This document shows positions 1 through 64,000 of a DNA stretch of 64,000 nt, piece by piece. The notes under the pieces were generated by a model, which was given only the letters and a program-made list of their open reading frames with translations, made no database searches and was not told the DNA's origin. Position numbers and translations under genes: made by a program. The DNA is taken from the NCBI RefSeq assembly GCF_007625155.1, contig NZ_VMNK01000005.1, positions 62,001 through 126,000 of the forward strand, given 5' to 3'. This DNA is from Denitromonas halophila (GTDB taxonomy: Bacteria > Pseudomonadota > Gammaproteobacteria > Burkholderiales > Rhodocyclaceae). How positions within the stretch are numbered: position 1 is the stretch's first letter; each line of letters begins with the position of its first letter.

Positions 1-833
1 TTCAGGCGGGCTTCATACACCGACACGCCATCGATAAGTGAATCCGGTCGTGCCAGGTACACATACTCGAACATGCACGGTGCGTGTACCGTTGACTCGG
101 CACAGGCGTGGCTGCGGAAGTTGCCTTCCATGTCGATGACGATCGCCTCGCCAGGTTCGACGTCGCGCAACAGTTTGAAACCGAGCGCATCGACAGCAAC
201 ACTCTCTGAAGAGACGATCCACTCTGTGCCCGCCGGCGCGTCATTGCGACCAATCACCAGCGGTCGGATCCCGTAGGGGTCGCGAAACGCCAGCAGACCA
301 TACCCGGCAATCATCACGACCGCGGCATACGCGCCGCGACAACGACGATGCACCGCCGCGACGGCCTGGAAAATGGCCTTCTCGTCCAGTTTGCATCCAT
401 TGGAGGCAGCCTGCAGCTCGTGCGCGAGCACGTTGAGCAGCACCTCAGAGTCGGAGTTGGTGTTGATGTGGCGCAGGTCAGCGAGAAACATCTCGCGCTT
501 GAGCTCTTCCGAATTGGTGAGATTGCCGTTATGAGCGAGCATCAGCCCGAACGGTGAATTCACATAAAACGGTTGCGCCTCGGCCGGGTTATACGCGGAA
601 CCCGCCGTCGGATAGCGCACATGACCGATCCCCCAGTTGCCCTGAAGGTTGCGCATGTTGCGCGTACGGAACACATCACGAACCAGACCCGAGCCTTTGT
701 GCATCAGGAAGCGCCCACCCTCGGTGGTCGCGATCCCGGCCGCATCCTGGCCGCGGTGCTGCAGCACCTGCAGTCCGTCGTAAAGCAACTGATTGACCGC
801 CGTTGTAGCGACAACCCCTAGAATCCCGCACAT
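1..833 (-). CDS. purF: Amidophosphoribosyltransferase, N-terminal part (cut by window edge)
   Basis: This enzyme catalyses the first committed step of purine synthesis, transferring glutamine amide nitrogen to PRPP. The start at 833 gives a protein opening MCGILGV, where Cys2 becomes the N-terminal nucleophile of the class II glutaminase domain. About 277 residues are visible, with LQHRGQDAAG near residue 24, then GIGHVRYPT, NGNLTN and NTNSDSE, so the glutaminase domain is present and the PRPP-binding half lies outside the window. It begins 8 bases after the cvpA stop, the cvpA-purF arrangement known from E. coli and many proteobacteria, and is probably co-transcribed with cvpA and the SPOR gene. 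Truncation is due to the window only. Confidence 0.97.
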   Translation of the reverse strand, partial: MCGILGVVATTAVNQLLYDGLQVLQHRGQDAAGIATTEGGRFLMHKGSGLVRDVFRTRNMRNLQGNWGIGHVRYPTAGSAYNPAEAQPFYVNSPFGLMLAHNGNLTNSEELKREMFLADLRHINTNSDSEVLLNVLAHELQAASNGCKLDEKAIFQAVAAVHRRCRGAYAAVVMIAGYGLLAFRDPYGIRPLVIGRNDAPAGTEWIVSSESVAVDALGFKLLRDVEPGEAIVIDMEGNFRSHACAESTVHAPCMFEYVYLARPDSLIDGVSVYEARL

Positions 834-841
834 GCCATCAC

Positions 842-1333
842 CTATCGAAAACTCACCCGTTCCGCCACCACATTGGGCATCCAGGGTTTCGCCGCAACCA
901 CGGCTGTCTCAAGCAGCGGAGAGAACATCGCCGCCTCCCACCACGGGGCCCGAGACAGTCCGCTCGCACCCCCAAAAGCTACCAGCAGGCACGCAATCGC
1001 AACCGCCTTGGCCGTTCCGAACAGCGCACCAAATCCTCGATCGACAAAGCCCAGACCGACCGCGTGGATCAGCGCGCGCAGGGCATACCGGACGACCGCC
1101 ACCAACACAAGCACCGCCAGGAAGATCAACGCGAACGCGGCAAGATAAGCAAACGCGGGCTCGCTGATCCAGTCGGCAAACAAAAACGCGACCTGACCGG
1201 CAAACATGCGCGCCACAATAAAGCCGAGAATCCAACCCGCCAGGGCCAGGACTTCACTGATCAATCCGCGCCAAAAGCCGAGAATCGCCATGACGCAGAG
1301 CAAACCCAGAAACGCATAGTCGAAAACTGTCAT
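842..1333 (-). CDS. cvpA: CvpA family inner-membrane protein
   Basis: A 163-residue hydrophobic protein opening MTVFDYAFLGLL, with about four predicted membrane segments and the family feature of a short Gly-rich turn after the first helix (GFWRGLISEVLALAGW). CvpA was named for a role in colicin V production in E. coli and is linked to envelope stress tolerance; its molecular function is not settled. Length and position directly before purF fit the family. The ATG at 1333 lies 16 bases after the stop of the SPOR-domain gene. Confidence 0.93.
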   Translation of the reverse strand: MTVFDYAFLGLLCVMAILGFWRGLISEVLALAGWILGFIVARMFAGQVAFLFADWISEPAFAYLAAFALIFLAVLVLVAVVRYALRALIHAVGLGFVDRGFGALFGTAKAVAIACLLVAFGGASGLSRAPWWEAAMFSPLLETAVVAAKPWMPNVVAERVSFR

Positions 1334-1349
1334 TACAGTGCCCGGCTAC

Positions 1350-2033
1350 TCAGCCGCGAGCCATTACCACGCCTTTGAAACCGGCTTTTTCCAATTGATC
1401 TGCGGCCTTTTCCGCGGCGTCCCGACTGCCGTACGGCCCCACACGCACGCGCGTGCTCGTCCCAACCTTCTGGGTAAATACCTTGAAGCCCCTTTCGCGC
1501 ACCTTGTTCGCCTGATTCGTCGCGCTATCCGCATTGCTGTAGGCACCCAGCTGCACCACAAAGGCCTCACCCGTCGCCGGGGCTTCGGGCTTCAGCAATT
1601 TTCCGGCCAGAATCGCCTCGACGCGGGCACGCTCGTCAGTCGTAGTCGTCGCAGTCGTAGTCGTAGTCGTCGGCGCCGGCTTCTGGTCCTCGGGCGCTTT
1701 CTGTGTGACAGGCTTCGGTTCTGGCTTGTCCGCAGCGACCGGCTTGACCGGCGCAGCCGCCACTGGTTCAGGCGACGGCTCGATCTTTGGCGCATCGGCA
1801 GGCGCCGCCATTGGCGACATCGCGGGTGGCGACGGCAACTCGATCTTTCGTTGCGCGAAATTTTCGCCATCCTGGCTGGGAATGCGCACCTGAATATCCT
1901 CACCCAGGGGCTTGGGCGCTGGATCCATCACCATCGGCAAAATGATGATGGCAAGCAGCGCCAGCGCAGCGGCACCTACCAGGCGGCGGCGGGCGCGCTT
2001 TTTCAGATCGGTCTGGGCGTCGTCGGTCGCCAT
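1350..2033 (-). CDS. dedD: SPOR-domain cell-division protein, DedD-like
   Basis: A 227-residue bitopic protein. Residues 1-16 are charged and cytoplasmic, about 17-36 form one membrane helix (LVGAAALALLAIIILPMVM), 40-145 are a Pro/Ala/Lys-rich periplasmic linker and the last 75 residues are a SPOR domain (from FVVQLGAYSNADSA), which binds denuded septal peptidoglycan. It occupies the DedD position between folC and cvpA seen in E. coli. An open frame continues upstream to 2177, but that would overlap folC deeply; the ATG at 2033 (MATDDAQTDLKK) sits 8 bases after the folC stop and starts just before the helix, so I chose it. A threonine run in the linker is encoded by a hexanucleotide repeat. 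Confidence 0.92.
   Translation of the reverse strand: MATDDAQTDLKKRARRRLVGAAALALLAIIILPMVMDPAPKPLGEDIQVRIPSQDGENFAQRKIELPSPPAMSPMAAPADAPKIEPSPEPVAAAPVKPVAADKPEPKPVTQKAPEDQKPAPTTTTTTATTTTDERARVEAILAGKLLKPEAPATGEAFVVQLGAYSNADSATNQANKVRERGFKVFTQKVGTSTRVRVGPYGSRDAAEKAADQLEKAGFKGVVMARG
1638..1670. repeat. Hexanucleotide repeat in the dedD linker
   Basis: The unit agtcgt occurs twice, is interrupted by one codon (cgc), then occurs three more times. On the coding strand it gives a Thr run broken by one Ala. Copy-number change would alter linker length without breaking the frame. Confidence 0.85.
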
Positions 2034-2040
2034 GGCAAGC

Positions 2041-3321
2041 TCAGCGTTCAGCGCGAATGGCGACCAATGCGTCGGCCACCGTAAGGAAAGAACCAAAGAC
2101 GATGATTCTATCACCGTCCTGCGCCGCCGCCCGAGCAGCCCGATAGGCGTCGGCGGGCGACGCATGGCGATGATCACCCACGTCGATGCCAGCAGCCGTC
2201 ATGCGCGCCGCGAGATCATCGGCGGACAATCCCCGCGGTCCGGGCAAACTGGCCGGCAGCCAGTGATCAACCCGGTGTTTGATTCGCGCCAGCGATGCCT
2301 CAACGGCTTTATCGGCCATCATGCCGATTACCGCCCAGGTTTCCGGGTAGTAACCCATGTTGGCAAGGTTCTCGGCCAGCACGCCGACCGCCTGCGGATT
2401 ATGGGCCACATCCAGCACGACGGCGGGCTGCCCCGGCAAGGTCTGGAAACGCCCCGGCAAGTCGACCAGCATCATGCCTTCGCGGATGGCTTGCATCGGC
2501 ACAGGCAGGCGGTCGCGAATCGCTTCGAGCGCCGCCATGACCGCGCTGGCATTGAGCAACTGATTGGCGCCACGCAGCGCCGGATAGGCCAGTCCGCCGC
2601 GGCGGACACCAGGCCCCCAGAATCTCCACTGCGTGCGATCGCCAGAAAAACCAAAATCGCGCCCACTGATCTGCAATTGCGCGCCCACCTCTGCGGCGAC
2701 GGCTTCGATTGTCGTGGGTGGTTGCGGGTCTGCGCAGATCGCGGGGCGCCCGGGGCGGAAAACACCGGCCTTCTCGCGCCCGATCGCTTCGAGGGTATCA
2801 CCGAGGTATTCCATGTGATCCATGGCGATACTGGTAACGATGGCGCAATCCGAGTCGAACACGTTGGTCGCGTCCAGCCGGCCGCCCAATCCGACCTCAA
2901 GGATGATCACATCCAGCGCGGCATCGGCGAAACAAGCCCAGGCGGCCAGCGTGCCATGCTCGAAATAGGTCAGGTAGATGTCGCCGCGGGCCTGCTCAAC
3001 CTGTGCGAACGCAGCGGCGAGCGTGGCATCGTCGGTATCGAATCCGTTGATACGAACCCGCTCGTTATAGCGCATCAGATGAGGCGAGGTGTACAGCCCG
3101 ACCCGATAGCCGGAGGCCAGGCAGATCGCTTCGAGCATTGCACAGCTCGAACCCTTGCCATTGGTGCCGGCAACGGTGATGACAACCGCGTCAGAAGACA
3201 GCCCCATGGCGTCGCGCACAGCGGCAACTCGCTCAAGGCCAAGCTCAATACGTTGGCCGTGTCGGGCTTCGATCAGGGCCAACCATCCGGCGAGATCACC
3301 GGGCAAAACGGAATCAGGCAT
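2041..3321 (-). CDS. folC: Bifunctional folylpolyglutamate synthase / dihydrofolate synthase
   Basis: FolC joins glutamate to dihydropteroate and adds further glutamates to reduced folates, using ATP. The 426-residue protein carries the Mur-ligase-type P-loop [12 protein letters not shown] (about 48-59), the substrate loop [17 protein letters not shown] and [12 protein letters not shown] in the central domain, and the C-terminal [13 protein letters not shown]. Length is typical. Its first 8 bases overlap the 3' end of accD and its stop is 7 bases before the SPOR gene start, so translation is probably coupled along accD-folC-dedD-cvpA-purF. Confidence 0.97.
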
Positions 3322-4183
3322 TCGTGGCGGGCTGGCGTGTCAAAAGAGTCATCAGATCGGCAAGGCGGCGACGCATTTCACGACGATCGACGATCATGTC
3401 GATGGCGCCTTTTTCGAGCAGGAATTCGGCGCGCTGGAAGCCCTCGGGCAGTTTCTCGCGCACCGTTTGTTCGATCACCCGCGGGCCGGCAAAGCCAATG
3501 AGCGCATTCGGCTCGGCAACGACCACGTCGCCCATAAAGGCGAAACTCGCAGATACCCCGCCCATCGTCGGATCGGTCAGAATCGAAATGAAGGGCAGCT
3601 TGCGTACGGCCAGTTGATTGATGGCCGCCGTGGTCTTGGCCATCTGCATGAGCGAAAACAGCCCTTCCTGCATGCGCGCCCCGCCCGTGGCGGTGATGCA
3701 GATAAACGGCACGCGCTGTTCGATGGCTGCGTGGACACCTCGCACGAAGCGCTCGCCCACCACCGAGCCCATCGAGCCGCCAAGGAAGTCGAATTCAAAG
3801 CAGGCCACCACCACCGGCACGCTCAAAATGGCACCTTGCAGGACAACCATCGCGTCCTGCTCGCCCGTCTCACGTGCAGCGGCCTTGAGCCGATCAGGGT
3901 AACGTTTCGAATCCTTGAACTTGAGCAAGTCCATCGGCGTCACGTCGGCGCCGATCTCGAACCGGCCTTCGGGATCGAGCAGCAGATTCAGGCGTTCGCG
4001 CGCACGAATGCGCTGATGATGGCTGCACTTGGGGCAAACGCTGTGGTTGCTTTCCAGATCGGAGCGGTACAGCACCGCTTCGCAGGCCGGACACTTGCTC
4101 CACAAACCCTCGGGAATCGACTTGCGGGCGGCGCTGTCATCACGCTTGATTTTCGGGGGCAGCAGTTTCTGAAGCCAACTCAT
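3314..4183 (-). CDS. accD: Acetyl-CoA carboxylase carboxyltransferase subunit beta
   Basis: The beta subunit of the carboxyltransferase that makes malonyl-CoA for fatty acid synthesis; it pairs with AccA encoded elsewhere. The 289-residue protein opens [13 protein letters not shown] and has the N-terminal zinc ribbon with CPAC and CPKC pairs at about 33-36 and 52-55, followed by the crotonase-like carboxyltransferase core ([20 protein letters not shown]). The ATG overlaps the trpA stop by four bases (ATGA), a translational coupling arrangement. The trpA-accD-folC order is common in betaproteobacteria. Confidence 0.97.
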
Positions 4184-4995
4184 AAGCGGGGTTCTCCAAG
4201 ACTGTCTAGCGCCTCGCGAATCGAGCGCAGAAAAGCCGTCACGCGCGCGACCGCGGCGTCGGGGCCAGCGTGTTCAATTTCTTCGATAATCCGGCTGCCA
4301 ATCACAACCGCGTCAGCCACGGCGCCGACCGCCTTGGCCGTTTCGGCGTCACGAATGCCGAAGCCAACGCCTACCGGCATGCCGACACGCTCGCGAATCA
4401 ACGGAATACGCTGGGCGACCTCGTCGAGATCCAGTTTGGCTGAGCCGGTCACCCCTTTCAGGGAGACATAGTAGATATAGCCGCTACCGGCCTTCGCCAC
4501 ATCGTCAAATCGCGACTCGAGCGAAGTGGGCGCCAACAGAAAGATGGGATCAATCCCGGCGCCCTTGGCGATGTCGGCGAAAGCCACGCACTCCTGCGGC
4601 GGGTAGTCCACCACCAGCACGCCATCGACGCCCACGGCAGCCGCCGCAGCAACGAAGGTTTCGGCCCCCATGGCTTCAATGGGGTTGGCGTAGCCCATGA
4701 GCACCACCGGCGTGGTGGTGTTGGTCTTGCGAAACGCCTCGACCAGTGCAAGCACTTTGCGCAAGGACATGCCTGCGGCGAGCGCCCGCTCGGAGGCGCG
4801 CTGAATGGTTGGGCCATCGGCCATCGGGTCTGAAAACGGTACGCCCAGTTCGATGATATCGGCGCCGCCATCGACCAGCGCATGCATCAGCGGCAAGGAT
4901 GCCTCGGGCGACGGGTCGCCCGCGGTGATAAAAGGAATCAGCCCGCACCGACCGGCCGCACGCAACTGTTGAAAACAAGATTGAATTCGTGACAT
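4180..4995 (-). CDS. trpA: Tryptophan synthase alpha subunit
   Basis: It cleaves indole-3-glycerol phosphate to indole and glyceraldehyde 3-phosphate and channels indole to TrpB. The 271-residue TIM barrel shows the catalytic stretch [17 protein letters not shown] (catalytic Glu about 50, Asp about 61) and the phosphate-binding [13 protein letters not shown] take ATG at 4995 (MSRIQSCF), which has an AGG-type ribosome site close by, over a GTG two codons upstream at 5001. It lies about 40 bases after trpB. Confidence 0.96.
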
Positions 4996-5034
4996 AAACA
5001 CCTACGCGCCGGGCTGACTGCACCCGACCAAAAA

Positions 5035-6246
5035 TCAGAACTGAATGCCGGACTTTTCGGCCACCGTATGCATGTCTTTGTCGCCACGTCCGGACAAATT
5101 CACCAGCAGCACCTTGTCCTTGCCCAGCGTCGGCGCAAGCTTTGCAGCGTATGCTAGGGCATGCGAGGACTCGAGGGCCGGGATAATACCTTCGTAGCGG
5201 CACAAATCGTGAAACGCCTGCAATGCTTCGGCGTCAGTCACCCCAACATACTCGGCGCGATTGCAATCTTTAAGCCAGGCGTGCTCGGGCCCCACCCCCG
5301 GATAGTCCAGGCCAGCAGAGATCGAATGCGTTTCGATGATCTGGCCGTCTTCGTTCTGCAGCAGATAGGTGCGGTTGCCGTGCAGCACCCCAGGACGCCC
5401 GGCACTCAAGGAGGCCGCATGCCGCCCGGAATCGAGACCATCACCGGCGGCCTCAACACCAATCAATCGCACATCCGCATGCGGAATATAGGGGTAGAAA
5501 ATACCCATTGCATTGGATCCACCGCCGACGCACGCAATGACAGCGTCAGGCTGACGCCCGGTCATCTCCGGCATCTGAGTCAGGCATTCTTCACCGATGA
5601 CCTTCTGGAAATCACGCACCATCTGCGGATAGGGGTGCGGGCCGGCCACCGTGCCAATAATGTAGAACGTGTCATGGATGTTGGTCACCCAGTCGCGCAT
5701 GGCTTCGTTCAGGGCATCCTTGAGCGTGCGCGAGCCCGACTCAACCGGGACAACGCTGGCGCCCAGCAATTTCATGCGATAGACGTTTGCGGCTTGCCGG
5801 CGGATGTCTTCAGAACCCATGTACACCACACACTCCAGCCCGTAACGGGCCGCGACAGTAGCCGTCGCCACGCCATGCTGACCCGCACCGGTTTCAGCAA
5901 TCACGCGCGGCTTGCCCATATGACGGGCCAACAGCGCCTGACCGATGCAATTGTTCACCTTGTGCGCGCCAGTGTGGTTGAGATCTTCGCGCTTGAGGTA
6001 GATCTGTGCGCCGCCCAGCAATTCGGACCAACGCCGAGCAAGGTAGATCGGGCTCGGTCGGCCAACAAAGTGGCGCAACTCGTAGCGATACTCCTCCATG
6101 AAGGCCGGATCCTTCTGGCAGGCAGCATAGGCCTCACGAAGACTGTCCAGGGCGGGGATCAGTGTCTCGGCCACAAACACGCCACCATACGGCCCAAAAT
6201 GGCCTTGCGCGTCGGGCATCTGATACGGCGTGTCAGCCATCTGCAT
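5035..6246 (-). CDS. trpB: Tryptophan synthase beta subunit
   Basis: The PLP enzyme that condenses indole with serine to give tryptophan. The 403-residue protein has the PLP lysine motif HTGAHKVNN near residue 93, the GGGSNA phosphate loop and the C-terminal NLSGRGDKD. The frame is open to 6357 but that would cover trpF; ATG at 6246 (MQMADTPYQ) has GGAG six bases upstream, better spaced than ATG 6240, so I chose it. The start overlaps the trpF stop by 14 bases, indicating coupled translation. Confidence 0.96.
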
Positions 6247-6856
6247 CTTTAACTCCGGAAATAAACCGGGCGATCGCCTCGGCATCCTTGATTCCCTTGT
6301 CCGCTTCAACACCGCTGGACACGTCCACCGCCCATGGGCGAACGCGCCGCACGGCATCGATAACGTTGTCCGCCGACAAGCCGCCCGACAGAATCAGGGG
6401 CCGATCAAAACCCGGGGGGATCAAGGACCAATCAAACACCTTTCCGCCGCCGCCATACCCTTCGACAAAGGCGTCCAGCAACAGGCCACGCGCAGACGGA
6501 AAACCAGCTGCGTATTCTACCAGATCGACCCCCGCCCGCATCCGCGCGGCACGAATGTAGGGGCGGCCGTACTGCAGGCAGTCCGCCTCGGTTTCATCGC
6601 CGTGAAACTGCAGCAGCTGGATCGGCAACCGCGCCAGCGCCTCGCGGACCCAGGCCGAGTCCGCGTTGACGAACAAGGCCACGATGGTCACGAAAGGCGG
6701 CACCCGCGCCATCAAGCCCGCCGCCTGCTCGATCGTCACATTACGCGGACTGGGGGGATAAAAAACAAAACCCACAGCATCGGCGCCCGACGCGACAGCC
6801 GCGTCAACGTCTTGTGTGCGGGTCAGTCCACAAATTTTGATTCGGGTTCGATGCAC
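6233..6856 (-). CDS. trpF: Phosphoribosylanthranilate isomerase
   Basis: It converts N-(5-phosphoribosyl)anthranilate to the CDRP ketose, two steps before TrpB. The 207-residue single-domain barrel opens [12 protein letters not shown], with catalytic Cys in [29 protein letters not shown] and the C-terminal phosphate loop [16 protein letters not shown] free-standing TrpF next to trpBA, with trpEGDC elsewhere, is the usual proteobacterial arrangement. The start overlaps the end of truA by about 34 bases. Confidence 0.96.
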
Positions 6857-7653
6857 GATTCAGGCAGGGCAAGTTGCGGAGTGCAAATGATACGCCCCTG
6901 CCCCGGCAAGGACCATTGATCCGGATACTCGACACCACACAGATACAAGCCCGACGCCGAGAAAGTCGGCGCCGCGAGCGTGCGATCGCGTCCGCACAAT
7001 AGCACCGCCAGCCAGTCAACGGGCTGAGCCCCCTTGCCGACATACACCAGGGCACCCACCAGATTTCGGATCATGTGGTGCAGGAAAGCGTCGGCGCAAA
7101 AATCGAAAACAACATACTCACCATGGCGCTGAACCCGGGCGTATCGTATGGTACGCACCGGCGAATGCGCCTGGCAGCTCGCAGCACGGAAGGCGGTGAA
7201 ATCGTGCTCGCCAACCAGGGCCAGCGCCGCTTTTGCCATTGCGTTTGCATCCAGCGGGCGATGGAACCAGCCCACGCGAGCATGCAACAAGGCCGGGCGT
7301 ACAGGGCCGTTGAACAGCACGTAGCGATAGTGACGGGCCGTGGCGCTGAAACGCGCATGAAAATCATCGGAGACCCCTTGCGCCCATCGTACCGACACGC
7401 CATCCGGCAAATGGCTGTTGGCGCCCCTTACCCACGCGCTGAGGGGTCGTGCCACCGGGGCATCGAAATGGACAATCTGCGTCGTGGCGTGAACCCCCGT
7501 ATCCGTGCGGCCGGCACACACTGTCGGTACAGGCGCATCGGCGATCCGCGCCAGTGCCAGTTCGAGTGCATCCTGAACCGTCCTGCCATGCGGCTGCGTC
7601 TGCCAACCTTCAAAGGATTCGCCAGCGTATTCGACACTCAATACGGTACGCAT
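6823..7653 (-). CDS. truA: tRNA pseudouridine(38-40) synthase TruA
   Basis: It isomerises uridines 38-40 in the tRNA anticodon arm. The 276-residue protein begins MRTVLSVEYAG and has the catalytic Asp in CAGRTDTGVHA (about residues 45-55), then RHYRYVLFN and HMIRNLVGAL. The frame continues upstream to 7722, but homology starts at MRTVLS and the ATG at 7653 overlaps the stop of the preceding EcfT-like gene (TGATG), so I chose it. Truncating the C-terminal tail at the trpF overlap is normal for this family. Confidence 0.95.
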   Translation of the reverse strand: MRTVLSVEYAGESFEGWQTQPHGRTVQDALELALARIADAPVPTVCAGRTDTGVHATTQIVHFDAPVARPLSAWVRGANSHLPDGVSVRWAQGVSDDFHARFSATARHYRYVLFNGPVRPALLHARVGWFHRPLDANAMAKAALALVGEHDFTAFRAASCQAHSPVRTIRYARVQRHGEYVVFDFCADAFLHHMIRNLVGALVYVGKGAQPVDWLAVLLCGRDRTLAAPTFSASGLYLCGVEYPDQWSLPGQGRIICTPQLALPESCIEPESKFVD

Positions 7654-8267
7654 CAAACCCACCACCAAACAAGGCCAGCAAAAAAGACAAGGGCAACAGC
7701 ACCGTGATCTTGCACACGCCAAGGCAAGGCCTCAAGCCTCAGCGCGCCTTGTGTTGCGGGCGCCTCCACTGTTTCAAGCCAGTCGCGCCACCGCATGCGC
7801 GGACCATCAAGCTCGGCCAGCACCAGACTCAAGCGCACGGCGGCGCGCTCCGGGCTCACGCCCAAAGGCCGCAGTGCCGACGCCAGCACATGCAAGGCAA
7901 GAACAAGATGAGCCACCGGCATCTTCGACAACAAAATGGACACCAGCGACACCATGGCCAGCAGCCGTGCCGCATGTGTTGCACCGAGCCGCAACCCATC
8001 GTAAGTCGGACTCCACGAGGCCCCATCGGCGAATACGGCTGTCCCGGGCGTCGCGAAGGCGAACATCAGCGCAATCATCACCAGCAAAATGCGGATGCGG
8101 CGAATCAGCTTTATCGTCCGCAGACGATTCACCCACAACGCGACCGCCAACACACCTAAGGCCGCGAACCACAGCGTCGGGGCCGGCAAGGTCTGAACGA
8201 AAACGGCGACGCCCGCCCAAAGGGTGAGCATCGCCGCCGGATGCAAGACCATCACGTCAGCCAGCAC
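7653..8267 (-). CDS. EcfT/CbiQ-like transmembrane protein (orphan)
   Basis: A roughly 204-residue membrane protein with about five hydrophobic segments and Arg-rich cytoplasmic loops (NRLRTIKLIRRIRILL). The central pattern HAARLLAMVSLVSILLSKMP followed by LVLALHVLASALRPLGVSPERAAVRL resembles the T component of energy-coupling-factor vitamin/metal transporters (CbiQ/EcfT). No EcfA ATPase or S component is next to it, so the transporter assignment rests on fold-like pattern alone. Its stop overlaps the truA start, suggesting shared transcription. A second in-frame ATG lies at 8252. Confidence 0.6.
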   Translation of the reverse strand: MLADVMVLHPAAMLTLWAGVAVFVQTLPAPTLWFAALGVLAVALWVNRLRTIKLIRRIRILLVMIALMFAFATPGTAVFADGASWSPTYDGLRLGATHAARLLAMVSLVSILLSKMPVAHLVLALHVLASALRPLGVSPERAAVRLSLVLAELDGPRMRWRDWLETVEAPATQGALRLEALPWRVQDHGAVALVFFAGLVWWWV

Positions 8268-8280
8268 GTATCATGCAGAC

Positions 8281-11200
8281 TTACCCCAATCGTGCAAACA
8301 CCGCACGGGCCTGTTCCTGTTGAGCGTCGTTGCCATCGCGAATGACCTCGTCAAGCAGTTCCCGAGCACCTTCAGCATCACCCATTTCTTCATAGGCCCG
8401 CGCCAGTTCGAGCTTAGTGTCGACTTCCTGATTCAGATCCTCGTCATCGGGAAGGTCCGGCATGCTGCGGCTATCGGTGAGCGAGGTGACAACGCTCTTG
8501 GACAGCGATGCCATCATGTCGTCTTCCTGAGCCTGCTCGTCGGCTTCAGCAGCCGTGGGGGCAGGTTCGTCAAACACTGGCGCTTCATCGTCCAACTCGT
8601 CACCAACATCGATATCGAGTTCACCCCCAACTGCATCATCAGCGATTTCAGGCGGCGGTTCAGCCGCTGCATTTTCTGGCCCGGCGTCGGCCGGCTTGAC
8701 CTCATCATCGGCACCTTCCAGATCCAGGCTGATATCCGACAAGTCGAGAGAGGTTGCCATCATCCGATCATCGTTGCCTGCGCCAGGTTGGCCTTCATCA
8801 AGATCAAAATCGAAATCCAGCAAACTGCCATCGAAATTTGTTTTCTCGAGATCAACGACCGACACACCTGCGGCGTCTGCAGTCGCCTTGGTCTCATCTT
8901 CTTTTGGCAGATCCAGGTCCAGATCCGCCTCGGCTTCTGCTTCCGGTTCTGCCGCGATCTCTGCCTCAGGCGCGACCTTCACATCGGCATCGACGTCAGG
9001 CTCGGCGTCTGCATCCACTTCCGGCAGGGTGATCTCGGCATCGAAATCCAGATCGCTGGCTTGGCCGACATCGGCATCCGCATTTGGCTCGACCCCATCG
9101 ACACGCGTCGCATCCAGCGATGCATCCGCCACCCCGTCGGCATCGGCCAGATCAAGGTTGAACTCAAGCCCGGCATCGGTCGTGGTGAAGCTCTCGTCCA
9201 GACGACGGCCCGCCACTTCGGTGGCTTCCATGGAGGCTGCGTCCGCCGTGGGTAGCGCTTCGGCCTCATCGAGATCCAGATTGAAGTCAAGATCGCCCGA
9301 ATCAAGCGCGTCAGGCGCCTCAGCAGCAGGCGCCGCCTCCTCTTCGATCTGAGCCACAGCCGCCGCCTCAAGATCGGAGTCGGTGTATTGGTTCAGGTCG
9401 CCGGGGATTGCCCAAGTATCTTTCAGTTGAGACGGGGAAGGCGCATCGGGATTCGGCACGGACGAGGAGAAGTCGAGCGGCATCTCGGCTGACTCGTCAC
9501 CGTCAATGGCCGCATCGATATCCGAAGGCGCCGCTTCCACGACTGCTTCGGCGACAGGCGCAGAAAACGCGGCCTTGTCATCCGTCGTGTCGTCATCCGC
9601 CTTGAAGCCGGCCGCGTCCGGAAGCGCTTCGTCAAGCGGCAGATCGATTTCGCTCTGCGGTCCGCGCAGGAAAAGCGGGTTCTCCGGGTCGAGCTTGCGG
9701 CCCATTTCGGCCGCTTTCGCCCAGTCCGGGCCATTGCCACCGGTCACCGAATACAACTCGGTCGCCGTGGTTTCAAACTGCTTCATGTTCTTGCGCTGGC
9801 CGTAGATTTCGAGCAGCTTGACATGAACCGCCGAACGGTTCGGATCGCCCTTGAGCGCATCCAGAAGAATCTCTTCAGCCTGCGCGTCGCGGCCGTAGGC
9901 CATATAGACATCGGCCTCGGCCACCGGATCAACACCCTCGTCGGCATCAATGGCCGACAAGCCGGATTGACTGAAATCGGTCTGAATCAGACTACTGCTA
10001 CCGGTATCGACACTCTGGCCACCCGTTTCACCGAACACCGAATTCTGGTCCGGCGGGAAAACCGATGCCATCGCGGTCGCCTCGGGCGATGCAGCGCGAT
10101 TCTTGCGGCTGCGAAGCAGGCCGTAGCCGAGCAACAAGGCGAGAATGCCGCCGCCACCGTAAAGCGTCGTCGGATTGGCGATCAATGAATCGAGGAAGCT
10201 GGGCTCCGCCGGTGGCGGCGCCGTCGGTGCAGGAGCGGGAGCTGGCGTCGGCGTCGGCGTCGGCTCCGCTGCGACGGGGGCTGGTGCCTCAACGGGCGGC
10301 GCCGGCGCCACGGCCGGTTCGGCTGCAGGCTCGGGCGCCACCAGCGCCTTGAGTTCTTTGTCGATCGCGTCCTGCTCAGCAGCGCTGGCAGGCGGCGTCT
10401 CGGCTTTCGGCGCGGCCATGGGCGCGGACGCCTCAGGCGCGGACGCTATAGGTTCAGGTGCCGGTGCCGCCGCGGTGGGTGCCGGTGCAGGCGTGCTCGC
10501 TTGCGTCTGAAGTGCGGCGAGATTCTCGTTCTTCAGCGCGATGAGTTTTTGCAACTCAGCGATATTGGCTTCAAGCGCAGCCAGACGATCCGTGGCCTCG
10601 CGCAGCGCCTTGTCGCGTGCGACCAGATCTTCTTCGAGTGACTTTAACCGCTCGGTGGCGGCGGCCATTGCCGTGCCATTGTCAGCGACCACAGGCGTGG
10701 CGTCGTCGACTGTTTTGGAAACCTTGACCTGATCCTTGCTCGCAGCGCTCGGCAAGGCGGGCTCTTCCACCTTGGCGGTAATCTTGCCGCTACTGGTCTG
10801 ACCCGACGGCGCCGTTTCTGGCTCGGGTGCGGTCTGCGCAATGCGCGCCGCAACGCGGCGACGGTAGTCAGCGAAGTCGGCCGCATGGGCAACAACTTCG
10901 CGGCGCGCTTCGGCGCGCGGAATGGCGCTGACCTCGGCGGCATCGGGCACATTAAGAATCACGCCCGAGCGCAGCCGGTTCACGTTGTTGCCAACAAAGG
11001 CGTCGGGGTTGGCGCGATAGAGCGCCACCAGCATCTGATCGACCGCAACACCTTGCGGCAGATGCTGTTCGGCGATCTTGCCCAGGGTGTCGCCACGGCG
11101 AACGTTGTAAGTCCCGCCGGCTTGACCGCCAATGGGACGCGCGCTTGCTGCCTGCGGCTTGACGATCGGCGCTGCGGCCACACCGGCTGACGCCTTGGGC

Positions 11201-11610
11201 GCCGGCATGGACGGCGGATCGAGCAAGAAGGTGTATTCGCGCAAGAGCCGCCCCGACTGCCAGTTGAGCTCAACGAGCAAGCTGACAAACGGATCATTGA
11301 CGGGTTTGACGCTGCTCAGGCGAACGTAGGATTTACCTCCGCGCTGCTCAACGGCCATTCGCACGCTGGTCAGTGCCGGCGCGTAACTGAGCTTGGCTGC
11401 CTTGAACGCATCTGGCGCGGCGACGGCAGCCGTCATTGACTTGACTTCGTCGGCGGTCGCGTTCAGTTCGATCTCTGCCCTGAGTGGCTGCCCGAGCGCA
11501 CTGAGTACGGAAATGCGGCCCAGGCCGGCGGCCTGAGCACTGAACGGCATCGCCGCGATCGTGGCCGCAATAACCGTGGCCCTGAGAGAGGTCTTCTGGA
11601 AGGTATTCAA
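8281..11610 (-). CDS. fimV: FimV/HubP-family polar motility protein
   Basis: FimV/HubP proteins organise the cell pole, type IV pilus assembly and twitching in Pseudomonas and Vibrio. About 1109 residues. In order: signal peptide ending MPFSAQA; conserved periplasmic region LGRISVLSALGQPLRAEIEL; a LysM domain near 165-222 (YNVRRGDTLGKIAEQHLP) for peptidoglycan binding; a coiled coil and Pro/Ala-rich linker; one membrane helix near 480-500 (ILALLLGYGLLRSRK); a long acidic Asp/Glu/Ala cytoplasmic region; and the C-terminal FimV motif LELARAYEEMGDAEGARELL. I prefer TTG at 11610 (LNTFQKTSLRAT), with GAGG eight bases upstream; a TTG at 11634 is also open. It is a single gene after asd with its own candidate promoter. 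Confidence 0.9.
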   Translation of the reverse strand: MNTFQKTSLRATVIAATIAAMPFSAQAAGLGRISVLSALGQPLRAEIELNATADEVKSMTAAVAAPDAFKAAKLSYAPALTSVRMAVEQRGGKSYVRLSSVKPVNDPFVSLLVELNWQSGRLLREYTFLLDPPSMPAPKASAGVAAAPIVKPQAASARPIGGQAGGTYNVRRGDTLGKIAEQHLPQGVAVDQMLVALYRANPDAFVGNNVNRLRSGVILNVPDAAEVSAIPRAEARREVVAHAADFADYRRRVAARIAQTAPEPETAPSGQTSSGKITAKVEEPALPSAASKDQVKVSKTVDDATPVVADNGTAMAAATERLKSLEEDLVARDKALREATDRLAALEANIAELQKLIALKNENLAALQTQASTPAPAPTAAAPAPEPIASAPEASAPMAAPKAETPPASAAEQDAIDKELKALVAPEPAAEPAVAPAPPVEAPAPVAAEPTPTPTPAPAPAPTAPPPAEPSFLDSLIANPTTLYGGGGILALLLGYGLLRSRKNRAASPEATAMASVFPPDQNSVFGETGGQSVDTGSSSLIQTDFSQSGLSAIDADEGVDPVAEADVYMAYGRDAQAEEILLDALKGDPNRSAVHVKLLEIYGQRKNMKQFETTATELYSVTGGNGPDWAKAAEMGRKLDPENPLFLRGPQSEIDLPLDEALPDAAGFKADDDTTDDKAAFSAPVAEAVVEAAPSDIDAAIDGDESAEMPLDFSSSVPNPDAPSPSQLKDTWAIPGDLNQYTDSDLEAAAVAQIEEEAAPAAEAPDALDSGDLDFNLDLDEAEALPTADAASMEATEVAGRRLDESFTTTDAGLEFNLDLADADGVADASLDATRVDGVEPNADADVGQASDLDFDAEITLPEVDADAEPDVDADVKVAPEAEIAAEPEAEAEADLDLDLPKEDETKATADAAGVSVVDLEKTNFDGSLLDFDFDLDEGQPGAGNDDRMMATSLDLSDISLDLEGADDEVKPADAGPENAAAEPPPEIADDAVGGELDIDVGDELDDEAPVFDEPAPTAAEADEQAQEDDMMASLSKSVVTSLTDSRSMPDLPDDEDLNQEVDTKLELARAYEEMGDAEGARELLDEVIRDGNDAQQEQARAVFARLG

Positions 11611-11646
11611 AACCGCATCCTCGCGCTGGAGCAATACAGGATTGCG

Positions 11647-11675
11647 AACATATCATTATGGATAGGGTGTATCAA
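11647..11675 (-). promoter_or_regulatory. Candidate sigma70 promoter for fimV
   Basis: On the minus strand TTGATA is followed after 17 bases by TATGTT, about 35 bases upstream of the preferred fimV start. Five of six and four of six consensus positions match. Seen by eye only. Confidence 0.4.
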
Positions 11676-11801
11676 GCAAGTATCCACATTAAGTATTATC
11701 CGCAAAACCTTAAAACGGAAGGAAAATTTCCTTCTCCGGTCTGCCAGCCAATGACAATCGCGGTCTTACAAGCGTCATATTCCGCATTCGGCGGTCATGA
11801 C

Positions 11802-11829
11802 ATGGCCCGGTACCTGAGCACCGGGCCAT
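11802..11829 (-). terminator. Hairpin after asd
   Basis: A perfect 9-bp inverted repeat (atggcccgg / ccgggccat) with a 10-base loop starts seven bases after the asd stop. There is no clear U-run, so it may be a weak terminator or an RNA-stabilising hairpin. The rest of the asd-fimV gap (about 11640-11800) is AT-rich and holds no gene. Confidence 0.5.
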
Positions 11830-11835
11830 CGCAAA

Positions 11836-12954
11836 TTACTGTTCGAGCAAGATGCGCAACATACGACGCAAGGGCTCGGCAGCACCCCACAGCAGTTGGT
11901 CGCCGACGGTAAAGGCGGAAAGATACTCCCCGCCCATGCCCATCTTGCGCAGACGCCCCACCGGAACCGTCAATGTTCCCGTGACGGCGGCCGGCGTGAG
12001 ATCCCGCATGGAGAGCTCGCGCTCATTGGGCACCACTTTGACCGAACCGTTTGCCTTGGCCAGCATGTCGTTTACTTCGTCAAGTGGAACGTCTTTCTTT
12101 AGCTTGATTGTCAAAGCTTGCGAATGACAACGCATGGCGCCCATGCGAACGCACAGTCCGTCGATCACGATCGGGCTGCCGCTGCGGCCGAGAATCTTGT
12201 TGGTTTCGGCCTGGCCCTTCCACTCTTCCTTGCTCTGACCGTTGCCCAGATCCTTGTCGATCCAGGGGATCAGCGACCCGGCCAGCGGCACGCCGAACTG
12301 CGTCGTCGGACAGTCGCTGTTGCGCAGCGCCGCGGCGACATTGCGGTCGATATCAAGAATGGCACCTGCCGGATCCTTGAGCGCATCGCCGGCTGCGGCA
12401 TTCAGGTAGCCCATCTGGTTGAGCAGTTCGCGCATGTGCTGCGCACCGCCACCCGACGCGGCCTGATAGGTCATGGAGGTGGCCCACTCGATCAGATCGT
12501 TCTGGAACAGGCCACCCAGCGCCATTAGCATCAGGCTGACCGTGCAGTTGCCGCCGATGTAGTCCTTCACGCCACGGTGCAGGCCGTTGCGGATGACATC
12601 CATGTTGACCGGATCGAGAACGATGATTGCCTCATCCTTCATGCGCAACGCGGAGGCCGCGTCAATCCAGTAGCCCTTCCAGCCCGCCGCACGCAGCTTG
12701 GGGAAGACCTCATTGGTGTAATCACCGCCCTGGCAGGTCAGGATCACATCCATGGCCTTGAGTGCGTCAATACTGTTCGCGTCCTGCAACGCCGGTGCGG
12801 CCTTGCCCACATCGGGCGCGGCGCCACCGGCGTTGGAGGTGCTGAAAAACACCGGGTCGATCAGCGCAAAATCGTTTTCTTCGCGCATGCGCTGCATCAG
12901 CACAGAGCCGACCATGCCGCGCCACCCCACCAGACCTACTCGCATCGTTGCCAT
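11836..12954 (-). CDS. asd: Aspartate-semialdehyde dehydrogenase
   Basis: It reduces aspartyl phosphate to the semialdehyde feeding Lys, Met, Thr and diaminopimelate synthesis. The 372-residue protein has the NADP-binding [18 protein letters not shown] at its start, the active-site Cys in [16 protein letters not shown] and the [13 protein letters not shown] histidine motif, matching the Gram-negative Asd type. ATG at 12954 has AGGA nine bases upstream and is preferred over the open frame to 12975; ATG 12945 is also possible. It follows leuB closely, so it is probably transcribed with the leu genes. Confidence 0.96.
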
Positions 12955-12986
12955 CGTCTTGATTCCTGGTTTCAAAGATTTCCGGA

Positions 12987-14048
12987 TCAGAGCGCCGCGA
13001 TCACCGCGTCACCCATTTCAATCGTGCCCACCTTGCGCGTGCCGGGCTCAAAGATATCGCCAGTGCGATAGCCCTGCGCCAACACGGACTTGACCGCCGT
13101 TTCGATACGCTGCGCGGCCGCTTCCTGGCTAAAGGTGTAACGCAGCATCATCGCCACCGACAGGATCGTTGCCAAGGGGTTGGCCAGGCCTTTGCCTGCG
13201 ATATCAGGCGCCGAACCGTGGCAGGGCTCGTACATGCCCTTGTTGTTCTCGTCGAGCGAGGCCGACGGCAGCATGCCGATCGAGCCGGTGAGCATCGCCG
13301 CTTCATCCGACAGGATGTCACCAAAGATGTTGCCGGTGACCACCACATCGAACTGCTTGGGATTCTTCACCAGCTGCATGGCCGCGTTGTCGACCAGCAT
13401 ATGGCTCAGGGTTACATCCGGGTAGTCCGGCGCCATCTCGATCATTACATCGCGCCACAACTGGGTGCATTCGAGGACGTTCATTTTGTCCACCGAGCAC
13501 AGTTTGCCGCCGCGCTTGCGGGCAATCTCATAGGCCACCTTGCCGATGCGGCGAATCTCGGATTCGCTGTAGATCATCGTGTTGTAGCCCACGCGCTCGC
13601 CATTGCGCACCTCGATGCCGCGCGGCTGACCGAAGTAGATGTCGCCGGTCAGTTCGCGCACGATCATGATGTCCAGCCCGGCCACCAGCTCGGGCTTGAG
13701 CGAAGAGGCGTTGGCCAGTTCGGGATACAGAATCGCCGGTCGCAGGTTGGCAAACAGATTCAGTTCCTTGCGGATGCCCAGCAGCCCGCGTTCTGGACGC
13801 TTCTCGCGCGGCAGCGCATCCCACTGCGGGCCGCCCACGGCACCGAGCAGCACCGCATCAGCCGCCTTGGCGAGCTTGAGCGTTTCGTCGGGCAGCGGGA
13901 CACCGGTCGCATCGACGGCGCAGCCGCCCAGATGCGCGGTTTCGGTTTCAAACGGCAAGCCATCGGTGCGCAACGCGTCCAGCACGCGCAGCGCCTGAGC
14001 CATGATCTCGGGACCGATTCCGTCGCCGGGCAGCACACAGATTTTCAT
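12987..14048 (-). CDS. leuB: 3-isopropylmalate dehydrogenase
   Basis: The NAD-dependent third step of leucine synthesis. The 353-residue protein opens [16 protein letters not shown] and carries [11 protein letters not shown], the substrate arginines in [13 protein letters not shown] and NLRPA, and the metal-binding/family signature around [20 protein letters not shown]. Length is typical. It lies about 50 bases after leuD and before asd in a leuC-ecnB-leuD-leuB-asd unit. Confidence 0.97.
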
Positions 14049-14099
14049 TCAATTCTCCGGCCGGCGCGCCACGCACGCCGACAGCAAATGGGTTCGCGA

Positions 14100-14738
14100 T
14101 TAGCGGAAGTAGTAAGGATGCTCAGCCTTGCGGCTCGCCTCGAATGCGCGGATCTCGTCGGCATGGCGCAGCGTCAGCCCGATCTCGTCCCAGCCATTGA
14201 GCAGGCATTCCTTGCGGAACCCGTCCACGTCAAAGCCGTGGGCCGTTCCGTCGGGCTCAATCACTTGCTGCGCGGCCAGATCGATCTTCAGACGATAACC
14301 CGCGTTCGCCACACAGGTGGCAAACAGGCGATCAACAACATCTGCCGGCAGACAAATCGGCAGTACGCCATTCTTGAAGCAGTTGTTGAAGAAGATGTCG
14401 GCGTAGCTGGTGCCGATCAGCGCGCGGAAGCCGTAATCGTCAAGCGCCCAGGGCGCATGCTCGCGCGAGCTGCCGCAGCCGAAGTTGTCACGGGTCAGCA
14501 GAATCTGCGCACCGGTGTATCGCGATTGGTTGAGCACGAAGTCCGGATTCAGCTTGCGGGTGCTGTTGTCCATGCCCGGCTCGCCGTGGTCCAGATAGCG
14601 CCATTCGTCGAACAGGTTGGGACCGAAGCCACTGCGCTGAATCGACTTCAGGAATTGCTTCGGGATGATCGCGTCGGTGTCGACGTTCGCACGGTCGAGT
14701 GGCGCGACCAATCCATCGAGAGTTGTAAAAGCTCGCAT
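14100..14738 (-). CDS. leuD: 3-isopropylmalate dehydratase small subunit
   Basis: The swivelling-domain subunit that joins LeuC to isomerise 2- and 3-isopropylmalate. The 212-residue protein shows [19 protein letters not shown] near the start and the substrate loop [15 protein letters not shown]. The ATG at 14738 overlaps by one base the stop of the small lipoprotein gene inserted between leuC and leuD (TAATG), so that small gene is part of the same transcript. Confidence 0.97.
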
Positions 14739-14869
14739 TACTTTTTCGCCGCCTTCTGGATGGCTTCGCCACCCTTTTCAATATCCTGACCCACGCCGCG
14801 CACCGTATTGCATGCCGACAGGCTCACCAAGGCCATCGTGGCCATGATCAAAGCGATCAGTCGTTTCAT
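14738..14869 (-). CDS. Entericidin EcnA/B-type small lipoprotein
   Basis: A 43-residue protein. Residues 1-19 are a lipoprotein signal ([19 protein letters not shown]) ending in lipobox LSAC with Cys20 as the lipidation site; the mature part [21 protein letters not shown] is the entericidin signature. Entericidins are tiny envelope lipoproteins; EcnA/EcnB of E. coli were described as an antidote/toxin pair, but single copies of unknown role are widespread. An AGGAG site lies eight bases before the ATG. It sits between the leuC stop (10-base gap) and the leuD start (one-base overlap), where betaproteobacteria often carry such a gene. Confidence 0.9.
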
Positions 14870-14879
14870 CTCACGCTCC

Positions 14880-16292
14880 TCAGTTCAACTCGGCCACATC
14901 GGCAAAATGACCGGCAATCGCCGCCGCAGCCGCCAGCGCCGGACTCACCAGATGCGTCCGGCCACCGGCGCCCTGGCGCCCTTCAAAGTTGCGGTTCGAG
15001 GTCGACGCGCAACGCTCACCCGACTCGAGACGATCGGCGTTCATGGCCAGGCACATCGAACAGCCCGGCTCACGCCACTCAAAACCGGCAGCAACAAACA
15101 CCTTATCCAGGCCTTCCGACTCCGCCTGACGCTTGACCAGCCCGGAACCCGGCACCACCAGCACTTGCTTGACCGAATCGGCCTTCTGGCGCCCCTTGGC
15201 CACTGCGGCCGCTGCACGCAGATCTTCAATCCGCGAGTTGGTACACGAGCCGATAAACACGCGGTCCACCGGGATGCGCTTGATCGGCGTGCCAGCTTCC
15301 AGGCCCATGTAGGCAAGTGCGCGAGTCATGCCCTCGCGCTTGACCGGGTCCTTCTCGGCCGCCGGATCGGGCACCACGCCGTTGATGTCGGACACCATTT
15401 CGGGCGACGTGCCCCAGGTCACCTGCGGGCGAATCGACGCGGCGTCCATCTGGACGACCTTGTCGTACGCCGCGCCGGCGTCGGAGGTGAGCGTGCGCCA
15501 ATAAGCGGATGCGCGCTCGAACTCTTCGCCAGCGGGTGCGTACGGGCGCCCTTTCAGGTACTCGATCGTGGTCTCATCCACAGCAATCAAGCCCGCGCGA
15601 GCGCCAGCTTCGATCGCCATGTTGCAGATGGTCATCCGGCCTTCCATCGACAGCCCACGAATCGCGCTGCCGCCAAATTCCATCGCGTAGCCCGTCCCGC
15701 CAGCCGTTCCGATACGGCCGATGATGGCCAGCACCACGTCCTTGGCGGTCACACCCGGGGCCAGATCGCCATCGACCTGGATCAGCAGCGTCTTCGATTT
15801 CTTTTGCATCAGGCACTGCGTGGCCAGCACATGCTCGACCTCGGAGGTACCGATGCCGTGTGCCAGGCAGGCAAACGCACCATGCGTCGAGGTGTGCGAA
15901 TCACCACACACCACGGTCATGCCCGGCAGCGTGGCGCCGTTTTCCGGTCCGATCACGTGCACGATGCCCTGACGCTCATCCTTGAACGGGAAATAGGCCA
16001 GCGACCCGACCTCGCGGATGTTGGCATCCAGCGTCTCGACCTGCTGGCGGGAGATCGGATCCTTGATCCCCTCCTCCCAGTGATCGGTCGGCGTGTTGTG
16101 ATCGGCCGTGGCCACGATGGAGCTCACCCGCCACGGCTTGCGCCCGGCCAGCTTGAGCCCTTCGAAGGCCTGCGGACTGGTGACTTCGTGCACCAGGTGA
16201 CGATCGATATAGATCAGCGCCGTGCCGTCCGCATCCTGGCGAACCACATGGCTGGACCACAACTTTTCGTAAAGTGTCTGTGCTTGTTGCAT
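14880..16292 (-). CDS. leuC: 3-isopropylmalate dehydratase large subunit
   Basis: The aconitase-family subunit holding the [4Fe-4S] cluster. The 470-residue protein has [32 protein letters not shown] and the three cluster cysteines in [12 protein letters not shown] and [12 protein letters not shown] at 16292 ([12 protein letters not shown]) has GGAAG five bases upstream; the GTG at 16307 would put that ribosome site inside the gene. It is the first gene of the leuCD-leuB-asd unit. The roughly 90 bases between it and the M48 gene contain no evident gene. Confidence 0.97.
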
Positions 16293-16381
16293 CTTGTCTT
16301 CCAACACACCGTGAACGTTTGATTAAACCACAGCTATTCCCTGCTGGATAGCCGATATGCTGCAGTGCGCCATCCGCATTT

Positions 16382-17200
16382 TCAGCGGCGCCGGGTGGCC
16401 TCGTAGATCGGCATCACCCGCGCGGCATCGCGTGCCAGCTCGGCCTTGCGCGTCGCATGCGAGGGGTGGGTCGACAGCCATTCCGGCTGCGCACCATTGC
16501 TCTGGCTGGCCATCTTGTCCCACAGCCCCACCGCCGCGCGCGGATCGTAGCCGGCGCGAGCGGCAAGTTCGACCCCCATGCTGTCGGCTTCGGTCTCGTG
16601 CAGGCGCGAGTTGGGCAGTTCGAAGCTGACCTTGGCGACCGTGCCCATCAACTCCGCGCCCGGCTGCCCGAGACCGACTGCCGCACTCAATACCGACACA
16701 CCAATGTTGGTGACCATGGCTTGCGACACGCGCTCGCGGGCGTGCTCACGCAGCGCGTGAGCAATTTCGTGCCCCATCACCGCCGCGATTTCGTCATCAG
16801 TCAGTTTCAAGCGGTCAATCAAACCGCGATAGAACGCAATCTTGCCGCCGGCCATACACCAGGCGTTGAGCTCGTTCGACTCGATCACGTTGACCTCCCA
16901 ACGCCAACCCGGCGCATCGGCACGGAAGGCGGAGGTCTGCGGAATCAGCCGGTTGGCGATGCCACGCACCCGCGTCAGCATGCGTCGGTCACGATTGAGC
17001 TGACCTTTCTTCTGCGCCGCGGCGATCACCTGCTGATATTGCTGCGCCGAGGCTTGCTCCACTTCCGAGGCCGAGACCAGCATCGACTGGCCGCGATCCA
17101 CACCGACAGCTCCGCCTTGCGTTGTCTGAATCGTCTGACACCCCGCCAGCACCAGCGCGGCCAATGCCATGCCACACCAGCGACTCCAAGTTTTACGCAT
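16382..17200 (-). CDS. M48-family metalloprotease lipoprotein
   Basis: A 272-residue periplasmic zinc protease related to LoiP/YcaL-type M48 proteins. The N-terminus is a lipoprotein signal with lipobox LAGC (MALAALVLAGCQT); the catalytic motif is VMGHEIAHALREHARE (HExxH), and the third zinc ligand is the Glu of ETEADSMGVELAARAGYD. Such proteases take part in envelope quality control. ATG at 17200 has AGGAGG six bases upstream; the open frame to 17224 lacks this. The gene overlaps the end of the MFS gene by 8 bases. Confidence 0.92.
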   Translation of the reverse strand: MRKTWSRWCGMALAALVLAGCQTIQTTQGGAVGVDRGQSMLVSASEVEQASAQQYQQVIAAAQKKGQLNRDRRMLTRVRGIANRLIPQTSAFRADAPGWRWEVNVIESNELNAWCMAGGKIAFYRGLIDRLKLTDDEIAAVMGHEIAHALREHARERVSQAMVTNIGVSVLSAAVGLGQPGAELMGTVAKVSFELPNSRLHETEADSMGVELAARAGYDPRAAVGLWDKMASQSNGAQPEWLSTHPSHATRKAELARDAARVMPIYEATRRR

Positions 17201-18359
17201 GTTGCACCTCCTGATGCAAGTCATTCCGCCAGCCCCGCCAGATCAAGAACCAGCCCATCAGTCCAAACACGGAGCCGAGGGTAAATGTCCAGCCAGAGCC
17301 CATCCAGTCCCAAGTGTAACCGCTGATCAAACCGCCCAGCATCCCACCCGCGCCAAAACTCAAACTGCCGTAGATCGCCTGCCCACGCGCCTGAAGCTGC
17401 CCCGGAAACCACTGATTCACCGCCGCAATCGAGGCCGCATGATAAGCACCAAACGTTGCCCCATGGAGCAACTGGGCAAGTACCAGCACCACCAGCGAAG
17501 ACACGCCCCAGCCAATCATCGCAAAACGCAGCACCGCCGCAGCAAACGCAACGAGCAGAATCTGACGCAGACCAAAGCGTCGGGTCAGCTGCGGCATGAC
17601 CATGAAGACCCCGATTTCCGCCACCACGCCGAGCGTCCACATCCAGCCCACAAAGGCTTTCGAGTAGCCCGCATCAACCAGCAGGATCGAGTAGAAAATA
17701 TACAGGGCGCCATGCGCCGCCGACATAAAGAACGCGCCCCCGAGCATGGCGCGCACATCGCGCCGCCGAAGCACCGCCGACAGCCCGGGCGTGTCGTGAT
17801 GATGTGGCGGCCGTGGCGCCTCGGGCACGCATAGCGCAAACGCCGCGATCCCCGCCAGCAAGGCGGCGGTCATCCACAACTGACTATCCACGGGCAACCA
17901 GCTCAAGGCATGACCGATGCCGAGTACGGCGACAATGAATCCGATCGAGCCCCACAGCCGGATGTTGCCATAGCGCCCCGACTTCCCCGCCAGGTGGCTG
18001 AACGTGAGGCTCTCGACCAAGGGCAAGGCGGCGCTCCAGAAGAAAGCCATGATCGCCATGCCGACAAAGATGCCTTCGAAACTGGTGGTCCGAAAGAACA
18101 CCGCGAAGCCCGCCAGCGACGCGAAAGCCGACAGGCGCACGATGGGCATCCGCGCACCGAGGCGATCGGCCAGCCAGCCCCACAGATTGGGCGCCACCAC
18201 CCGCATGACCTGCATGAGCGACATCAGAATGGCGATATCGGTGGCCGAAAAGCTGAGCGACTGCAGGTAGAGCGTGAAGTACGGCGAAAAGGCGCCGATG
18301 AACGCGAAATAAAAGAAGTAGTAGCCCGACAGGCGCCAGTAAGGAAGCATGGCCGGCAT
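17193..18359 (-). CDS. MFS transporter, phenylpropionate permease (PPP)-like
   Basis: A 388-residue 12-helix major facilitator. The opening LPYWRLSGYYFFYFAFIGAFSPYFTLYL and the paired halves match the MFS_1-like/HcaT branch that includes the 3-phenylpropionate permease. Substrate cannot be told from sequence. Starts MPAMLPYW at 18359 or MLPYW at 18350; homology begins at LPYWRL. It overlaps the downstream M48 gene by 8 bases, implying one transcript. Confidence 0.85.
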   Translation of the reverse strand: MPAMLPYWRLSGYYFFYFAFIGAFSPYFTLYLQSLSFSATDIAILMSLMQVMRVVAPNLWGWLADRLGARMPIVRLSAFASLAGFAVFFRTTSFEGIFVGMAIMAFFWSAALPLVESLTFSHLAGKSGRYGNIRLWGSIGFIVAVLGIGHALSWLPVDSQLWMTAALLAGIAAFALCVPEAPRPPHHHDTPGLSAVLRRRDVRAMLGGAFFMSAAHGALYIFYSILLVDAGYSKAFVGWMWTLGVVAEIGVFMVMPQLTRRFGLRQILLVAFAAAVLRFAMIGWGVSSLVVLVLAQLLHGATFGAYHAASIAAVNQWFPGQLQARGQAIYGSLSFGAGGMLGGLISGYTWDWMGSGWTFTLGSVFGLMGWFLIWRGWRNDLHQEVQHA

Positions 18360-18406
18360 TGTACCGACAGCCCGCCACCGCAGACGACGCACGCACGACA
18401 GGCATG

Positions 18407-18429
18407 AAAAAAGCGCCCGCAGGCGCTTT
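18407..18429 (-). terminator. Rho-independent terminator of ydcH
   Basis: An 8-bp stem (aaagcgcc / ggcgcttt) with a 4-base loop; on the minus strand the stem runs into six consecutive T. It lies 20 bases after the ydcH stop. Confidence 0.85.
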
Positions 18430-18448
18430 CGTCATGTCGCGAACCGGT

Positions 18449-18697
18449 TCAGGCCGGGCTGAAACGTTGCAGCAGGCCGAACAACTCGTCCTTGAGTTTG
18501 AGACGCTCTTTTTTCAGATCCTCAAGCTCCGGATCGGTCGCCACCTCGGCTTCGACTTCGATGCGCACCACATGGCGATTGACTTCATGGTAGCGATCGA
18601 ACAGACGCGAGAAGTGGTTATCGGACACCTTCAGTGCATGAATCGCGTCGCGGTATTCGGGGAATTCAGTATGCAGATCATGGGCTTGCAAGCTCAT
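18449..18697 (-). CDS. YdcH/DUF465 family small protein
   Basis: An 82-residue, highly charged helical protein (RLFDRYHEVNRHVVRIE, then EDLKKERLKLKDELF) matching the DUF465/YdcH family, which forms a short antiparallel coiled-coil hairpin. The function is unknown. The gene is monocistronic: a strong terminator follows and aroC lies upstream with a gap of about 70 bases. Confidence 0.88.
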   Translation of the reverse strand: MSLQAHDLHTEFPEYRDAIHALKVSDNHFSRLFDRYHEVNRHVVRIEVEAEVATDPELEDLKKERLKLKDELFGLLQRFSPA

Positions 18698-18771
18698 CTT
18701 TGGTCCTCTCTTTGTTGCCGTTTCGTTGACTTCAGCCTACGCCCCGCCCCTCTGCATTGAGTTGATTCAGG

Positions 18772-19926
18772 TCAATCGCCTCGTGCACCGAGTGTCGGCG
18801 ACGGCACCGCCTGCGCGCCCTCAGGAGCCAGACCGGCGATCTTCGGCGTCGCGCAGACCACATCGGCATTCTGAGCACGATGGCGCAATGCGTGATCCAT
18901 CAGCACCAGCGCCAGCATCGACTCGGCAATCGGCGTGGCACGGATACCCACACACGGGTCGTGCCGGCCATGCGTATTGACGATCACCGGCTCACCCGCC
19001 TTGTTGATCGAGCGTCGATCCAGCCGGATGCTGGAGGTCGGCTTGATCGCCATGCTGACCATCACATCCTGCCCGCTGGAGATACCACCCAGCACACCGC
19101 CAGCGTGGTTCGACAAATAGCCGGCGGGCGTCATTTCGTCCGAATGCTCCGTCCCGCGCTGCACGACGCTGTCAAAACCGGCGCCGATTTCGACGCCCTT
19201 GACTGCATTGATGCTCATCATCGCGTGGGCAATATCGGCGTCGAGGCGGTCATACACTGGCTCGCCCCAGCCCACGGGCACGCCCGTGGCGACCACATTG
19301 ATCCGCGCGCCGATCGAATCACCCGACTTGCGCAGCTCGTCCATGTAGGCATCCAGCTCGGGGACCATCGCAAGATTCGGCGCAAAGAAGGCATTGCCTT
19401 CGGCGTCGAGGTCTTCCCAGGCTTTGAACGGGATCTCGATCGGGCCGAGCTGCGCCATGTAGCCACGAATCACGATGCCGTAGCGCTCGGTCAGCCACTT
19501 GCGCGCAATCGCACCCGCCGCCACACGCACCGCCGTCTCACGCGCCGAGGAGCGACCGCCACCGCGCGGGTCGCGAATGCCGTATTTCTGCCAGTAGCCG
19601 TAGTCGGCGTGACCGGGACGGAAGGTCTCGGCAATATTGGAGTAGTCCTTGCTGCGCTGGTCCTGATTGCGGATCAGCAGCGCGATCGGCGTGCCGGTCG
19701 TGAGACCTTCGTACACGCCCGAGAGAATCTCGACCGTGTCGGGCTCGCGGCGTTGCGTCACATGGCGCGAAGTGCCGGGCTTGCGTCGATCCAGCTCGGC
19801 CTGAATATCCGCCTCGCTGATGGCCAGCCCCGGCGGACAACCGTCAACCACACAGCCGATCGCCGGCCCATGCGACTCGCCAAAGGACGACACGCAAAAC
19901 AACTTGCCTAAACGATTACCGGACAT
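18772..19926 (-). CDS. aroC: Chorismate synthase
   Basis: The FMN-dependent last step of the shikimate pathway, supplying chorismate for Trp, Phe, Tyr and folate. The 384-residue protein has the three family signatures: [19 protein letters not shown] near the start, then [20 protein letters not shown] and [22 protein letters not shown]. The C-terminus is slightly longer than the E. coli enzyme. It appears monocistronic. Confidence 0.97.
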
Positions 19927-20001
19927 GGGATCTACCGCGAGCGAGGAAAGCTTGCGAGTTTATCAAATGGCGCGCCCGGCGCCCAATGGCGACCGCGGCG
20001 T

Positions 20002-20622
20002 TCAGTGACAGGCGTCGTGCTTGAGCCCGTAAAAAAAACAATTGATCAGCCCACCCGCCAGATCCAGCGAGTACACCTCCGGCTGGAGACTCCAGCTGGC
20101 GATCAGTCCATCGATCATGACGGACAACGACAAGGCCGCACGATGCGGGTCAACCGAGGCCGGCAAATCGCCCCGCGCCTTGGCCACCGTAAAGGCCTGT
20201 TCCTGTCGCAGCAGATGGCGATCACAGCACTCCATGCACTGATCCACCACCGGCACCATTTCATCCACGTACTCACTCTTGTGCATCGCGATGGCAAACA
20301 CGCGGATGTAACGCGGGTCGGAATTGATGCGCTCAATCACGCCCAGCACCCGTTCACGCAGTTCTTCCAGCGGGCGTTCGCTGGTCGAGTAATCGGCCTC
20401 GGAGATCGCCTCAAGTGGATCGATGGCGCGGCGCATCATGGCCTCGAACACCTCGCCCTTGTTGGCAAAATGCCAATAGATCGCCCCGCGCGTGACACTG
20501 GCCGCTTCCGCGATATCCGCCAAGGTCGTCCTCGCCATGCCCTTGCGGTAGAACACCGCTTCGGCCGCATCGAGAATCGTATGCCGCGTCTCGAGCGCCT
20601 CTTCTTTGGTCTTTCTTACCAT
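20002..20622 (-). CDS. TetR-family repressor of the RND operon (AcrR/TtgR-like)
   Basis: A 206-residue regulator with an N-terminal helix-turn-helix (TLADIAEAASVTRGAIYWHFANKGEVF, about 28-55) and a C-terminal ligand domain. MVRKTKEEALETRHTILDAAE is the typical start of AcrR/MexR-TtgR-like regulators, so I take ATG 20622 over the longer frame to 20670. It is divergent from the RND operon and a palindromic operator lies in the shared intergenic region. By analogy with AcrR it represses the pump until a hydrophobic drug binds; ligand unknown. Confidence 0.92.
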   Translation of the reverse strand: MVRKTKEEALETRHTILDAAEAVFYRKGMARTTLADIAEAASVTRGAIYWHFANKGEVFEAMMRRAIDPLEAISEADYSTSERPLEELRERVLGVIERINSDPRYIRVFAIAMHKSEYVDEMVPVVDQCMECCDRHLLRQEQAFTVAKARGDLPASVDPHRAALSLSVMIDGLIASWSLQPEVYSLDLAGGLINCFFYGLKHDACH

Positions 20623-20687
20623 CGCTCTCGCAGTCCTTGCTGACATCTGTTGCCACGGATTGAAGCACACAAAATCGAAGATGTCAC

Positions 20688-20717
20688 TTTACATACATTC
20701 ATGAATGTTTCTACAAT
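20688..20717 (+). promoter_or_regulatory. RND operon promoter with embedded TetR operator
   Basis: TTTACA and TACAAT (each five of six consensus) are separated by 18 bases, and the spacer contains the perfect 14-base palindrome acattcatgaatgt at 20695-20708. It resembles the AcrR operator with its inverted TACATACATT half-sites. Repressor bound here would block RNA polymerase directly. The distance to the adaptor gene start is about 35 bases. Confidence 0.7.
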
Positions 20718-20752
20718 TGCGCTCATACCAATAACGACCGGAACACGCCCCA

Positions 20753-21922
20753 ATGCCTGCCCTCATCCCTTTCACGCGAACGGCATCACACCCCGTCGCC
20801 GCCCTGATTGCTGCCGCCGCCCTGGTGGTCAGCGCTTGCGGCAGCGACGCCCCCGCATCTCAGAACGCCGCGCCGCCCCCCGCCTCAGTCAGCGTCATGA
20901 CAGCAACGCCAACCTCGATTGAGGTGAGCTTCGAATACCCCGCCCGCCTGCACGGCGCCCGCGAGGTCGAGATCCGCCCCCGCGTCAGCGGCATCCTGCT
21001 CAAGCGCAAGTATGAGGAAGGCGCCCGCGTCAAAGCCGGCCAGTCGCTCTTCCAGATCGACCCGGTGCCCAGCGAGACTGCCGTCGCCCGCGCAAAAGCC
21101 GATCTGGCCGCCGCCGATGCCCGCCTTGCGCAAGCCCGCCGCGAAGCCGAACGGCTCAAACCGCTGGTCGCCTCCAAGGCCGTGGCACAGCGCGACTTTG
21201 ACGATGCCACCTCAAACCAGGCCATTGCCGCCGCCGACGTGCTGGCCGCGCGCGCCCGCCTGACCGAAGCGCGACTGTCGCTCAAATACACCCGGGTGGA
21301 ATCGCCCATCGACGGCATCACCTCGCGCGCACTGCAATCCGAAGGCAGCTTGCTGGCTGGCCCCGAAACCCTGCTCGCGGTAGTCACCCAGACCGACCCG
21401 ATTCAGGTGCGCTTTGGCCTGCCAGACTCCGACCGCGCCCGCATCGACAATGACATCGCCGCGGGCCGCCTGAGCCTGGCCGACGGCCGCTTCCGGGTTC
21501 GACTGATCGGCGCCGCCCACGATGCCACGAATACCACCGGCAGCCTCGATTTCACCGATGTGCGCATCGACCCGAAAACCGGTAGCAGCGAAGCCCAGGC
21601 CGATCTACCGAACGCCGACCGTCGCCTGCGACCCGGCGAGTTCGTGCGCGTACGCCTTGAAGGCGCCACCCGCCCCAACGCCATCGCCGTGCCCCAGCGC
21701 GCGGTGCTGGAAGGGCCGAGCGGTCGATTCGTGTACATCGTGAGCGAGGGCAAGGCCGCTGTACGTCCGGTCACGCCGCTGGACTGGAGCGGCAACACCA
21801 TGGTCGTCGACGGCCTGAGTGCCGGCGACCAGGTAATTACCGACGGCGTTCTCAAGATCGGACCGGGCGCGCCGGTGTCGGTCACGCCGCCGGCTGATGC
21901 CGCCGCCAAGCCGGGAGCCTGA
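20753..21922 (+). CDS. RND efflux periplasmic adaptor (AcrA/MexA type)
   Basis: A 389-residue lipoprotein adaptor with lipobox VSAC near residue 29. It shows the barrel-sandwich (lipoyl) halves EIRPRVSGILLKRKYEEGARVKAGQSLFQIDP and SPIDGITSRALQSEGSLL, an alpha-hairpin between them (about 105-175), the beta-barrel, and a membrane-proximal C-terminus. It links the inner-membrane pump to the outer-membrane channel encoded downstream; the pump gene starts 2 bases after its stop. Confidence 0.95.
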   Translation: MPALIPFTRTASHPVAALIAAAALVVSACGSDAPASQNAAPPPASVSVMTATPTSIEVSFEYPARLHGAREVEIRPRVSGILLKRKYEEGARVKAGQSLFQIDPVPSETAVARAKADLAAADARLAQARREAERLKPLVASKAVAQRDFDDATSNQAIAAADVLAARARLTEARLSLKYTRVESPIDGITSRALQSEGSLLAGPETLLAVVTQTDPIQVRFGLPDSDRARIDNDIAAGRLSLADGRFRVRLIGAAHDATNTTGSLDFTDVRIDPKTGSSEAQADLPNADRRLRPGEFVRVRLEGATRPNAIAVPQRAVLEGPSGRFVYIVSEGKAAVRPVTPLDWSGNTMVVDGLSAGDQVITDGVLKIGPGAPVSVTPPADAAAKPGA

Positions 21923-21924
21923 CC

Positions 21925-24900
21925 ATGTTCTCGCGCTTCTTTATAGACCGTCCGATCTTCGCGACGGTCCTCTCGGTGTTCATCATGATCGCCGGCCTGG
22001 CCGCCATGCGCGGCCTGCCGATTGCGCAATACCCCGAAATCGCACCGCCGGTGGTCACCGTCGCTGCGACCTACCCCGGCGCCTCGGCCGACGTGATCGA
22101 AAAGACCGTCGCCGCCCCGCTCGAGACCCAGATCATCGGTGTCGAGAACATGCTCTACATGAGCTCGACCTCGGCCTCGAATGGCCGCGTCGAGATTCAG
22201 GTCACCTTCGACATAGGCACCGATGTCGACCAGGCGGTGATCAACGTCAACAACCGCGTCAAGCAGGCCGAGCCGCGCCTGCCGCTGGAGGTGCGCCGCC
22301 AGGGCATCAGCGTCGAGAAGGGCTCGTCCGCCTTCTTGCAGGTGGTGGCATTCAACTCGCCGGATGGTCGTTTCGATGACGTCTACACCAGCAACTATGT
22401 GACGCTCAACGTACTCGATGTGCTCAAGCGCGTGCCGGGCACCACCAACGTCCAGATCTTCGGCGCCAAGGACTACGCAATGCGGGTCTGGCTCAATCCG
22501 GATCGTCTGCGCCACCACAATCTCGCCACCACCGACGTGATCCGCGCCATTGAGGAGCAAAACGCGCAGTACGCCGTGGGTCGCATTGGCCAGCCGCCGG
22601 TCGCCACCGGTCAGGCCCTGTCACTGACGGTGAATACCCGCGGCCGTCTGGCCGAGGCCAGCGAGTTCGAGAACATCATCCTGCGTGCCGACGCCAACGG
22701 CGCCCAGCTGCGCCTCAAGGATGTCGCGCGCGTCGAACTCGGCGCCCGCGACTACGACTTCATCGGCCGCATCAACGGCCAGCCGGCTACCTTGGTCGGC
22801 ATCTTCCTCAAGCCCGGTGCTAACGCGCTGGATGTCGCGCAGGATGTCAAAACCACACTGGCGGACCTGGGCTCCCGTTTCCCCGACGGCCTGAGCTACA
22901 CCATTCCCTACGACACCACCGACTTCGTCAATGTGTCGATCCGCGAGGTCATCAAGACACTGGCCGAGGCCATGGCGCTGGTGTTTCTGGTCGTGTACCT
23001 GTTCCTGCAGAACTGGCGCGCCACGCTGATCCCGACCCTGGCCGTGCCGGTGTCGCTGATCGGCACCTTCGCCGGGCTGATGATGCTCGGCTACTCGATC
23101 AACACGCTGACCCTGTTCGGCATGGTGCTGGCCATCGGTATCGTGGTGGACGACGCCATTGTGGTGCTCGAGAACGTCGAGCGCATCATGCACGAGGAAG
23201 GCCTGACGGTTCGCCAGGCCGCCATTCAGGCCATGCGCGAAGTCACCGGCCCGGTGATCGCCATCGTGCTGGTGCTGTGCGCGGTGTTTGTGCCGATTGC
23301 CTTCCTCGGCGGACTCACTGGCGAGTTGTACCGGCAGTTCGCGGTCACCATCGCCATCGCGGTGAGCATTTCAGGCGTCGTTGCGCTCACGCTGACGCCG
23401 GCACTTTGCGTGCTCATCCTGCGTCATGAGCACAAGGCCACCAACTGGTTCTTCCGCGGCTTCAACCGCGCATTCGATGTCGTCACGCGCCAATACACCC
23501 ATGGTGTTGCGTGGCTCATCCGCCGCGGCATGGTCGGGCTGCTGTTGTTTGTCGGCATGGTCGCCATCACCGCGCAGCTGTGGCAATCCACGCCCGGCAG
23601 CCTGGTGCCGGACGAAGACCAGGGCTACTTCATCACCGCGGTCTTCCTGCCCGATGGCGCCTCGCTGGAGCGCACCGACAAGGTCGTGGCCGAGGTCGAA
23701 AAGATCATCCGCAGCGATCCGAACGTCGCCTACACCATCGCCTTTACCGGCTTCGACTTCCTCGGCGGCAGCTTCAAAAACAGCGCGGCAACCTTCTTCG
23801 TCACGCTCAAGCATTGGGACGAGCGGACCACCACGGCGGCTGAACTGGTCGGCAAAACCTACGCCACCACCGGCCACATTCAGGAGGCGCTGATCCTGTC
23901 CTTCAACCCGCCGGCCATTTTTGGCCTGGGCAATGCGGGCGGTTTCGAGTTCTACCTGCAGAATCGCGGCGACAACGATCCGAAGGTCATGGCCACCGCC
24001 AAGGACCTGTTCCTCGGTGCAGTCAACCAGGATCCGATGTTCGCCATGGCGCAAACCCTGTGGCGCGCCTCGACGCCGCAGCTGTTTGTCGATGTCGACC
24101 GCGAAAAGGCCAAGAGCCTGGGCGTGCCGCTCGACGGCCTGTTTGCCACGCTGGGCGCCAATCTCGGCAGCTACTATGTAAACGACTTCAACAAATACGG
24201 TCGCACATGGCAGGTGCTGATGTCGGCCGATCCGGCCTTCCGTAACGAGCCGCAGGACATCGCAGCCGCCTATGTGCGGGCCGACGGCGGCGCCCTGGTG
24301 CCTATTTCGTCGCTCGCCACCATCCGCAACGAAGCCGGCCCCGACACGCTGGAACGCTTCAACAACCTGCCGGCCGTCAAGATCCTCGGCAGCGCCGCGC
24401 CAGGCTTCTCGACCGGGCAAGCCATCGCCCGGCTGGAAGAGCTCGCCGCCAAAACCCTGCCCCCCGGCTTCAGCCTGGACTGGAGCGGCGCGGCCTACCA
24501 GGAGCGCCGATCCAGCGGCTCCTCCGGTTTGGCGCTGGTGCTCGGCGCCCTGATGGTGTTCCTCATCCTGGCCGCACAGTACGAGCGCTGGTCACTGCCG
24601 CTGGCGGTGCTGCTGGCCCTGCCCTTTGGCACCTTCGGCGCACTCGCCGCGGTGTGGCTGACCGGCATGACCAACGATGTGTACTTCCAGATCGGTCTGG
24701 TCACGCTGCTCGGCCTCGCCGCCAAGAACGCGATTCTGATCGTCGAGTACGCCATCTATAAACACCGCGAAGGCATGAGTGCCGCCGCCGCGGCCATCGA
24801 AGCAGCCCGCCTGCGTTTCCGCCCGATTCTGATGACCTCGCTGGCCTTCATCCTCGGTGTAACGCCGCTGGTGCTGTCGAGCGGCGCCGGCGCCGGTGCA

Positions 24901-25122
24901 CGGCATGCGGTGGGCACCGGGGTGGTCGGCGGCATGCTCGCGGCGACCTTCCTGGCAGTGTTCTTTGTGCCCTTGTTCTATCGTTTCATCACCGAACACA
25001 AACTCTCGGAGCAACGCTCCCGCGATGAGATGTTCGAGGAAATTCGCATTCACCATGACATCACCCACGAAAAACTGGTCGCACAAGCGGAAGCCAATGG
25101 CAAGGGGCACGGCCATGACTAA
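21925..25122 (+). CDS. RND multidrug efflux permease (AcrB/MexB type, HAE1)
   Basis: A 1065-residue proton-driven pump with 12 membrane helices and two large periplasmic loops. It opens MFSRFFIDRPIFATVLSVFIM; the proton relay is visible as the Asp pair in GIVVDDAIVVLENVE (TM4) and the Lys in LGLAAKNAILIVEYA (TM10). Length and helices match AcrB. It is the middle gene of the adaptor-pump-channel operon; the channel gene start overlaps its last 8 bases. Confidence 0.97.
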   Translation: MFSRFFIDRPIFATVLSVFIMIAGLAAMRGLPIAQYPEIAPPVVTVAATYPGASADVIEKTVAAPLETQIIGVENMLYMSSTSASNGRVEIQVTFDIGTDVDQAVINVNNRVKQAEPRLPLEVRRQGISVEKGSSAFLQVVAFNSPDGRFDDVYTSNYVTLNVLDVLKRVPGTTNVQIFGAKDYAMRVWLNPDRLRHHNLATTDVIRAIEEQNAQYAVGRIGQPPVATGQALSLTVNTRGRLAEASEFENIILRADANGAQLRLKDVARVELGARDYDFIGRINGQPATLVGIFLKPGANALDVAQDVKTTLADLGSRFPDGLSYTIPYDTTDFVNVSIREVIKTLAEAMALVFLVVYLFLQNWRATLIPTLAVPVSLIGTFAGLMMLGYSINTLTLFGMVLAIGIVVDDAIVVLENVERIMHEEGLTVRQAAIQAMREVTGPVIAIVLVLCAVFVPIAFLGGLTGELYRQFAVTIAIAVSISGVVALTLTPALCVLILRHEHKATNWFFRGFNRAFDVVTRQYTHGVAWLIRRGMVGLLLFVGMVAITAQLWQSTPGSLVPDEDQGYFITAVFLPDGASLERTDKVVAEVEKIIRSDPNVAYTIAFTGFDFLGGSFKNSAATFFVTLKHWDERTTTAAELVGKTYATTGHIQEALILSFNPPAIFGLGNAGGFEFYLQNRGDNDPKVMATAKDLFLGAVNQDPMFAMAQTLWRASTPQLFVDVDREKAKSLGVPLDGLFATLGANLGSYYVNDFNKYGRTWQVLMSADPAFRNEPQDIAAAYVRADGGALVPISSLATIRNEAGPDTLERFNNLPAVKILGSAAPGFSTGQAIARLEELAAKTLPPGFSLDWSGAAYQERRSSGSSGLALVLGALMVFLILAAQYERWSLPLAVLLALPFGTFGALAAVWLTGMTNDVYFQIGLVTLLGLAAKNAILIVEYAIYKHREGMSAAAAAIEAARLRFRPILMTSLAFILGVTPLVLSSGAGAGARHAVGTGVVGGMLAATFLAVFFVPLFYRFITEHKLSEQRSRDEMFEEIRIHHDITHEKLVAQAEANGKGHGHD

Positions 25123-26542
25123 GCCCCTGACGCGCCTCGCCCCCCTCCTCGCCGCGCTGGTGCTCAGCGCCTGCGCCGTCGGCCCGGTGTATGAAGCACC
25201 GGCCATCGCCCTGCCCGGCCAGTTCGAGGCGGCACCGGTCAGTGCCACGCTGGCCACCCAACTTGGCGACGCCTGGTGGTTGCACTACCAGGACCCGGTG
25301 CTCGACCAGCTGATGGCCGAAGCGCTGACGCACAACGCCGACGTGCAACTGGCCGCAGCCCGGCTCGAAGAAGCCCGCGCCCGTGCCGGTATCGCCGACG
25401 CCGACCGCTATCCAAGCGTCAGCGCCAACGCCGGCAGCCAGCGCGCGCGCAGCAGCCTGGAAGGCATTCCGACCAATCCGCGCACCGGCAACCTCCATAC
25501 GCTGGGCCTGAGCGCGAGCTACGAGCTCGATTTGTGGGGTCGCTACCGCCAGGCCAGCGACGCCGCACGGGCTGACTTGCTGGGTGCCGTAGCCGCCCGG
25601 CGCACGGTGGCGCTGTCGCTCAGCGCCGAGTTGGCCACGCGCTACTTCGACCTGCAAGCGGCCGACGAACGCCTGCGCGTGCTTCGGCAAACGCTGAGCG
25701 CCCGCAAGAACACCGCCGCGCTGTTGCGCCAACGCATGGACGCCGGTAGCGCCTCGCAGTTCGACGTATTGCAAGCCGATGCCGCCGTCGCCCAGGTCGA
25801 ATCTGACCTGGCCACAACGCTGAGCGCGCAGCAAAGCACCGAAGCGGCGCTGGCCGTGCTGCTCGGGCGCTCGCCGCGCGCGATCTTCGAAGAGACGCTG
25901 ACCCGCGGCGCAAAAGCCGACACCGCCGTGGTGGTGCCGGCCGGTCTGCCCGCCGAACTTCTCCGCCGCCGGCCGGATCTGATCGAGGCCGAGCAGGCGC
26001 TTGTCGCCGCCACCGCACGCATTGGCGAGGCGCAGGCGCAACGCCTGCCGGCGATCGCGCTGACCGCCGCGCTGGGGCGCGAATCGACCGACCTCTCCAA
26101 TCTGCTCGATGCCAACGCCGGCGTGTTCTCGCTGGCCGCAAGCCTCACCCAGCCGATCTGGGACGCCGGTCGCCTGAAGCGCAATGTCGACATCGCCGAG
26201 TCCCGCGCTACGCAAGCCCGCCTGCGCTACACCCAGGCCGTGGCCGGCGCCTTTGCCGATGTGCGTCGCGCACTGGCGGCCCAACGCGGCGCGACCGACA
26301 GCCGCAGGGCACAGGCCACACGCGTCGAGGCCTTGCAAACTGCGCTGAACCAGTCGCAACAGCGCTTCGACGCCGGGCTGGTGAGCCGGCTTGAGGTGCT
26401 CGACACCGAACGCAGCCTGCTCGACGCGCAGGTGGCGCTCACCAACGCGTCGGCCGCTCAAAAGACCGCAATTGCAGATCTGTTCCGCGCGCTCGGCGGC
26501 GGTTGGCAACCCCCCTCCGAAGCAGGCGCCACGGTGCAGTAA
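25115..26542 (+). CDS. RND outer-membrane channel lipoprotein (OprM/NodT type)
   Basis: A 475-residue TolC-like channel with lipobox LSAC near residue 20 and the family start CAVGPVYEAPAIALPGQF. It has two outer-membrane efflux repeats with long alpha-hairpins (ELDLWGRYRQASDAARADLL; PIWDAGRLKRNVDIAESRA). The open frame runs back to 24896, inside the pump gene, but the lipoprotein signal begins at ATG 25115, so that start is chosen. Confidence 0.95.
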   Translation: MTKPLTRLAPLLAALVLSACAVGPVYEAPAIALPGQFEAAPVSATLATQLGDAWWLHYQDPVLDQLMAEALTHNADVQLAAARLEEARARAGIADADRYPSVSANAGSQRARSSLEGIPTNPRTGNLHTLGLSASYELDLWGRYRQASDAARADLLGAVAARRTVALSLSAELATRYFDLQAADERLRVLRQTLSARKNTAALLRQRMDAGSASQFDVLQADAAVAQVESDLATTLSAQQSTEAALAVLLGRSPRAIFEETLTRGAKADTAVVVPAGLPAELLRRRPDLIEAEQALVAATARIGEAQAQRLPAIALTAALGRESTDLSNLLDANAGVFSLAASLTQPIWDAGRLKRNVDIAESRATQARLRYTQAVAGAFADVRRALAAQRGATDSRRAQATRVEALQTALNQSQQRFDAGLVSRLEVLDTERSLLDAQVALTNASAAQKTAIADLFRALGGGWQPPSEAGATVQ

Positions 26543-26544
26543 AC

Positions 26545-26575
26545 GGCAACGGCCGGCGTAATGCCGGCCGTTGCC
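26545..26575. terminator. Hairpin between convergent RND operon and ilvN
   Basis: A perfect 13-bp inverted repeat (ggcaacggccggc / gccggccgttgcc) with a 5-base loop lies between the stops of two convergent genes. It lacks a strong T-run on either strand; a bidirectional terminator is the natural reading. Confidence 0.6.
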
Positions 26576-26589
26576 TTCGCCCGCTCGCT

Positions 26590-26898
26590 TTAGCGGAAGA
26601 AGGTTTCCAGACGCTCGAACACCGCGTGCTCGGCACCATGCCGGACCACGCTGATCACATCTTCGAGCTTTTCGACCTGCTTGATCATCTGCTCCAGACG
26701 CTCGTCTTCAAATACCAGCAGCCAGATACGGCTGCGCGAGGCGTCGGCCAGCGGCATGCACAAGATACCTTCCACGTTGAAGGCGCGGCGCGCAAACAGG
26801 CCGCAAATGTGCGACATCACCCCGGCGTGGTTGGCCACCTCCAGTTCCAGCACGACCTTCGTCACTGCGGCCGTTTCGCGTTCAATAACCATAGACAT
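26590..26898 (-). CDS. ilvN: Acetolactate synthase small (regulatory) subunit, type I
   Basis: A 102-residue ACT-domain subunit that binds valine and adjusts the activity of IlvB. The sequence [35 protein letters not shown] matches the short IlvN of E. coli acetolactate synthase I, not the roughly 160-residue IlvH. It lies 12 bases after ilvB and is transcribed from the ilvB promoter through the attenuator. Confidence 0.94.
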
Positions 26899-26910
26899 GC
26901 GATTGACTCC

Positions 26911-28575
26911 TTAGCCGATCATTTCAGTGTTGGCGGCACCCGGCGGCACCATCGGATAAACAAACTCTTCCCGGTCGATCGAGCAGTGGATCAGGCACGG
27001 GCCCGGACGCTGCAGCGCCTCGGCCAGCGTGGCCGCGGGGTTCTCGGCGGTATCCAGATCCACCGCGTCAAGGCCGAAGCCCTCGGCGATCTTCAGGAAG
27101 TTCACCGCGCGCTTGTACTTCGACGCCACCGGCCGCTTGCCGTAGAACATGCTCTGCTGCTGATACACCAGCCCGAGCGAGTTGTTGTTCATCAACACGA
27201 TCTTGACGTTCAGCGCTTCCTCGGCGAGTGTCGCCATCTCCTGAATGTTCATCTTCAGACTGCCGTCACCGGTAAAGCACACCACCGTGCGCTCAGGCGC
27301 AGCCAGCGCAGCACCGATCGCGGTCGGTAGGCCGAAGCCCATGGTGCCCAGGCCACCGGAAGTGAGCCACTGTCGAGGCCGGCGGAAGGGGTAGGCCTGC
27401 GCCACCCACATCTGATGCTGGCCCACGTCGGTGGCAATCACTGCCTCGTCATCGAGCGCGTCGGCCACGGCCTGCACCAGCCCGTAGTGCGAGCGCGGGT
27501 TGTCTAGGTCGGGCTTTGCCAGCGGAAAACGTTGCTTCAGATCGGCCACTTGCGCCAGCCACGGCTCGCGCAGCTTGACCTGCACCAGCGGCAGCAGCGC
27601 CTCGATCACCTGCGTGACGTCACCGGTAATTCCGACGTGCGCGGTCTTGATCTTGTGCAGCTCGGCCGGGTCGATGTCCACATGGATGATCTTCGCCCGC
27701 GGGCAGAACTCAGCCGCCTTGCCGATGGCCCGGTCATCGAATCGCGCGCCGACGCAGATCAGCAAGTCGGCTTCTTCGAGCACATAGTTGGTGTAGCGTG
27801 CGCCGTGCATGCCGAGCATGCCGATGGACAAGGGGTGGTCGATCGGCATGGTGCCCAGCGCCATCAGCGTCATAGTCGTCGGCAAGCCGCCCTGCTCGGC
27901 CAGCGTCACGGCCAGATGCGAAGCGCCGGAGTGAATCACGCCACCGCCCAGGTAAAGCACCGGACGCTCGGACGCGTTGATCATTTCGGCGGCCTTTTCG
28001 ATCGCCAGCAGATCCACCTCGGGCAGCGCATTCGGCACGGCCACCGGCGGGTAGTCTTCGAAACTCACCATCTGGCACTGCACATCCTTGGGCACGTCGA
28101 CCAGCACCGGACCGGGACGACCGGACATGGCGATGCGAAAGGCTTCGGGGATGACTTCAAGCAGATCGTTGGCGTCGCGCACCAGGAAGTTGTGCTTGGT
28201 CAGCGGGATGGTCATCCCGTAGGTGTCCACTTCCTGGAAAGCGTCGGTGCCGATCATGCCCAGCGGCACCTGCCCGGTAATGGCCACCATCGGGATCGAG
28301 TCGAGCTTGGCGTCGGCAATGGCGGTGACCAGGTTGGTCGCGCCGGGGCCGGACGAAGCAAGGCACACCTCGGGCTTGCCCGACACACGGGCCATGCCCT
28401 GCGCCATGAAACCACCGCCTTGCTCGTGGCGCGCCAGCACATGGTGAATGGTGTCGCACTGGCCAAGGGCATCGTAAAACGGCAGGATCGCGCCGCCGGG
28501 GATGCCGCACACGGTCTCAATGCCTTGTCGCTCAAGGAGGCGCAAGATCAATTCGGCGCCAGTCATCTGCATCAT
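26911..28575 (-). CDS. ilvB: Acetolactate synthase large subunit, type I
   Basis: The ThDP- and FAD-dependent first step of valine/leucine (and, with 2-ketobutyrate, isoleucine) synthesis. The 554-residue protein has the catalytic Glu in LARHEQGGGFMAQG near residue 50, the ThDP/Mg motif beginning GDGSLKMNIQEM and ending in NNNSLG, and FAD-domain motifs. Pairing with a short ilvN identifies the IlvBN isozyme. ATG 28575 has GGAG upstream. Expression is probably controlled by the valine-rich leader upstream. Confidence 0.96.
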   Translation of the reverse strand: MMQMTGAELILRLLERQGIETVCGIPGGAILPFYDALGQCDTIHHVLARHEQGGGFMAQGMARVSGKPEVCLASSGPGATNLVTAIADAKLDSIPMVAITGQVPLGMIGTDAFQEVDTYGMTIPLTKHNFLVRDANDLLEVIPEAFRIAMSGRPGPVLVDVPKDVQCQMVSFEDYPPVAVPNALPEVDLLAIEKAAEMINASERPVLYLGGGVIHSGASHLAVTLAEQGGLPTTMTLMALGTMPIDHPLSIGMLGMHGARYTNYVLEEADLLICVGARFDDRAIGKAAEFCPRAKIIHVDIDPAELHKIKTAHVGITGDVTQVIEALLPLVQVKLREPWLAQVADLKQRFPLAKPDLDNPRSHYGLVQAVADALDDEAVIATDVGQHQMWVAQAYPFRRPRQWLTSGGLGTMGFGLPTAIGAALAAPERTVVCFTGDGSLKMNIQEMATLAEEALNVKIVLMNNNSLGLVYQQQSMFYGKRPVASKYKRAVNFLKIAEGFGLDAVDLDTAENPAATLAEALQRPGPCLIHCSIDREEFVYPMVPPGAANTEMIG

Positions 28576-28615
28576 GTTTCTCTCCAGGTTTCAATCCGGG
28601 TAAAAACCGGCGGGA

Positions 28616-28656
28616 GAAAAACAAAACCCCCGCCAGCTTCGCGCCGGCGGGGGTTT
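28616..28656 (-). terminator. ilvBN attenuator terminator
   Basis: An 11-bp perfect stem (aaacccccgcc / ggcgggggttt) with an 11-base loop is followed on the minus strand by TGTTTTT. It lies between the leader peptide and ilvB, the position of a transcriptional attenuator rather than of an end-of-gene terminator. Confidence 0.88.
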
Positions 28657-28682
28657 CAGAATCTATGTGTCTGGGTGACCCG

Positions 28683-28757
28683 TTACGACGCGACCTTGCC
28701 TACGCTGACTACGCGTACTACGACAACTACGTCGAGGGCTAGGGCGAAACGGTTCAT
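28683..28757 (-). CDS. ilvBN valine-rich leader peptide
   Basis: A 24-codon frame opening MNRFALALD and continuing with five Val in a row, then Arg, two Val, Ser, Val, and ending GKVAS; nine codons are Val and two Leu. It stops 27 bases before the attenuator stem. This is the layout of the E. coli ivbL leader: scarcity of charged tRNA-Val or tRNA-Leu would stall the ribosome and favour an antiterminator. The ribosome-binding site is weak. Too short for ordinary gene calling. Confidence 0.88.
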   Translation of the reverse strand: MNRFALALDVVVVVRVVSVGKVAS

Positions 28758-28792
28758 CGGGTCAACAGATCTTGGGTTCAAGTAACGAAGCG

Positions 28793-28821
28793 ATAAAACC
28801 ACGATCGAAATAAAAAGGCAA
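28793..28821 (-). promoter_or_regulatory. Candidate ilvBN promoter
   Basis: On the minus strand TTGCCT and TTTTAT are separated by 17 bases and lie about 35 bases before the leader peptide start. Four of six positions match in each box. Visual assignment. Confidence 0.45.
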
Positions 28822-28832
28822 GCCCTGTGTCG

Positions 28833-30509
28833 TCATGAGGCTTTTCCATCCTCATCGCGCAAGGCCCGACGGAGAATCTTGCCTACGTTGGTCTTGGGCA
28901 ATTCCTCGCGGAATTCAACCAGATGCGGCACCTTGTAACCGGTCAGGTTTTCACGGCAATAAGCGGTCAAGGCCTCCTTGGTGAGATTCGGGTCCTTGCG
29001 CACCACAAACACCTTCACGGCCTCGCCCGATCGATCATCCGGCACGCCAACCGCAGCAACCTCGATGACACCCGGGTGGCTGGCCACGATGTCTTCGACT
29101 TCGTTCGGATAGACGTTGAAGCCCGACACCAGAATCATGTCTTTCTTGCGATCGACGATACGCACGAATCCATCGGGATCGATGGTTGCCACATCGCCCG
29201 TCCGCAAAAAGCCGTCGGCGGTCATGACCTTGGTGGTTTCGTCCGGGCGCTTCCAGTAGCCCGCCATGACCTGCGGCCCCTTCACGCACAGCTCGCCGGG
29301 CTGCCCCACCGCCAGTTCGACGCCGTCGTCGTCGCGAATGCTGACCTCAGTGGAACTGACCGGCAAACCAATCGCGTGGTTGAACTCAACCAGGTCCAGC
29401 GGGTTGATACACACCGCCGGCGATGTTTCGGTCAGGCCATACGCCTCGATCAACGGGCGACCGGTGACTTTCTTCCAACGCTCAGCCACCGCCTGCTGCA
29501 CCGCCATGCCGCCACCGAGCGTGATGCGCAGCGACGAAAAATCGAGTTTCTCGAACTCTGGGTTGTTCAGCAGTGCATTGAACAAGGTGTTGACGCCAGT
29601 GATGACCGAAAAACGTACCGAGCCCAACTCCTTGATGAAGCCGGGAATATCGCGTGGATTGGTGATCAGGACGTTGGTCGCGCCCAGCTTGAAAAAGGTC
29701 AGGCAGTTCGCGGTGAGCGAGAAGATGTGATAGAGCGGCAGCGCGGTGATGATCACCTCGGGCTTGTCGCCCAGGAAGGGCTTGATCCATGCGTGTGCCT
29801 GCTGCAGGTTGCCGATGATGTTGCGGTGGGTCAGCATCGCGCCCTTGGCCACACCGGTTGTGCCGCCGGTGTATTGCAGGTAGGCGATGTCGTCGTGGCC
29901 AACCTGCACTGGCTTGAGCGTATGCCGCGCACCGACGGCAAGGATGTCGTTGAAGCGTTTGTGACCGGGCAGATCCCAGGCCGGCACCATCTTCTTGATG
30001 TACTTGACCACGAAATTGACAATACCGCCCTTGAGGCCACCGAGTCGGTCACCCAGCCGAGTGACCACCACGTGCTTGATCTCGGTGTGCGCAAGCACGT
30101 CCTGAAGCGTGTGGGCAAAGTTGTCAAGAATGACGATCGCCACCGCGCCGGAATCCTTGAGCTGATGCTCAAGCTCACGCGCGGTGTACAACGGATTGCA
30201 GTTGACCACCGTGTAGCCAGCGCGCAAGGCGCCGTACATGGCGATCGGGTACTGCATGACGTTGGGCATCATCAGGGCGACACGCGCGCCCTTGGGCAGC
30301 TTCAATTCACCCTGAAGATAGGCGGCGAACTGCTCGCTGAGCTGCGCCAGTTCATCGAAGCGCATCGACTTGCCCATGTTGACATAGGCTGTGCGCTCAC
30401 CGAACTGCCGGCAGCTTTGAAGAAACATGTCACCGATTGAATCGAACTCGGACAGATCGATTTCAGCGGGAATGCCAGGGGGGTAGCTTTTGAGCCAGAC
30501 TTTATCCAT
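28833..30509 (-). CDS. fadD: Long-chain fatty acid-CoA ligase
   Basis: It activates fatty acids to acyl-CoA through an acyl-AMP intermediate. The 558-residue ANL-superfamily enzyme has the P-loop [18 protein letters not shown] near residue 210, the YGLTETSP motif, the hinge region [25 protein letters not shown] and the C-terminal catalytic Lys in [15 protein letters not shown] 30509 ([12 protein letters not shown]) has AGGAG upstream and matches FadD starts; the frame to 30569 is rejected. It is followed, across the promoter region, by ilvB. Confidence 0.94.
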
Positions 30510-30661
30510 GGTGTCTCCTTGTTTTGCGTCGGAATTTGATCCGGAAATAACCGAACCCCGCCCTCCCAAGGCAAGTGCGCCGTCAATCGACGACGCGCAT
30601 TTCCAACGACTCTTTACCGGCTCGCCGCCCCCCCTGAGGCGTCGAGCTGGTCACACTCGAC

Positions 30662-31111
30662 TCAGGCCTCGTTGGATTCTTCGGGCCAGTTGCGAATGTA
30701 ATTTTTCAGCATGCGATTCTCGAAACTCTGTTCTTCCAGCACGGCTTTGGCCACGTCATGGAAGGAGATCACGCCCAACAGGGTGTCATCGTCCATGACC
30801 GGCAGATAGCGCTGGTGATGGTCAACCATGTGGCGGCGCAACTCGTCCATTTCCATGTTGGCACCCGCGGTCAGCGGATCGCGGACCATGACGTCGGCAA
30901 TCGACAGATCCTGCCAGCTGCCGCCCGCGACATGCACATGCTTGAGCACTTCACGGAAAGTGAGCATACCGGCCATCTTGCCGTGATCGAACACCACCAG
31001 CGAGCCGACGTCCTGCTCGGTCATGATGGCAACGGCTTCGGAAAGACTACGGTTCGGAGCGATCGTGTAGAGCACCTTGCCCTTGATCGCCAGGATTTCA
31101 CTCACCTGCAT
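30662..31111 (-). CDS. CBS-domain pair protein
   Basis: A 149-residue protein of two CBS motifs (about 8-60, AIMTEQDVGSLVVFDHGKMAGMLTFREV; and 75-128, HHQRYLPVMDDDTLLGVISFHDV), a Bateman module that binds adenine nucleotides. No effector domain is attached, so it may sense energy state and act on a partner. Such stand-alone proteins are common in betaproteobacteria and their targets are mostly unknown. Confidence 0.88.
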   Translation of the reverse strand: MQVSEILAIKGKVLYTIAPNRSLSEAVAIMTEQDVGSLVVFDHGKMAGMLTFREVLKHVHVAGGSWQDLSIADVMVRDPLTAGANMEMDELRRHMVDHHQRYLPVMDDDTLLGVISFHDVAKAVLEEQSFENRMLKNYIRNWPEESNEA

Positions 31112-31212
31112 GATTTACCCCTTGCCTGACGGATTGCACTCTTTAGGTGCGCTTGTTTGTTCGGGATGGTAGTCGATTGCGTGGCACGGGGGAAGCGGGA
31201 ACCCCCTATCCA

Positions 31213-34200
31213 TCACGTTGCCAGCTCAACGCGCTCACGACTGCCGTCGGAGAACACGAGCATCGCCCTGGCCGCGCACGCCGGGAACATCGCCGATACC
31301 GCGCGGCAGTAATCCTGCATTTGCTGTCGATACTTCGCCATCAGCTGCGGCTCCGGGTGCCCGCTCTTGTAGTCAATGACCCAAGCATCACCGCCGCGCA
31401 GCACCAGCCGGTCGATCCGGCCGAGACGCCCCGCGTCGTCGATGATCTCTACTTCGTTATAGGCCTGATCGAACTGCGCGGGGTCGAAAAAGCACTGCAG
31501 ATCCGGCGCCTTGAGAATCGCCTCGGCGGCGCTGCGCACGGCCTCATCGACCGCCTCCGGCAAGTTCGCACCAGGGGTGGTGGCCGCCTCAATCAGCGCA
31601 TGCATCGCCGTGCCAAAATCCATCGCCTGACTGGCCTCAGGCACGGGAACCCGCTCACCCACCGGTGTCACCGCCGGCGCGATCGGGATCTCAACGGCGC
31701 CCACCGGCGTCTCCACCACCGGCGCCTGAATGCGCGCAACGCTGCCGTAAACCTCACCAGCGTCCAGATCGTCGAGCGCCCGACGCAAGCGACCGTAGTA
31801 GGTCTGCGACGCGTCGCCCCGTGCTTCGCTGCCGCTGGCGACAAAAATCTGCTCGGCGCGGGTGATCGCGACATACAGCAGATTCAGGGTTTCACGCTCG
31901 CGGGCCGCCGCTTCGGATTCAAATATTGCCGCCCTCGCCCGCCCGGCCAACGCCGTGGTGGCGTGCAACGAGAAGTGCGTCGGCCGCGGTGCCCCGGCCG
32001 GCCAGTCGATCAGCGGCTGATAACTGTCGGGCCGCACATGTGTATTGTTGGCATCGATCAGCCACACCACTGGCGCTTCAAGCCCCTTGGCACCGTGGAT
32101 GGTCATGATGCGCACCCGCCCCTGCGAGGCACCATCGATCAGCGCGCCCTCATCGGGCGCCTCGTCATCGCCGGCGCGACCGAGGCGCTGCAGTTCATCC
32201 ACAAAGCGCGGCAGGCTCGGGTAACGCCCGCCATCCACACTCAGTGCAAGCGCCAGAAAGGCCTCGAGGTTGGCGGCCACGCCCGCCCACATCGGCGGCG
32301 GTACGCGGCGGCGATAGGCGGCCATCACGTCGGCCTGATGGTAGATCCGGTCAAGCAGATCATGCACCGGCAAGTGCGCCGCCAAAGCCATCCAGTCCGA
32401 CAGCAGCTCGACCACCGGCGCCAGCACGGCCGCGTGCGGCCCTGCGCTGGCCGCCACGGCACGCAGCCGCGCCCACCAATCGCCGTCCGGCTCGGCCGCC
32501 AGCGCCAGCAAGGCCGCGTCGCTGACATCGAACCAGGGGGCGCGCAGACAATGCGCCAGCGCCAGATCGTCCGACGGCGTGGTCAGGAAGCGCAGCAGTG
32601 CGGTCAGATCAGCCGCCTCCAGCGTGGACAGCAACTGGCCACGGCTGACGCTCAGATACGGCACGCCCGACTCGCGCAGTGCCCGCTCGTACTCGGGCAG
32701 AATGCCGCGCGTGCGGGTCAGGATCAGTACATCGCCCCACTGCATGGGGCGCGCGCCAGCGCTGCCGTCGATGGCGCGATCGCCCACCCAGTCAAACAAG
32801 GTCGACACCATCACCTGCGCTTCCTGGCGACGGGCAAGGTTCTCGCGCACGCGCCGAGCCACCCTCAGCGGGTCGCGCAGGCTGCCGTCATCAATCTCAT
32901 CGGCCAGCCCGGGAGCGCTCACCAGCGCGGGCAGGCACACCATCCCTTCGCGCCCGGTGCGCCGCGCCGCCTGCTCGGCAAAGCCCACAAACGCGGGCTC
33001 TTTGACGAACAATGCATTGACCACCTCCACCACCGCCGGCGCATTTCGCCAGGTGTGGTTGTTGGGCAGACGGACCGCGTCGAAGCCGGCCGCCAGCCAC
33101 TCGGCCGCGTGGTTGAAAATGCGGTAATCGGCACGGCGAAAACGGTAGATGGACTGCTTCGGGTCGCCGACCAGAAAAATCGACGGCCGATACGTATCCG
33201 CCTCATAGGCTGCCAGCCAGGCCAGCAAAATGCGCCACTGCACCGGGTTGGTGTCCTGGAACTCGTCGAGCAGCAGGTGCCGGTAGCGCGCGTCGAGTCG
33301 CGCTTGCAGATACGGCGCGCGGTCCACATCGTCGAGCAGACGATCGACCTCGATCTCCAGATCGGCGTAGTCCATCACCCTGCGCTGTCGCTTGAAGGCT
33401 TCAAACTCGGTCAGCAGCGCGGTGCCGGCGGTCAGCGCCGCGACGTTGAACGCCAGCACGCGCAACTCCAACCGGGCGGCAACACAATCAAGCACGACCG
33501 TGGCGAGCGATTCATGCAGACCCAGCAGATCCATCTCGCCCGCCTCGCCCAGCCGCCCCGCCTGTGCCTTGGACGCCTTGCGGGCGCGCACCGTCCCTTT
33601 CTCGGTCAGAAAAACCGGCACCAGCGCCTCGAAGCGCGCCGCGTCGTCCACGATTGCGAGCGCATCGATCAAGGCGTTGGCCACTTTCTGATCAGACGCC
33701 GTGTTCTTGCCAAGGTGCGCGGCATAGCGCTGGAGCCGCGCCACCAGATCCGGCGCGGCAAAGAACATCGCCAGCGCCTCGGCGTCGGACGACACGTCTG
33801 CCGCGGCGTGCATGTCGGCCAACACGGATTCAAGCGGCGCGCCGTTGGCAAACACTTGCCATTCGCCCCGCCGCGACACAAAGGCGTCGAGCAGGCTTCG
33901 GGTGTTGTTGCTGCCGAACAGCATGTAGAGCTGACCAAGCGACATGGCCGCCGGGCCGTCCGGGGCCTCGGCGCAGCGCCGCGCGAACAGGGCCCAGGCC
34001 TCGTCCATCAGCGGGCCTTCGGCCTCGGCCAGGGTAAAGCCCGCCAAGCCGGCGTTGAAACTGGCACCCGACAGGATGCGACCGAACCAGCCGTGAAAAG
34101 TGGTAATGGTGATTGCCGGGCTGGCCTGCTCGACCGTTTCGATCAGCCCGCGCGCCCGCGGCAACACGGCGAGTGCCTCGGCAGCATCGAGCCCCCGCGC

Positions 34201-34452
34201 TTCGAGGAAGGCGCAGGCCGCCGCATCATCCAGCCGCGCCAGTTCGCGCAGCCACAAGCGCAGCCGCGCCTCGATCTCGCGCGCCGCCTTGCGGGTGTAG
34301 GTAATGGCGAGGATGTCGCCCGGGCGCGCGCCGGTGAGCAGAATGCGCAAGATGCGCGACACCAGCAGCCAGGTCTTGCCGCTGCCGGCACAGGCTTCGA
34401 CAACCACGCTGCGCGCCGGGTCGAGCGCCTGACGAACGAAGGGCTCAGTCAT
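31213..34452 (-). CDS. addA: AddA-like UvrD-family helicase-nuclease
   Basis: The 1079-residue protein processes double-strand DNA ends for recombination. The N-terminus has Walker A VVEACAGSGKTWLL (about 16-29); later come TYTRKAAREIEARL (motif Ia), LLLDEFQDTNPVQW (Walker B), FLVGDPKQSIYRFRRAD (III), IMTIHGAKGLEAPVVWL and LLYVAITRAEQIFVASG (VI). The C-terminus carries a PD-(D/E)XK nuclease core (GRIDRLVLRGG then WVIDYKSG). It overlaps addB by 8 bases. AddA and RecB share this layout; the adjacent AddB-like gene decides for AddA. Confidence 0.92.
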   Translation of the reverse strand: MTEPFVRQALDPARSVVVEACAGSGKTWLLVSRILRILLTGARPGDILAITYTRKAAREIEARLRLWLRELARLDDAAACAFLEARGLDAAEALAVLPRARGLIETVEQASPAITITTFHGWFGRILSGASFNAGLAGFTLAEAEGPLMDEAWALFARRCAEAPDGPAAMSLGQLYMLFGSNNTRSLLDAFVSRRGEWQVFANGAPLESVLADMHAAADVSSDAEALAMFFAAPDLVARLQRYAAHLGKNTASDQKVANALIDALAIVDDAARFEALVPVFLTEKGTVRARKASKAQAGRLGEAGEMDLLGLHESLATVVLDCVAARLELRVLAFNVAALTAGTALLTEFEAFKRQRRVMDYADLEIEVDRLLDDVDRAPYLQARLDARYRHLLLDEFQDTNPVQWRILLAWLAAYEADTYRPSIFLVGDPKQSIYRFRRADYRIFNHAAEWLAAGFDAVRLPNNHTWRNAPAVVEVVNALFVKEPAFVGFAEQAARRTGREGMVCLPALVSAPGLADEIDDGSLRDPLRVARRVRENLARRQEAQVMVSTLFDWVGDRAIDGSAGARPMQWGDVLILTRTRGILPEYERALRESGVPYLSVSRGQLLSTLEAADLTALLRFLTTPSDDLALAHCLRAPWFDVSDAALLALAAEPDGDWWARLRAVAASAGPHAAVLAPVVELLSDWMALAAHLPVHDLLDRIYHQADVMAAYRRRVPPPMWAGVAANLEAFLALALSVDGGRYPSLPRFVDELQRLGRAGDDEAPDEGALIDGASQGRVRIMTIHGAKGLEAPVVWLIDANNTHVRPDSYQPLIDWPAGAPRPTHFSLHATTALAGRARAAIFESEAAARERETLNLLYVAITRAEQIFVASGSEARGDASQTYYGRLRRALDDLDAGEVYGSVARIQAPVVETPVGAVEIPIAPAVTPVGERVPVPEASQAMDFGTAMHALIEAATTPGANLPEAVDEAVRSAAEAILKAPDLQCFFDPAQFDQAYNEVEIIDDAGRLGRIDRLVLRGGDAWVIDYKSGHPEPQLMAKYRQQMQDYCRAVSAMFPACAARAMLVFSDGSRERVELAT

Positions 34453-37117
34453 CGTGATAGTCCTTGCGGCACAGGCCACGCACGCTGCAGTAGTCGCAAA
34501 CGCTGCCGACGCCATTGGCCGTCATCGCCGCGCCCTCGCCCATGCGTTCAAACAGATCGGTGAGCCGCGCCACATGGGCTGCCGCGGCCGCGGCCGGGTC
34601 GTCAAGCGCCCAGGTGTCAACGCGATCGCCATCAAGCGCCACATAGCCAGCCTGTGCGACGGCTTCGTCCATCAAGGCGGCGTAAATTGCCAACTGCCCG
34701 TCCTCCGGGTCTTTCACCGCCCGACGTAGCGAGGCGGTGTCGCGGGCCTTGTAGTCGAGCACCGCCAGCGCGCCATCTGCCCCGCGGTCGATCCGGTCAA
34801 GCCGCCCCTTGAGCGTCAATGTGTCGCCATCGGCCAATAGGAGCGCGCGGCGCAGACTGCGTTCGGATTCGGCGTAGCGCCAACCCGATTGCTCGCGGCT
34901 GCGCTGCCAGGCGAGGTAGTCACCCATGCGTTTTCGCCAGCGCAGCAGCCAGGCGGTTTCAAGGAAGTTGGCCTTCACCCGCTCGCCGAACACGGCCTGG
35001 GTCTCGGCCTCCAGTGCGGCGAGCAAAGTGTCGTCGTCCACGTCGGAAATCACCGGGAAGCGCGTGTGAAAGCGCTCGAGCACCGAGTGCACAAACTGGC
35101 CGTAGTCGCGCTTCTCCATGGCTTCGCTGACCTCGCCCGCCTCGTCCAGCCCGAGCACGTTGCGCGCGAAATACTGATACGGGCAGCTCACCAGCGAGGC
35201 ATAACCGTAGGCGGTGATGGACGCCGGGCGTTGCGCGCGCGGCACGACGGGCCCCGGCACCGCTTGGCCCTGGTGTGTCGCGTGGACCGGCGGCATGGGC
35301 GGCGCGGGTTGAATCAGCGGCCGGCCAAAACGCATCGCGTGCGCCAGATCGAGAATCTCCAGCTCGGCGGCCAGCGGCCCCGGGTCGCCATCGCGCAACT
35401 GCTGCCACGAAAACACCACCCGCCCACAGCCGGCGATCAACATCGTCAGGTCGTCGCGCAGGCGTTGCAGGCCGTCGGCACGGCCGGGCAGGCCGAGGTC
35501 CTGACGGACGCCGTCGTGCACAAAAATGGCGCGGCGATCTTCTGCCGCCAGTTGAACGGCGTCGGCGCCGACCACTATCGCCACATCGAAATGCCGCAGG
35601 CGGCAAGCCGGCAAGTGGGTCATCACCACCGGGCTGCGGATGCTGCGATCGCGGAACAAGGCCGCGTCCAGCTCGCTATCGAGCCAGTCGCGCCACTCTT
35701 CGAAACTCAGCTCACAGCCTTCGTCGTGCAAGGCCTCGACATGGTCGACGAAACTCTCCAGCAGGGTCTGACCGGCGGCGTCCGCCAATAAAGCATCGGT
35801 AGCGTCGAGCGCTGTCAGCAAGGCGCGCAGGCGCTTCAGCCACACTTGCGGCGCCGCCGGTTGCATGGAAAAGCCGCGGCAGGCGTCGCTCAAAATGGAG
35901 ATCAGCGCGAGCGCGTCAGGCTGCGCACTGAGTTTGGCGGCAATCGGCGCCAGGCCGGTGACCACGTGTTCGTCGAGGATCACCCGTTCGATCGCCAGCA
36001 CGGCGCGCTGCCGTTGTTCGGCGGGCATGGCCGAGAACACGAAAGGCGATTTGCACAGATCGAGCACATCGCGCCAATACGCCGAGCGAGCCAGCACTTC
36101 GAGCGCGACATCGACCAGCGCGGCGGCGCGCGTGGTGGAGAGTTTCCAGCCGGATTCATCCTCAACCAGAATGCCGTCGCGTTCGAGCAGCGCACGCGCA
36201 CGTCGTGCCGCCATGCGGTCTACCGCCACCAGCGCAATCGATTCGGCGCCCTCTGCCAATGCCTTGCGCACATGATGCGCAACGGTGTGCGCCTCATGCT
36301 CCAGCGCATCGACGCCAATGATCTGCACCCGCGCATCCAGCGCACCTTCCTCTGTCACCGCAGCCACCCGTGTCTGCAAGGGCAACGTCCCGGTCGACGG
36401 CCAGGCGGCGTCGAGCATGCTTAGCAGCGGCGTGGCCGCCACGCTGCGATCCGCCTGACACAGCACGACCGCGGCCCGTTCGGCATGGCTTTGGAGCCAG
36501 GCATGGAGGGGGGCCGACAAGGCCCCCTCGGCGATCACCAGCAAGGGCGTGGGTGAGGTGGCCGTCCATTGCGCCGCACCGAGCAAACGCGCCGCCCGGC
36601 GCGATGGGGCACCCTGGGTTTCGGCATACCAGAGCTGGTGCACTACGGCCGCTTCAAAGCGCAGCACCTCGGTATTGCGGGCACCGTAGGCCGCAGCAAG
36701 CTGCGCCGCCAGCGCATCCTCACTGGCGGCCAGACCGGCGCCCTGTTCCGTCAGCTCATCAAAGAGCGCGATGAATTCTTCGCACAGCGCCCACAAATTG
36801 CCCTGCTCAAACCAGCCGCGCGCGCGCAGTTGCTGATACAGCGCGAACTGACGGCGGGTGTCCGACAGCGGCGAAAACGCGGCCGCCCAAGGCGCCAGAT
36901 GCACTTGCAGGGTTTCGACCGGCGACAACAGCAGGCTGCGGCCCGCTGCGCGACGCAGCGCCTGCTTGAAGGCCGGCGCCATCATCAGATTGGGAACGAC
37001 CACCCGCCAGCCAGTCAGATCCGGCCCCGGCACACGGTCAATCAGGGATCGGGCGCAACGGTCAATGAAATCCGGCCCCGGCGCAAAACGATAATGAGTG
37101 AGCCCGGAACCGGTCAT
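34445..37117 (-). CDS. addB: AddB-like PD-(D/E)XK nuclease with Fe-S cluster motif
   Basis: The 890-residue partner of the helicase. The last 270 residues hold a nuclease domain (LTLKGRLDRIDRG, then LAVLDYKARD) framed by four cysteines: one in SLVSCPYQYFARNVLGL and three in CDYCSVRGLC, the AddB iron-sulfur arrangement. The N-terminal region is helicase-like but I see no intact Walker A, where FAPGPDFIDRCA stands, as in the alphaproteobacterial AddB type. Translation is coupled to addA. The ferredoxin gene lies 9 bases upstream. Confidence 0.87.
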   Translation of the reverse strand: MTGSGLTHYRFAPGPDFIDRCARSLIDRVPGPDLTGWRVVVPNLMMAPAFKQALRRAAGRSLLLSPVETLQVHLAPWAAAFSPLSDTRRQFALYQQLRARGWFEQGNLWALCEEFIALFDELTEQGAGLAASEDALAAQLAAAYGARNTEVLRFEAAVVHQLWYAETQGAPSRRAARLLGAAQWTATSPTPLLVIAEGALSAPLHAWLQSHAERAAVVLCQADRSVAATPLLSMLDAAWPSTGTLPLQTRVAAVTEEGALDARVQIIGVDALEHEAHTVAHHVRKALAEGAESIALVAVDRMAARRARALLERDGILVEDESGWKLSTTRAAALVDVALEVLARSAYWRDVLDLCKSPFVFSAMPAEQRQRAVLAIERVILDEHVVTGLAPIAAKLSAQPDALALISILSDACRGFSMQPAAPQVWLKRLRALLTALDATDALLADAAGQTLLESFVDHVEALHDEGCELSFEEWRDWLDSELDAALFRDRSIRSPVVMTHLPACRLRHFDVAIVVGADAVQLAAEDRRAIFVHDGVRQDLGLPGRADGLQRLRDDLTMLIAGCGRVVFSWQQLRDGDPGPLAAELEILDLAHAMRFGRPLIQPAPPMPPVHATHQGQAVPGPVVPRAQRPASITAYGYASLVSCPYQYFARNVLGLDEAGEVSEAMEKRDYGQFVHSVLERFHTRFPVISDVDDDTLLAALEAETQAVFGERVKANFLETAWLLRWRKRMGDYLAWQRSREQSGWRYAESERSLRRALLLADGDTLTLKGRLDRIDRGADGALAVLDYKARDTASLRRAVKDPEDGQLAIYAALMDEAVAQAGYVALDGDRVDTWALDDPAAAAAAHVARLTDLFERMGEGAAMTANGVGSVCDYCSVRGLCRKDYHDD

Positions 37118-37126
37118 GGTGCGAGT

Positions 37127-37450
37127 TCAGCGCTCAAGCAGGTGACGCTTTTCCTTTACCTTCGCCCACTCCTCGGCGTCGGACAACGCGTCCTTGCGCT
37201 CGATGATCGGCTTCCACTGCTTGGACAGTTCGGCATTGATGGCGATGAATTCCTGCTGATCGTCCGGCACATCGTCTTCCGCGTAGATCGCCTCTACGGG
37301 GCACTCGGCGACACACAAGGTGCAGTCAATGCATTCGTCCGGATCGATCACCAGAAAGTTGGGGCCTTCGCAAAAACAATCGACCGGGCACACGTCCACG
37401 CAGTCGGTGTATTTGCATTTGACACAGGCTTCGGTCACTACATAAGTCAT
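37127..37450 (-). CDS. fdxA: Seven-iron ferredoxin FdxA
   Basis: A 107-residue [3Fe-4S][4Fe-4S] electron carrier. The first half holds the cysteine pattern [21 protein letters not shown] and the second [16 protein letters not shown]; the C-terminal extension of about 40 residues is typical for the FdxA/Azotobacter type. The electron partner is unknown. It lies 9 bases before addB, so the two may be co-transcribed. The 250-base gap to trxA holds only the divergent promoters; I see no gene there. Confidence 0.95.
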
Positions 37451-37718
37451 GATTCGAATCTCTCCATTGTTGCAATTGCGCCACAGCGGCTGACCGGGGG
37501 CAGATATCCCTCAGCGCGAACTATAGCGCGGCACGTACCCCCTACGTCACGAAACGCGACGGACAATGCGGGCAGTTTGCTTGACGTTCGCCGTGGCTTG
37601 GCATAACTTTCTTCTCACAACCGCACTCGATACGCCATCTGCGCGTGTCGTTTCGTCTGAATCGGCCTGAACGGCCCTGTCTGATCAAACCAGTCATCAC
37701 TCCCTGATGCGAGGAACC

Positions 37719-38045
37719 ATGAGCGAGCATATCCATTACGTCACCGACGGCACCTTCGATGCCGAGGTCCTGCAATCCGCGACCCCCGTCCTGCTGGACT
37801 ACTGGGCCGAATGGTGCGGCCCTTGCAAGATGATTGCGCCGATTCTTGACGAGGTGGCCAAGGAATACGAAGGCAAACTGAAAGTCGCCAAACTCAACAT
37901 CGACGAGAACCAGGACACCCCCGCCAAGTTCGGCATCCGGGGCATCCCGACGCTGATGCTGTTCAAGGGCGGCAACGTTGAAGCCACCAAGGTCGGCGCC
38001 CTGTCCAAGTCGCAATTGACGGCCTTCATTGACAGCAACCTCTGA
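37719..38045 (+). CDS. trxA: Thioredoxin 1
   Basis: A 108-residue disulfide reductant with the active-site WCGPC in [16 protein letters not shown] and the cis-Pro loop [15 protein letters not shown] 37719 ([10 protein letters not shown]) has GAGGA upstream; the frame starts 12 bases earlier without a better site. A trxA-rho pair is standard in proteobacteria. Confidence 0.97.
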
Positions 38046-38196
38046 TCGGGCTAGATTCCGCTCACTTCCCGCGACGCCCTGAATTCGGGCGCCCAGCCCC
38101 TCCCCCGGCGTCGCGGTTGCACATTCCCTTCTGCGGTCCTCCGTTATCACGGCTTCCGGCCCGTCGTTTTTCTCCTTCCCCATCCAGTAGATCACC

Positions 38197-39453
38197 ATGC
38201 AACTTTCGGAGCTCAAGAACCTCCACGTCAGCCAATTGCTTGAGATGGCTCAAGAGAATGGCATTGACGGCGCCAATCGCCTGCGCAAGCAGGAACTCGT
38301 ATTCGCGCTACTGAAAAACCGCGCCAAGAAAGGCGAGCCGATTTTCGGCGACGGCGTGCTCGAAGTGCTGCCCGACGGCTTCGGCTTCCTGCGCTCACCC
38401 GAGGCTTCCTACCTGGCCGGGACGGACGATATCTACGTGTCGCCCTCGCAGGTACGTCGCTTCAACCTGCACACCGGCGACACCATCGAGGGTGAGATTC
38501 GCACTCCAAAGGATGGCGAGCGCTACTTTGCGATGGTGAAAGTCGACAAGATCAACGGCGAGCTGCCCGAGGCATGCAAGCACAAGATCCTGTTCGAGAA
38601 CCTCACGCCGCTGCACCCGACGGCCTGCCTGGAACTCGAACGCGACATGAAGGGGGGCGAAAACGTCACCTCTCGCATCATCGACATGATCGCGCCCATC
38701 GGCAAAGGTCAGCGCGGTCTGCTGGTCGCCCCGCCAAAAACCGGTAAAACGGTGATGTTGCAGCACATCGCCCACGCCATCACCGCCAACCATCCCGACG
38801 TCGTCGTCATCGTGTTGCTCATCGACGAGCGCCCCGAAGAAGTGACCGAGATGCAGCGTTCGGTGAAAGGCGAAGTGGTCGCCTCCACCTTCGACGAACC
38901 GGCCTCGCGTCACGTACAAGTGGCCGAGATGGTCATCGAAAAGGCCAAACGCCTGGTCGAGCACAAGAAAGATGTGGTCATCCTGCTCGACTCGCTGACC
39001 CGCCTCGCCCGCGCCTACAACACCGTGGTGCCCGCCTCCGGCAAGGTGCTCACCGGGGGTGTGGACGCCAACGCGCTGCAAAAGCCCAAGCGCTTCTTCG
39101 GCGCCGCACGCAACATCGAAGAAGGCGGTTCGCTGACCATCATCGCCACCGCGCTGATCGACACCGGCAGCCGTATGGACGATGTGATCTACGAAGAATT
39201 CAAGGGCACCGGCAACATGGAACTGCACCTCGACCGCCGCATGGCCGAGAAGCGGGTCTATCCGGCCATCAACGTCAACCGCTCCGGCACGCGCCGCGAA
39301 GAGTTGCTGATGAAAGCCGACGTACTACAAAAAATCTGGGTGCTGCGCAAACTGCTCTACGGCATGGACGACATCGACGCGATGGAATTCCTGCTCGACA
39401 AAGTGCGCCAGACCAAGAGCAACGGCGAGTTCTTCGACGCCATGCGTCGCTGA
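38197..39453 (+). CDS. rho: Transcription termination factor Rho
   Basis: The 418-residue hexameric RNA translocase. It has an N-terminal OB-fold RNA-binding domain ([23 protein letters not shown]), Walker [15 protein letters not shown] near residue 175, Walker [17 protein letters not shown] and the R-loop/Q-loop region. The roughly 150-base leader after trxA is rich in C and T near the start codon, compatible with the autogenous Rho-dependent attenuation known in E. coli; that is inference. Confidence 0.98.
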
Positions 39454-39475
39454 TCTTTCGCTGCCATCGCCGCGC

Positions 39476-39502
39476 AAAACGCCACCTTCGGGTGGCGTTT
39501 TT
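39476..39502. terminator. Bidirectional terminator between rho and LysR gene
   Basis: An 11-bp stem (aaaacgccacc / ggtggcgtttt) with a ttcg tetraloop, followed by T on the plus strand and with an A-run ahead that serves the minus strand. It lies between two convergent genes. Confidence 0.9.
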
Positions 39503-39519
39503 ATTGGCCAGCCCGCCGA

Positions 39520-40416
39520 TCACGCGCCCTCGCTGACCTGCGCCAACACGTCCAGAAATCCCGCCAGCAAGGGGCTGACCGGCCCCTCAGCCACGGCCAC
39601 CGACAGCGAAAACACCGCCGCCGGATCCCGAATCGGCACATAGCGCGCGCGCGGAATATGCACACATTCGAGCTGCGCCGGCAGCAAGGCGATGCCCAGC
39701 CCCGCCGCAGCCAGCCCGATCTGGGTGGTGGCCTCACGCGCGGTCTGAACAATGCGCGGCGCGAACCCCGCGTTACGACACAGCTGCTGAAGCACCCCCG
39801 GCAGGCCGGTGCCGACATCCGGCGGGAAAACGATGAAGCCCTCATCGCGTAAATCGGCCATGTTCACCGCATCACCAGTCACGGCGGGGTGCCCGGCGTG
39901 CATGACCAGACGCAGCGGATCGCGCCCGATCTCTCTCAACACCACGCCATCGCTCGCCATGCTTGCCGTGTGGCGCACAAAGCCCACATCCAGCCCACCC
40001 TGACCGATTGCCACAAATTGCTCGCGGGTGAACATCTCGCGCAGTTGCAGATCCACTGCCGGAAAGCGCGCACGATAGCTGCGCAGCACATCGCCCAACA
40101 CCGCGCTGTACGGCATTGACGCAGTGAAGCCGACCCGCAAGCAGCCAGCCTCGCCGCGCGCCACCCGACGCACCTCCTCGGCCGCGCTATCGGCGTCATC
40201 CAGCAGACGCCGTGCGCGCTCAAGCAGGCGTTGGCCTGCATCGGTCAAGCTGACTTTGCGCTTGCTGCGAATGAACAAAGCCGCGCCCAACTCATCTTCC
40301 AGCGCGCGGATCTGCATCGACAGCGGAGGCTGTGCCATATGCAGGCGCGCTGCTGCACGGGTGAAGTTCAGCTCTTCGGACACGGCCACGAAGTAGCGCA
40401 GGCGACGCAGATCCAT
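39520..40416 (-). CDS. LysR-family regulator, CatM/BenM-like group
   Basis: A 298-residue regulator with an N-terminal winged helix (MDLRRLRYFVAVSEELNFTRAAARLHMAQPPLS) and a periplasmic-binding-like effector domain. The HTH resembles the CatM/BenM/CbnR branch. It is divergent from an MFS gene with about 100 bases between, the classic LysR arrangement, so it probably controls that transporter. The effector is unknown. Confidence 0.9.
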   Translation of the reverse strand: MDLRRLRYFVAVSEELNFTRAAARLHMAQPPLSMQIRALEDELGAALFIRSKRKVSLTDAGQRLLERARRLLDDADSAAEEVRRVARGEAGCLRVGFTASMPYSAVLGDVLRSYRARFPAVDLQLREMFTREQFVAIGQGGLDVGFVRHTASMASDGVVLREIGRDPLRLVMHAGHPAVTGDAVNMADLRDEGFIVFPPDVGTGLPGVLQQLCRNAGFAPRIVQTAREATTQIGLAAAGLGIALLPAQLECVHIPRARYVPIRDPAAVFSLSVAVAEGPVSPLLAGFLDVLAQVSEGA

Positions 40417-40519
40417 TCATATCTCCAGCGTATCAATTACGCCTTAAATATATATTGGACGTCGATTTTCTGCCGACTTAGGATGGCGCCTCCTCTCACG
40501 CGCGAGTAACACCGCCTTC

Positions 40520-41749
40520 ATGTCACTTCGCAATCACACCGACACCCCAGGCAATGATGAGTTTCTTCATGCCGGCACCCGCCCCTATCGCCTGGCGAAT
40601 CTGGCCATGTTTCTGGGCGGCTTTGCATGTTTTGCAATGCTCTATGGCACTCAGCCGCTACTGCCCTTGCTGTCGCAAGTTTTCAATACCTCGGCGACCG
40701 AGGTCAGCCTGTCGGTGTCGGTCAGCACCGGGGCGCTGGCCCTCGCGCTGATCCCGGCCAGTCTCCTCTCGGACCGCTTTGGCCGCGGCACCATGATGAC
40801 GTTCTCGCTGGTTCTGGCCGCCGTGCTGTCGCTGCTCTGCCCCTGGGTCAGCACCTTCAATGAGCTGCTCGTGCTGCGCGCGCTGCTGGGTGTCGCACTG
40901 GCGGGCCTGCCCGCCGCCGCCATGGCCTACCTGGGTGAAGAAGTGGCGCCGAACGCTCAGGGCCGCGCGATGGGGCTCTACATCGCCGGCAACGCCTTTG
41001 GCGGGATGAGTGGCCGCTTTCTGACCGCCTGGGTCACAGACCACTTCGACTGGCAGACCGGCTTGCTGGTGCTCGGCGTCCTCGGCGCCATCGCCGCGCT
41101 GGCCTTCTGGTTTGGCCTGCCCGCCTCCCGCCATTTCCAGCGCCGCTCCATTTCTCCCGCCAAAGTGCTGGCGGACGCCAAGAACCTGATGCACGACGCC
41201 GGCCTGCCCTGGCTGTTTCTGAGCGCCTTTTTGTTGATGGGCTGCTTCGTCGGGCTTTACAACTTCGTCACCTTCCGCCTCGTCGCACCGCCCTTCGAAC
41301 TCGGCCAGACCGCCATTGGCGGCATCTTTTTGCTTTACCTGGTTGGCACCTGGAGTTCGGCCTGGGTCGGACAACTGGTGGACCGCATCGGCCGCCGCCA
41401 GGTGTTGTGGATGATGGCGTCCCTGATGCTACTCGGTGTGCTCGTCACGCTGCCCACAAACCTGGCCACCGTCATCATCGGCATCGCGATCTTCACTTTC
41501 GGTTTTTTTGGCGCCCACACCACCACCAGCGGCTGGGTCAGCCGGCGCGCCGGGCCCAGCCGAGCACTCGCCGCGGCGGTCTATCTTTCCAGCTACTACC
41601 TCGGCAGCAGCCTGCTTGGCACCGCGGTGGGTTTTGCCTGGGACGCCGGTCTGTGGATCGGCGTCGTCATCAGCCTGAGCCTGCTGTTGATCGCAATGCT
41701 CGCCATCGCGTTCCACCTGTCGCAGCTTCCGAGATCCGCTGCGGCATAG
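40520..41749 (+). CDS. MFS transporter, YnfM/arabinose-efflux-like
   Basis: A 409-residue 12-helix transporter. It shows the MFS motif A-type loop SLLSDRFGRGTMM between helices 2 and 3 and the matching VGQLVDRIGRRQVLW in the second half, near-identical in layout to YnfM-type drug/metabolite exporters. The ORF starts at ATG 40520 with no strong ribosome site. Substrate unknown; regulation by the divergent LysR gene is likely. Confidence 0.87.
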   Translation: MSLRNHTDTPGNDEFLHAGTRPYRLANLAMFLGGFACFAMLYGTQPLLPLLSQVFNTSATEVSLSVSVSTGALALALIPASLLSDRFGRGTMMTFSLVLAAVLSLLCPWVSTFNELLVLRALLGVALAGLPAAAMAYLGEEVAPNAQGRAMGLYIAGNAFGGMSGRFLTAWVTDHFDWQTGLLVLGVLGAIAALAFWFGLPASRHFQRRSISPAKVLADAKNLMHDAGLPWLFLSAFLLMGCFVGLYNFVTFRLVAPPFELGQTAIGGIFLLYLVGTWSSAWVGQLVDRIGRRQVLWMMASLMLLGVLVTLPTNLATVIIGIAIFTFGFFGAHTTTSGWVSRRAGPSRALAAAVYLSSYYLGSSLLGTAVGFAWDAGLWIGVVISLSLLLIAMLAIAFHLSQLPRSAAA

Positions 41750-41969
41750 GGCACGGCGACCCATCCGCCGACCGCAATTATTGCGCGACAGCAACACCCG
41801 TCGCCACACAAGCTCGCCCCGCCGGCCATACCCGATCAGGGCGACGCGGCACCGGTGGTGTACGCGTCGCACCACACCGCAATGCACCAGACCGATGCCG
41901 CCGAAGAAATCGCCGAAATCAGTCACGGCCCAAACGCGCTGCCGGTGGCCAAGGCATCACACGGCCTCC

Positions 41970-42372
41970 ATGAAGATCGCGGCAAGCCCCCCCCTGCCCG
42001 TCGACTAAGCCTACGCCCAGCGCATGGGTCGCAAGGAATCCGAAGCGGCCAAACAAGCATTGCCGATCGAACTGCTCAAGGGTTTGAAGACCGCGACGCG
42101 GCCGGCAAGGGCGGCACGATCAAGCGCTTCATGGAGCATCTGAACCCGCGCGGCGCGCGCTTTGTGGCACTGGAAAAGCCGATCGAAATCGAGCGCCCCC
42201 GTGGTACTTCCAGCGCCACATCGAACGCCAGCCCACCGCCGGCGAAATGGTGTTCTTCGATCGCTCCTGGTACAGCCGGACCGACGTTGAGCACGTGACG
42301 GGTTTTTGCACGACGGAGGAATATCTGGAATTCATGCGGCAGACGCCGCAGATGGAATGCATGCTGGTGTGT
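41970..42372 (+). pseudogene. Decayed polyphosphate kinase 2 (ppk2) remnant
   Basis: PPK2 phosphorylates nucleotides from polyphosphate. Three pieces are visible: an N-terminal piece [12 protein letters not shown], a stop, then [24 protein letters not shown]; in another frame [20 protein letters not shown] with the PPK2 Walker A; and in a third [37 protein letters not shown] and EEYLEFMRQTPQMECMLV. The first junction also lacks about 15 residues usual in the family, and the C-terminal half (lid and DRS-proximal catalytic region after MLV) is absent. One stop, at least two frameshifts and truncation make it non-functional. No gene is evident at 41750-41969 or 42373-42650. Confidence 0.88.
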
Positions 42373-42536
42373 GGATGCAATAGCCGAAGGGCAATGCACC
42401 GAATGCTGGTCTCCCACAAAGCCCCTGCACGCGACCACGAGACAAACTGGCGTCGTCAGGGGCTGTCTCCAGAATGCACTGCGTCGCGCTGGGCCGGTGG
42501 CGCATCGCACTGAGCGCATCAGCGCCAAGGCCCACA

Positions 42537-42565
42537 ATTACATGGGCGATATCCCTACCTATACT
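42537..42565 (+). promoter_or_regulatory. Candidate promoter for the lipoprotein/hypothetical pair
   Basis: ATTACA and TATACT are separated by 17 bases, about 90 bases before the lipoprotein start. Four and five of six consensus positions match. It lies in otherwise empty sequence after the ppk2 remnant. Confidence 0.4.
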
Positions 42566-42653
42566 GTAATAAACAGTCGACCCATTCTGCGCCAACCGCT
42601 GCCTCGGCGCCGCTTGCACATGCTTGGCCCGTCTCATTTCGGAGGTAAAGAAG

Positions 42654-43136
42654 ATGCGTCATTTGGTCGCAGCACGAACCATCGCGTCGTCCATCGCCGT
42701 CGCCTTCACCCTGGTCAGCACAACAGGCTGTGAAACGACCAACAAGCGTGATACGGGCACCATCATCGGCAGTGTTCTGGGCGGCATCCTCGGCAATCAA
42801 GTCGACGACGGCGGCGCCGGCGGCACGATCATCGGCGCCTTGGTCGGCGCTGCAGTCGGCCGCATGATCGGTCAATACATGGATGAGGCCGACAAAAAAC
42901 GCTTCGCCGAGACCATTAACGAAGCACCCACTGGGCAAACCGTGCGTTGGCACAACGATGACAGCAATCGCGACTTTGCGGTCACACCAACGTCCGACGT
43001 CTACGCCAAAGGCGAACAGCAGTGCCGGCGTTTTGACCAGGTCGTTTTTGTCGACGGCAAACGCGAGGTGATGGAGGGTGTGGCCTGCAAGTCTCCGGGT
43101 AGCGATGCGCTCGCCGTCGACGGTCAGCAGGTATAA
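42654..43136 (+). CDS. Glycine-zipper lipoprotein, 17-kDa surface-antigen-like
   Basis: A 160-residue outer-membrane-type lipoprotein with lipobox STTGC near residue 24. The stretch TIIGSVLGGILGNQVDDGGAGGTIIGALVGAAVGRMIGQYMDEADKK is split over a 2TM glycine zipper typical of the Rickettsia 17-kDa antigen superfamily; the C-terminal part (TVRWHNDDSNRDFAVTP, CRRF) is the matching surface-antigen domain. ATG 42654 has GGAGG eight bases upstream, so I prefer it over the longer frame from 42624. It is followed 11 bases later by an unrecognised exported protein, probably one operon. Confidence 0.85.
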   Translation: MRHLVAARTIASSIAVAFTLVSTTGCETTNKRDTGTIIGSVLGGILGNQVDDGGAGGTIIGALVGAAVGRMIGQYMDEADKKRFAETINEAPTGQTVRWHNDDSNRDFAVTPTSDVYAKGEQQCRRFDQVVFVDGKREVMEGVACKSPGSDALAVDGQQV

Positions 43137-43147
43137 GGAGGCCCGTC

Positions 43148-44155
43148 ATGATGAGGCGACAATGGCAGCGCGGCCTTTGCGTCTTTCTTGGCTTCGTGCT
43201 GTGCGCGATCTCGCCGACATCGGCTTGGGCGCAGTCGCCGAACCCATACTCGCCACCCAATACACCTCCAGGCACTTCAGCACCGACACGCGTACCCTAC
43301 CCTACCCCGCCGAGCAATTATGATAACGGCGACAAAGGCGGCGACGGCGGCAGCAACTGGGGCATCCCCGCGCTCATTGTCGGCGCGGTGGCGCTGTTTG
43401 CCATGAACCGTCACCTCAAGGCCGAGACGACCGAACAACGCAATGACGACGAAGGCATGCAGCAACTGCTGCAGACCGGACCGCAAGTCCCCACCCAATT
43501 CAATACCAGCGCCTTCGGCATCCGCGCGCTGGTGCGCAGCGACTGGCCGATCGTGGTCGATTATGCGCAGCATAAACCGGGGCGTGTGCTGCTCCGCATC
43601 AGCGTGCCCGGTGCCGAAATCGTCACCTATCGGCTCGACCAGTTCGGCCTCGGGCGTCATCTGCTGCGCTTCGACCTGCCCCCTTTCCTGGGCGATAGCG
43701 TCAGACCTGCCGTGTTCGCCATCACCGCCGCCGACGCACAAACCGGCACCGAAACCATCGACGGATTCACCGTATACGGCATTGGCTGCGGCCCACGCGC
43801 CGTCGGCTCCATCGCCGTCGACCAGCTCGAATTCAACCCCGGCGAAGTGCGCGTACAAAACGGCGACACCGCCAGCTTCGCCTTCCGCTCACGCTCCGAT
43901 TTTGACAACTCCGCAATCGAATACATGCGCATCACGCAAAGCCCGGACGGCGCACGCAAACGCTATGTCAATGGCCAGCGGATCGGCAGCGTACAGCGCA
44001 ACAGTCGTGTGGAGAGCTCCCCGGCGCAACGCTGGAACGGTCAGGACGAACAAGCCCGCGTCTCACGGGGCCGCCACCAGTTGCAGGTGCGCGTCTGGGA
44101 CGACGGCGGTGACTGGATCGGCGCGTGGTCTGATTCGCTGGTTCAGGTGCGATAA
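43148..44155 (+). CDS. Exported protein of unknown function with one membrane helix
   Basis: Not recognised. The 335-residue product has a signal peptide (MMRRQWQRGLCVFLGFVLCA, cleaved near AWAQS), a Pro/Gly/Asn-rich stretch to about residue 72, a short hydrophobic segment NWGIPALIVGAVALFAM, and a soluble C-terminal domain of about 220 residues with beta-rich character (PGRVLLRISVPGAEIVTYRL). It follows the glycine-zipper lipoprotein by 11 bases, with AAGGAGG near its start, and is convergent with the TIR protein gene. A role in envelope structure is a guess from the neighbour. Confidence 0.8.
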   Translation: MMRRQWQRGLCVFLGFVLCAISPTSAWAQSPNPYSPPNTPPGTSAPTRVPYPTPPSNYDNGDKGGDGGSNWGIPALIVGAVALFAMNRHLKAETTEQRNDDEGMQQLLQTGPQVPTQFNTSAFGIRALVRSDWPIVVDYAQHKPGRVLLRISVPGAEIVTYRLDQFGLGRHLLRFDLPPFLGDSVRPAVFAITAADAQTGTETIDGFTVYGIGCGPRAVGSIAVDQLEFNPGEVRVQNGDTASFAFRSRSDFDNSAIEYMRITQSPDGARKRYVNGQRIGSVQRNSRVESSPAQRWNGQDEQARVSRGRHQLQVRVWDDGGDWIGAWSDSLVQVR

Positions 44156-44192
44156 GCACGCAGGCTGAAAAACGCATCGACTCCGGCACCGA

Positions 44193-47100
44193 CTATTTCG
44201 CGCAAACCGCACGATCAGGCACCGCGTCCACCAGTGCGCACCACGCCTCACGCGTCATCACCGACATTGCGCCCTGCGCGTCCATCTGCGTTGCACTCAT
44301 TGCGGCCAACCACTGTTGCGCCGCCACGCCTGCGGTGTCGGGTACGGGCCAACGCCATTGACGCGCGCGATTGCCGTCGGAAGTCAGCAAGCCGCCATCG
44401 ACGCGGGTGGATTCTGGATAGAGCACGTCGGAACGCAGTCGCGCGCTGAGCGGCTGGCCGGCGATAGCGTCCCATAGTTGTACGCTGGTATTGCCCCACA
44501 GCACGATGCGGCCATCGGCCAACAGCGCGCCGCTGCTGACACCTTCGTTAAGGGTGAGCGGTGGCGAGAGCAGACCGTCGGCGCCAAGACGACGCGCTAG
44601 CGGTCCGGCAGCCACCAGCGTGGCGTCATCGCGCTGATCGAGCAATTCATAGCCGTGCAGACCAAGCGCGTCGAGGCGCGCCTTGAGGGCGGTATCCGGC
44701 ACTGTCGTCTTGGCCTGAGCCTTGCTCGATGCGCTGCTCGAAACTGAGACCGGCGCGGTCAACTCGGCGGCCGGGTGACGCCGCCACACCCGCAGGTCGG
44801 CGTCGTTGGACCAGGTCACGATGCCCTCGCCGTCGTCGAAAAACGCGGCGCCGGCAATGCGTTCGCGGTGTCGCAGCGGAAGGCTGAGCGGCGTCATCGT
44901 GTTGGTGTCCCACAGGCGCGCGCCGGCCGTGGCACTCCAGGCGAGCACGCGTGTGCCATCCGGGGCGATCGCGGTCGACACCGTCGCCTCGTTCTTGTCG
45001 TGACGGCCTCGCGCCGCGGCAGCGCCTTCGGCAAGGTCCCACAGGTTGATGTTGCCACCGCCTCCGCTGGTAATGATGTGCGCCCCCTGTGGCGTGACCA
45101 GCACGTGCGAGATGCTGTCGTCGCTGTCGCGTGCGAGCGGCTGATCGAAACGTGGCTGGCCGGTCGCGGCGTTCCATAGACGCAAACGCCCGCGCGCCGC
45201 GTTCCACGAAACAATGACTTCACCACCCGGCACGATACGGGCACCGTCAACCGTTTCCGGCGACGCCCACGGCGGCACTTGCGCCCCGTCCGGCGAGAAA
45301 TCGTGGCGCATCAATGTGGCGTCGCACCAGCTCAGCACACTGCCCGCGTCGGCAGCGATGTCCACGCCGCGCACGGCGCAAGCCATTTGCCAGGTCGATG
45401 ACACCTCGGCCTCGCCGATGCGCCATTGCCAGAACTGGCCGTCCTTGCTCCACGCCAACACGCCTTCGCGACCAAGGAAACGCGCGCCGGCAATCGACGC
45501 CGTAAGCGCGAGGCGGTGCACCACGTCGCCTTCCGGCAGCGACCATATCCGCACACCGCCCTCATGCCAGCCGAGCAGGCGCCGCCCATCGTCGTCGAGC
45601 GCAATACCGGCGATAGCGTCCGATGCCAACGCGCGCGCCGCTTGCCCGGGGCTCCACAACCACACGCCACCGGCCGCGTCACGCGAGACAACATGGCGTT
45701 GCGCTGCGATATGCGCCTCCTGCACGGGCGTGGCGTGTGCGGCTTGCACCAGCGCGGCGCCGCTATGCAAATCATGCAGCGTGGCGTTTCCTGCGGACCA
45801 CGACACCAGCAGCGCATCGTCGGCGCGCACGCGCACGCCCTCAGGTGCGGCAGGAAGCGCGATCATACGGTTCAGCGCCACGCCTCCGCTGAGCACGCCC
45901 ACGCCAATGAGCGCACTTTCGCGGGCCTGGGTGAGCGGGCTGAGATCCGCGACGCGCGCGAAATAATGGGCGGCCTTGAGCGCGTCGCCGGTGGCGTCAC
46001 GCGCCGACACGGCGCCGCTCCAGTAGCTGTTGATCAACTGAGTATGGGTCTCCAGACGCTGTTGCCACAGTTTGACGCCCAGCCAGCTCGCCGCCACAAA
46101 GCCGATCGCGATGCCCGCCTCGAGCGCGCGCCAGCGTCGGCGCGCTCGGCGCGCCGCCTGGGTGCTGGCGGCAATGAAGGCGCGCAGCGTGTCGTCGACT
46201 TCACTCTCGCGCTCGTTCAGCCAGCGGTGTGCTTCGGCCAGCGGACCGCCACGCAAGAGCAGCCCCTGATCTTTCGGCGCCGCCTGCCAGGCGTCGGCCT
46301 CGGGACGCAGATGCTGGCGCCACAGCAGGAACGCGCGGTCTTCGTCGAGCCAGCGCTTGAGCCGGTCCCAGGCACGGAACAGCGCCTCGTGCGCAACTTC
46401 CAGGGTGCGCGCGCCCTCGCTGCCCGCGCCTGGATCCTCCTGCCCCGACACCAGCAGGCGTGCCTTGACGAAGGCTTCCATGAGCGGATGAATCTCGGCG
46501 GGGATTTCCTGCCAGCGCATCGAGCGCCGGGTGTACTGCCCCTCCGGGTCGACCCGCACCATGTGCCGGAAGGCGCGGCGCAACTCGGAAATCTGCGGTC
46601 GCGTGGGTTTGAGCGCGGCGAGCACGGCGTCGGCCTCCTGCCGGATCGCGCCTTCGAGCCCGCCGATGCGCTCGGTGTATTCGTCGAGCGTGATCTTGCC
46701 GTCGGCGCCAAAGTCGCGCCACAGGCGGTTGAGCGTGAACGCGAGCAAGGGCAGCGCGTCGGCCGTGCCGGTGTCCTGCACCATGGTTTCGACCAGCCCG
46801 GGCTCGAGCTCGATGCCGGCAACCTGCGCCGGTTTGCAGATGATCTCGGCAAAGTGGCGTGGCGTCATCGGGCCGAGTGACATTTCACGAAACGGCATCT
46901 GCCCCCAAGCGGCGTGCGATTGCAGGGCGGACAGGTAATCCGCGCGCAGCGTGGCCAGGCAATACAGATCCCCGCCCTCGCCGACCAGCGCGGTGCGCAA
47001 CAGATCGACAAAGCGCGCCGCCGCCGCGGCGTCGCTGATGGTGACGAGCTCTTCGAGTTGGTCAACGACGAGCAGCACCGCGCGCCGCTCGGCGCCCGAA

Positions 47101-47888
47101 GTCGATGCGGCCGCCACCTCCGCCGCCGCAACGGCGAGCGCCCGCTCGCTGGCATCGCCGATCAACCGCGCGCGCGGGGCATCGGGCAAGGCGCGCGCCA
47201 GTTCGTCGACCGGTTGCTGGCGCGGTCGCATCGGCGCCAGCACATGCCAGTCGGGCATGCGCGACAGTTTCGGGATTACCCCGGCGCGCACCAGCGAGGA
47301 TTTTCCGCTGCCCGACGTACCGACCAGCACCAGTAGCCGGTCGCCGCCATACCGGCGCATCTGCGCCAACGTATCGAGACAGCACCGCTGGTCGTCATCG
47401 CGGCCGAAATACACCGCCGCATCGGCCACCTGAAACGGCGTCAGGCCAGGATACGGTGGACGATGCACGTCCCAGTCAAAGCTGTCGGTCGGGTCCAGGC
47501 CGGCGCTGCGCATACCGCGCCACAGACGTGCGTAGCCCGCCTCCGCGTCGGGGCGCAGATCGGTGCTCTGGGTATCGAGCAGCACGGAGCGCAACTCGCA
47601 TGCGTCGATGATCAGCGGAAAAAGTTGTTTGCCGAGCGCGCGGGCATGAGTGATTTCGGCAAAGCACCAGTCGGAGGCCATCGAGTGTGCGCTGCACAGC
47701 ACCACCACGCCGCTGCATGCGCGCAACTGCGCGTAGATTTCGCGCTCCCAGTGGCGACCGGCGGGAATACCGTCAGCCGGGTCGAAGTCGAGGAATAGCG
47801 ACTGGTAGCCTTGCGCACGCAGCCGCTTGGCCAGATCGTCGGCCGCGGTGTTGTCACGACTGCTGTGGCTGATGAAGATCCCTGACAC
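44193..47888 (-). CDS. TIR-STAND ATPase-WD40 protein (candidate immune sensor)
   Basis: A 1231-residue signalling protein. In order: TIR domain about 2-135 (GIFISHSSRD at the start, candidate catalytic Glu78 in SDWCFAEI); nSTAND1-type linker PYPGLTPF with YFGRDD near 147-165; Walker A VGTSGSGKSSLV at 189-200; Walker B-like LLVVDQLEELV near 271-281; a helical winged-helix region; one membrane helix near 585-605 (GIAIGFVAASWLGVKLW); and about eight weak WD40 blades (VWLWS, VRIWS, LRLWN, INLWD, ARLWD, LRVWR, VQLWD). Known bacterial TIR domains cleave NAD+ or make signal nucleotides on infection. I prefer the GTG at 47888, which has GGAG five bases upstream, over ATG 48014. Confidence 0.88.
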   Translation of the reverse strand: MSGIFISHSSRDNTAADDLAKRLRAQGYQSLFLDFDPADGIPAGRHWEREIYAQLRACSGVVVLCSAHSMASDWCFAEITHARALGKQLFPLIIDACELRSVLLDTQSTDLRPDAEAGYARLWRGMRSAGLDPTDSFDWDVHRPPYPGLTPFQVADAAVYFGRDDDQRCCLDTLAQMRRYGGDRLLVLVGTSGSGKSSLVRAGVIPKLSRMPDWHVLAPMRPRQQPVDELARALPDAPRARLIGDASERALAVAAAEVAAASTSGAERRAVLLVVDQLEELVTISDAAAAARFVDLLRTALVGEGGDLYCLATLRADYLSALQSHAAWGQMPFREMSLGPMTPRHFAEIICKPAQVAGIELEPGLVETMVQDTGTADALPLLAFTLNRLWRDFGADGKITLDEYTERIGGLEGAIRQEADAVLAALKPTRPQISELRRAFRHMVRVDPEGQYTRRSMRWQEIPAEIHPLMEAFVKARLLVSGQEDPGAGSEGARTLEVAHEALFRAWDRLKRWLDEDRAFLLWRQHLRPEADAWQAAPKDQGLLLRGGPLAEAHRWLNERESEVDDTLRAFIAASTQAARRARRRWRALEAGIAIGFVAASWLGVKLWQQRLETHTQLINSYWSGAVSARDATGDALKAAHYFARVADLSPLTQARESALIGVGVLSGGVALNRMIALPAAPEGVRVRADDALLVSWSAGNATLHDLHSGAALVQAAHATPVQEAHIAAQRHVVSRDAAGGVWLWSPGQAARALASDAIAGIALDDDGRRLLGWHEGGVRIWSLPEGDVVHRLALTASIAGARFLGREGVLAWSKDGQFWQWRIGEAEVSSTWQMACAVRGVDIAADAGSVLSWCDATLMRHDFSPDGAQVPPWASPETVDGARIVPGGEVIVSWNAARGRLRLWNAATGQPRFDQPLARDSDDSISHVLVTPQGAHIITSGGGGNINLWDLAEGAAAARGRHDKNEATVSTAIAPDGTRVLAWSATAGARLWDTNTMTPLSLPLRHRERIAGAAFFDDGEGIVTWSNDADLRVWRRHPAAELTAPVSVSSSASSKAQAKTTVPDTALKARLDALGLHGYELLDQRDDATLVAAGPLARRLGADGLLSPPLTLNEGVSSGALLADGRIVLWGNTSVQLWDAIAGQPLSARLRSDVLYPESTRVDGGLLTSDGNRARQWRWPVPDTAGVAAQQWLAAMSATQMDAQGAMSVMTREAWCALVDAVPDRAVCAK

Positions 47889-48087
47889 AGGCGCTCCCGC
47901 ACGGGTGTTCTCGCTCAGGGGCCAGCATGCACTGCCCGGCACGCATTGAAAAGCCCGCCGCGACGCGAGCAGCCGCTCAAGGAATGACCCGGAGGCGGCG
48001 CTGGCTTGTCGCACAGCAATGTTTCGGCTGCTCCAACAAAGGCATTGAAGTCGCGCGCTACGGCCGTCAGTCCATCCGCCGCTCGGC

Positions 48088-48205
48088 CGGCTTCGCGCCG
48101 GCGTGGAAGACCGCGCCGGACACGACGACCTGGCTCAGGTTCCGGCACCTGCTCGAGCAGCACGCACTCACCCGCACGATGTTCGGGACGATCAAGACCC
48201 CTCAG
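48088..48205 (+). mobile_element. IS5-type transposase N-terminal remnant
   Basis: The plus-strand frame reads TAPDTTTWLRFRHLLEQHAL then TRTMFGTIK, matching the DUF772 segment of IS5-family transposases (PDxTTxxxFRHLLExH). No start, DDE domain or inverted repeats are visible, so it is a scrap. The surrounding 47889-48191 holds no other gene; the end of the LysR gene on the other strand slightly overlaps this fragment. Confidence 0.6.
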
Positions 48206-49160
48206 GCGGCCTCGCGAAGTGCGGCGAACCGTCGCCGGCATTTCCCGCGTCATGGCAGGCGCACAAGATCTCCAGAAACCGGCGCGCGAGCCGCGACGGT
48301 GCCGGATTGCGCGGCACGAACGCATGCCAGTCGCAATGGTAGTGAAACACCGACGCACCGATACAACACAACGCCCCATCCGCCACAAAACGCTGCGCGT
48401 AATGCGCGGGTAAAAATCCGACGTAACCGCCCGACAATATCAGCGCCACCGTCGCCTCCTGGTCAAACGCGCGCGCCGTCGGCTGGAGCCCGAGCCGCCA
48501 GAAGGTTTCCATATTGGGTGAGTGATAACCCAGCCCGACCAGCCGGGACGCCCGAATGTCGGCATCATCCGGCGCGTGCCCCCCGGCCACCAGCGGATGC
48601 GAAGTGGCGCAATAGAGCTGCATCGGCTCACCGAACAGCCACACTGCGTCGAAGCTGTCGCTCGCGCGATGCATCGGCTGGATGCCGAGTTGAAAGCGCC
48701 CGTCGAGCAAACCGGGCTCGATCTCGCCGCTGTGCGCTACATGCAGATTGATGCGCACCGACGGCGCGACCGCATCAAACGCCGCAATGGCCTGGGGCAG
48801 ACGGCAACCCGGATTCGTCACAAACTTGTCGAACACCGCCAGGTTCAGCTCGCCACGCAAGCCCTCGTGCAACTCACCAATCTCGGTGCGGAACGCGTCG
48901 ATTTGCGCCAGCAGACGCCGCGCGGCCGCCAGCACCGTCGCGCCCTCCTCGGTCAGCGCAAAGCCGGCCCGACCGCGCTCACACAGGCGCACACCCAGCC
49001 GCGACTCCAGCGCCTTGAGATGACGGCTGATCACCGAGCGGCTGATATTGAGCCGCAGCTCGGCCGCCGCCAGGCCACCGGATTCGGCGATGGCGATAAA
49101 CACCCGCAACAGGCGCAGATCGGCTTCGGCCAGATTGTTCAACAGTGCGCGCGGCTTCAT
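48192..49160 (-). CDS. LysR-family regulator divergent from the aminotransferase
   Basis: A 322-residue regulator with winged helix ADLRLLRVFIAIAESGGLAAAELRLNISRS split over residues 11-40 and an effector domain after about 95. Alternative ATG 49190 exists; ATG 49160 (MKPRALLNNLAEAD) fits the family better. It is divergent from the omega-aminotransferase/mmsA operon and is the likely activator of beta-alanine or related amine catabolism; inducer unknown. The last codons run into the IS5 scrap, so the extreme C-terminus may have been replaced. Confidence 0.9.
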   Translation of the reverse strand: MKPRALLNNLAEADLRLLRVFIAIAESGGLAAAELRLNISRSVISRHLKALESRLGVRLCERGRAGFALTEEGATVLAAARRLLAQIDAFRTEIGELHEGLRGELNLAVFDKFVTNPGCRLPQAIAAFDAVAPSVRINLHVAHSGEIEPGLLDGRFQLGIQPMHRASDSFDAVWLFGEPMQLYCATSHPLVAGGHAPDDADIRASRLVGLGYHSPNMETFWRLGLQPTARAFDQEATVALILSGGYVGFLPAHYAQRFVADGALCCIGASVFHYHCDWHAFVPRNPAPSRLARRFLEILCACHDAGNAGDGSPHFARPPEGS

Positions 49161-49253
49161 TGTTTCAGTTATCCGAAACTTTACTGACATTGATTGTAGT
49201 TTTATGCATCGTTTTGCGCGACTAGGATGCATCAACGCATTGTGGAGATACGT

Positions 49254-50561
49254 ATGAACCCGCTCGACGCTTACTGGATGCCCTTCACCATGAACCGCGC
49301 CTTCAAGCAGGCGCCGCGCATGATCACCCGAGCCCGTGGCCACTACTACACCACCGACGACGGCCGCGAACTGCTCGACGGCTTCTCTGGCCTGTGGACC
49401 TCGGGGTTGGGCCATTGCCACCCGAAAATCGTCGCCGCAGTGCAGGCCCAGGTCGCCGAGCTGGACTACGGTATGGCCTTCCAGGTCGGCCACCCGAAGG
49501 CATTCGAACTGGCCACCCGGCTCGCCGACATGGCGCCCGAAGGCTTCACCCGCTGCTTTTTCACCAACTCGGGCTCCGAAGCGGCAGATACCGCACTCAA
49601 AATCGCGCTGGCCTATCACCGCGCCCGTGGCGAGGGCCAGCGCACCCGCCTCATCGGTCGTGAGCGCGGCTACCACGGGGTGAACTTTGGCGGCATGTCA
49701 GTGGGTGGCATTCCGGGCAACCGCAAGGTGTTCAGCGCCGCGCTGCTGCCCGGCGTCGACCACATCCGCCACACCCACTCACTGGCCGACATGGCCTTCA
49801 CCCGCGGCCAGCCGAGCTGGGGCGTGCACCTGGCAGACGACTTGGAACGCCTCTGCGCGCTGCACGACGCCAGCAACATCGCCGCGCTGATCGTCGAACC
49901 CGTCGCCGGTTCCACCGGCATTCTGGTGCCCCCCATCGGCTATCTCCAGCGCCTGCGCGAGATCTGCGATCGCCACGGCATTCTGCTGATTTTTGACGAG
50001 GTGATCACCGCCTTCGGCCGCGTGGGCGCGCCCTTTGCTGCCGAGCGCTTCGGCGTCACGCCGGACATCATCACCACCGCCAAGGGACTGACCAATGGCG
50101 TGGTGCCGATGGGCGCGGTGCTGGTGCGCGAAAACATCTACCAAGCGCTGATGCAAGGCCCGGCACAAACCATCGAGTTCCTGCACGGCTACACCTACTC
50201 GGGCCACCCGCTGGCCGCCGCCGCCGCGCTGGCGACGCTGGATGTCTATGCTGAGGAAAACACCTTTGCCACCGCCCGCGCGCTGGAGGCGGTATTCGAA
50301 GAAAGCATCCACGCCCTGCGCGACGCGCCGCACGTCATCGACATTCGCAACCTCGGGCTAATGGGTGGCGTCGAACTGGCCCCGCGCGACGGCGCGCCCG
50401 GCGCGCGCGGTTATGAGGTCTTCCTCAAATGCTTTGAGGCGGGCGTGGTCGTGCGCAATGGCGGCGACACGCTGCAGTTCTCGCCCTTCCTCAACAGCAC
50501 GCCCGACGAGTTGTCCCACATTTTCTCAACGGTGCGCCAGGCCCTCGCCACCACCGCCTGA
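49254..50561 (+). CDS. Omega-amino acid (beta-alanine) : pyruvate aminotransferase
   Basis: A 435-residue class III PLP aminotransferase. It opens [20 protein letters not shown], the start typical of beta-alanine:pyruvate transaminases; [40 protein letters not shown] and PLP Lys in [10 protein letters not shown] are present. ATG 49254 has GGAG six bases upstream; the frame begins at 49227. With mmsA next to it the likely path is beta-alanine to malonate semialdehyde to acetyl-CoA. Other omega-amines are possible substrates. Confidence 0.9.
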
Positions 50562-50584
50562 TCACAACACACGGAACCCAAGTC

Positions 50585-52078
<1,494 letters not shown>

Positions 52079-52134
52079 TGGCTGACAGAACGCGCCGACG
52101 GCCGGCCCTCACCTCCCGGCCGCCGGCGCGCCCG

Positions 52135-52912
52135 TCAGCGCCCGAGAAACGCCGGACGGCGTTTTTCCTTGAACGCACGGATACCCTCGGCGTAGTCGTA
52201 GCTGTCATACACCACGCGCCGCAGCCCCTGCACTTTTTCGAATCCGCGGGGGCTGACCGGCTTGGCGCCGGCGAGCACCCGTAACTGCTCCTTCATCACC
52301 CGGATACTCAGCGGCGCGTTGTCGGCAATCGTGGCCGCCATCGCCAGGGTGAAAGCCTCCAGCGCATCGACCGCCACCACATGATTGATCATGCCCACCC
52401 GCTCGGCACGCACCGCGTCGACCGGCGCCGCGGTGAAGGCCAGCTCCTTGACGATGCGCAGGCTGGCCGCGCTCATGAAGGTCATCATGCCGCTCACGTT
52501 GTAGGGCACGCCGAGGCGCGCGGGCGTGACGGCAAAGGTCGATTCCGGCACCGCGATGATGATGTCGCAAGCCAGCACCAGCTCGACCGCGCCACCCCAC
52601 ACCGTGCCTTCGATCATCGCGATCACCGGCGTCGGATGGCTCTCGATGCTGCGCACCAGATTGCGCAGTGGATCATCCCAGCCCAGCGGATCCCGCCGGC
52701 CTTCCGGCAGCTCGCCCACATCGTGGCCGGCCGACCACACCTTGACTCCCGGCTGGGCACGGAGAATGACCACCCGCACATCGCGCTCGGCAAACTGGTT
52801 CAGCGCATGAATGAGTGATGAGACCAAGGCATGACTGAGCGCGTTGAGCTTCTTTGGATTGTCTAGCGTGATGATGCCGATGGCCATCCTGACGGACTTC
52901 AATGCTATCCAT
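52135..52912 (-). CDS. scpB: Methylmalonyl-CoA decarboxylase, with a 5' frameshift
   Basis: A crotonase-family enzyme close to E. coli ScpB (YgfG), which makes propionyl-CoA: VWSAGHDVGELPEGRRDPLG, GTVWGGAVELVLACD, LGVPYNVSGM and YDSYDYAEGIRAF align along its length. The ATG at 52912 has AGGAG seven bases upstream and reads MDSIEVRQDG, but then leaves the frame; removing one C from the GGCC at 52882-52885 gives DGIGIITLDNPKKLNALS, the expected continuation. The in-frame ATG at 52887 (251 residues) has no ribosome site. Either a real frameshift or a sequence error. It is convergent with mmsA. Confidence 0.82.
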
Positions 52913-53040
52913 GCGGCTTCTCCTGAGTCGTCATGCAACGTAAATTCGATTTGCGTGCCGCAGTATTGGCACGCTGCAACAATCGCGACATTGTGAGCAT
53001 CCACAGTTAACGCGCCGGGCATCCGTGATAACCGATACCG

Positions 53041-53940
53041 CTATGTTGGGTCGCCCGCGGCGAACCACTCGGTCAGAAAACTCACCATCGCCTGAACTTT
53101 GGCCGACAGATAACGCCGACTCGGATACACCGCGTGAACGGGCAACTCGCGGTACGACCACTCGGGCAACAAGGCTTCCAGCCGACCGCTATCGAGCAAG
53201 GGACTCGCCAGAAAGTCGGGCACCTGCACAATGCCGTCGCCACAGGCCGCCATCTCGGCGAGCAGCATGCCGTTGTTGGCACGCACCGCCCCGTTGATGC
53301 GCACCGCACAGGTCTCGCCCTGCGCGCCTTCGAACTGCCACAAGTTGCCTGTGGCGGCGTAGCTGTAACCCAGACAGTTGTGATCGGCCAGCGCCTCGGG
53401 ATGCGCCGGCACGCCATACGCTTTCAGATACGCCGGGGACGCCGCCAACACCAGACGTGCCGTGTCGATCCGCCGAGCCACCAGGTTATCGCTCCCCAAC
53501 CGCCCGACCCGGATCGCCAGATCCAGGCCTTCATCGACGAAGTCCGCCACGTTGTCCGACAAAGCCACATCCAGCGTCACCTCGGGATAGCGCTGCTGAA
53601 ATGCCGCAAATGCCGGCGCCAGACGATGAATAGACAGCGCAATCGGCGCCGACAGCCGAAGGCGCCCGGTTGGCCGGTGGGCCTCACCGGCCACCACCGC
53701 CTCCGTCTCGTCAAGGTCGGCGAGCAACTGAACGCAACGCTCAAAGTAGGCCTGTCCCGCATCGGTCGCACTCACCTTGCGCGTCGTGCGATTGAGCAGG
53801 CGCACATTCAAATGCGTTTCAAGCTGCGCCACATGCCGCGACACCGCCGACGTGGACACCCCCAACTGCGTGGCCGCAGCGGCAAACCCGCCGGCCTCGA
53901 CCACCGCACAGAACACCCGCATCGCCTCGATTCGATCCAC
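53041..53940 (-). CDS. LysR-family regulator divergent from the doxX-gst cluster
   Basis: A 299-residue regulator opening MDRIEAMRVFCAVVEAGGFA with the HTH AAAATQLGVSTSAVSRHVAQLE; this start belongs to the large group of betaproteobacterial LysR proteins that control single divergent stress or oxidoreductase operons. It is divergent from doxX with about 107 bases between, so that cluster is the likely target. Effector unknown. Confidence 0.9.
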   Translation of the reverse strand: MDRIEAMRVFCAVVEAGGFAAAATQLGVSTSAVSRHVAQLETHLNVRLLNRTTRKVSATDAGQAYFERCVQLLADLDETEAVVAGEAHRPTGRLRLSAPIALSIHRLAPAFAAFQQRYPEVTLDVALSDNVADFVDEGLDLAIRVGRLGSDNLVARRIDTARLVLAASPAYLKAYGVPAHPEALADHNCLGYSYAATGNLWQFEGAQGETCAVRINGAVRANNGMLLAEMAACGDGIVQVPDFLASPLLDSGRLEALLPEWSYRELPVHAVYPSRRYLSAKVQAMVSFLTEWFAAGDPT

Positions 53941-54047
53941 TCGACTATCCCCGTTTCTGCAACAGTTATTTGATGATTGGCCAGTTTATCCAACATCAAG
54001 GGATGGATAGACTTCCATTCATCGCATCCCCACCCCAGGAGCTCATC

Positions 54048-54479
54048 ATGCAAACCCAAACCAATACCACCGAACTGGGCATCGCCCTGCTACGCGTCAC
54101 GCTGGGCGTGATGTTCATCGCCCATGCTTTGCTCAAGATTTTTGTCTTCACCCTCCCCGGCACGGCCGGCTTCTTCGAGTCGGTCGGCCTGCCGGGCGCG
54201 CTGGCCTATGTGGTCACCCCGGTCGAACTCCTCGGCGGTATCGCACTGGTTGCTGGCCTGAAGACCCGGTGGGTGAGCCTCGCCCTGTTGCCGGTTCTGA
54301 TTGGCGCTGCCAGTGTCCACGCTGGCAACGGCTGGGTGTTCAGCGCGCCGAACGGTGGATGGGAATACCCTGTCTACTTGGCCATTGCCGCGCTGTCCCA
54401 AGCCCTGCTCGGCGGCGGCGCCTTTGCATTCGACAACCTGCGCCAGATCCAGCTGCCCCGCCTCGGTCAGGCCGCATAA
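54048..54479 (+). CDS. DoxX family membrane protein
   Basis: A 143-residue protein with four hydrophobic segments and the DoxX patterns ALLRVTLGVMFIAHALLKIF and PVELLGGIALVAGL. DoxX proteins are thiosulfate:quinone oxidoreductase-related or of unknown membrane function. ATG 54048 has AGGAG six bases upstream. The gene starts a doxX-gst-tautomerase group with short gaps, divergent from a LysR gene. Confidence 0.88.
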   Translation: MQTQTNTTELGIALLRVTLGVMFIAHALLKIFVFTLPGTAGFFESVGLPGALAYVVTPVELLGGIALVAGLKTRWVSLALLPVLIGAASVHAGNGWVFSAPNGGWEYPVYLAIAALSQALLGGGAFAFDNLRQIQLPRLGQAA

Positions 54480-54511
54480 GACGCAACACCCCCCAACCCA
54501 CGGAGACCCCC

Positions 54512-55120
54512 ATGAAACTCTATTTCGCCCCTGGCACCTGCTCCCACTCCCCGCACATCGCCCTGCGCGAGGCGGGTCTGCCCTTCGAGCTGGTGCGTGT
54601 CGACCTCAAGACCAAGAAAACCGCCGACGGCCGCGACTACCTGGCCATCAGCCCCAACGGCTATGTGCCGGCACTCGAACTGGACGACGGCACCATCCTC
54701 ACCGAAGGCCCGGCCATCGTGCAGTACATCGCCGACCAGGCGCCGCAGAGCGGTCTCGCCCCAGCCAACGGCACCATCGCACGCTACCAACTGCAATCGG
54801 TGCTCGGCCTGATCAACTCCGAGATCCACAAAGGCTTCTCGCCACTGTTCAAGCCCGACACCGTCGAGGCGGCCAAGGCCGTTGCAAAAACCCATCTCGC
54901 CAATCGCATCGGCAGCATCGCCAAGCGACTCGAAGGCCAGGACTATCTCACCGGCAATCAATTCACCGTCGCCGACGGCTACCTCTACACCGTGCTCGGT
55001 TGGGGGCAGTTCGTCGATGTGGATGTCCATCGCTGGCCGGCGATCACCGCATTCCTGGAACGCGTTGCCGCCCGTCCGAGTGTTCAGGCCGCGCGCGAAG
55101 CCGAAGGCCTCAACGCCTGA
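54512..55120 (+). CDS. Glutathione S-transferase (GstA-like)
   Basis: A 202-residue enzyme with an N-terminal thioredoxin-like domain (MKLYFAPGTCSHSPHIALREAG, with the catalytic Cys/Ser region near 10-12 as in bacterial beta-class GST) and a helical C-terminal domain (about 85-200, with NQFTVADGYLYTVLGW). It conjugates electrophiles to glutathione. ATG 54512 is preceded by GGAG. The open frame upstream is not coding. Confidence 0.94.
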   Translation: MKLYFAPGTCSHSPHIALREAGLPFELVRVDLKTKKTADGRDYLAISPNGYVPALELDDGTILTEGPAIVQYIADQAPQSGLAPANGTIARYQLQSVLGLINSEIHKGFSPLFKPDTVEAAKAVAKTHLANRIGSIAKRLEGQDYLTGNQFTVADGYLYTVLGWGQFVDVDVHRWPAITAFLERVAARPSVQAAREAEGLNA

Positions 55121-55167
55121 GCCCCCCTGCCCGCCCCACCCGGGGCGGGTTTAACGGAGACCGCAAC

Positions 55168-55569
55168 ATGCCTTATCTGCACCTGCGCCTCGCCGCAGCG
55201 GCATCGGACACGCTCGCCGAAAAGGCCAGTGCCGTGCTGCTCGAACACACCACCACGCTGCTTGGCAAAAAGCCCGATGTCACCGCCATCCGCGTCGAAT
55301 TTGTCGATCCAAAGTACTGGCGAATCGGCGGCACCCCGCTGGTAAAAAGCGGTCGCGGCGCCTTTCATCTCGACATCAAGATCACCGACGGCACCAACAC
55401 CAAGGCGCAGAAGGCGAGCTATGTGCAGCGCGTCTTCGACGATCTCTCGGCGCTGCTCCCCGCTTGCGACCCGACCAGCTATATCGTGATCGACGATGTA
55501 CGTGCCGACGCCTGGGGCTTCGGCGGACGCACACAGGAAGCCCGTTTCATCCAGAGCCAGACGCTGTAA
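55168..55569 (+). CDS. Tautomerase-superfamily protein (4-OT-like, long form)
   Basis: A 133-residue protein with the key N-terminal Pro after Met removal (MPYLHLRLAAAASDTLAEKA), so Pro1 is the catalytic base of the tautomerase fold. The length suggests a fused or double 4-oxalocrotonate tautomerase unit of about 130 residues. It follows the GST by 47 bases and is closed by a terminator, completing an electrophile/aromatic-related cluster; the real substrate is unknown. Confidence 0.85.
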   Translation: MPYLHLRLAAAASDTLAEKASAVLLEHTTTLLGKKPDVTAIRVEFVDPKYWRIGGTPLVKSGRGAFHLDIKITDGTNTKAQKASYVQRVFDDLSALLPACDPTSYIVIDDVRADAWGFGGRTQEARFIQSQTL

Positions 55570-55589
55570 CGCACACTCGCGCCCCCAAA

Positions 55590-55618
55590 GGCCACCCCGC
55601 GTCGGGTGGCCATTTTTT
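55590..55618 (+). terminator. Terminator after the tautomerase gene
   Basis: An 8-bp stem (ggccaccc / gggtggcc) with a 6-base loop, followed by a run of six T. Ends the doxX-gst-tautomerase group. Confidence 0.85.
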
Positions 55619-55716
55619 GTCGCGCGCCGAGCGCTGAGCAGCACTTCGCGCCCACCGCAGCGAAACCCAAAAACAGGCATCATTCAGGCATCACCCCGAA
55701 CACAGAGAGTCCGTCC

Positions 55717-57150
55717 ATGCTCGAAAAACGCCAGTTCTACATCAACGGCCAGTGGGTCGCTCCCAAGCACGCCAAGGATCTCGAGGTCATCAACCCGAGC
55801 ACCGAGCAGGCCTGCGCCGTCATCTCGCTCGGCGACCAGGCCGACACCGATGCCGCCGTCGCCGCCGCCCGCGCCGCCTTCCCGGCCTGGCGTGACAAAA
55901 CGCTGGACGAGCGACTGAGCTACATCGACGCGCTGCTGCGCATCTACACCGAACGCGCCGACGACATGGCCGCCACCATCTCGCTCGAAATGGGCGCACC
56001 CATCGACCTTGCCAAAATGGCGCAGAGCGCCGCCGGCGCCGGCCACATCAAGACATTTCTGCGCGCCGCGCGCGGCTTCGCCTTCGAGCGCCCGCTCGGC
56101 GAGCACGCGCCGACCACCCGCATCCGCTACGAGCCGATCGGCGTCTGCGGCCTGATCACGCCATGGAACTGGCCGATGAACCAGGTCACGCTCAAGGTCA
56201 TCCCGGCGCTCGCCACCGGCTGCACCGTGGTGCTCAAGCCTTCGGAAATTGCGCCGCTGTCCTCGATGCTGTTTGCCGAAATGATCGACGCCGCCGGTTT
56301 CCCGGCCGGCGTGTTCAACCTGGTCAACGGCGACGGCCCCGGCGTCGGCACGCAGCTGTCCGGCCACCCGGACGTGGACATGATCTCCTTCACCGGCTCC
56401 ACCCGCGCCGGCATCGCCATCTCCAAGAACGCCGCCGACACCGTCAAGCGCGTCAGCCTCGAGCTCGGCGGCAAAGGCGCCAACCTGATCTTCGCCGATG
56501 CCGACGAAAAAGCCGTGGTACGCGGCGTGCGCCGCTGCTTTGGCAACTCGGGGCAGTCCTGCAACGCGCCGACGCGCATGCTGGTCGAGCGGTCCATTTA
56601 CGATCAAGCCGTCGCCACCGCCGCGCAGGTCGCCCAGGCCACGGCCGTCGACCTCGCCGAACGCGAAGGCCCGCACATCGGCCCCGTCGTCTCCGCCGCC
56701 CAGTTCGACAAGATCCAGCGCCTTATCCAGACCGGCATCGACGAAGGCGCCCGCCTCGTCGCCGGTGGCCCCGGCAAACCCGAAGGCCGCGACACCGGCT
56801 ACTTCGTGCGCCCAACCGTGTTCGCCGACGTCACCAACACCATGACCATCGCCCGCGAGGAAATCTTTGGCCCGGTGCTCAGCCTCATCCCCTTCGATAC
56901 CGAAGAAGACGCCATCGCCATCGCCAACGACAGCCCCTACGGCCTCACCCACTATCTGCAAACGCAAGACCCGGCCCGCGTAAAACGCGTCGCCAGCGCC
57001 CTGCGCGCCGGCATGGTCGAGGTCAACGGCAAGCCGCTCGGCGCAGGCGCGCCGTTTGGCGGCTACAAGCAGTCAGGCAACGGGCGCGAAGGCGGCGTGT
57101 GGGGCCTGGAGGATTTTCTGGAGGTGAAGGCGGTCAGCGACTGGCAATAA
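55717..57150 (+). CDS. Aldehyde dehydrogenase family protein
   Basis: A 477-residue NAD(P)-dependent dehydrogenase with GVCGLITPWNWPMNQVTLKV, FTGSTRAGIAISKNA, VSLELGGKGANLIF and catalytic Cys in GNSGQSCNAPTR. ATG 55717 (MLEKRQFYINGQW) matches family starts; the frame runs back into the terminator region and is rejected. A broad-specificity aliphatic/aromatic aldehyde enzyme; substrate unknown. It appears monocistronic. Confidence 0.92.
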   Translation: MLEKRQFYINGQWVAPKHAKDLEVINPSTEQACAVISLGDQADTDAAVAAARAAFPAWRDKTLDERLSYIDALLRIYTERADDMAATISLEMGAPIDLAKMAQSAAGAGHIKTFLRAARGFAFERPLGEHAPTTRIRYEPIGVCGLITPWNWPMNQVTLKVIPALATGCTVVLKPSEIAPLSSMLFAEMIDAAGFPAGVFNLVNGDGPGVGTQLSGHPDVDMISFTGSTRAGIAISKNAADTVKRVSLELGGKGANLIFADADEKAVVRGVRRCFGNSGQSCNAPTRMLVERSIYDQAVATAAQVAQATAVDLAEREGPHIGPVVSAAQFDKIQRLIQTGIDEGARLVAGGPGKPEGRDTGYFVRPTVFADVTNTMTIAREEIFGPVLSLIPFDTEEDAIAIANDSPYGLTHYLQTQDPARVKRVASALRAGMVEVNGKPLGAGAPFGGYKQSGNGREGGVWGLEDFLEVKAVSDWQ

Positions 57151-57450
57151 GCTGCTGACGATCGGGGCAGGCCGACATCACGATGCCCCGACCTTAACAG
57201 CTTCGGACCGGCTTCCGCGCGCTGCCGCAGCGAGTGTCGGCTGCCATGGAAGAGGAGACAGGGCTCCATGGCCTGCACGGTAGATCTCAACATCTACGGC
57301 ACGAGAGCGCGCGCCGAATGTCTTGGAAGGTGAGATTTTCGCCCAGACTGAAATGCTATGTTCCCCTGCGGCACCTATCGGCCAGAAGCAGACGGTCGGC
57401 CTCGCGTCCGGTTACCGGACGCTCTGGCCGTCGGGAAGGTGAGGAGTCGA
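57151..57450. other. Intergenic region between aldehyde dehydrogenase and intI
   Basis: An 8-bp inverted repeat (tcggggca / tgccccga, 57162-57191) just after the aldehyde dehydrogenase stop could be a weak terminator; it has no T-run. The rest holds no reading frame with a recognisable product and no attC signature that I can see. It marks the left border of the integron. Confidence 0.45.
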
Positions 57451-58435
57451 CTAGCTTGAGAGGGCGTCGAAGGGGCTGACGACCTGTCGTGTGGCCTCAA
57501 GCACGTGTGTGTAGATCATCGTCGTCTGAAGGCTGCGATGGCCCAGTAGGAGTTGAATCGTTCGTATGTCGGTGCCAGCGGACAGCAGGTGGGTTGCAAA
57601 GCTGTGTCGCAGACAATGCAAGCTCGCGTGCTTGTGAATCTGCGCTCGACGGACGGCCTGTTTGAAGGCGCGCTGCACCGTTGACTCCGAGGTGTGCCAT
57701 CGCACCATCCGGCCGCTGTTGCCCCACGGTCGAAGCTTTGCCGACGGGAAGACGTATTGCCACGTGAGCGATTGCGAGGCTGAAGGGTACTTGCGGTCAA
57801 GCGCATTGGGCATCGGTGCCAGGCCTCCACCTCGCGCAAGATCGTCGCGGTGAAGAGCCGCAACACGAAGCAAGTGCTGCTGAAGGACTGGCGCAAGACC
57901 TTCCGGAAGAACGGTCGTGCGATCTTTCGAGCCCTTGCTATTTCGCACGGATACCGTGCGAGATGTGAAATCGACGTCCTTGACCCGAAGACTCACACAT
58001 TCGTGTACGCGCAGCCCGGCACCGTACATCAACTGAGCCATTACGCGTGTAGTGCCTTCCATGTGGGCAAACACCTGCTGGACTTCGCTTACGGTCAATA
58101 CGACCGGTACGCGATGTCTGCGCTGAACTCGCTTCAGTCCCTGCATCTGGCCCAGAGATTGGCCGAGCACGGACTCATAGAGAAAGACGACCGCGTTGAG
58201 CGCCTGGGACTGTGTGGAAGCCGAGACATGACGCTGGACAGCCAAGTGGTTCAGGAACTGTTCGACCTGCGCGGAACCCATCTGCGCAGGGTGGCGCCGA
58301 TTATGAAAGAGAATGTACTGGCGTACCCAATAACGGTATGCTTTTGCCGTACGCGGGCTGAAGTGCCGCCGTCGGCAAACGGTGACGAGTTGATCAAGAA
58401 GGCGCGGGGGCTGTTGTCCGTTCTGCTCACCCCAT
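57451..58435 (-). CDS. intI: IntI-type integron integrase with a 5' frameshift
   Basis: A tyrosine recombinase with the core-binding domain (AYRYWVRQYILFHNRRHPAQ, ERHVSAS-like RHVSASTQ) and catalytic RKHRHY residues in GAGLRVHECVSLRV, SLHCLRHSFATHLL, LLGHRSLQTTMIYTHV. The IntI-only extra helix between motifs is present (ALDRKYPSASQSLTW). The ATG at 58435 has GGAG eight bases upstream but reads ATG GGG TGA; skipping one T (58429) gives MGEQNGQQPPRLLDQLVT, a normal IntI start. The next in-frame ATG, 58281, gives 276 residues lacking part of the DNA-binding domain. Probably inactive unless the extra base is an error. Confidence 0.88.
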
Positions 58436-58637
58436 GAGGGTCACTCCTTTTGACTGAGGGGAAAAAGCACACAGTCTAGCCCGCCGTGGCCAGAGCGAGC
58501 ATGCCCCGATAACAAGGTTGTTTAACTGACAGCGCAACGCTTAACTTTATGATAAATAGCGTTTTTTCCACACAGGCAATCTACCCAAAATATCAATTGA
58601 TATACGGACCCCTGTGTCCGTGTAAACACTGTTAGCC
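58436..58637. other. attI and cassette-promoter region
   Basis: An AT-rich stretch between intI and the first cassette. Recombination would occur in gttagcc at 58631-58637, after the G. Upstream tgtaaac may be the inverse half of the simple site. No LexA-type box (CTGT-N8-ACAG) is visible. Confidence 0.7.
58526..58553 (+). promoter_or_regulatory. Candidate cassette promoter (Pc)
   Basis: CTGACA and TATGAT, each five of six consensus, are separated by 16 bases on the plus strand and lie about 80 bases before the attI crossover. The orientation would transcribe both cassettes. Confidence 0.5.
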
Positions 58638-58656
58638 CTCAGAAGAAGTCCCAGCC

Positions 58657-59028
58657 ATGTCCAAAGTCGCATCACCTCTTCAAATCGCAGCTTCGCTTAC
58701 AGAGTTCTGGTCTCCTCGCGTTGTCGCCGAGCTCGACGAATCGTATGTCAAGGTAGCCAAGGTCCAAGGCTCACTTGCTTGGCACAGTCACGAAAACGAA
58801 GATGAGCTATTCCTCATACTCAAGGGTCATCTTCGGATCGAAATGGAAGCCGGCAACGTCGAGCTTGATGAAGGCGAAATGTTTGTCGTTCCCAAAGGCG
58901 TTCGCCACAATCCAGTAGCTGAGCAAGAGTGCTTGATCATGCTCGTAGAGCGCAAGGCAACGCTCCATACGGGTGATGTGGTCACGGAGAAGACTCGCTC
59001 CTTGGTCGAGCAGCTCCGCCCAGTATGA
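58657..59028 (+). CDS. Cassette 1: cupin-domain protein
   Basis: A 123-residue single cupin. Motif 1 is seen in SLAWHSHENEDELFLILKG (two His and Glu for the metal) and motif 2 in GEMFVVPKGVRHNP (third His). Small cupins may be mannose-6-phosphate-isomerase-like or ligand binding; the substrate is unknown. The cassette has lower GC and a different codon style from its surroundings, as expected for an acquired cassette. The ATG is 26 bases into the cassette. Confidence 0.85.
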   Translation: MSKVASPLQIAASLTEFWSPRVVAELDESYVKVAKVQGSLAWHSHENEDELFLILKGHLRIEMEAGNVELDEGEMFVVPKGVRHNPVAEQECLIMLVERKATLHTGDVVTEKTRSLVEQLRPV

Positions 59029-59047
59029 GCGCGCAGCACCGCCCGAA

Positions 59048-59110
59048 GGCTAACCCCTCCGTCAAGGAGACGTCCCGCAAGCGGGCCGCCCCTTACGTCG
59101 AACGTTGGGC
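59048..59110. repeat. attC site of cassette 1
   Basis: 63 bases from inverse core ggctaac to core gttgggc. Inner boxes ccctccgtcaa and ttacgtcgaac are shared with the second attC, with a stem of cgtcccgc / gcgggc between. One unpaired base in the inner arm fits the extrahelical bases that set attC strand choice. Confidence 0.88.
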
Positions 59111-59130
59111 GTCTTTCTCGCATCAATCCT

Positions 59131-59553
59131 ATGAAGACCATCTACACCTTGAAGAACGAACTGGCTGCTGATCCCGGCCAAGTTGCCGCAGCACAAGCTC
59201 TTACCCTCGATGCTTCACGCCCTTTCGGCTTGAATGGCACTTTTGGGCTCTTCGGCTCAGACGAATGGTGGAAGAGCATCGAGAACGGACTGCTCGGCCA
59301 AACGGTGCTTTCCGGTGTGATCACGTCCTTGCGACGAGTGGGAATGCATAACGAATCGCAGGAATTCGTCATGCGCCTAGATAGCGGTGGCACCTACGCG
59401 TATGACACAGTGGCTGACACCAAGCACGACGTAAAGATGTATGTCGTCGGAAAGAAGGCCCGCGTCGTGCTAGTCCGCGATCCTTGGAAAAGACCGTCTG
59501 CCGCCCGGGGCACACATTCCGAGATCGTCATTGAAATTGCGGTTGAAGAATGA
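59131..59553 (+). CDS. Cassette 2: protein of unknown function
   Basis: Not recognised. The 140-residue protein opens MKTIYTLKNELAADPGQVAA; it contains GLNGTFGLFGSDEWWKSIENGL and two hydrophobic-alternating stretches that suggest beta strands (KHDVKMYVVGKKARVVLV), and has no signal peptide or membrane helix. It is the only gene in its cassette; no strong ribosome site precedes it. Typical of integron ORFans. No function is offered. Confidence 0.78.
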   Translation: MKTIYTLKNELAADPGQVAAAQALTLDASRPFGLNGTFGLFGSDEWWKSIENGLLGQTVLSGVITSLRRVGMHNESQEFVMRLDSGGTYAYDTVADTKHDVKMYVVGKKARVVLVRDPWKRPSAARGTHSEIVIEIAVEE

Positions 59554-59563
59554 AGGTGGAGAC

Positions 59564-59659
59564 GCCCAACCCCTCCGTCAACCGGACCGCCTGCAAGCTG
59601 CGCTTGCAGGTTCGCTCCGGCCTTCGGCCTCCGCCGGCCGGTTACGTCGAACGTTGAGC
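59564..59659. repeat. attC site of cassette 2
   Basis: 96 bases from gcccaac to gttgagc. It shares the inner boxes ccctccgtcaa and ttacgtcgaac with the first attC, and has a longer imperfect stem (ctgcaagctgcgcttgcag and ccggccttcggcctccgccgg). The downstream gttgagc is the end of the array. Confidence 0.88.
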
Positions 59660-59730
59660 GTCAGCTTTTTCAATTCTCCAATGTCAGCAACGGGTCGTTT
59701 GCTGCCGTGAAGAGAGTCGCCAAGCAGTGT

Positions 59731-59766
59731 GAAGGGCTCCCGAGGGAGCCCTTCAGCGTTTCTTCT
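59731..59766 (+). terminator. Hairpin after the cassette array
   Basis: A perfect 11-bp stem (gaagggctccc / gggagcccttc) with a 2-base loop, followed by a moderately T-rich agcgtttcttctc. It lies between the cassettes and the convergent racemase gene. Apart from this, 59660-59808 holds nothing recognisable. Confidence 0.6.
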
Positions 59767-59808
59767 CATCATCGGTGACAAAAGCATCTCACCTATTTGG
59801 CACAGATC

Positions 59809-61290
59809 TCACCTTTTGTGGCTCCCGACAGCGAGAGCCACGCAACTCCCCGCCAGAATAGCCGTCGGGTCGATCAAAGGGGCGCGCGGCTCGACGGCAT
59901 CGCCCAGCTCGATCAGCGGCAGTTCGGTGCAACCGAGCACGATGACTTCGGCGCCGTGTGCTTGCACATGCGCGATTGCCGCGGTGAGATGCGTGGTGCA
60001 CTCGCCAGAGGTGAAGCCGGCCTTGACGCCGCTGGCACCGTAGATGGATTCCATCACCCGCGCCTGCATGGCTTCGTCCGGCACTACCTGCTGGAGCCCG
60101 GCGGCTTCGATCACGCTTTTGTAAACGCCGCTGGTTACCGTGCCCGAGGTGGCGAGGAGGCCGACCCGGGTGACGCCGGGCATGGTCTCGCGGATGTGGC
60201 GGACGACTTCGGTGAGCATGTTGACGATGGGGATGTCGAGATACGGCTGGATCCGGTCGACATAGGCGTGCGCGGTGTTGCAGGGGATGGCGATGGCGTC
60301 GGCGCCGTCGGCCTTGAGCCGCATGCAGGTGGCGAGCAGCGGAATGGTGGGGTCGTCGCCGCCGGCGATCAGGTTGGCGGTGCGGTCGGGGATCTGCGGG
60401 TTCTGTTCGACGACCATCTTGATGTGGTCCTGGTCGCGGGCGGCGGCGGTGAGTTTGACGACCTTGCGCATGAAATCGACCGTCGCAGCCGGGCCAACGC
60501 CACCCACCACACCGAGCTTGAACTCCCGGCTCGGCGTGGCGGCATCGATGCCCAGCGCGTACTCGGCATACAGCAGATTGGAGTCGAGCAAGGGCACCGG
60601 CACCAGCGGGCGCAGCGAGTCGATAAGCACCGGGATTTCGGTCATGCCGGGGACGATGACTTCGGCCCCCGCATCGATCAGTCGCAAGCAGGCTTCGAGC
60701 AGCAGGTGCTGACACTCGCCGCCGTGGTGACCGGCCCGCACGCCGTTTGGCCCGTAGATGGCCTGCATGACCGTATTGACCTGCGTCTCTTCATCCGGAT
60801 AAATGATCTGCGCAAAGGGGCCGATCTCACGCTCGAACATGCCGGCGCGTTTGAGGAAGGTGGAGGTCAGCACACCGATCTTGCGCACGCCACTCAGTTC
60901 GGTGGTGACATGCCGGCGCAAGGCGTCGAACACGCTGACCACCTGGAGATTGACCTCGGGCGTGATCTCGCGCAGAAAGGTGTGCGACAGAAAACACGGC
61001 ACCAGGGCAGTGTCGATACCGCGCGCTTCCATGTCCTTGAGCGCGTTGTAGACATAGAACTTGCGTCGCGTCGGATCGTAATTGCCGTCGGCCACGATCG
61101 CGCCTTCGCCGAAATGGCGCTGCTCAAAGGCGATGTCAGTACCCGACAGGCTGGACATGCGTTGCGCGGTCCGGATCATCTTGAGCAAGACGTCGGCGCC
61201 ACCGAGCGCGCCCAGGCCACCGACAATGCCGAAGCGTCGTTTCTTGGGATCGAGAGATGCGTGATTCGCCACTGGCTTCATTCCATTCAT
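59809..61290 (-). CDS. Tandem-domain Asp/Glu racemase homologue
   Basis: The 493-residue protein is two Asp/Glu racemase domains in line. Domain 1 (about 18-255) has FGIVGGLGALG and VPCFLSH (Cys99), but its second site reads VPGMTEIP: Gly215 stands where the catalytic Cys should be. Domain 2 (257-485) has LGVVGGVGPAATVDFM and both cysteines, IPCNTAH (Cys337) and LGCTELP (Cys454). A racemase with one active and one degenerate half is the best reading. It is 3' of gltP on the same strand and could make or clear D-amino acids. Start 61290 or 61281; a longer start at 61314 lies inside a hairpin. Confidence 0.85.
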   Translation of the reverse strand: MNGMKPVANHASLDPKKRRFGIVGGLGALGGADVLLKMIRTAQRMSSLSGTDIAFEQRHFGEGAIVADGNYDPTRRKFYVYNALKDMEARGIDTALVPCFLSHTFLREITPEVNLQVVSVFDALRRHVTTELSGVRKIGVLTSTFLKRAGMFEREIGPFAQIIYPDEETQVNTVMQAIYGPNGVRAGHHGGECQHLLLEACLRLIDAGAEVIVPGMTEIPVLIDSLRPLVPVPLLDSNLLYAEYALGIDAATPSREFKLGVVGGVGPAATVDFMRKVVKLTAAARDQDHIKMVVEQNPQIPDRTANLIAGGDDPTIPLLATCMRLKADGADAIAIPCNTAHAYVDRIQPYLDIPIVNMLTEVVRHIRETMPGVTRVGLLATSGTVTSGVYKSVIEAAGLQQVVPDEAMQARVMESIYGASGVKAGFTSGECTTHLTAAIAHVQAHGAEVIVLGCTELPLIELGDAVEPRAPLIDPTAILAGSCVALAVGSHKR

Positions 61291-61299
61291 GATGATCAA

Positions 61300-61349
61300 G
61301 GGCCGGTTGGGCATGTTCGATCAAAAATCAAACAAACACCAACCGGCCC
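61300..61349. repeat. Inverted repeat between gltP and the racemase gene
   Basis: An 11-bp perfect repeat (gggccggttgg / ccaaccggccc) with a 28-base AT-rich loop spans the racemase start region. It could be a terminator, an mRNA stabiliser or a structure hiding the upstream ATG at 61314. Confidence 0.55.
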
Positions 61350-61381
61350 TGACGAAACAACCGAACTTTCCGTTTTTTTTC

Positions 61382-62725
61382 TTACGAGGCTGCGCGCGCG
61401 GTCTCCGGTGCCGGTGCCACACCCGTCGGGCTCAGATCATCCGCCCGCAGTACATGGGCGGTGTCGTACACAGCCTGATCGAGCTGGCCTTCGCTGCGCG
61501 CCACGGTGACGCTCACCGCGGTATCGCCGGCGACGTTCAATGCCGTGCGTGCCATATCGAGAATGCGGTCGATACCGGCAATGATCGCGATGCCTTCGAG
61601 CGGCAGGCCGACCGATGCGAGCACCAACGACAGCATGATCAGGCCAGCACCCGGCACGCCGGCGGTGCCGATGGAGGCCAGCGTAGCGGTCAGCACGATG
61701 GTCAGGTACTGACCCGAGTTCAGATCCACGCCGTAAGCCTGAGCGATAAAGACCGCGCACACGCCTTGGTACAGCGCCGTGCCGTCCATGTTGATGGTCG
61801 CGCCCAGCGGCAGGACAAAGCTCGACACGCTGCGCGGCACGCCAAGATTGCGCTCTGCCGCCATCATGGTCACTGGCAAGGTGCCCGAGCTGGAGGTGCT
61901 GGTGAAAGCCACCATCACCGGCTCGATGCAGCCCTGGAAGTAGCGCACCGGATTCAGGCGCGCCAGCACACGAATCATGCCGCCATACACCACCACCGCA
62001 TGGACCAGGCAGCCGAGATAGACCATGGCAATCACTTTGGCCAAGGGGGCGAGCACGTCCATGCCGTAAGTGCCGGCCACCCAGATCATCAGGGCGAACA
62101 CGCCATAGGGCGCGAAGGAAATGACCACCGAGGTCAGCTTGTAGATGACCTCTGCGGCGGATTCGAAAAATACGCGCACCGGTTTGGCTGCGTCGCCCGC
62201 CAGGGTAATCGACAGGCCGAACAGGATCGCAAACACGATGATTTGCAGCACATTGCCGGTGGCAAAGGCTTCGATCGGGTTGGTCGGCACGATACCGATG
62301 AGAATGTTGACCAGGCTCGGCGCCTCCTTGGCTGCCACTGCCTTGGCGGAGCCCAGATCGACACCCACGCCCGGCTCAAATACCAGTGCCAGTGCGAGTC
62401 CAATCGAGATCGCAACCGCGGTCGTGCCGAGATAGAGCACGACGGTCTTGAGGCTGAGCCGGCCCATGGTGGAGAGGTTCTGCAGCGAGGCCACCCCGGT
62501 CACCAGGGACACGAAGATCAGCGGCACGATCAGCATCTTGATGCCACGGATAAACAGATCGCCCAGCGGTTTGACGCTCTTGGCCATATCCGCATTGCCC
62601 GTCTGGTTCAACAGCACACCAATCACCAGGCCGGCGACGAGCGCGATGAAGATCTGCTTCCACAACTGCATGCCGGTCCAGAACGCGAACGGGCCGCGTG
62701 CTGCTGGCGTGTTTGGTTTTGTCAT
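61382..62725 (-). CDS. Dicarboxylate/amino acid:cation symporter (glutamate/aspartate)
   Basis: A 447-residue DAACS-family carrier. It shows the family signature TSTSSSGTLPVTMMAAERN (serine-rich re-entrant loop HP1) and the substrate-binding GATINMDGTALYQG (TM7), plus about eight membrane helices. Sister proteins GltP/GltT take up glutamate and aspartate; C4-dicarboxylates are an alternative. GGAG lies before the ATG. It sits between the racemase and a divergent LysR gene, suggesting an acidic-amino-acid uptake and racemisation unit. Confidence 0.93.
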   Translation of the reverse strand: MTKPNTPAARGPFAFWTGMQLWKQIFIALVAGLVIGVLLNQTGNADMAKSVKPLGDLFIRGIKMLIVPLIFVSLVTGVASLQNLSTMGRLSLKTVVLYLGTTAVAISIGLALALVFEPGVGVDLGSAKAVAAKEAPSLVNILIGIVPTNPIEAFATGNVLQIIVFAILFGLSITLAGDAAKPVRVFFESAAEVIYKLTSVVISFAPYGVFALMIWVAGTYGMDVLAPLAKVIAMVYLGCLVHAVVVYGGMIRVLARLNPVRYFQGCIEPVMVAFTSTSSSGTLPVTMMAAERNLGVPRSVSSFVLPLGATINMDGTALYQGVCAVFIAQAYGVDLNSGQYLTIVLTATLASIGTAGVPGAGLIMLSLVLASVGLPLEGIAIIAGIDRILDMARTALNVAGDTAVSVTVARSEGQLDQAVYDTAHVLRADDLSPTGVAPAPETARAAS

Positions 62726-62989
62726 CCTTGTCTCCTGATCTGCTCACCCAAGCGTGGCGAACACTATCTGTTGTCGAACGGCGCGACGACTTGCGGCGCC
62801 TTCTTCTTGTGGGGCAAGTCGCACCATGGTGGCGATCTGCCGGTAGGAGTGGTTATACGGAGCCTCGCCGCCCTTGCCCAATTCTTCTTTTCGATGCGCC
62901 ATGCTGAATTTGCATGGGTGCGTCCACCCGCGGATTCACACGGTGTAATCTGCGCCCTATCGTACTGCGCACACCCCTGGGAGATCCGA

Positions 62990-63910
62990 ATGGAAATGAA
63001 CTGGCTGGAGGACTTCCTCACCTTGTCGGTGACGCGCAACTTCTCGCGCGCGGCGGAGCTGCGCAACGTCACGCAGCCCGCCTTCAGCCGCCGCATCCGC
63101 AACCTGGAATACTGGGTCGGCGCCGTGCTGATCGACCGCAGTCTCTTCCCCGTGGGGCTCACCCAGGCAGGTGAGGCCTTCCGAAAAACCGCGCAAGAGG
63201 TGCTTGACGCACTGCGTGTCGGGCGTGAAGAAGCCCAGGGACTGGTGCCCCGCGCCGGTGAAGTCGTCTCGATTGCCGCCTCGCATACGATCGCCGTCAG
63301 TTTCTTTGGGGACTGGCACGCCGGACTGCAATCGCAGATCGGCGCGGTCCGGGCGCGGGTGATCGCCGACCACGTCGCCGGCTGCGTCGAAGCCCTGATC
63401 TCCGGCTCCTGCGAATTGATGCTCTCGTACAGCAGCCCCGCCTTTCCCAGCCTCACCGAAATCGCCCGCTACCCGTCGGCCGTCCTGGCGTCGGAGCGCC
63501 TGATTCCGGTCAGCGCACCGGACGAAAAGGGGCGCGCCCGGCACGATCTGCGCACCGGCGCGACACTGCCCTACCTCTGTTACTCGAGTAACAGCTACCT
63601 CGGCCGGGTGACCGCGGCGGTGATTGAGCGCGAAGATCTGAGCAAGCAACTCGAGTTCAGCTACGAGTGCTCAATGTCCGACGTACTCAAGCGCGGCGCG
63701 CTGGCGGGCGCCGGCATTGCGTGGATTCCCGAACTCGCGGTGCGCGACGAACTGGCCGCCGGGCTGCTCGTCCAGGCCGGTGCCGACGCACACACCGCGC
63801 CCCTCACGATTACCCTGTTCCGGCAATCCGAACCGGCACGCAACGAAGTCGAACGCATCTGGGCGGCCTGCAAGCCGGATGATTCCGCACCCCATGCATC
63901 GCCGGCATAG
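62990..63910 (+). CDS. LysR-family regulator divergent from gltP
   Basis: A 306-residue regulator opening MEMNWLEDFLTLSVTRNFSR with HTH AAELRNVTQPAFSRRIRNLE; the effector domain runs to the end. GGGAG precedes ATG 62990; the frame upstream to 61289 lies over gltP and is rejected. It is divergent from the symporter/racemase pair across about 264 bases with no evident gene and is probably their regulator. Effector not known. Confidence 0.92.
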   Translation: MEMNWLEDFLTLSVTRNFSRAAELRNVTQPAFSRRIRNLEYWVGAVLIDRSLFPVGLTQAGEAFRKTAQEVLDALRVGREEAQGLVPRAGEVVSIAASHTIAVSFFGDWHAGLQSQIGAVRARVIADHVAGCVEALISGSCELMLSYSSPAFPSLTEIARYPSAVLASERLIPVSAPDEKGRARHDLRTGATLPYLCYSSNSYLGRVTAAVIEREDLSKQLEFSYECSMSDVLKRGALAGAGIAWIPELAVRDELAAGLLVQAGADAHTAPLTITLFRQSEPARNEVERIWAACKPDDSAPHASPA

Positions 63911-64000
63911 CGAATTCGCAAACAGCATCAACTCCCTGTCGCGAAGTGCGCAGAATGTGCCGCTCCACCACTCGGCACACCACACCATGTCAAACACCAC

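Follow-up and report, generated by a model that had tools for sequence, protein, structure and literature searches.

The window analysed here, a 64,000-nucleotide stretch of DNA, carries a gene for a large multidomain protein and, converging on it from the opposite strand, two small genes, all within a segment that is missing from the corresponding site in four congeners. The features of this region are as follows.

41731..48248, no strand: segment missing at the MFS-lysR site of four congeners (blastn, edges approximate)
42624..43136, plus strand: glycine-zipper lipoprotein (Gly-zipper_Omp / Rick_17kDa_Anti; profile search)
43148..44155, plus strand: hyp335, an unnamed family, tail-to-tail with the TIR gene across a 37 bp gap
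44193..47888, minus strand: TIR-nSTAND1-membrane helix-WD40 protein, 1231 residues (open reading frame and profile search)
44469..45839, minus strand: WD40 propeller region, residues about 684-1140 (propeller profiles and predicted strands)
46068..46124, minus strand: hydrophobic helix, residues 589-607, with RRARRRWR before it (hydropathy and relatives)
46266..47456, minus strand: nSTAND1 ATPase, residues 145-541, Walker A Lys196, Asp276 (E 6.4e-97)
47523..47879, minus strand: TIR domain, residues 4-122 (TIR_2, E 4.5e-20)
47927..48262, plus strand: fragment of a transposase (DUF772), on the right-hand edge of the segment (E 6.9e-6; 26.4 bits, cut-off 23.1)

Domains and conservation of the large protein

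An earlier sequence-only reading of this DNA had placed the large gene correctly and had described its 1231-residue product as a TIR domain followed by an nSTAND1-type ATPase, a membrane helix and a WD40 region, a layout that profile searches and a reading of the motifs bear out. The gene lies on the minus strand, its start is a GTG at 47888 with GGGAG upstream, and full-length relatives at 58-96% identity occur within its own bacterial family. The assignment of the TIR and nSTAND1 domains is far above chance on the E values listed above. In the TIR domain, which scores 72.8 bits against Pfam TIR_2, Glu78 (codon 47655-47657) is the last residue of the motif SDWCFAE (72-78); it falls in the same alignment column as the WxxxE glutamate of SARM1 and Cat1 and is invariant across the window protein and seven orthologues. 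The glutamate conserved in catalytic TIR domains of the NADase type is thus where it should be, which supports the plausible catalytic Glu of the earlier reading. The ATPase matches nSTAND1 (PF20703) at 326 bits against a cut-off of 27.1, over profile positions 1-378 of 379. It contains the Walker A motif GTSGSGKSS (190-198), which includes Lys196, as well as VLLVVDQLEEL (271-281), and both Lys196 and Asp276 are invariant in the same set of proteins.

The C-terminal region is more degenerate. Pfam propeller profiles match chiefly residues 881-1038, the best with E 5.4e-12 and all below their own family cut-offs, and PF00400 is not among the Pfam matches listed; it is on these sub-cut-off propeller matches that we assign the region to the WD40 propellers, and WD40 structures were also matched by sequence (2ymu, E 8.4e-24). 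A structure model covering residues 1-1200 (pTM 0.36) is usable only over about 690-960, where block means of pLDDT are 65-92, with lower values further on and low values in the TIR part. It places 33 predicted strands between residues 684 and 1036, equivalent to about eight blades, and because of these strands and the sub-cut-off profiles the earlier description of about eight degenerate blades is fair.

The proposed mid-protein membrane helix can be retained as a membrane-like helix that is conserved in relatives but modest in the window protein itself, where its 19-residue KD mean is 1.5 and the segment 660-678 scores higher, at 1.68. Relatives of the large protein retain the helix with Lys/Arg before it, and a helix is common in nSTAND1 relatives, mostly with a Lys/Arg-rich stretch ahead (39 of 59 rows). 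Among 17 anchored relatives, the subset of those 59 rows that remains after leaving out 39 without a strict anchor and three duplicates, 15 have an excess of Lys/Arg on the N-terminal side of the helix; the two that fail (L110 and L132) have a shifted window, and a separate automatic helix search, which took a neighbouring segment in five rows of this type, sees a helix there.

Partner genes, distribution and insertion site

It had been suggested that the large protein may work alone, there being no matching defence partner adjacent to it. The neighbourhood does not support this, although neither small protein matches a defence model in PADLOC: all 13 genomes that have a large protein of this type (one known only from its WD40 end) have hyp335 tail-to-tail with the large gene and the lipoprotein gene next to it. 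Two of these genomes belong to other bacterial families, where the small proteins are 34-42% identical and the layout is kept. The lipoprotein more likely starts at the ATG at 42654, its start and lipobox being read by eye. The parts of hyp335 are a signal-peptide-like start, a Pro-rich stretch, a hydrophobic helix and a conserved beta-rich domain, and a signal-peptide-like start or lipobox was seen by eye in members with a readable start. At the limits used, hyp335 had no match in Pfam, NCBIfam or PADLOC, and fold prediction from eight sequences (mean pLDDT 40) gives an all-beta impression only. A PDB profile match was rejected as chance (E 0.61). The hyp335 of this module has a second hydrophobic helix with a more positive C-terminal side in 10 of 11 cases; these flanks would put the conserved domain in the cytoplasm, a poor fit to a WD40 partner on the outside.

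Within the bacterial family, 19 of 395 genomes carry hyp335; it stands beside the large protein in nine of them and beside a second architecture, helix-x-helix-TIR, in ten, so that it adjoins a TIR gene in every case (one neighbour being cut by a contig end). Within a set of 199 genomes, the four with the full-length protein and the nine with helix-x-helix-TIR are exactly the 13 with hyp335. Outside the family it was found in at least 1 of 300 genomes of the order (the window's own genome only) and at least 2 of 274 of the class (its own and G1179), which are lower bounds because few candidates per genome were scored there, and a TIR-STAND search of the phylum located the module in G1041 as well. 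On plasmids, tblastn found nothing for hyp335 (limit 1e-5), and the large protein (limit 1e-40) matched a single Rhizobium plasmid, with 47% identity over 18% of the query. The loci searched around four distant TIR-nSTAND1-WD40 relatives (L011, L012, L055 and L056) contain no hyp335, and the domain layout alone does not therefore require it.

The segment that contains the module is roughly 6.5 kb, and its MFS-lysR site is empty in G511, G110, G175 and G529, which supports the accessory location that had been proposed; G110, G175 and G529 carry the module elsewhere, and it is present at several chromosomal sites. The large protein shares 73.5% identity with its counterpart in G495, from another genus, and 65-67% with the counterparts in three congeners; for a LeuB-like comparison protein, by contrast, the figures are 84% with G495 and 95% with the same congeners. 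The lipoprotein does not share such uneven descent, at 67% identity with G495 and 65-73% with the three congeners. We read the segment as a mobile, membrane-tethered TIR-STAND module.

Relation to known systems

For the large protein, PADLOC gave 13 matches at E up to 1, all confined to the TIR domain or the P-loop, and no model, of Avs or of another PADLOC STAND system, matched over the STAND and sensor parts. Ten neighbouring window proteins had no convincing PADLOC match. An AddA-like helicase near the module shows a partial match to GajB in PADLOC. Thoeris shares the TIR domain, with Pfam ThsB_TIR at 22.8 bits narrowly over its cut-off of 21.2, weak local matches in PADLOC, and NCBIfam ThcB4 below cut-off (26.4 bits against 220), but TIR_2 fits the large protein far better. 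Thoeris also has a ThsA-like gene, whereas none was recognised by eye beside the large protein, no Thoeris model was among the PADLOC matches listed for the ten neighbours (for one helicase, the best 25 of 52), and hyp335 and the lipoprotein matched no Thoeris model in PADLOC.

Cat1, a CRISPR-associated TIR protein, and SARM1 share the WxxxE glutamate, but their sequence similarity to this TIR domain is low (E 0.0097 and 0.32, respectively) and their activators differ. Apaf-1 likewise joins a STAND ATPase to C-terminal WD40 repeats, without the membrane helix and with a CARD where the large protein has TIR. In Foldseek the whole model had its best match in the apoptosome of Apaf-1 (5juy_B, E 1.5e-18), which supports a WD40/Apaf-like layout, but given TM-scores of 0.15-0.16 and the pTM of the model the likeness is one of layout only. 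A further comparison is with the nSTAND1 (PF20703) fusions of predicted conflict systems, which have the same nSTAND1 core with an effector at the N terminus and a sensor at the C terminus; the sections of PMC10907252 covered here include TIR in the N-terminal effectors that they give for some STAND targets. The TIR-STAND-WD40 fusion itself is already a known kind. Those sections describe no hyp335 or glycine-zipper partner, whereas both are conserved beside the large protein. Searches of the open-licence literature, which turned up PMC10907252, PMC7159879 and PMC8195603 among others, gave no paper recognisable as describing the module, which is weak evidence that the module is new.

A proposed role and its alternatives

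The explanation we favour, whilst giving it slightly less than an even chance, is that the three genes form a mobile, membrane-tethered module of immune type. The large protein would be anchored in the inner membrane, its TIR and STAND parts facing the cytoplasm; the positive-inside rule would place its WD40 propeller outside. An envelope signal, which may come from a phage that adsorbs or injects or from some other intruder, would be read by the WD40 part jointly with hyp335 and the glycine-zipper lipoprotein, possibly in physical contact; ATP-dependent STAND assembly would then cluster the TIR domains, which would hydrolyse NAD+ and stop the cell. Speaking for this are the domains and motifs, the convergent layout, the co-occurrence of hyp335 with TIR genes, the empty sites, the uneven descent of the large protein and the charge bias around the helix. 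Against it count the distant relatives without hyp335, the more even descent of the lipoprotein and the lack of convincing PADLOC matches among the neighbours. The constant company of the two small envelope-protein genes points to a predicted multi-gene, possibly anti-phage, system. A broader proposal, which we regard as possible but doubtful, is that hyp335 marks a new modular TIR-receptor system, an envelope family acting as regular partner of two membrane TIR architectures and coupling surface events to cytoplasmic NAD+ loss, rather like Toll-like receptors, which link a sensor on the outside to a TIR domain on the inside. If true, this shared partner family would add a hitherto undescribed component to bacterial TIR signalling, and hyp335 would give a direct test of envelope against intracellular sensing by such proteins.

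The genomic setting of the second architecture bears on these readings. In 6 of 10 loci the helix-x-helix-TIR and hyp335 pair lies in what appears by eye to be the same RoxA-like / di-heme cytochrome operon (family searches covered the proteins of one of these loci), a setting that does not look like phage defence. It would suit a sensor of envelope or redox stress, in which hyp335 and the membrane TIR protein respond as a signalling pair to damage in the periplasm or to redox state, the TIR product acting as a signal or as a brake on growth, as would the restriction of defence-model matches to the TIR and P-loop parts. We nevertheless think this unlikely, as the TIR-STAND form is patchy, occurs at several sites and, in the loci read, has no such cytochrome operon recognisable by eye beside it.

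More improbable still is a toxin-antitoxin-like cassette in which hyp335, as an immunity protein or inhibitor, restrains a toxic TIR protein. The pairing of hyp335 with two different TIR architectures and the tail-to-tail arrangement, in which the ends of the TIR gene and hyp335 overlap in 5 of 12 loci, could be taken this way, but the pairing suits a co-sensor equally, and the signal-peptide-like start or lipobox sits poorly with a TIR part expected in the cytoplasm. Least probable of all is a cytoplasmic, Avs-like STAND sensor acting alone with the small genes as hitchhikers, which would accommodate the distant relatives without hyp335 and the only moderately hydrophobic helix, since hitchhiking hardly accounts for a hyp335 that always has a TIR neighbour in the sampled genomes, or for a gene order and orientation kept across families despite the divergence of the small proteins.

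Anatomy of the TIR-STAND-WD40 protein

The gene claimed by the sequence-only reading was recovered exactly; it begins with GTG, preceded by GGGAG. We consider it here together with its two neighbours, which with it make up the module:

42624-43136 (+), glycine-zipper lipoprotein
43148-44155 (+), hyp335, a protein of an unnamed family
44193-47888 (-), large protein of 1231 residues: TIR, nSTAND1, membrane helix, WD40

Pfam places TIR_2 at residues 4-122 (E 4.5e-20) and nSTAND1 at residues 145-541 (E 6.4e-97), with several WD40 propeller profiles mainly across residues 881-1038 (best E 5.4e-12, under their own cut-offs) and a narrow pass for ThsB_TIR (22.8 against a cut-off of 21.2). The glutamate of SDWCFAE, proposed earlier as plausibly catalytic, held up as a candidate: Glu78 pairs in alignment with the WxxxE glutamate of SARM1, which is the catalytic one in that protein, and with that of the CRISPR-associated TIR Cat1 (alignment E 0.32 and 0.0097, respectively). 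The window protein and seven orthologues all keep Glu78, Asp276 and Lys196 of the Walker A motif. A structure model of residues 1-1200, built with 8 sequences (mean pLDDT 53, pTM 0.36), is usable for approximately residues 690-960 only, which form the propeller; the top PDB hit of the model, the Apaf-1 apoptosome, is read here as a resemblance of layout.

The membrane helix, which had been singled out as needing explanation, is not peculiar to the large protein. Residues 589-607 are hydrophobic (KD mean 1.5) and directly follow RRARRRWR, and a helix with a Lys/Arg-rich N side (KD mean 1.3 or higher; three or more Lys/Arg on the N side and fewer on the C side) was found in 39 of 59 rows of nSTAND1 relatives, a set which takes in duplicates and cut copies. 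Five of the 20 failing rows are of the large-protein type, with a neighbouring segment picked instead. In a stricter test limited to 17 distinct relatives that could be anchored, 15 pass. From the positive-inside rule, WD40 is predicted to lie outside the membrane, and TIR and STAND inside. The same genome has two further TIR genes (L166:1924-3939 and L167:670-1587) that read by eye as TIR, membrane helix and a further domain, the former shortly after a gene reading as a MoxR-type ATPase.

Conserved neighbours and the hyp335 family

Sixteen window genes were compared with 11 loci of relatives (the lysR2 query being out of frame). All eight loci carrying a full-length large protein with flanks (L004-L010 and L017) have homologues of hyp335 and the lipoprotein tail to tail with the large-protein gene; the other flanking genes tested are, among these eight, common only to L004 (Denitromonas ohlonensis). 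The earlier view that no matching defence partner is adjacent and that the protein may work alone was thus not borne out, since both genes adjoin in 13 of 13 genomes of the large-protein type: the eight loci, the window's own genome, G525, G529, and G1041 and G1179 from other bacterial families (L013, whose contig ends after the first part of a relative, was left out). The three module proteins of G1041 are 40, 40 and 34% identical to the window's; in G1179 the values are 34% for hyp335 and 42% for the lipoprotein, and the large protein is visible from its WD40 end only, where the contig begins (25% identity over 216 residues). In 5 of 12 loci the large-protein and hyp335 genes overlap at their tail-to-tail ends. 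Over 66 pairs from 12 genomes, pairwise identity values of the three proteins are correlated (0.93-0.97), a result also expected from shared descent alone.

At the limits used, hyp335 matches nothing in Pfam, NCBIfam or PADLOC. A profile built from 17 members (34 invariant columns) and run on 395 genomes of the bacterial family detected it in 19, where it adjoins a TIR-STAND-WD40 protein in nine and, in ten, a second architecture of approximately 500-530 residues (helix, approximately 300 residues, helix, C-terminal TIR_2), here helix-x-helix-TIR. This TIR_2 was assigned by Pfam in the four tested and by alignment, motif or profile in the others; one of the ten genes (G089) is cut by a contig end, its TIR part lying on another contig. 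A 199-genome sample has 13 genomes with hyp335, and these coincide exactly with the four that have a full-length large-protein match plus the nine that have helix-x-helix-TIR (full-length in eight, split in G089). The hyp335 family is TIR-associated. Beyond this bacterial family hyp335 is rare: wider searches found it in at least 1 of 300 genomes of the order (the window's own) and at least 2 of 274 of the class (the same genome and G1179); that of G1041 was met via its TIR-STAND gene.

The profile, which recovers six of six positive controls, found no hyp335 at seven loci of distant TIR-nSTAND1 relatives (L011, L012, L055-L058 and L145), nor at the short loci L018 and L030. Since L011, L055 and L056 have WD40 C-termini, hyp335 is tied to this subtype rather than to the TIR-nSTAND1-WD40 layout itself. 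There was no convincing PADLOC match among ten neighbouring window proteins; an AddA-like helicase (31213-34515) partially matches GajB, and rho and a LysR-type protein weakly match mad8 and a CARF model.

A different TIR-nSTAND1 gene (L058:6515-13823, G093) lies in a defence-like neighbourhood between patatin-like phospholipase and TPR-S genes, and the TIR-nSTAND1-WD40 gene at L055:7619-13643 (G024) is near an HD_assoc gene (phosphohydrolase-associated domain), dGTPase-like by eye. At L006:1-2189 (a Thauera MAG) a second nSTAND1 fragment sits beside a TIR-like gene (by eye), approximately 6 kb from the module. The window's genome has, on contig C23, a gene resembling by eye a CBASS-type nucleotidyltransferase (L168:3924-5001) near a weak nSTAND1 match.

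A possible mechanism and its rival

TIR domains, once clustered, hydrolyse NAD+. In STAND proteins that carry a WD40 sensor at the C-terminus, binding of the ligand is described as triggering assembly; Apaf-1 responds in this way to cytochrome c (PMC7159879). The large protein may be a membrane-tethered version of this, in which a ligand at the WD40 part would drive STAND assembly, TIR clustering and NAD+ hydrolysis; its anatomy fits such a putative STAND-TIR sensor. TIR as the effector of some STAND proteins is already published (PMC10907252), and we recognised no description in the open-licence literature of the three-gene module or of hyp335 as joint partner of two TIR architectures.

The conserved neighbourhood suggests a role in sensing or gating for hyp335, alone or together with the lipoprotein. 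The module's hyp335 has a signal-peptide-like start, followed by a second hydrophobic helix; in 10 of 11 members the C side of this helix is the richer in Lys/Arg, which would place the conserved beta-rich domain inside. This predicted placement speaks against a simple picture. Among hyp335 proteins paired with helix-x-helix-TIR, a comparable helix was not found in seven of nine examined, the other two being too short to measure.

A role in stress signalling, in place of phage defence, is a serious rival because six of the ten helix-x-helix-TIR loci sit in a RoxA-like/di-heme cytochrome operon (by eye; the proteins of one operon were tested). At L046, L047, L049, L052, L053 and L083, hyp335 and the helix-x-helix-TIR gene lie, again as judged by eye, within a conserved run of such genes.

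Mobility and descent of the module

The window's module is flanked by MFS and aminotransferase genes, which are approximately 7.5 kb apart in its own genome and G490 and approximately 1 kb apart in four congeners (G511, G110, G175 and G529). The extra segment spans approximately 41731-48248 (blastn), with a DUF772 transposase fragment at its right edge. In G110, G175 and G529 the module is elsewhere, beside genes reading by eye as pheT and ihfA, and five Thauera-type loci (L006, L008, L054, L079 and L081) have yet another neighbour in common (by eye).

The window's large protein shares 73.5% identity with its counterpart in G495, from another genus, and 65-67% with those of G110, G175 and G529, whereas the corresponding figures for a LeuB-like protein are 84% and 95%. 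Given this reversal, separate acquisition of the large gene appears likely. hyp335 follows the pattern weakly (81% against 72-79%). The lipoprotein shows no such preference (67% for G495, 65-73% for the other three), and separate acquisition of its gene is unproven.

A polyphosphate kinase 2 gene fragment (41855-42298 (+); PPK2, E 2e-11) separates the module from the MFS gene, and G145 has a related stretch downstream of the MFS gene (blastn).
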